Shown here in pieces: positions 1 through 22,601 of a stretch of DNA of 22,601 nucleotides. Under the pieces are notes generated by a model. That model was not told the origin of the DNA. It saw only the letters and a list, made by a program, of their open reading frames with translations, and did no database searches. The stretch is from positions 1 to 22,601 of IMG/VR virus record IMGVR_UViG_3300043437_000055; one strand, given 5' to 3'. The position numbers and the translations under genes are program-made. This DNA comes from a virus. Numbering within the stretch: position 1 is the stretch's first letter; the number at the start of each line of letters is the position of its first letter.

Positions 1-30
1 TTATTATATTGTTGACGTTAACAATATTAT
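1..30 (+). promoter_or_regulatory. Possible truncated promoter/operator module (TTGT dyad)
   Basis: The stretch at 9-26 reads ATTGTTGACGTTAACAAT, an 18-nt dyad with a single mismatched pair. It resembles the leader at 4777-4800, where TATATTTG is followed by TAGACGTTAAACAATT. A degenerate -7-like TATATTG lies at 5-11. Any -33 element would fall outside the window. An operator or promoter role is inferred from similarity to the better promoters at 1957 and 4777. Confidence 0.35.
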
Positions 31-52
31 AATTTTAATTCCTTAGAATTCG

Positions 53-162
53 ATGGAATTAAAAAAACCGTTGATTTGGGTTCAACGGCTAAAACCTTTA
101 TAGCTCACAAAACAAAGTTAGATGAGTATAGAACTTTTTCAACTCTTACAATTAATGGTTGA
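53..162 (+). pseudogene. Small ORF split by a frameshift at an A7 run
   Basis: An ATG at 53 opens only 16 codons in its own frame, ending at the stop at 101-103. If the reading frame slips by -1 on the A7 run at 61-67 (zero frame A AAA AAA), translation joins an open frame that continues to the TGA at 160-162. The result would be about 36 residues starting MELKKTVDLGSTAKTF. That downstream frame is open from position 22 but contains no ATG. The A7 run is followed at once by a hairpin (68-88). It may be a pseudogene, a homopolymer sequencing error, programmed frameshifting or transcriptional slippage; no family is recognised. Confidence 0.3.
61..88 (-). terminator. Hairpin plus T7: possible minus-strand terminator
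   Basis: CCGTTGA (68-74) pairs perfectly with TCAACGG (82-88) around a 7-nt loop. On the minus strand the hairpin is followed by seven T residues (61-67), the form of an intrinsic terminator. No minus-strand gene was found in 89-210, so its client is unclear. On the plus strand the same hairpin sits directly after the A7 run and could instead act as a frameshift or leader structure. Confidence 0.35.
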
Positions 163-210
163 TAAGCTAAAACAAAATTAAGTAAATTATAACAAGCAAA
201 AACACGAATT

Positions 211-504
211 ATGGATGAATTGAATATTATAAGTGCCAAAGTAGGAATACAAACTACTTATTTAAAAGTTAAAAATAGCTTAGAAGAGATAAACACGAAC
301 CACCCTAATCGAAAAGATATAATTGATTCAATGGAGCGTACCTTAAAAGACATTCAAGAAATAAGTTTAGTTTACTCAACGATGGAAAAAGAGTATCGTA
401 GTGCTTTACAATCGTGTTTTCGTTTGGAAAAGTTACTGCAAGAGGAAAAATTTAAAGTAAAGGATTTACAAACACAATTAACAGTTAAAAATTATGAAAT
501 ATAA
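211..504 (+). CDS. Small helical (coiled-coil-like) phage protein
   Basis: A 97-residue protein starting MDELNIISAKVG. It is rich in Glu, Lys, Leu and Ile with heptad-like spacing, especially residues 20-95, which suggests an elongated helical or coiled-coil protein. It has no signal peptide or membrane segment. I do not recognise the family. It opens a compact run: its last codons overlap the next small ORF (start 494). The leader is A-rich and contains AACACGAA just before the ATG. No strong promoter is visible; TTG at 159-161 followed after 19 nt by TAAATTAT is only a weak match. Its position upstream of ninG suggests an early, non-structural role. Confidence 0.75.
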   Translation: MDELNIISAKVGIQTTYLKVKNSLEEINTNHPNRKDIIDSMERTLKDIQEISLVYSTMEKEYRSALQSCFRLEKLLQEEKFKVKDLQTQLTVKNYEI

Positions 505-637
505 AAAGCAACTAAAATACCCAATGAATTACAATGAATGGAAAAGATTAAAATCTACAAAAGAAAAAATGAAAATCTTAATTAAAGATTTAAAAAAATA
601 CAATAGCGGCCAATTAGAGTTTGATTATGAGATGTAA
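494..637 (+). CDS. Small basic protein, 47 aa
   Basis: An ATG at 494 lies inside the end of the preceding gene and opens 47 codons to a TAA at 635-637. The protein starts MKYKKQLKYPMNYNEW and is strongly basic in its first two thirds (many Lys) with an acidic end, FDYEM. It overlaps the previous gene by 11 nt and the ATG of the NinG-like gene by 11 nt, the spacing expected of translationally coupled phage genes. It fills a gap that would otherwise be empty, which supports it. No family is recognised. Confidence 0.55.
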   Translation: MKYKKQLKYPMNYNEWKRLKSTKEKMKILIKDLKKYNSGQLEFDYEM

Positions 638-1148
638 AAACTGCAAAGAAAAGTTTGAGCCTATCCGCTTTAATCAAAAGTATTGTTTAGAATCGGAGTG
701 CGTTCGTGTTTGGGTAGAATCTGAAAAGGAAAAGACCTGGAAAAAGACGAAAGCCAAAATGAAAAATGATCTTGAGACAGTCCAGGAATTGATAAAAGCT
801 ACTCAAATAATTTTTAATAAATATATCAGATTACGAGATAAAGGTCAAGTTTGTATAAGTTGCCAAAAGAAACCATTAAAAGAAAACGCAGGTCACTACT
901 TCAACGCTAACAACCATTGGAACGTTCGTTTTAATGAATTAAATGTTCATCTTCAGTGCGAACATTGTAACACGTATCTTTCAGGTAATTTAATTGAATA
1001 TCGCAAAGGATTAATTAACAAGATAGGAGAAGAACAATTAACACTTTTAGAAGCGGAAGGTCATAAAACACGGAAGTTTACAAAGGAAGAGTTAAAGGAA
1101 ATAATTAACATCTATAAAAAAAAGATTAAACAATTAGAATTATATTAA
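627..1148 (+). CDS. ninG: NinG/Rap-like recombination protein
   Basis: This 173-residue protein matches the lambda NinG (Rap) layout. An N-terminal zinc-binding cluster has Cys3, Cys6, Cys20 and Cys25. A central helix with NKYIRLRDKG (64-73) leads to CISC at 76-79. An HNH-like core follows, with AGHY at 88-91 and RFNELNVHLQCEHCN at 101-115, then LSGN at 118-121 and a basic C-terminus. In lambda, NinG/Rap acts on branched recombination intermediates such as Holliday junctions; activity here is inferred from the family. A TTG at 621 is in frame, but the ATG at 627 gives the family-typical start MRCKNC. The nearby ERF and exonuclease genes fit a phage recombination module. Confidence 0.88.
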   Translation: MRCKNCKEKFEPIRFNQKYCLESECVRVWVESEKEKTWKKTKAKMKNDLETVQELIKATQIIFNKYIRLRDKGQVCISCQKKPLKENAGHYFNANNHWNVRFNELNVHLQCEHCNTYLSGNLIEYRKGLINKIGEEQLTLLEAEGHKTRKFTKEELKEIINIYKKKIKQLELY

Positions 1149-1180
1149 AAAGAATAACTATATTTGTAAAACAATTAAAA
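1140..1180 (+). promoter_or_regulatory. Bacteroidota-type promoter, copy 1 of a repeated module
   Basis: TATATTTG at 1159-1166 exactly fits the Bacteroidota -7 motif TAnnTTTG. The aligned -33 position carries GAA rather than TTG, so it is weaker than copy 2. Much of 1142-1180 is shared with the copy near 1938-1978, including TTATATTAAAAAGAATA and the post-start AAACAATTAAAA (1169-1180). TTGT-AAA-ACAA just downstream of the -7 forms a small dyad. It sits directly upstream of the gene at 1189. Confidence 0.65.
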
Positions 1181-1188
1181 CTTAAATT

Positions 1189-1539
1189 ATGAAAACAGCA
1201 GTAGAATGGTTGATTAGTCGGTTAAACAAACAAGGGTTTGCACAAGTTGTAACAGATGAAGAAATTGAACAAGCCAAAGAAATGGAGAAGGATATGGTAA
1301 TTGATTTTGCTAAAAAGTTTTCTGATTTTAACGGTCTTACTTTTAATGAACAAAAGGTTTCTAAAGAATATTTAGAAAAATTTTATACAAATAAAATAAG
1401 TAAAACTAAAAAATGTGATTGGTGCAACAAAAGAAAAATAATTGATAATGGATATTGCATTGGAAAACTTGAAAGCAGCAAAACTGATAAAGAGTTTTTT
1501 ATTTGTGTTGATTGTAATTTAAAACATGACATTGTTTAA
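1189..1539 (+). CDS. Paralog-family small protein with zinc-ribbon-like C-terminus
   Basis: A 116-residue protein. Its N-terminus (MKTAVEWLISRL, then IEQAKEMEKDMVIDFA) closely matches the proteins at 2899 and 3793, so it belongs to a three-member family in this window. The other two end in EQYYNETFKSE, whereas this one ends in a cysteine-rich module, CDWC...C...CVDC, that looks like a zinc ribbon. Directly after its stop, 1539-1556 still reads as the family tail (TFKLE then stop) in another frame, so the tail appears to have been replaced. It has its own promoter. The function is unknown; a zinc-dependent nucleic-acid or protein contact is a guess from the cysteines. Confidence 0.8.
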   Translation: MKTAVEWLISRLNKQGFAQVVTDEEIEQAKEMEKDMVIDFAKKFSDFNGLTFNEQKVSKEYLEKFYTNKISKTKKCDWCNKRKIIDNGYCIGKLESSKTDKEFFICVDCNLKHDIV

Positions 1540-1560
1540 CCTTTAAATTAGAATAGAATG
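1539..1560 (+). repeat. Remnant of the paralog-family 3' tail
   Basis: ACCTTTAAATTAGAATAGAATG matches 3106-3127 with one mismatch; there it encodes the end of the family tail plus the next start. Read as ACC TTT AAA TTA GAA TAG it gives TFKLE-stop, but the gene at 1189 has already stopped at 1537-1539. It therefore looks like the leftover end of a replaced C-terminus and now serves as the spacer before the gene at 1558. Confidence 0.6.
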
Positions 1561-1920
1561 AGCGTAACTAATTTTGAGGAGTTCACACACGAACTTACAA
1601 GCGAAGAAATAGAGATTTTACCTGTAGTGGTTCACGGATTCCGAAACTACAAAAAGGAAAACCCAATAAAGTCGGAGTTAATAGTAACCCGAATGAACGA
1701 ATACCTAAACACGAAAGGTTATAAAACTAAAATGAATGGTCCGCGTTTACGTAAAATGGTTAACTATATACGTACAAATGGAATCATTCCTTTAATAGCT
1801 ACGTCTAACGGATATTTTACAAGCGATTGCAAGGAAACTATCCAAGAGCAAATACAAAGCCTTCAGGAACGAGCAAACAGCATAGAACGATGTGCTGCTG
1901 GATTAAGAAAATTTTTATAA
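1558..1920 (+). CDS. Winged-helix-like DNA-binding phage protein
   Basis: A 120-residue protein. Residues from about 38 to 90 (SELIVTRMNEYL, GPRLRKMVNYIR, then a PLIATSNGYF hairpin) have the pattern of a winged helix: two helices and a recognition helix followed by a beta-wing. The C-terminal part is a helix rich in Gln, Glu and Arg. This arrangement occurs in small phage proteins near replication or recombination genes, but I cannot assign a named family with certainty. It sits between the zinc-tailed paralog and the ERF gene, 17 nt after the preceding stop, and likely shares the promoter at 1159. DNA binding is inferred. Confidence 0.7.
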   Translation: MSVTNFEEFTHELTSEEIEILPVVVHGFRNYKKENPIKSELIVTRMNEYLNTKGYKTKMNGPRLRKMVNYIRTNGIIPLIATSNGYFTSDCKETIQEQIQSLQERANSIERCAAGLRKFL

Positions 1921-1933
1921 TTTTTTTGATTTC

Positions 1934-1978
1934 ATTGTTATATTAAAAAGAATAGTTATATTTGTCAAACAATTAAAA
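1934..1978 (+). promoter_or_regulatory. Bacteroidota-type promoter, copy 2 of the module
   Basis: ATTG at 1934-1937, a 19-nt spacer, then TATATTTG at 1957-1964 form a textbook Bacteroidota housekeeping promoter. The following TTGT-CAA-ACAA dyad and AAACAATTAAAA (1967-1978) recur in copies 1 and 3. It reads into the ERF gene and probably the recombination genes behind it. Repeated sequence beyond the core motifs suggests shared control or recent duplication. Confidence 0.78.
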
Positions 1979-1986
1979 TTTATATT

Positions 1987-2526
1987 ATGAAAAAGTTATT
2001 AGAAATTCAGGCAGAATTAAAATGTCCAAAAGGAAGTTTAAACAAGTTTGGTAATTACAAGTATCGTAGTGCTGAACAAATTTTAGAATCGGCAAAACCT
2101 ATCTTAGTAAAACACGGAGCAACATTAATCCTTAGTGATAGTATTGAACAAGTAGGTAACAAGCTATTTTTAAAAGCAACAGCAACTTTAAAAACCGATG
2201 ACGGCATAGCAGAAGTTTTAGGATGGGCAGAGCTTGGTGAACACAAAGGAATGTCAAGCGAACAATGCACGGGTACTGCTTCAAGTTACGCTCGTAAATA
2301 CGCTTTAAATGGTTTATTTTTAATTGATGAAACAGAAAGCGATCCTGATTCAAAAGATAACAAAAAGGAAGAATCTAAAAACACGGAAGCAAAAAAGCCT
2401 ACAATACAAGGTGAACGATTTTTAAAAGCAGTAGAAGCTATCCGTAACGGTGAATTTACAGCCGAAGAGCTACAAGCGAAGTTCGAATTAAATGAAGTTC
2501 AACAAAAAGCATTGTTACTTATATGA
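1987..2526 (+). CDS. erf: ERF-family single-strand annealing protein
   Basis: A 179-residue protein of the ERF superfamily (phage P22 Erf and relatives), which anneals complementary single strands during phage recombination. The family core is clear: FGNYKYRSAEQI (21-32), LKATATLKTDDG (62-73) and QCTGTASSYARKYALNGLFLID (93-114). The C-terminal third has a charged linker (DNKKEESKNTEAKK) and a short helical domain, as is usual in ERF proteins. The start follows a strong promoter. Its stop overlaps the next ATG (ATGA at 2523), and a PD-(D/E)XK exonuclease lies two genes downstream, the common annealase-exonuclease pairing. Confidence 0.92.
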   Translation: MKKLLEIQAELKCPKGSLNKFGNYKYRSAEQILESAKPILVKHGATLILSDSIEQVGNKLFLKATATLKTDDGIAEVLGWAELGEHKGMSSEQCTGTASSYARKYALNGLFLIDETESDPDSKDNKKEESKNTEAKKPTIQGERFLKAVEAIRNGEFTAEELQAKFELNEVQQKALLLI

Positions 2527-2885
2527 AAACAAATGAAGAAATTATAAAAGAATTATACTGTAATGTTTTATTGAAATCAATGAACGGAGCAAGTATAGAA
2601 AGAGCTATTAAAGATGCTGAATTATCTGTTAAAAGTTTTACAGAATTTTTTATTCCTAAAGACATTGTATCTTCATTTGAAAGCCAAGCTATTAAAATTT
2701 GGAACCCTTCGCAAGAAGAGGATGTTTTAAATGGGTTAATTAATTTAAGAAAATATAGGTTTAAAGGTTGTGATTATGAATATTCAGCTAAAAAAATCCC
2801 ATCATTAGATTTAGGTGGTTTTCCTTATTGGTTAGTAATTAATGATGAAGGAACTTTGCAAATAGAACCTAATAACCCAAATTAA
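2523..2885 (+). CDS. Hypothetical protein in recombination operon
   Basis: A 120-residue protein starting MKTNEEIIKELYCNV. It is mixed helical and acidic at first, then has a hydrophobic, aromatic C-terminal part (FKGCDYEYSAKKIPS, LGGFPYWLVINDEG) that looks like a small beta domain. No signal peptide or transmembrane helix is seen. I do not recognise the family. It begins in an ATGA overlap with the ERF gene and so is probably translated by coupling with it; its genes on both sides suggest a DNA-metabolism or accessory role, but nothing in the sequence proves this. Confidence 0.75.
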   Translation: MKTNEEIIKELYCNVLLKSMNGASIERAIKDAELSVKSFTEFFIPKDIVSSFESQAIKIWNPSQEEDVLNGLINLRKYRFKGCDYEYSAKKIPSLDLGGFPYWLVINDEGTLQIEPNNPN

Positions 2886-2898
2886 AAAATTTTAAATT

Positions 2899-3123
2899 AT
2901 GAAACAGACAGGAGTAAAATATTTGGTTGAAACAATAAAATATTATATGTCACTTGAAATAAGTCTTGATACAATATTAGTTACAAGAACTATTGAACAA
3001 GCTGAAAAAATGGAACAGGAACACATAATTAATGCTTTTAATGAGGGAAACGAATCAGATTGGAGTAATGAAGCTGGGGATGGTGGAGAACAATACTACA
3101 ATGAAACCTTTAAATCAGAATAG
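2899..3123 (+). CDS. Paralog-family small protein (EQYYNETFKSE tail)
   Basis: A 74-residue acidic protein of the family also seen at 1189 and 3793. Shared parts are the N-terminal MKQTGVKYLVETI, the middle EQAEKMEQEHIINAFNEG, and the C-terminal GGEQYYNETFKSE. Between these the sequence varies freely in length, as in a helical scaffold with a conserved C-terminal tag. The last 35 nt match 3973-4007 with one mismatch, so recent duplication or gene conversion is likely. Its stop lies 1 nt before the exonuclease ATG. Function is unknown. Confidence 0.75.
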   Translation: MKQTGVKYLVETIKYYMSLEISLDTILVTRTIEQAEKMEQEHIINAFNEGNESDWSNEAGDGGEQYYNETFKSE

Positions 3124-4007
3124 AATGAAAATACGTTGCTCACAAATAGGAAAATTAATGACTTCCCCTAAAACAAAAGGGGAGGTTTTATCGAAAACCA
3201 CAAAAACCTACATTCAAGAACTTGCAATCGAACATAAATACGGAATTCGTAAAGAGTTTTGGAGCAGGTACACGGACAAAGGTAACGAGGTTGAGGACGA
3301 AGGAATCGAATTGGTTAACGATGTGTTGAACTTAGGCTTTATTTACAAGAATGAAGAGAATTTAACCAACGATTATTTAACAGGAACGCCAGACGTAAAC
3401 ACGAACGAAGTTCTTTTAGATGTAAAATGCAGTTGGGATGCTACAACGTTTCCGTTTTTTGAAACAGAGTGTCCAAATAAAGATTATTACTATCAACTTC
3501 AGGGATATATGTGGTTAACAGGAAAAGACGAAGCATTACTTTGTTATTGCCTTGTAAATACACCTTTTCAGATAGTAGAAGACGAAGTTAGGCGTGAACA
3601 TTGGAAACAAAACTTAATAGATGAAAGTTTAGATGTAAGAGACTTTGTGCAGAAGAAGCATAACTTTGACCACATACCAAAAGAAAAGCGCGTAAAAGTC
3701 TTTAAAATAGCAAAAGACGAAGAAATAATCGAAAAGATTAAACAACGAGTAGAAGAATGCAGAGAGTATTATAATAATTTAATAGAAAACTTATGAAACA
3801 AACAGCAGTAGAATGGTTAATATCTCAAATATTAGCCGCTTCAATTAACAAAGAAACTGAAGAAATGCATATTACATTACCTAAAGGTGTATTTGAACAA
3901 GCCAAAGCAATGGAAAAGGAGCAGATAAGAAAATCTTATTTAGCCGATGCTTATAATAGTCAATATGGATTTGAACAATACTACAACGAAACCTTTAAAT
4001 CAGAATA
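3088..4007 (+). repeat. 35-nt direct repeat pair (3088-3122 and 3973-4007)
   Basis: The 3' ends of the paralog genes at 2899 and 3793 are identical over 35 nt except for one T/C change (silent, Asn). A third shorter copy, 22 nt with one mismatch, is at 1539-1560. Each copy ends beside the start of the next gene. The copies bracket the exonuclease gene, so recombination between them could remove it or swap it. Confidence 0.75.
3125..3796 (+). CDS. YqaJ/lambda-exo-like PD-(D/E)XK exonuclease
   Basis: A 223-residue nuclease of the lambda exonuclease/YqaJ type, which degrades DNA ends to leave single strands for the ERF annealase. Visible motifs are GNEVEDEGIE (53-62), TGTPD with Asp90, LLDVKCSW with Asp99 and Lys101, and QLQGY (124-128), matching the Glu, PD, (D/E)xK and QxxxY elements of the fold. 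A longer in-frame ORF reaches back to 3032, but the ATG at 3125 just after the preceding stop gives the family-typical start MKIRCSQIGKLM. The length suits a compact family member. It ends in an ATGA overlap with the gene at 3793. Confidence 0.88.
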   Translation: MKIRCSQIGKLMTSPKTKGEVLSKTTKTYIQELAIEHKYGIRKEFWSRYTDKGNEVEDEGIELVNDVLNLGFIYKNEENLTNDYLTGTPDVNTNEVLLDVKCSWDATTFPFFETECPNKDYYYQLQGYMWLTGKDEALLCYCLVNTPFQIVEDEVRREHWKQNLIDESLDVRDFVQKKHNFDHIPKEKRVKVFKIAKDEEIIEKIKQRVEECREYYNNLIENL

Positions 4008-4008
4008 A
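3793..4008 (+). CDS. Paralog-family small protein (EQYYNETFKSE tail)
   Basis: A 71-residue protein, third member of the local family. It starts MKQTAVEWLISQIL, nearly the same as the protein at 1189, and continues with FEQAKAMEKEQIRKSYLADAY and ends GFEQYYNETFKSE like the protein at 2899. It therefore links the two others: head of one, tail of the other. DNA identity is visible in ACAGCAGTAGAATGGTT and GAACAAGCCAAAG, shared with 1189. The start is in an ATGA overlap with the exonuclease. Function unknown; likely soluble and helical. Confidence 0.78.
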   Translation: MKQTAVEWLISQILAASINKETEEMHITLPKGVFEQAKAMEKEQIRKSYLADAYNSQYGFEQYYNETFKSE

Positions 4009-4009
4009 G

Positions 4010-4195
4010 ATGAAAGAACTAAAAGAAATGGCATATTACATTAACGTAACAAGAGAAGACCAATTAGTACAAATCAAAGCGTTACAACGAAATAAACTTT
4101 GGTACGAAGTAATTAGGCAACACGACAAAAACACTATATCAGAATTTTGTTGCAGTCAAGAAAGATTTAAGAACCTTTATATAGAAAAAAGATGA
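4010..4195 (+). CDS. Small hypothetical protein, 61 aa
   Basis: The ATG at 4010 lies one base after the preceding stop and gives MKELKEMAYYINVTREDQ; an in-frame upstream extension to 3947 only reads through the neighbouring gene in the wrong frame. The protein is basic, without membrane segments, and has a C-terminal CCSQERFKNLYIEKR with paired cysteines. No family is recognised. It ends in an ATGA overlap with the next small ORF, consistent with coupled translation in this run of small genes. Confidence 0.65.
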   Translation: MKELKEMAYYINVTREDQLVQIKALQRNKLWYEVIRQHDKNTISEFCCSQERFKNLYIEKR

Positions 4196-4275
4196 GTAAA
4201 ACAAGCGTAAGAAGTAAAATCGAAGTCTTAAAACAATGGCTTCAAGTTATAAATCCAATAAAATATATTAAGTAA
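4192..4275 (+). CDS. Very small ORF, 27 aa
   Basis: It begins in an ATGA overlap with the previous gene and stops at 4273-4275, directly before the ATG at 4276. The product starts MSKTSVRSKIEVLKQWL and is basic and helical. Size alone gives little support, but both junctions match the gapless packing of the operon, so it may be a real peptide or simply a coupling ORF that keeps ribosomes moving to the next gene. Confidence 0.4.
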   Translation: MSKTSVRSKIEVLKQWLQVINPIKYIK

Positions 4276-4518
4276 ATGGAAAAGAAAGACAATTCAGGAG
4301 TGTTATTCACTAACAACAAGCGAGAAAAGGAAACGCACCCGCATTACAATGGCAAAGCTACAATTAACGGAACTGAATATTATGTTTCAAGTTGGGTTAA
4401 GGAAGGTAAAACTGGAAAGTTTCTAAGTTTAAGTTTTAAACCAGTGCAAGAACAAACGCAAAGTGGAAAACCTAACTACGGTAATAAAGATTTTGACGAT
4501 TTTTTAGGTAGTCTATGA
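4276..4518 (+). CDS. Conserved-looking small phage protein, 80 aa
   Basis: An 80-residue protein starting MEKKDNSGVLFTNN. The middle (HPHYNGKATINGTEYYVSSW, KTGKFLSLSFKP) reads as a compact beta-sheet domain, followed by a flexible Gln/Gly/Asn-rich linker and an acidic end, FDDFLGSL. A beta domain with an acidic C-terminal tip recalls single-strand-binding proteins, and the recombination genes nearby would fit, but I see no decisive OB-fold motif, so this is only a suggestion. It starts right after the stop of the 27-aa ORF and overlaps the HTH gene by ATGA. Confidence 0.7.
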   Translation: MEKKDNSGVLFTNNKREKETHPHYNGKATINGTEYYVSSWVKEGKTGKFLSLSFKPVQEQTQSGKPNYGNKDFDDFLGSL

Positions 4519-4718
4519 AGCAAGAAGCAAAAGTTTTAAGCAAAGCAAATGAACTAACGAGGTTAATGGTTTCTAATTACATACAAAAACACGAATTAAG
4601 TTTAAACGCTTTTTCTAAGTTAGTAGCAGTAAGACAACCAAATCTTCATAAGTTTATGAATGGCAAAAGCCTATCGAGTAAAACGATTGAAAAGTTAGGT
4701 GAGTTCTTCAGTAAATAA
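4515..4718 (+). CDS. Small helix-turn-helix (XRE/Cro-like) protein
   Basis: A 67-residue protein that is almost all helical. Residues about 28-50 (LSLNAFSKLVAVRQPNLHKFMNG) have the spacing of a Cro/CI-type helix-turn-helix, with the recognition helix around QPNLHKFM, followed by SSKTIEKLGEFF, a typical fourth/fifth helix. It probably binds DNA as a small regulator. As the last gene before a terminator, and close to the repeated TTGT dyads at 1, 1163, 1961 and 4781, it is a natural candidate to bind them, though this is inference. It starts in an ATGA overlap. Confidence 0.75.
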   Translation: MKQEAKVLSKANELTRLMVSNYIQKHELSLNAFSKLVAVRQPNLHKFMNGKSLSSKTIEKLGEFFSK

Positions 4719-4723
4719 ATATT

Positions 4724-4756
4724 AAGGCGGAACGTAAAAAATTCCGTCTTTTTTTT
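4724..4756 (+). terminator. Intrinsic terminator after early block
   Basis: AAGGCGGAA (4724-4732) pairs with TTCCGTCTT (4742-4750), nine pairs with one G-U, around a 9-nt loop, and runs into a long T tract to 4756. It closes the block ending with the HTH gene. The T tract also supplies the -33 TTTG of the next promoter. Confidence 0.85.
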
Positions 4757-4804
4757 GTTAGTGTTATATTAATTAATATATTTGTAGACGTTAAACAATT
4801 AAAA
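4754..4804 (+). promoter_or_regulatory. Bacteroidota-type promoter, copy 3 of the module
   Basis: TTTG (4754-4757), 19 nt, TATATTTG (4777-4784) match the Bacteroidota consensus. TTGT...ACAA flanks GACGTTAA just downstream of the -7, resembling the dyad at 9-26, and AAACAATTAAAA (4793-4804) is shared with copies 1 and 2. It drives the operon starting at 4815. Confidence 0.8.
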
Positions 4805-4814
4805 ATTAGAAATT

Positions 4815-5174
4815 ATGAAAGATTTATCAAGAGATTGCAGCGAGTGTTTAGGTTGGGGTAAAATAACAATAGACCACAACGATACAGATATTCCGTATTT
4901 ACAAGATATAGTTGACTACGAGTGTATGTCGTGTACTGGAACGGGGGAAGAATTAGACCCCGAACTAATCAAAGAACGCATAGACGAAGTTAACGATATG
5001 ATTGAAGGTATGGAAACACGAATGAGATTACATTCTGATTTCATAATGAAGTTAAAGAAAGGAATGTTGCACGAATTAGCAGAAAAATACGTTTATAGAT
5101 TAGATATTTGCGCACGTGGATTAGGGCGTTTAATTAATTATAGAAAAAAATTAAATAACTTAGTCGAAAATTAA
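4815..5174 (+). CDS. Protein with two DnaJ-type CxxCxGxG motifs and helical tail
   Basis: A 119-residue protein. CSECLGWG (8-15) and CMSCTGTG (37-44) are the two CxxCxGxG half-sites that bind one zinc in the cysteine-rich region of DnaJ. There is no J domain (no HPD). Residues 49-119 are helical and charged, probably a coiled coil (IKERIDEVNDMIEGMETRM). It is the first gene behind a strong promoter. Zinc binding is well supported; a role as a protein-folding or partner-binding adaptor is only inferred from DnaJ. Confidence 0.8.
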   Translation: MKDLSRDCSECLGWGKITIDHNDTDIPYLQDIVDYECMSCTGTGEELDPELIKERIDEVNDMIEGMETRMRLHSDFIMKLKKGMLHELAEKYVYRLDICARGLGRLINYRKKLNNLVEN

Positions 5175-5178
5175 GACT

Positions 5179-5433
5179 ATGAGTTTAATACTGATTGTGG
5201 CAGTTGCTTGGTGGTTTGTTAACTTCGAACCCTTGCAGCTGCTTTTTGATTATATATTTAATCAAATTAAAGTAAGTCATTTATCTAATTACATTCATTC
5301 TTCTTTAGGGTGTTGGAAATGTTGGAGTTTTTGGACAACTTTAATTTACACAGGTAGCTTTAAATTAGCTTGTTTAGGTGCGTTAATTGCTTTTATTTTA
5401 GATATATGTTTGAACAAGCTGAACACGAAGTAG
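5179..5433 (+). CDS. Small membrane protein with CWKC motif
   Basis: An 84-residue protein with hydrophobic segments at about 3-27 (LILIVAVAWWFVNF...) and 53-78 (LIYTGSFKLACLGALIAFILDICL), suggesting two membrane helices. Between them is GCWKCWSFW with Cys45 and Cys48. Size and topology could suit a holin, but no lysin gene adjoins it, and the cysteine pair points rather to metal or redox chemistry. It starts 4 nt after the preceding stop. Family not certain. Confidence 0.65.
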   Translation: MSLILIVAVAWWFVNFEPLQLLFDYIFNQIKVSHLSNYIHSSLGCWKCWSFWTTLIYTGSFKLACLGALIAFILDICLNKLNTK

Positions 5434-5609
5434 TAAATGAAATAAACGCTTCACAAGACGTTGTTAAATATTCAAAAGTTAGTTTGAATAAGTTAAAAAA
5501 GATTAAAGAACTTAAAACGGGTAAAAAGGAAAATGAATGTTTTTGTTCAAACGTCCGTAGGCGTGTATGGTTCAAGGATTTTATGCAATGGTTTGAAAGC
5601 AATTCTTGA
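5406..5609 (+). CDS. Small basic protein with CFC/RRR motif
   Basis: The ATG at 5406 gives a 67-residue protein, MFEQAEHEVVNEINAS; the longer frame from 5370 only reads through the upstream gene. It has an acidic start, a Lys-rich middle (KLKKIKELKTGKKENE) and the end CFCSNVRRRVWFKDFMQWFE. The compact CxC plus arginine and aromatic pattern looks conserved and may bind nucleic acid or a metal, but I do not recognise a named family. It overlaps the end of the membrane-protein gene by 28 nt and the sigma-like gene by up to 77 nt. Confidence 0.6.
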   Translation: MFEQAEHEVVNEINASQDVVKYSKVSLNKLKKIKELKTGKKENECFCSNVRRRVWFKDFMQWFESNS

Positions 5610-6123
5610 CAAATACGTAAACACGAACTATTCCGAGATTCGAAAATACACTAACTATTTTTTGGTGCGAATGAATAGCACTATTACGGCAGATGTAGTA
5701 ATCAATAATAGTTATGTTTACTTAGTAGAATTAAACCCCGACTTAAAAACGGAAAACGAAGTCAAAAGTTATCTACTAAACACTATCAAAAAACAAATTC
5801 TTTGGAATACTTCGCAATCTAACAAAGACGAATCAATCACGGCTATCGAATACACGAACAACGAAACAAACGATGATAGCGATTTAATATATAAGATAGA
5901 GCAGGAACGAAAATATCAGTTATATAAATCTTGTATTGAGATTTACAGAAACACGATTGAAGACAGGATTAAGTTAATTATATTTGAAGCATATTACGAT
6001 AAAGGTTACACTACGGCACGGGCAATGGGCAAATATTTTAACCTTCCGTATGTAACTGCACATTACTGGATAAGAGAAATAAAAGAAGATTTAAAACGAA
6101 TAAAACTTGAAAATGAAAATTAA
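5533..6123 (+). CDS. Sigma-like / HTH transcription factor
   Basis: A protein of up to 196 residues. Residues about 31-95 (NTNYSEIRKYTN ... LLNTIKKQILWNTSQ) resemble region 2 of a small sigma factor, and 155-185 (YDKGYTTARAMGKYFNLPY, HYWIREIKEDL) form a C-terminal helix-turn-helix like sigma region 4. The start is uncertain: the ATG at 5533 overlaps the previous gene by 77 nt, while an in-frame TTG at 5593 begins MKAILDKYVNTNYSEI, closer to where the domain begins. Lying just upstream of the terminase and virion genes, it may turn on late transcription; this is inferred. Confidence 0.65.
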   Translation: MNVFVQTSVGVYGSRILCNGLKAILDKYVNTNYSEIRKYTNYFLVRMNSTITADVVINNSYVYLVELNPDLKTENEVKSYLLNTIKKQILWNTSQSNKDESITAIEYTNNETNDDSDLIYKIEQERKYQLYKSCIEIYRNTIEDRIKLIIFEAYYDKGYTTARAMGKYFNLPYVTAHYWIREIKEDLKRIKLENEN

Positions 6124-6355
6124 AGACGAATTTAAAGGAAAAGTGATAGTAAAATACGATAGTGTATTAGGACAAAAACGAATTGAAGTAAATAAGTTAG
6201 ACCCAAAAAGATTTAGTTACTATCAATCAATCGGATTAGGTTACTTGTTTGAACCCGAACCAATCAATTACACGGGTATTGAACAAGAAGAAACTATTTC
6301 CGAAATAGAAAGTGTTGAAGAAAAGCCAAAAAGACGAAGAAAGAAATCTGAATGA
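6113..6355 (+). CDS. Small protein with basic C-terminal tail
   Basis: The ATG at 6113 (an in-frame TTG is at 6107) gives an 80-residue protein. Its first half (DEFKGKVIVKYDSVLGQKRIEVNKLDPKRFSYYQSIG...) is a small mixed domain ending in GYLFEPEP; then comes an acidic stretch and the strongly basic tail KPKRRRKKSE. The acidic-then-basic end suggests contact with nucleic acid or another phage protein. It overlaps the stop of the sigma-like gene by 11 nt and the next gene by ATGA. Not assigned to a family. Confidence 0.65.
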   Translation: MKIKDEFKGKVIVKYDSVLGQKRIEVNKLDPKRFSYYQSIGLGYLFEPEPINYTGIEQEETISEIESVEEKPKRRRKKSE

Positions 6356-6552
6356 GCATTGTGCTAACGAGTGATTACTATATCGTATTTATGAATCCAT
6401 CCAAACATAAACGCGAATGGAATACACTTAGATTAATAATGAAAGTAGCTGAAATAAACTATTGTATATTTATAGACTACAAGATTTATTCTTTAGAAAT
6501 ACACGCAGTAACAAAAGAAGATTTTAAAACCTATCAATATAATTCTAACTAA
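6352..6552 (+). CDS. Small hypothetical protein, 66 aa
   Basis: A 66-residue protein starting MSIVLTSDYYIVFMNP. It is rich in Ile, Tyr and Val (NYCIFIDYKIYSLEIHAV), suggesting a beta-rich or loosely packed domain rather than a true membrane helix. It starts in an ATGA overlap and ends 7 nt before the terminase small subunit. No family recognised. Confidence 0.6.
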   Translation: MSIVLTSDYYIVFMNPSKHKREWNTLRLIMKVAEINYCIFIDYKIYSLEIHAVTKEDFKTYQYNSN

Positions 6553-6559
6553 AACACGA

Positions 6560-6988
6560 ATGAAACCTAAACTAATAGAAACACCCGAAAAGCTATATTC
6601 ACTATTTGAAGAATATAAAGAATACCTAAAGACGAATCCAAGAACAATTGATAAAGCACTACAAAGTGGTAAGATAGCTAAAGAAACATTAAGAGTTCCA
6701 TTAACAATGGATGGTTTCGAAATATTTGGATTTCAAAAAGGGTTTACAATTGAACATTATTTTAGAAATAGTAATGATTCGTATGGGGAATATTGCGGTA
6801 TCTGCTCTATAATAAAGAAAGAAATACGCGCAGACCAAATCGAAGGTGGTATGGTTGGACAATACAATCCTTCAATCACGCAGCGTTTAAACAACCTTAC
6901 TGAAAAGACTGACATTACAACCGATGGTAAAGGAATCAATGAAATCAAGGTTAATATTATAAAACCAAGTGACACAAATGTAAACTAA
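6560..6988 (+). CDS. terS: Terminase small subunit
   Basis: A 142-residue DNA-packaging protein. The pattern TPEKLYSLFEEYKEYLKTNP, then PLTMDGFEIFGF, IEHYF, YCGICSIIKKEIRADQIEGG and YNPSITQRLNNLTEKTD is that of the phage gp3/terminase small subunit family, which recognises the phage DNA and presents it to the large subunit. The spacing of these elements is normal for the family, including the short disordered end. It precedes the large terminase gene by a 53-nt gap, as expected. The ATG follows AACACGAA. Confidence 0.88.
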   Translation: MKPKLIETPEKLYSLFEEYKEYLKTNPRTIDKALQSGKIAKETLRVPLTMDGFEIFGFQKGFTIEHYFRNSNDSYGEYCGICSIIKKEIRADQIEGGMVGQYNPSITQRLNNLTEKTDITTDGKGINEIKVNIIKPSDTNVN

Positions 6989-7041
6989 TTATAAAGCACT
7001 ATATAGGGTAAGTATAACCAAAACGTGAAAAATGTGTGCAA

Positions 7042-8193
7042 ATGGAGTTAAATAGTACAATTATCTTTGAAAAGAACTTTAACGCGCTTCAAAATAATGG
7101 AGTGCGTTTTGTCATTAATGAAGGTGGTTCACGTTCAAGTAAGACTTATTCGCTTTGCCAATTACTAATCGTTTATAGTTTACAAAACCCGAACAAGGTA
7201 GTTTCGATAATTAGAAAAACTTTTCCTGCGTTACGTGCTACGGTAATGCGTGACTTCTTCGAAATACTCAAAGACTTAGAAATCTATTCACAGGAACGCC
7301 ATAACAAGTCAGAACATATCTACACGTTTGAAAATGGTTCGATAGTTGAATTCTTTTCTGTAGATGACGAACAAAAGATTCGTGGACGTAAAAGGGATGT
7401 CGCTTGGTGTAATGAAGCGAATGAACTTTATTACGATGACTTTACGCAATTGAATATGCGTACTGAGTTTAAATTGATATTTGATTATAACCCGTCTGAA
7501 AGTTCAAGTTGGTTATATGAGTTACCAAAAGACGAAAGCACGTTAATTAAATCTACTTACAAAGACAATCCGTTTTTACCTGAAAGCATTAAAAAACAAA
7601 TCGAAGATTTAAAACGAACCGATGAATCACTTTATCAAATTTATGCACTTGGTGAAAAAGCGATTAGCAAATCTAATATTTACTCGAACTGGCATTTCTT
7701 GAATCATAGACCTTCAAAGTTCGTTAACTACGTTTACGGATTAGACTTCGGATATAATCACCCTACTGCATTGGTTCGGGTTTATTGGGTTGACAATGAC
7801 ATCTTCATAGAAAAGGTAATTTACGAAAGCTATTTAACTACAACGAACTTAATCGACAAGATGAATCAGTTAGGAGTAGAAAAAAGCGTAACGATATTAG
7901 CCGACTATTCACGCCCCGAAATAATAGCAGAAATGAATAACGCAGGGTTTGACGTTCAAAACGCGAATAAGGTAGTTAAAAAAGGAATAGATAACATTAA
8001 AACGTTCGGTGTATTTTGTGAAGATTCAAAAGAAATTAAAAAGGAATACGATAACTACAAATGGAAAAAGGTAGGCGATATAATCACGGATGAACCTATC
8101 AAATTATTTGACGATGCTATGGATGCAATTCGTTACGCAGTTACTCATATTAGACAAGAATATTACACTGACGATAGTTACTTCGCCTTCTAA
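7042..8193 (+). CDS. terL: Terminase large subunit (PBSX/Terminase_3 type)
   Basis: A 383-residue packaging motor with both expected domains. The ATPase has a Walker A-like GGSRSSKT (28-35) and a Walker B region DVAWCNEANE (119-128). The RNase H-like nuclease has GLDFGYNHPTAL with Asp235, ADYSRPE with Asp288 and DDAMDAIRYA with Asp361. It cuts and pumps DNA into the prohead through the portal. A GTG at 7036 is in frame, but the ATG at 7042 is preferred. The length is slightly short for the family but complete. Intergenic 6989-7041 shows no clear promoter. Confidence 0.95.
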   Translation: MELNSTIIFEKNFNALQNNGVRFVINEGGSRSSKTYSLCQLLIVYSLQNPNKVVSIIRKTFPALRATVMRDFFEILKDLEIYSQERHNKSEHIYTFENGSIVEFFSVDDEQKIRGRKRDVAWCNEANELYYDDFTQLNMRTEFKLIFDYNPSESSSWLYELPKDESTLIKSTYKDNPFLPESIKKQIEDLKRTDESLYQIYALGEKAISKSNIYSNWHFLNHRPSKFVNYVYGLDFGYNHPTALVRVYWVDNDIFIEKVIYESYLTTTNLIDKMNQLGVEKSVTILADYSRPEIIAEMNNAGFDVQNANKVVKKGIDNIKTFGVFCEDSKEIKKEYDNYKWKKVGDIITDEPIKLFDDAMDAIRYAVTHIRQEYYTDDSYFAF

Positions 8194-8222
8194 ACATAAA
8201 CACGAAAAAACTTAATATTGTT

Positions 8223-9824
8223 ATGGCATATCGAGAAAGACAAAAGATTAGTCAAATGACCCCTAAAGGGTCTGATTTAGAAGCTACGGATTTAGTAGAA
8301 GTTAGCGTTTTACAAAGTGGTTCTTACGTAACAAAATCAATCACGGGTCAAGAAATAATAAACGCTACGGGTGGTGGTGGTTCGGGTTATGTTCCATACA
8401 CTGGCGCAAATCAAAATGTAGATTTAGGAGAATACGAATTAAAAGCAGGTCAATTAACTTTAGATGTTTCACCAACGGGAACGGCTGCAGTAGGAACGAC
8501 ACGATGGAATGACACGATTGGGAGTTCTGAAACAACTTTAAAAGGTGGTTCGGTAATTCTTAAAAATGGTGTTGATTTAGTTGCTCGTGTGGTTAACAAG
8601 GTCACTCCGAATGCTACATTAACAAAAGCTAATTATACTGCGGTTCGTGTTTCGGGCGCACAGGGTCAAAGATTAGCCGTTGCATACGCACAAGCTAATA
8701 ATGATAATAATTCAGCCGACACGATAGGATTAGTAACTGAAACAATTGCAACGAATCAAGAAGGTTTCATAATCACGGTTGGACAAATCGAAGACATAAA
8801 TACAACGGGAAGTTTACAAAGCGAAACTTGGGCAGATGGTGACGTTCTTTATTTATCTTCTACGGTAGCGGGAGCAATTACAAACATTAAACCAACTGCA
8901 GCAACCGCACACATCGTAATAATCGGGTACGTTGAATACGCACACGCGGTACACGGAAAAATCTATGTTAAGATAATGAACGGGTGGGAGTTAGACGAAC
9001 TTCATAATGTTTATATTGACCCTGCGACATTAGCTAATAATGATGCGCTTGTTTATGAAAGTGCAACACAACTATGGAAAAATAAAGTTGTTACAAGTAG
9101 TTTAGCAGTAGGAACAAGTCCGATAAGTTCAGGAACAATTGGACGCGTATTATTTCAAGGTGCGGGTAATGTATTGCAACAAGATTCAAATTTATTTTGG
9201 GACAATACAAATAAAAGACTTGGAATAGGTGCAACACCTTCAACAAGTGTTCCATTGGATGTAAGGTCACAAGGAACATTATCAACTGATGTAGGTTTTA
9301 GAGTTAGGAATTCTGCAAATACTGCTAACTTGTTTGATGTTCAAGGTGATGGAGTTGCTAATGTTAGAACAAGAATGGTGTGTGGGTTTTCGGGAATGAC
9401 ATCCACAGGTGGAGCATTGCACGTTTACGCAGGTAATAGTAGTGATTTTGCAGCAAGGTTTTTCAATACGTCAGGACTTTCATTTTTAAATATTAGAACG
9501 ACAGGTAATGGTTGTGAAATGCAGTTAAATGATGCCGCAGGAAGTCCTGGTGTAACTTTAAATGGTATATTTTCAAATGCAATTACATTAGCTGATTCTC
9601 GTAATATTCTTTTTGGAACGGGAGGAGGTACTAAAATAGCAAGTGCAACAAATCAAAAGTTTGCATTTTGGAATGCAACACCAATAGTACAACCAACAAC
9701 AGCAGTTGCAGCAGCAACATTGGTAGGTGGTGGAGGAACTACAATAACGGCAACCGATACATTTGATGGTTACACTTTACAACAGATAGTAAAAGCATTA
9801 AGGAATACAGGATTATTAGCATAA
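8223..9824 (+). CDS. Tail fibre / receptor-binding-like structural protein
   Basis: A 533-residue protein rich in Gly, Thr, Ala and Asn. Residues 56-80 (YVPYTGANQNVDLGEYELKAGQ) are the classic fibre repeat opener found in phage tail proteins, and later LGIGATPSTSVPLDVRSQG plus FRVRNSANTANLFDVQGDG resemble trimeric beta-helix fibre segments. The end (TFDGYTLQQIVKALRNTGLLA) looks like a conserved C-terminal trimer cap. It probably contacts the host surface. Unusually, it follows the large terminase directly rather than lying at the far end of the tail genes. The exact receptor role is inferred. Confidence 0.82.
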   Translation: MAYRERQKISQMTPKGSDLEATDLVEVSVLQSGSYVTKSITGQEIINATGGGGSGYVPYTGANQNVDLGEYELKAGQLTLDVSPTGTAAVGTTRWNDTIGSSETTLKGGSVILKNGVDLVARVVNKVTPNATLTKANYTAVRVSGAQGQRLAVAYAQANNDNNSADTIGLVTETIATNQEGFIITVGQIEDINTTGSLQSETWADGDVLYLSSTVAGAITNIKPTAATAHIVIIGYVEYAHAVHGKIYVKIMNGWELDELHNVYIDPATLANNDALVYESATQLWKNKVVTSSLAVGTSPISSGTIGRVLFQGAGNVLQQDSNLFWDNTNKRLGIGATPSTSVPLDVRSQGTLSTDVGFRVRNSANTANLFDVQGDGVANVRTRMVCGFSGMTSTGGALHVYAGNSSDFAARFFNTSGLSFLNIRTTGNGCEMQLNDAAGSPGVTLNGIFSNAITLADSRNILFGTGGGTKIASATNQKFAFWNATPIVQPTTAVAAATLVGGGGTTITATDTFDGYTLQQIVKALRNTGLLA

Positions 9825-9835
9825 AAATAAAAAAG

Positions 9836-10147
9836 ATGGCACTAATTATTAAAGCAAAACAAGACAAAACAATTACAATTTCAGGAACTGATTTAAAACT
9901 TTCAGAAGTTTATGGGCGTATTGAGTTTGTAGGTCGTGCAAACGGAACTACATTAGAAATTGCTACAACAACATTTGTAAGTAGAGCAACGTTTGAAGAA
10001 GGTAAACCAGTATTTACTGACATTCCAAGTGGAAACATAAACGCAACGATTGAACCGAGTGAAGAACAAAGTTTAGACACTGCGCACAAATACGCAAAAT
10101 TAGCATATGAACAAGAAGGTTATGAAGTAGTAATTGACTTAGAATAA
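9836..10147 (+). CDS. Small virion-region protein
   Basis: A 103-residue protein starting MALIIKAKQDKTIT. It is beta-rich (LKLSEVYGRIEFVGRANGTTLEIATTTFVSR) with an acidic helical end (AHKYAKLAYEQEGYEVVIDLE). It sits 11 nt after the fibre gene and its stop abuts the next ATG, so it probably belongs to the distal-tail or fibre assembly set. No named family is recognised. Confidence 0.7.
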   Translation: MALIIKAKQDKTITISGTDLKLSEVYGRIEFVGRANGTTLEIATTTFVSRATFEEGKPVFTDIPSGNINATIEPSEEQSLDTAHKYAKLAYEQEGYEVVIDLE

Positions 10148-11638
10148 ATGGCGATAACAATAATAGCGGGAACGCAAAATCTAACACCTGCATACAATCC
10201 TATAAAATGGATTATAGATTCTGATATTAAAAACTACGATGGCTTTCGATACGTCTTTATAATCAAAGATGTAGCAGATAATGTTATCGCTGAATATCGT
10301 GTTTTACCAAATTACGGAACGGGTTATGGTGAACAAGATTTATCGAAGCTATTAAGTAATTATGTGTCTTTTGATTTAGATACTACTTCAACAAATTTTT
10401 ATAACGCGCCTAATTCCGTGTTTACTTATAAGGTAGATATGGGCGAAGAATACACGACACGTGTACCATATACATCTACTTTAGTCGATAGTTCGGGTAA
10501 TGTTCGAATCAATGTAACAAATACATTTGTAGCGGGTGATAAAATAAACATTAAACAAGCGGATAATGGAGTAGCAAATCCATACTTAGAAGGTTTGTTT
10601 ACCGTGTTAAGTGCAACGAGTACATATCTCGTAGTTAATTCTCTTTGGTCTTTAGTAACGAATGCAGCTATAGATGGAGTTATTACATATGCTGACAATA
10701 GAAAAACTTACAATTCATTAATCATATTAACCAAAGGTGTTTTTAATGGGGTGTTTCGATGGTTAGATTTTCCGACATATAACTATCTTGATTTCACTTT
10801 AAACGCAAACACGAAACGATTACTAACAAATCAACCTACAACGTTTTATAGTACGTTAGGTCAAGACATTTATCTAAACGCATTAAATCCAAGTGGTTCA
10901 CCCGATTATTTAATCTTCAAGAATTCAAACGGAGAATATTTTTACAAAACAATTTCGGGAACTGATATAATAAATCAAATTGCAGTAGGTGCAAATAACT
11001 ACGGGGTGTTAACTCCAATAGGTGCAGCAACGTTGCCAATGATAAAAACTGACACAACGTACTATGAAATTTACTATTCAAATGCAAACACGGGAACACC
11101 TGCTGAAAGGTCATTAACTTATCGTATTAACTTAGATACGAGAGTTCAAATATCTGAGTATCATTGTTTATTTTTAGATAGGTTAGGTTCGTTTAGTTCA
11201 TTTGCTTTTCAACTTAAAAACTACGAACGTGGTGAAGTATCACGTGATGAGTATAATAAAGACGTTACAGGATATGTTAGTGAAAGTGACCAATGGACGT
11301 ATGACACAATAGAAGACGGATTTAAATCGTTTAATATTAATATCAAAAAGACGATTGATTTAAACACGAATTGGATGTCTGAAGAAATGAACCGATATTT
11401 CGAAGAATTAATTACATCGCCACAAGTTTACTTAAAATTAGCATCTTATACGAATACGGAAAACTGGCTTTATCCTGAAGATGAAAGCGGTTGTCCTTTA
11501 AGAATTCCCGAAAGTACGCAATACCAACCCGTAATTATCACAAACACGAACTACGAAGTATTCCAACAAAGAAACAAGAATTTAATTAAGCATTCTATTT
11601 CGGTAAGATTAGCAAATCAAGATAACGTAAATGGTTAG
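10148..11638 (+). CDS. Distal-tail structural protein
   Basis: A 496-residue protein full of short beta strands and Asn, Thr and Tyr, with no enzyme motif. Sequence such as NYDGFRYVFIIKDV, FTYKVDMGEEY and GEVSRDEYNKDVTGYV suggests repeated beta-sandwich domains, as in distal-tail or baseplate proteins. Its neighbours (fibre upstream, a larger beta-rich protein and the tape measure downstream) support a place at the tail tip. It overlaps the next gene by 8 nt. Function inferred from composition and context. Confidence 0.72.
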   Translation: MAITIIAGTQNLTPAYNPIKWIIDSDIKNYDGFRYVFIIKDVADNVIAEYRVLPNYGTGYGEQDLSKLLSNYVSFDLDTTSTNFYNAPNSVFTYKVDMGEEYTTRVPYTSTLVDSSGNVRINVTNTFVAGDKINIKQADNGVANPYLEGLFTVLSATSTYLVVNSLWSLVTNAAIDGVITYADNRKTYNSLIILTKGVFNGVFRWLDFPTYNYLDFTLNANTKRLLTNQPTTFYSTLGQDIYLNALNPSGSPDYLIFKNSNGEYFYKTISGTDIINQIAVGANNYGVLTPIGAATLPMIKTDTTYYEIYYSNANTGTPAERSLTYRINLDTRVQISEYHCLFLDRLGSFSSFAFQLKNYERGEVSRDEYNKDVTGYVSESDQWTYDTIEDGFKSFNINIKKTIDLNTNWMSEEMNRYFEELITSPQVYLKLASYTNTENWLYPEDESGCPLRIPESTQYQPVIITNTNYEVFQQRNKNLIKHSISVRLANQDNVNG

Positions 11639-14423
11639 AATACAAATTGAAACAGGTTATTTAGACGTAAAAGAAGGCACGAACTTACCGCTTAACTTTC
11701 AAGTTGGTGATATACGCGATTTAACGCAGCGTAAAGGAACTTTCTCAAAGACGATAACACTAAGTGGTACAAAGAACAATAATCTTCTTTTAAACAACTA
11801 CTATGATGTTAATATAGGTGCGGGAACTTTTGACATTAACAAGTTGACAAAATGCACGATTCTACAAAATGGAATTCCTATTGTCACGGATGCTTTACTT
11901 CAATTAGTAAATGTTAAAAAGACGCAATTAACCGATGCTTATGAACAAGGCGTAGAATATGAAGTTTTAATTCGTGATTCACAAGCGGAGTTTTACACAA
12001 AGATTACGAACTTAGAATTAACTAATTTAGATTTCAGTGATTGTAATCACGATTTTAGCATTACTGCAATAACCGATAGTTGGGCGCACACACAAAGTGA
12101 CCATTATAAATATTTAATGCCGTATAATGACACGGCAAATTATACAATTAACCATTTTAAACCTGCTATTTATGCAAAGTCTTATTTTGATAGGATATTC
12201 CAAAACGCAGGATTTACATATCAATGGAGTGGATTGCAATCTGCACAATTCAATAAGTTATTAATTCCTTATAATGGCGATGTAAATAACTTTGATTATA
12301 GCGATTATGAAGTAAAAGCCGAAACAACTTATACAACAAGTTACGTTCAACCTATAGCGGGTTTAAATAGTTGGTTTTTACAAACAATTACTACTTGGAC
12401 AGAAACGCTTGATGTACAAAATATATTCAATCCTGCAACGGGAGTTTATGACGTACCATTTAACACGGATGTAAATCAAAGTCAAACGTATATATTCAAT
12501 TTTACATATGAATATGAAATCTATTTAGATAATACAAGTGGTGCAAATGCTGAATTACTTGTATTTAATCAATTTATTCAAAGTTATGTTGACGCGAATT
12601 TAGAATATCGTGTTATTTTTAGAGTAATAAAAAATGGTGTTTCAGCGGGTGCTTATGCTTTTGGAGCAGATATTGTAACTTATGTAGGTTCTACAATGAA
12701 TCCATTAGGAACAGGCACAACGAGTTTATTAAATGCTTCGGGTACTTCTTCTTTACCTTTTCCAGAAAGTGTTACATCAACTGATATTTTAGAAATACAA
12801 GTAGGCGTGTTGGCTACAATTCCAATTGCACAACAACAAGCTAACGGAATAACAAATCCACCAAGATGGCTAAATACAGGTTTGTCAGCAGTTCAAGTTA
12901 ACCCACAAGTAGATTTTACTTCGCTTCAAGTGTCAATTGTACCCACAAATAATATTCAAGTTCTTAATGGGGTTCAAGTGGTGAATGAATACATACCACA
13001 AAAGATTAAACAATCTGATTTTGTTAAAGCAATATTTCAGATGTACAATCTTTACGCATATCCGAACACGAACCAACCTAATGAACTTATATTAGTTCAA
13101 CGTGATGAATGGTATGATAACGGAATTGAAAAAGATTGGTCAACTAAACTTGCTAAAAATGTAGAACAACAACTTATATTTTTACCTGATTTAACAAAGA
13201 AAAAATTAAAGCTAACATACAAACAAGACGAAGACACTCCTAACAAAGTTTTTTTTCAAGCTACAAACGAAATCTATGGACAATTAGAATATACATTTGA
13301 TAATGAATATGTCAAAGACACGGACACAAAAGAATTATTATTTTCACCTACACCCGTAAATAAAACTACGTTTGATGCTTATTTACCAATGATTAATGGA
13401 ATAGCACCAAACACGAACATAAGAATATTATATGATGCAGGTTTACAAACGTGTCAACCATTTAATATTTACGAACAAGACACTACTGGTGTAACAGGAT
13501 TAACATCTTACCCACAAACGGGTCATTTTAATAATGCCTTAACTCCTACATTCGATATTAATTTTGGTGTCTGTGACTATTACTTTTATCAAACAAGTGT
13601 TTTAACAAACAATAATCTTTACAACTTATATTGGAGAAGAACCGTAAATCAAATCAATGTAGGTAAAATGCTTATCGCTTCTTTTCATTTAACTGAAGCT
13701 GACATTCAAACATTAAAACTTAATGATAAAATACGCATAGATAATTCGTGGTGGAATATTAATAAAATAATTGATTATAATGCTAACGATGAGGTTCTAA
13801 CAAAAGTCGAATTATTAAGTGTAGATACTGAAATAGAATTAGCTAATTTTCCTGAAGTAAATCCAAGACCTATCGGTGATATTCTTTCTGCATTGGGTGT
13901 GACAGAAATATTTACGGACATTAAAGACCAATCAAATATCAATTTAAGTTCGGGAAATGTAATAGTTTTAGGTAAAGGAAATGTAGTTACAGATAAATTA
14001 AAAGGTGTTGTTGTAGGCGATAATTTAAACGTAACTGAAAACGGTGTAACAACAACAAATTTACGTGTAACAGAAACGATAAATGGCGAATCCGTAACTG
14101 CTATTTTACCTACTTATAAAAAATATATTGCTACAATAAGTCAGACAGGAACATTAGACCCCGTTGTTACAATTCTTGAAAATACATTAGGTGGTATTGT
14201 ATGGACACGTAACTCTGCGGGTGTTTATACAGGAACGTTACCCGATGCTTTTCCTACACAAGCGAATGTTTATTTATATTTAAGCAATGCATTACAATCT
14301 AATTATGTGGCTATTTATAGAGTTTCAAATGATGTTATACAAATAATAACATCTGATTTTACTAATATAAGTCAAGATAATTATTTAGATTATAACACAA
14401 TAGAAATAAGAGTTTATCCATAA
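11631..14423 (+). CDS. Large tail-tip / baseplate-like protein
   Basis: A 930-residue protein, the largest in the window. Early it carries NFQVGDIRDLTQRKGTFSKT, then long beta-rich stretches with many Asn, Thr and Tyr. Residues from about 465 (IPQKIKQSDFVKAIFQMYN, then LILVQRDEWYDNG) resemble the hub-like part of distal-tail/tail-tip proteins that close the tube and hold fibres. The C-terminal part (SGNVIVLGKGNVVTDKLKG...) is a beta-repeat that may carry fibre or host contacts. It lies directly before the tape measure. Role inferred from position, size and composition. Confidence 0.75.
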   Translation: MVRIQIETGYLDVKEGTNLPLNFQVGDIRDLTQRKGTFSKTITLSGTKNNNLLLNNYYDVNIGAGTFDINKLTKCTILQNGIPIVTDALLQLVNVKKTQLTDAYEQGVEYEVLIRDSQAEFYTKITNLELTNLDFSDCNHDFSITAITDSWAHTQSDHYKYLMPYNDTANYTINHFKPAIYAKSYFDRIFQNAGFTYQWSGLQSAQFNKLLIPYNGDVNNFDYSDYEVKAETTYTTSYVQPIAGLNSWFLQTITTWTETLDVQNIFNPATGVYDVPFNTDVNQSQTYIFNFTYEYEIYLDNTSGANAELLVFNQFIQSYVDANLEYRVIFRVIKNGVSAGAYAFGADIVTYVGSTMNPLGTGTTSLLNASGTSSLPFPESVTSTDILEIQVGVLATIPIAQQQANGITNPPRWLNTGLSAVQVNPQVDFTSLQVSIVPTNNIQVLNGVQVVNEYIPQKIKQSDFVKAIFQMYNLYAYPNTNQPNELILVQRDEWYDNGIEKDWSTKLAKNVEQQLIFLPDLTKKKLKLTYKQDEDTPNKVFFQATNEIYGQLEYTFDNEYVKDTDTKELLFSPTPVNKTTFDAYLPMINGIAPNTNIRILYDAGLQTCQPFNIYEQDTTGVTGLTSYPQTGHFNNALTPTFDINFGVCDYYFYQTSVLTNNNLYNLYWRRTVNQINVGKMLIASFHLTEADIQTLKLNDKIRIDNSWWNINKIIDYNANDEVLTKVELLSVDTEIELANFPEVNPRPIGDILSALGVTEIFTDIKDQSNINLSSGNVIVLGKGNVVTDKLKGVVVGDNLNVTENGVTTTNLRVTETINGESVTAILPTYKKYIATISQTGTLDPVVTILENTLGGIVWTRNSAGVYTGTLPDAFPTQANVYLYLSNALQSNYVAIYRVSNDVIQIITSDFTNISQDNYLDYNTIEIRVYP

Positions 14424-14426
14424 GAT

Positions 14427-16580
14427 ATGAATGAAATAGAAGTTCCTTTAAAGATAACGGGCATAGGTGCAATTAAAAAAGAATTGCGAGAGTTAAAAGG
14501 TGAAATTGCAAATGCAACCGACCCCGAAGCACTGGCATCTTTAACGCACCGCGCGGGTGAACTAAAAGACCAATTAGCAGACGCAAACGAGCAAGTGAAT
14601 ATCTTTGCTTCGGGTTCAAAGTTCGAACAAGTAAGTAATGGATTAGGCTCAATAAAGGATTCTATAATGTCTTTAGATTTCGCAGAAGCGGGTCAAAAGG
14701 CTAAATTATTAACTACGTCTTTAAAGAATTTAAACCCTGCTGAATTCGCAGCACAATTTAAAGGATTCGGTCAAGTGATTATGTCAGTAGGTTCTGCCGT
14801 TGGAGTTCTTACAAGTCAATTTATAAAAATGGGAATAGCTTTATTAAGTAACCCTATCTTTTTATTAGTTGCCGTTATCGTTGCTATCGTTGCAGCTATT
14901 CTAATTTTCTTGCATAAAATGGGAATTTTAAAGAAAATCTTTGAAGTAATAATGATTCCTATTAACGCATTAATAGAAGGTTTTAAAGCATTAACAGATT
15001 GGATAGGTTTAACAAGTTACGCAGCAGAAGAAAACGCAGCTAAAACAGAAGAAGCAAATAAGAGAGTAGTCGAAAGCACGGATAAAAGAACACAAGCGGT
15101 TGTAGGATATTACGATTACGAAATCAAAATGTTTCAATTATATGGATTAAAAACTTTAGACTTAGAATTATCAAAAAGTAAGGCACTTGCTGAAGGTTCA
15201 AAGAAAAAAATTCAATCTGCAAAAGTCGCTTTAGATGCTGAATTACAATTAGGTGAAGATGCAGACCAAGAAAAAATTAAAAACTTACGTAAATCTATTG
15301 AAGAAGAAAACAAAATCATTATAGATGAAAGACGTAATAGGAATTATTTAGTAGCACAAGACGCGGTTAAAGAACGTGAAGACGCAAAGAAAAAATTAGA
15401 AGCAGATAAAAAAGCAGCTGAAGACGATGCTAAACAAAAAGCGGATGCAGCTAAAAAAGCAGCAGATGCAGCACGTAAATTTGCTGAAAATAGATTGAAT
15501 GCAGCACGAACGATTCGTGATATTGAAATAGCTTTAATCAAAGATGACAACGATAGAGAGGTTGCTACAATAAATGAAAAATATGCAAGGTTAATTCAAG
15601 ACACAAAGAAAAACGAAAACTTAACCAAAGCTGAAAAACTTAGATTACAGGCACTTTATAACGAGCAGTTAAAGGTTGAATTAGCTAATCAAGAAAAAAC
15701 GGTTTTAGACGCTGAAAAATCTAAACAAGAAAAGTTACTTGATTTAATCAAAGCAAATAACGAAGCACGACAACAAGCTGAAGAAGATTTCTTTGAAGTT
15801 TATCGAACTCAAGTAATGAGTAAAGAACAACAAGAAGTAGACGCAGTAAATGCAAAGTATTTTCAATTAATAGCAAAGGCAGAACAATACGGATTAGACA
15901 CAAAGATTTTAAAAGAACAACAAGAAAAAGAAGTTGCTGACATAACTAAAAAATACGCAGATGAACAAGCTAAAGCCGTAGCAGATGCAGAAGCTAAAAA
16001 ACGTCAAGCACAATTAGACACGGCAAACAATGCTTTAAGTATTGCGGAAAATTCAACTAAATCTATTCAAAATTTAGGTGATATTGCTTTTGCTGCTAAA
16101 ATGGCAAAAGTTAAAAAAGGAAGTAAAGAAGAAGAAGAACTTGCAAAGAAACAATTTAAGTTTAATAAAGCAATGCAATTAGCGGGTGCAATAGTTGACG
16201 CAGGAAAAGCAGTTACGGCATCTTTAGCAGCTTCGCCAGTAGCAATTGGTCCAGTACCCAATCCAATAGGTATTGCGTCACTTGCAACGGCTATAACAAC
16301 ATCAGCGTTGAATATTTCAAAGATAGCAGCAACACAATTTACTTCAACCGCAAGTGGTGGTGGTGGAGGTGCGACAACTGGTGTAGGAGCAGCATCTTCA
16401 ACGTCTACAACAGGAACTACACCTTCATTTAGTTTATTCGGTCAAGGTAACGACTTAAATAACGTAGGTGCGCCACAAACGCAAACAAATGAAATTACCG
16501 TGAATGCCGTAGTAAGTGAAACTGAACTAACAAATACGCAAAACAAAATAAAACAAATCAATAAAAACGCAACGTTATGA
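14427..16580 (+). CDS. Tail tape measure protein
   Basis: A 717-residue protein. It opens with VPLKITGIGAIKKELRELKG, the start pattern of many tape measures, followed by a hydrophobic segment at about 138-163 (FLLVAVIVAIVAAILIFL). Residues about 215-545 are a long Ala/Lys/Glu/Gln-rich helical region, the rod that sets tail length. A second hydrophobic Ala-rich part follows (AGAIVDAGKAVTASLAASP), then a Gly/Thr-rich tail. At about 0.15 nm per helical residue the tail would be near 108 nm if the whole chain acts as ruler; this is only a rule of thumb. It ends in an ATGA overlap with the next gene. Confidence 0.88.
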   Translation: MNEIEVPLKITGIGAIKKELRELKGEIANATDPEALASLTHRAGELKDQLADANEQVNIFASGSKFEQVSNGLGSIKDSIMSLDFAEAGQKAKLLTTSLKNLNPAEFAAQFKGFGQVIMSVGSAVGVLTSQFIKMGIALLSNPIFLLVAVIVAIVAAILIFLHKMGILKKIFEVIMIPINALIEGFKALTDWIGLTSYAAEENAAKTEEANKRVVESTDKRTQAVVGYYDYEIKMFQLYGLKTLDLELSKSKALAEGSKKKIQSAKVALDAELQLGEDADQEKIKNLRKSIEEENKIIIDERRNRNYLVAQDAVKEREDAKKKLEADKKAAEDDAKQKADAAKKAADAARKFAENRLNAARTIRDIEIALIKDDNDREVATINEKYARLIQDTKKNENLTKAEKLRLQALYNEQLKVELANQEKTVLDAEKSKQEKLLDLIKANNEARQQAEEDFFEVYRTQVMSKEQQEVDAVNAKYFQLIAKAEQYGLDTKILKEQQEKEVADITKKYADEQAKAVADAEAKKRQAQLDTANNALSIAENSTKSIQNLGDIAFAAKMAKVKKGSKEEEELAKKQFKFNKAMQLAGAIVDAGKAVTASLAASPVAIGPVPNPIGIASLATAITTSALNISKIAATQFTSTASGGGGGATTGVGAASSTSTTGTTPSFSLFGQGNDLNNVGAPQTQTNEITVNAVVSETELTNTQNKIKQINKNATL

Positions 16581-17029
16581 TAAGCTATCAAAGTTTAATA
16601 AATAAAATAATAGATTTTTACGATAATCATTTACAAGTTAAAAAAGTTGGTTCGGATTTTCGTGAACAATTAGAAAACTTTGCTACAAAAGACGAGAAAT
16701 ATCCTTTGGTTTATATTTGTCCTGTAGATGCAATTCCGAGTGAAATGGGTTTTACTACTGAAATAAGTTTAGAAATTTATTGCTTTGATATTATACAAAA
16801 AGACCGAGCAAATATCAATGTAATTCTAAGTGATTGCCATTTAATATTAAACGATTTGTATAATTGGTTTATAAACTCAAATGATTTTAGTTTTGATATA
16901 GTAGGACAACCGACAATGACACCTTTAAATAATGATTTATTAGATTATGCTGCAGGTTGGTTAATGACTATAACGTGTTCAATTAATAATTACACTGATT
17001 GTCAAGTTCCTAAACAAAACGAAGAATAA
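16577..17029 (+). CDS. Tail completion / head-tail connector-like protein
   Basis: A 150-residue protein. The pattern of an N-terminal helix (SLINKIIDFYDNHLQVKKV), a run of strands (YPLVYICPVDAIPS, EISLEIYCFDIIQ) and DYAAGWLMTITCSI is like that of tail terminator or completion proteins, which cap the tube and dock it to the head. It begins in an ATGA overlap with the tape measure, and a gp10-like gene follows. The assignment rests on fold-like pattern and context, not on an invariant motif. Confidence 0.65.
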   Translation: MISYQSLINKIIDFYDNHLQVKKVGSDFREQLENFATKDEKYPLVYICPVDAIPSEMGFTTEISLEIYCFDIIQKDRANINVILSDCHLILNDLYNWFINSNDFSFDIVGQPTMTPLNNDLLDYAAGWLMTITCSINNYTDCQVPKQNEE

Positions 17030-17044
17030 AAATAATATAGATAT

Positions 17045-17458
17045 ATGCCTGATAAAGAATTTAAACTAAAGTACAAGATTCGTAATAAAGCAGCTAACGT
17101 TCTTCGTAAGGTAATTAAAGAAGATGCGTTAATAGATACTGGTACTTTATATGAATCAATCCGTATAAATGCAAAATTCACTACTGAAGGTAATCTTAGA
17201 ATCGAAATTCTCGCAGCTTATTACTTTGGTTTCTTAAACAATGGAACAATATCAATCGAACCTTATCATTTAGTTAGACAATTCAATAGACGTTTAGAAA
17301 GCGAAGGTATTATAGCAGAAATGTATGCGCAATATATTGAATGGCTTTCAAGTAAATACCCGCTTGTTCAAGTTGCTGGAATGTTACGTAAAAAGCAAAA
17401 CGTAATCTATGACTTTAATCCGTTATTCGGTGAGTTTTGGAGTGCTTTAGAATACTAA
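17045..17458 (+). CDS. HK97 gp10-like head-tail joining protein
   Basis: A 137-residue protein. DALIDTGTLYESIRINAKF, then LRIEILAAYYFGFLNNGT, fits the gp10-type connector pattern in which a D-T/S-G-x-L element precedes beta strands. It starts 15 nt after the preceding gene. Its stop TAA at 17456-17458 overlaps the stop of the opposite-strand gene (CTAA at 17455-17458), and no terminator lies between the convergent genes, so transcripts probably overlap. Confidence 0.65.
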   Translation: MPDKEFKLKYKIRNKAANVLRKVIKEDALIDTGTLYESIRINAKFTTEGNLRIEILAAYYFGFLNNGTISIEPYHLVRQFNRRLESEGIIAEMYAQYIEWLSSKYPLVQVAGMLRKKQNVIYDFNPLFGEFWSALEY

Positions 17459-18219
17459 ACGTTCAATTCTTTTTTCATTCCTAAAAAGTTAAACACAAGT
17501 ATTAACGGAAGTTCACAAACGGCATTGAATTTAGTTAAATCTTCTTGGCATAAATGCCAAATAAGTTGTTCCCACGCCCATTTCTTTTGCTTTTTTTCTT
17601 CTTCAACTGCTTTTAAATCTTCGGCATCCATATTAGAATCAAGTTCGAAATCGTCTTCATAGGATTCGGTCATTAAGTTTTTGTATTGTTCTATGATTGT
17701 TTCTCTAAATTTTATGTATTCGGGTAATAATCCAAAAACATCAGTGATATTAAAATCTAAAAACCAATCTAACCTATCATTTGAATTATAATTGTAAGGT
17801 TCAAGTATTTCGTCACTCCATTCATTAACACGAAAACGTCTATAAAGAATTGCAACGATGTTAGGTAGTTTTTTTATGTAGTCATCAGAGAAATATGCTT
17901 CTAAACTTATGAATTCACCTAACGTTATTTTGTTAAATGGTTTTAATTTATATTCACCTATTTGAGATTTATAATTTTTAGGCGGTTCATCACGTATAAA
18001 TTTAACTTCTAAAAGTAGTTCTTCAAGTTCTTCGATAGTTATATCGTCTATGTCTTCGGGATAACAATCAAGTAAAGTACAAAGAATATCTATTTGGTAA
18101 TTAAAAACACCGTCTTCTTCAGATAGTGTTTTAAGTTCCATAAATGTTTCAATCGTTATTTGATTCCACGCTTTCGGCAGCTTGTTTAGTCGCGTGTTTT
18201 GTAATTGTATCTGTGACAT
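17455..18219 (-). CDS. Probable tail assembly chaperone (downstream copy)
   Basis: A 254-residue acidic protein on the minus strand. Its first part (WNQITIETFMELKTL, DDITIEELEELLLEV, then IGEYKLKPFNKITLG) is similar to the protein encoded just upstream, and the C-terminus (KKWAWEQLIWHLCQEDLTKFNAVCELPLILVFNFL) looks like a helical end typical of phage tail assembly chaperones. Such proteins keep the tape measure soluble during tail assembly. The ATG at 18219 lies 71 nt inside the upstream gene, in the +1 frame. No signal peptide or enzyme motif is present. Function is inferred from pairing, position near tape measure and composition. Confidence 0.6.
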   Translation of the reverse strand: MSQIQLQNTRLNKLPKAWNQITIETFMELKTLSEEDGVFNYQIDILCTLLDCYPEDIDDITIEELEELLLEVKFIRDEPPKNYKSQIGEYKLKPFNKITLGEFISLEAYFSDDYIKKLPNIVAILYRRFRVNEWSDEILEPYNYNSNDRLDWFLDFNITDVFGLLPEYIKFRETIIEQYKNLMTESYEDDFELDSNMDAEDLKAVEEEKKQKKWAWEQLIWHLCQEDLTKFNAVCELPLILVFNFLGMKKELNV

Positions 18220-18691
18220 AATTTAAATAAGGGATTGAAATATCAGCAGGTTGTGTTTTAAATAGTTTTGATTTATGTTTTAAATGCGCTGAATCGTAAT
18301 GTTCCGTATTGCTTAAATCCGTTCGTTTAAACATCAAAGCCATAATATCGGACACGGAATTTTTATTTTCTTTAGTAATCATTTTCTCGATTAGCTTCGT
18401 ATCTTTTACCGATAGTTTTAATTCGGCTTTATATGTATATCCGTCTATTTCTATTTCTCCGATAGGGTCTTTAGGTTCGTAGTTATCCGTATTAAATTCT
18501 TTTGTCTTTTCAACGAAGTATTGAAAGTCATCCCATTCATCTTCGTCAATTCCTACAACTTCAAAAACTTTAATTTGTTTTTCGATGTTATCGAGTTCTT
18601 TGTTGTTATGAATTGCAGAAATCTTTTCGAATTCTTCAATAGTTATTTCGTTCATTTTATTGGCAATTTGCCTTCCAAGTACTTCAATCAT
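18149..18691 (-). CDS. Probable tail assembly chaperone (upstream copy)
   Basis: A 180-residue acidic protein starting MIEVLGRQIANKMNEI. NEITIEEFEKIS matches NQITIETFMELK of its downstream neighbour, and IGEIEIDGYTYKAELKLSVKD parallels IGEYKLKPFNKITLGEF, so the two are probably duplicated relatives. A two-gene overlapping chaperone set beside the tape measure recalls lambda G and GT. Here the second gene has its own ATG, so a frameshift fusion is not needed, though possible. A Bacteroidota -7 motif lies about 17 nt upstream of the start. Confidence 0.6.
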   Translation of the reverse strand: MIEVLGRQIANKMNEITIEEFEKISAIHNNKELDNIEKQIKVFEVVGIDEDEWDDFQYFVEKTKEFNTDNYEPKDPIGEIEIDGYTYKAELKLSVKDTKLIEKMITKENKNSVSDIMALMFKRTDLSNTEHYDSAHLKHKSKLFKTQPADISIPYLNYVTDTITKHATKQAAESVESNND

Positions 18692-18707
18692 AATTATAAT
18701 TTTTGAA

Positions 18708-18715
18708 CAAATATA
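18708..18715 (-). promoter_or_regulatory. Minus-strand -7 promoter element for chaperone pair
   Basis: CAAATATA on the plus strand reads TATATTTG on the minus strand, an exact TAnnTTTG match. It lies about 17 nt before the ATG at 18691, giving a short leader. No good TTG is found 19 nt upstream, so the promoter may be weak or activator-dependent. It shares a 46-nt gap with the start of the plus-strand protease gene. Confidence 0.6.
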
Positions 18716-18737
18716 AATAAAATATAATATAGTGAGA

Positions 18738-19712
18738 ATGACAAAGGATTTACCTATTTACAAAATCACGATAGACCCCGAATATTCCGATGGCGAAGAT
18801 TTAGGAATCGAACAAATAGCGTTTACTTCCAATCCTGCTATTAAGATAAAAGGAATGGCGTTTAAACAAGAATATTTAGTTTATTCAGATGACCTAAAAT
18901 ATCGGATAACTGCTCCAGCTATGATTCCAATGGAGATTTATAGGCGTGACGATGAAACTGGTGAATACTACGTTCAATTTACGGCAGAAACTATCGAGCA
19001 AATCCACGCTAAGTTTATGCAAGACTTGAAGAATCGAGATATCTTTAATTTAGAACACGACCAAGCTAAACAAGTTCCCGCATATATTTTAGAAAGTTGG
19101 ATTGTAGACGAACCCAAACACGATAAAGCATTTAGTACTTTCGGGATTGAAGTTCCTAAAGGTACATTAATGATAACAGCGCAAGTTACGGATAAAGATT
19201 ACTACAATGAATTAGTAAAAGCCGAACAAGTTGGTTTTTCTATTGAAGGTTTCTTAGGTCTTAAATTAAGTAATCAAATAAATAAATATAATATGAACAA
19301 ATTACCCGATGGGGAACACTTAATCGAAGGTAAAATCTATGTCGTAAAAGGCGGTGAGATTATCGAGATTAAAGATGCTCCCAAAGAAGAGGTTGCGATG
19401 GAGGATTCAGTAGTCGAAGAAGAAGTGACTACCGAAACTGAACCTATTGACGAACAACCTGAACCCGAAGAACTTGTTAAAGAAGAAGAAATGGCGGTTG
19501 ACGTTGCTACGGATGCTGAAGCAGTTTTAGCGATTGTTGCTCCTGTACTTGAAGAACAAGTTAACAACCTTCTTAAAATTATTGCTGACTTAAAATCCCA
19601 AATGGAAGAAATGTTAGCAGAAAAAACGGAAGACGAAATCGAAATGAAGTCTGAAGTTAAAATGAGTATTGCTGAAAAGTTCAGCGCATTAAATAAATTA
19701 AGTAATAACTAA
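18738..19712 (+). CDS. XkdF-like prohead protease with scaffold-like C-terminus
   Basis: A 324-residue protein. The N-terminal part fits the XkdF-type phage serine protease: KGMAFK, YRITAPAMIPMEIYRR (55-70), YVQFTAETIEQIHAKFM, NLEHD with His107, and GFSIEGF with Ser168, the likely catalytic pair. From about 215 the chain becomes highly acidic (EEVTTETEPIDEQPEPEELVKEEE) and then helical (EEQVNNLLKIIADLKSQMEEML), the style of an internal scaffold removed on maturation. A GTG at 18732 is in frame, but the ATG at 18738 is preferred. The major capsid gene follows 18 nt later. Confidence 0.85.
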   Translation: MTKDLPIYKITIDPEYSDGEDLGIEQIAFTSNPAIKIKGMAFKQEYLVYSDDLKYRITAPAMIPMEIYRRDDETGEYYVQFTAETIEQIHAKFMQDLKNRDIFNLEHDQAKQVPAYILESWIVDEPKHDKAFSTFGIEVPKGTLMITAQVTDKDYYNELVKAEQVGFSIEGFLGLKLSNQINKYNMNKLPDGEHLIEGKIYVVKGGEIIEIKDAPKEEVAMEDSVVEEEVTTETEPIDEQPEPEELVKEEEMAVDVATDAEAVLAIVAPVLEEQVNNLLKIIADLKSQMEEMLAEKTEDEIEMKSEVKMSIAEKFSALNKLSNN

Positions 19713-19730
19713 AATCAAATAAAAACAAAA

Positions 19731-20663
19731 ATGGAAAGAAAATTAAAATTTGATTTGGATATCGAAAACAATGCTTTGCTTTGTCCAAATCCTAACGAGT
19801 TTTATTCTCGTGCTTATCTAACGGCTGATGTTGCTGATTCTTATCGTGCTTTGCCGGGCATTAAGTCAAAAACTAAATTAGCAAACGTTGCTTTCGGTTC
19901 AATATTACAAGCATCTACCTGTAACTTTAATGCCCCTACTGATACTTTAGACGCTATCGAAATCGATGTTTGTGCGTTTTCTGCAATGGCACAAATTTGT
20001 CAATTCGATTTAGAGCAGTCTTTTGTTGCTTTGCAAATGACACAAGGTTCTAACGGTGATTTCACCGTAGCTTCTTTTATGAACTACTATTGGGACACAA
20101 TGGCTAAGCAAATCGAAGAAGATATCGAATTAATCAGATGGCAAGGTGACACAACAAGCGAAAACCCGCTTTTAGCTTTGTGTGATGGTCATTTAGTTAA
20201 ACTTTGTTCTGATGGTGCTAATTTAGCTTATTCAAATGGTGGTGCTGTGAACAGCGGTAACGTTCTTACTACATTGAATTCAGTTGTTGGTGGTTTACCT
20301 GCTTCAGTTAGATTCAAGAAAGCTGATTTAAGAATCCGTGTTTCTGCTAATGTTGCTGCTGCTTACGAACTTGCTGCTGCTTCAGGTAACACATTAACTT
20401 ATGTTACTGCTCCATTAGGAATGACTTACTTAGGAATTAAAGTAATCGTTTGCGAAGGTATGCCTGATAACACAATCGTTGCTTCTTTGAAAGATGATTT
20501 AGTTTATGCATTCGATGCTGAAGGTGATTCTAAAGCGTTAAAAGCGGTTAACTTAACTGATACGGTTGCAGAACCATATATCCGTACACGTGCAAATGTT
20601 AAAGCAGGTTTTTATCATACAAACCCCGAGCAAATTTCAGTTTGGGCAGCTTGTTTTGACTAA
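19731..20663 (+). CDS. Major capsid protein
   Basis: A 310-residue protein directly after the protease/scaffold gene, the usual place of the major capsid. It has a helical start (LTADVADSYRALPGI), a long middle helix-rich region (SFMNYYWDTMAKQIEEDIELIRWQGD), and beta strands near TLTYVTAPLGMTYLGIKVIVCEGMPDN, compatible with an HK97-type fold. Alanine and valine codons are largely GCT and GTT, unlike the GCA-rich tape measure, as expected for a very highly expressed gene. Several Cys residues (PNPNEFYS-region and ICQF, LCDG, KLCSDG) are notable. Assignment rests on order, length and fold-like pattern. Confidence 0.82.
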   Translation: MERKLKFDLDIENNALLCPNPNEFYSRAYLTADVADSYRALPGIKSKTKLANVAFGSILQASTCNFNAPTDTLDAIEIDVCAFSAMAQICQFDLEQSFVALQMTQGSNGDFTVASFMNYYWDTMAKQIEEDIELIRWQGDTTSENPLLALCDGHLVKLCSDGANLAYSNGGAVNSGNVLTTLNSVVGGLPASVRFKKADLRIRVSANVAAAYELAAASGNTLTYVTAPLGMTYLGIKVIVCEGMPDNTIVASLKDDLVYAFDAEGDSKALKAVNLTDTVAEPYIRTRANVKAGFYHTNPEQISVWAACFD

Positions 20664-20680
20664 TCAAAATAAATAATAAC

Positions 20681-20698
20681 GGGGGTGTAAAAACCCCC
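20681..20698 (+). terminator. GC hairpin after the capsid gene
   Basis: GGGGGT (20681-20686) pairs with ACCCCC (20693-20698) around GTAAAA. Only a weak T stretch follows (TATTTAAAT), so it may be a partial terminator or an RNA stabiliser that sets capsid transcript levels above the next gene. Confidence 0.55.
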
Positions 20699-20729
20699 TA
20701 TTTAAATAACTAAAAAAAATATATATCTT

Positions 20730-21248
20730 ATGTCGTGTGAAGCACTGGAATCCATTGTAAAAAGTTGTGATAACAACAGCGGTGGGATTTACAAGGTATG
20801 GATTAATCAACAAGATAACATATCGAGCATTGGTCTTGATTCTACGTTAACTTGGACAATTGATTCAATCGCCTTGAATGACCCTTTAAACGTATATACA
20901 GAATTTGAAATCCGTCGCAATACGGGTTCTTATACTGAAGAAGCAGCTATTGACCTTGTTAATGGTTCTTCTTACTACACTCAAACAATTACTTTAATGT
21001 TCCATAGACGTGACCAATCTAAGTCACAAGCTATTAAAGTTCTTGGAGCAGGTCAGCAATACTTGAATGCAATCATTCAAGATGCTAACGGTAAGTATTG
21101 GTACTTCCCTTATTTGCAATTAACAGGTTCTTCTGAAGGTTCGGGAACGGCTCGTGCGGATGGTAGTAAATACCAAATTATTTTAACTGCGGAAAACGAG
21201 TTTTTGTCATATGAGGTTTTGGAAAGTGCGGTTCAATCAGTAATTTAA
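20730..21248 (+). CDS. Probable tail tube / major tail protein
   Basis: A 172-residue beta-rich protein. The run GGIYKVWINQQDNISS, YTEFEIRRNTGSYTEE, YYTQTITLMFHRRDQS, QYLNAIIQDANGKYWYF and LTGSSEGSGTARADGSKYQIILTAENE reads as a beta sandwich with a long loop, typical of siphophage major tail or tube proteins. Codon choice is capsid-like, suggesting high expression. It stands alone between two hairpins (20681 and 21273), as a high-copy gene may. Tail tube is the best guess; another capsid-decoration or connector protein cannot be excluded. Confidence 0.62.
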   Translation: MSCEALESIVKSCDNNSGGIYKVWINQQDNISSIGLDSTLTWTIDSIALNDPLNVYTEFEIRRNTGSYTEEAAIDLVNGSSYYTQTITLMFHRRDQSKSQAIKVLGAGQQYLNAIIQDANGKYWYFPYLQLTGSSEGSGTARADGSKYQIILTAENEFLSYEVLESAVQSVI

Positions 21249-21272
21249 TTCTGCATATCTCCATAGAAAATT

Positions 21273-21299
21273 AGCATCCTTCGGGGTGCTTTTTTTTTT
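21273..21299 (+). terminator. Intrinsic terminator with UUCG tetraloop
   Basis: AGCATCC (21273-21279) pairs with GGGTGCT (21284-21290), with one G-U pair, closed by the very stable C-UUCG-G tetraloop, and is followed by a T run to 21299. It is the strongest terminator in the window and ends the capsid/tail-tube transcript. Confidence 0.9.
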
Positions 21300-21330
21300 A
21301 AACAAAAAGACGAACTAATTTAATATAGTT

Positions 21331-21672
21331 GTGATATACATAAATAAAGACGAAGTAAATAATATTGTGTTGACGTTAAGCGAAGTTAGTACGTTAACGA
21401 ATCCTTTTTATTTATTCGTGTTTCAAAATGAAATGAATCCAGAAAGCGACCCTATTTTATTTACTACTACTGATATTTCTGCTTATCCTGAAAGATACAA
21501 TCAATTCTTGTTAGATGAACCAGTAGACGTAGAATTAGTAAAAGGTCAATATTCATATTATGTTTATGAATCAATCACTGCACCAACTGAAATAGAAGAT
21601 ACTACAGGTGATGTTATCGAAGAAGGTAGAATGGTTGTTTCGGGTGCTATTGTAAATTCAATATACGATTAA
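21331..21672 (+). CDS. Hypothetical protein before portal
   Basis: A 113-residue acidic, beta-rich protein (FYLFVFQNEMNPESD, GQYSYYVYESITAPTEIED, EEGRMVVSGAIVNSIYD). The only early start is a GTG at 21331; the next in-frame ATG is at 21433. No strong promoter is visible between the terminator and this start. The gene ends 2 nt before the portal ATG, so it is probably co-translated with the portal and may be a connector or virion accessory protein. Family not recognised. Confidence 0.65.
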   Translation: MIYINKDEVNNIVLTLSEVSTLTNPFYLFVFQNEMNPESDPILFTTTDISAYPERYNQFLLDEPVDVELVKGQYSYYVYESITAPTEIEDTTGDVIEEGRMVVSGAIVNSIYD

Positions 21673-21674
21673 TT

Positions 21675-22601
21675 ATGGCGTGGTACGATATATTTAAACA
21701 AAGTGAAAAACAAAATATTGAAGTCGTTGAAGGCTATCAAAGTTTTAGTACACCTTTTGCTAAAATTGGCGGTGGAAATCTTTCGCTACCTTATGTAAAC
21801 GGGCGATATCAAGTCGCGGGATACGTGCCATTTGGAGTTGAAAATCTTTATCCTGAAACTTTAAACCAAATGTACTATTCAAGTCCGTTACACGGGGCAA
21901 TAGTAGACTATAAAGTTAATGCAGTAATCGGTGGTGGTTTTACAATTCAAACTGAAAAGCTAACAAACGAAGAAAAATTAGAACTTTACGCATTCGAAAA
22001 GAAGATAAAACTAAAAAAGGTAGCTGCGATAGTTACAAAGCAGTTAGTAATCCATAATCGGGTATACTTTAAATTATGCTTTTCAGAGCGTGGAAAACTT
22101 ACCAAAGTAGAAAACCTTTCACCCGAAAAATTAAGACGTTCTAAAGACGGGAAAACGTACTTTATATGCGAAGATTGGGCATCAAGAATAGATGTTTTTG
22201 AAATAAAACCATATCACCCATTAAGTAACGAGTACGAACAGCTATATATTTACGAATTACCTTGCATCGGTCAAGATTACTACCCATTACCGCAGTATTC
22301 AAGTGCGTTAAACTTTGCTTTTTTAAGTGGTGAACTTAGTTATTTAGCGAAATCAAACATTCAGAACGCTGTTTTTCCTTCTTTTGCTATGATGTTCCCT
22401 AAAAGACCGCAAAGCGAAGAAGAAAAGAACGTGCTACGAAGAACCATTGACAAGTTAAAAGGCGCGGAAAACGCAGGAAAAGCAGTTGCATTCTTTGCTA
22501 ATTCAGCAGAGCAAATGCCAAAGATTGAAAGTTTACCTACGAATTCAAACGATAAGTTATTTCAAGAAGCGTCAGCGTTAAATACCGAACAAATATGTTT
22601 T
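21675..22601 (+). CDS. Portal protein (5' part, runs off window)
   Basis: An open frame of 309 codons from ATG 21675 to the window end with no stop. It starts MAWYDIFKQSEKQNIEVV and contains NLYPETLNQMYYSSPLHGAIVDYKVNAVIGGGF, a pattern of phage portal proteins, followed by strands and helices (LYIYELPCIGQDYYPLPQYSSALN, SYLAKSNIQNAVFPSFAMMFPKRPQSEEE) of the portal wing/stem. The portal is the dodecameric ring through which DNA is packaged by terminase. Its place after the capsid and tail-tube genes, far from the terminase, is unusual. Confidence 0.82.
   Translation, partial: MAWYDIFKQSEKQNIEVVEGYQSFSTPFAKIGGGNLSLPYVNGRYQVAGYVPFGVENLYPETLNQMYYSSPLHGAIVDYKVNAVIGGGFTIQTEKLTNEEKLELYAFEKKIKLKKVAAIVTKQLVIHNRVYFKLCFSERGKLTKVENLSPEKLRRSKDGKTYFICEDWASRIDVFEIKPYHPLSNEYEQLYIYELPCIGQDYYPLPQYSSALNFAFLSGELSYLAKSNIQNAVFPSFAMMFPKRPQSEEEKNVLRRTIDKLKGAENAGKAVAFFANSAEQMPKIESLPTNSNDKLFQEASALNTEQICF

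Follow-up and report, generated by a model that had tools for sequence, protein, structure and literature searches.

Tail-before-head order of virion genes in a putative freshwater Bacteroidota siphophage family and in cultured Bacteroidota phages

Tail-first and head-first phages of Bacteroidota

The textbook arrangement of virion genes, head then tail, often guides the annotation of uncultured phages. Virion proteins act in trans, so no particular gene order is required for their assembly. Comparison of gene order with phages of Bacteroidota, which the original prediction had proposed as a check, showed that tail-first and head-first types both exist. P12024S and P12024L are Nonlabens (Persicivirga) phages of Inhavirus (NC_018271; Kang et al. 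2012, doi 10.1128/JVI.01327-12), and Cellulophaga phage phi46:1 (KC821611), whose record cites MS/MS for several virion genes, has the circular order protease, capsid, tube, portal, structural gene, lysis, large terminase subunit (TerL), tail, and tape measure, an order like that described below. Six gut Bacteroidales phages were also checked (BT2, SJC23, BC679P1, BV57P1, BU241P1, and PM682P3), and these run, in the same manner, from the small terminase subunit (TerS) and TerL through the tail genes, tape measure, protease position, capsid, tube-like genes, a small gene, and the portal to lysis. The head-first type is represented by Muminvirus, Riemerella phage RAP44, and Olleya phage Harreka_1, with FPSV-S20 as a further example. 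In the literature searched we found no paper remarking on the tail-first order, and by "known" we mean that it is visible in deposited annotated genomes.

The present study concerns a linear IMG/VR fragment of 22,601 bases, hereafter the window, which spans the whole of its record. It was compared with 20 near-full-length IMG/VR relatives of 28.5–30.9 kb, each taken whole, and, for gene adjacency, with 160 shorter IMG/VR loci from many samples; identical ends of 91–127 bases in 12 of the 20 relatives indicate closure into a circle. Our main reading, to which we give a probability of about 0.9, is that the window is part of a genome of ~29–30 kb from an abundant uncultured family of freshwater Bacteroidota siphophages, and that its tail-first order has been passed down as one block, is common to P12024S, phi46:1, and the gut Bacteroidales phages, and came about through block rearrangement on one strand and not through a single inversion. 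A departure from what is seen in Bacteroidota phages is not supported, given that P12024S, phi46:1, and many gut Bacteroides phages are tail-first; what is new is the abundant uncultured family, the gene order itself being already known. A single scan of IMG/VR recovered at least 599 relatives of the capsid, GenBank phage records yielded no match to the window capsid or to its partial portal sequence, and a scan of genome contigs for prophages or hosts returned nothing beyond a single phage contig, which had been binned with a pond MAG.

Gene order in the window and its relatives

Family searches confirmed the roles of TerS, TerL, tape measure, HK97-gp10, protease, capsid, and portal. On the plus strand, TerS (6560–6988; phrog_606, 7e-9) is followed by TerL (7036–8193; PF04466, Terminase_3, 5e-31; phrog_2, 1e-38); PF03354 was considered as the terminase family and rejected as the wrong one. 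The plus-strand tail block then begins with a probable fibre protein (8223–9824), a call that is backed by its similarity to proteins annotated as tail fibres (among them that of Pseudomonas phage Rollin, 8e-20), and a small protein of 103 aa without a family match (9836–10147). Two putative distal-tail proteins come next: p496 (10148–11638), which is kept in 20/20 relatives and has a weak profile match to P12024S gp44 in the equivalent place, and p930 (11631–14423), a candidate tail tip protein with a weak profile match to P12024S gp45. The last ~150 residues of p930 (about 779–929) are 32–46% identical to structural or fibre proteins of the Flavobacterium phages pippi, lotta, and elemo, which suggests a swapped tip domain. 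The tape measure protein (14427–16580; phrog_9483, 2e-12) paired in hhalign with that of a Bacteroides phage (98%) and with P12024S gp49 (96.5%). It is followed by p150 (16577–17029), a probable tail terminator judging from its position and a weak match to P12024S gp41, and by an HK97-gp10-like tail completion protein (17045–17458; PF04883, 27 bits against a cut-off of 21.4).

The head block, also on the plus strand, comprises a head maturation protease of the XkdF type (18732–19712; PF14550, 3e-11), the major capsid protein (19731–20663; phrog_1623, 4e-14), a tail tube protein of 172 aa (p172; 20730–21248), the small conserved protein p113 (21331–21672), and the 5' part of the portal gene, which is cut by the window end (21675–22601; phrog_11226, 3e-21). 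The best Foldseek matches of p172 were phage tail tube proteins (E 1e-3, probability 1.00), its predicted fold being tail-tube-like with the tubes of Milano, Mu, and SPP1 as the top PDB matches at modest scores. Directly before the portal stands p113 in 58 of the 66 loci that have it, and genes of 99–125 aa hold this position in P12024S, BV57P1, PM682P3, and BU241P1. The portal profile had no match in the PDB; reassignment of the portal to another role, which the original prediction had named as a possible refutation, was excluded. In the relatives, a head-tail adaptor-like gene comes after the portal.

Tail genes precede head genes in the window, the 20 relatives, and the 160 loci, in agreement with the inverted order originally proposed. 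The relatives and loci share, almost without exception, the order TerS, TerL, fibre (in a variable slot), p496, p930, tape measure, p150, gp10, a pair of minus-strand genes designated CHb and CHa, protease, capsid, tube, p113, portal, and adaptor, the tail and head blocks being joined at p150-gp10-protease. Adjacent pairs in the 160 loci were almost invariant, examples being capsid-p172 (71), protease-capsid (68), p172-p113 (66), gp10-CHb (61), and CHa-protease (61). Against a textbook ranking of our own, the ten assignable genes gave a Kendall tau of −0.78, and 10 of 20,000 random permutations were equally reversed. The order consists of one block of tail genes and, after it, one of head genes; it is not a strict mirror image, as protease, capsid, and tube keep their usual direction. 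The placement of the terminase first likewise depends on where the circular map is cut. The fibre gene is the only recurrent variation in order, lying after TerL in one clade (24 loci) and between p150 and gp10 in another (27 loci after p150); the relatives G018 and G006 are examples for the alternative slots.

A gene pair on the opposite strand

The least ordinary feature of the locus is the pair of opposite-strand genes, CHa (18149–18691, minus strand) and CHb (17455–18219, minus strand), which runs counter to the original claim that the strand is constant: the window and all relatives carry both genes in minus orientation, CHb in 65/65 loci and CHa in 62/62 loci. The two genes are paralogous (profile match 92%) and overlap in different frames, CHb having its own start; a frameshift of the lambda G/GT type was considered and rejected, there being no conserved slippery site. 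The genes had been called chaperones, an identity that is unproven: family searches and PDB fold and sequence searches gave nothing significant for either protein, and a tblastn search of phages gave no match to CHb. In a search of viral folds, the C-terminal part of CHa/CHb weakly resembled a viral "tail assembly chaperone" (probability 0.92, but E 0.81), and we refer to both as putative chaperones. Their layout also differs from that of the lambda G and GT chaperones, which are encoded between the tube and tape measure genes, on the strand of these neighbours, and are expressed with a programmed frameshift, whereas CHa and CHb occupy the minus strand, flanked by gp10 and the protease. In the viral fold search, CHb additionally matched many uncharacterised phage proteins, including the 175-aa P12024S protein I6R9M9 (4e-6); going by its length, this is probably gp38, whose gene comes directly after TerL and to which the CHb profile also has a weak match (2.9e-4).

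The -7 consensus of Bacteroidota housekeeping promoters is TAnnTTTG (PMC7366714, PMC2483708). A promoter-like element of this type (TATATTTG, 18708–18715, minus strand) precedes the start of CHa by 24 nt in the window, and TAnnTTTG was found upstream of CHa in 19/19 relatives tested as well, at −24 in nearly all, while being almost absent before other virion genes. In the circular genomes, the strict plus-strand TATATTTG occurred 56 times outside and 14 times inside the virion region, which takes up ~58% of the genome. The total count of TAnnTTTG in the window is at chance level, such that only the fixed position before CHa and the regional skew are informative. Plus-strand copies of TATATTTG were also observed in the early region at 1159, 1957, 4777, and 5979, the first three ~20–40 nt upstream of ORF starts. 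The pattern of -7-type elements supports a Bacteroidota host, and the element before CHa suggests that the pair may be transcribed apart from the virion operon.

A single late transcription unit on the plus strand would read the tail genes, then the head genes, and then lysis. As gp10 and CHb are convergent and overlap by 4–12 nt, read-through on the plus strand would be antisense to the pair, which would have its own promoter. We tentatively propose, as a possibility that we hold at somewhat less than even odds, that a gene that appears to be on the plus strand after TerL in P12024S was here duplicated, flipped between the blocks, and placed under a host-type -7 promoter, splitting its expression from the virion operon and so creating an early-expressed or timing-controlled factor within the late region. 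If this is true, the plus-strand virion operon must read through CHa and CHb in antisense.

Probable inheritance of the order as a block

Since the virion genes, one pair excepted, share one strand, no single inversion explains their order, as the original prediction had correctly stated. That the tail and head blocks were joined in the wrong order by assembly error or chimerism can be dismissed almost entirely; the window is a linear fragment from a metagenomic assembly, but the junctions are identical in the 20 full-length relatives, which were assembled independently and of which 12 are circular, and in the 160 loci, and cultured isolates have the tail-first order too, so that this refutation anticipated by the original prediction was itself refuted. 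A mirrored look could also be an artefact of cutting a circular map at TerL, the portal, lysis genes, and TerL being near neighbours here as elsewhere. The relatives are circular, and phi46:1 has lysis genes after its portal and TerS and TerL after these, as such an artefact would have it; rotation, however, leaves the cyclic order TerL-tail-head-portal unchanged, head-first phages read TerL-portal-head-tail, and rotating a head-first genome does not yield the tail-first cycle. In the window family and P12024S, the interval from portal to TerL also holds the replication genes. We consider this explanation very improbable; the cyclic orders differ under any rotation, and therefore a true block rearrangement remains.

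The tail-first order could alternatively be a separate, convergent invention, its likeness to the gut Bacteroidales phages being superficial. The trees of terminase and portal bear on this, and their construction, also proposed originally, gave conflicting placements of P12024S. In the TerL tree, the window family falls in one clade with the gut Bacteroidales phages (support 100/98) and P12024S falls with the head-first RAP44 (97/90), whereas in the portal tree P12024S groups with the window family (97/98) and the flavobacterial head-first portals are separate (100/100); several branches are long, and the deeper history is uncertain. Convergence is favoured by the four changes that the tail-first label needs on the TerL tree and by the weak homology of the capsids and proteases of gut Bacteroides phages to those of the window family (hhalign E about 1e-3 to 2e-4). 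Yet the conflict between the trees indicates that the terminase was exchanged independently of the virion block, and such exchange accounts for the TerL tree; moreover, five head genes are shared with P12024S in identical order with strong scores, the portal family phrog_11226 occurs in both the window and the gut phages, and in P12024S, as in several gut phages, a gene of ~100–125 aa likewise stands before the portal. We thus regard convergence as unlikely. The simplest reading of the sequences is that the tail-head block was inherited together while TerL, its exchangeable neighbour, would have been replaced. On these comparisons, the order probably has one origin in all tail-first phages, which stays unproven because the homology to gut capsids and proteases is weak.

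The virion genes of the family form a tail block and then a head block (protease, capsid, tube, p113, portal, and adaptor), and the circle closes via lysis and replication genes to TerS and TerL; we infer that a rearrangement of these blocks on one strand gave the tail-first order. A large group of Bacteroidota phages from lakes and the gut is arranged tail-then-head, so annotation by position would mislabel its members. The mismatch between the terminase and portal trees further shows that such phages are misplaced when the terminase tree is used by itself.

Comparison with known phages

By their head proteins, P12024S and P12024L are the closest cultured relatives of the window family. P12024S has homologues of the protease, capsid, tube, portal, and adaptor genes in identical order, downstream of TerL and the tail; family profiles matched the protease gp01 (3e-17), capsid gp02 (3e-16), tube gp03 (3e-12), portal (6.5e-28), and adaptor-like gene (1.7e-16), and profile comparison placed counterparts of TerL, p496, p930, and the tape measure in order. 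Erf and a YqaJ-type exonuclease are also shared. The differences are that P12024S has a TerL from another lineage, grouping with RAP44, that its CHb homologue appears to follow TerL directly on the plus strand, and that its genome is 35.7 kb as opposed to ~29–30 kb in the window family. The tail block is arranged differently as well: P12024S and the Bacteroides phages have terminator and gp10-type genes before p496, whereas p150 and gp10 come after the tape measure in the window. With TerL in a different clade and a portal only about 24% identical to that of P12024S, the window falls outside Inhavirus.

The portal and TerL of phi46:1 are homologous to those of the window, but phi46:1 has a ClpP-type protease, integrase genes, and lysis genes between portal and TerL. 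The gut Bacteroidales phages have the phrog_11226 portal where tested (BV57P1, 9e-40; BT2, 9e-44), a family that was found in 137 Bacteroidales records, with the BT2-type portal in 149 GenBank records; unlike the window, they carry one to three tube-like paralogues, lack the minus-strand pair, and have genomes of 34–38 kb. Muminvirus, RAP44, and Harreka_1 are, like the window phage, Bacteroidota siphophages with a related PBSX/Terminase_3 TerL, but are head-first with the portal directly after TerL. The window also departs from the canonical lambda/HK97-type order, in which the portal directly follows TerL and head precedes tail, its portal lying 14.6 kb downstream of TerL beyond the tail block. 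It belongs instead with the tail-first Bacteroidota siphophages, sharing with them the cyclic order TerL, tail, tape measure, protease, capsid, tube, and portal on one strand (CHa and CHb excepted) and a portal of the phrog_11226/P12024S family.
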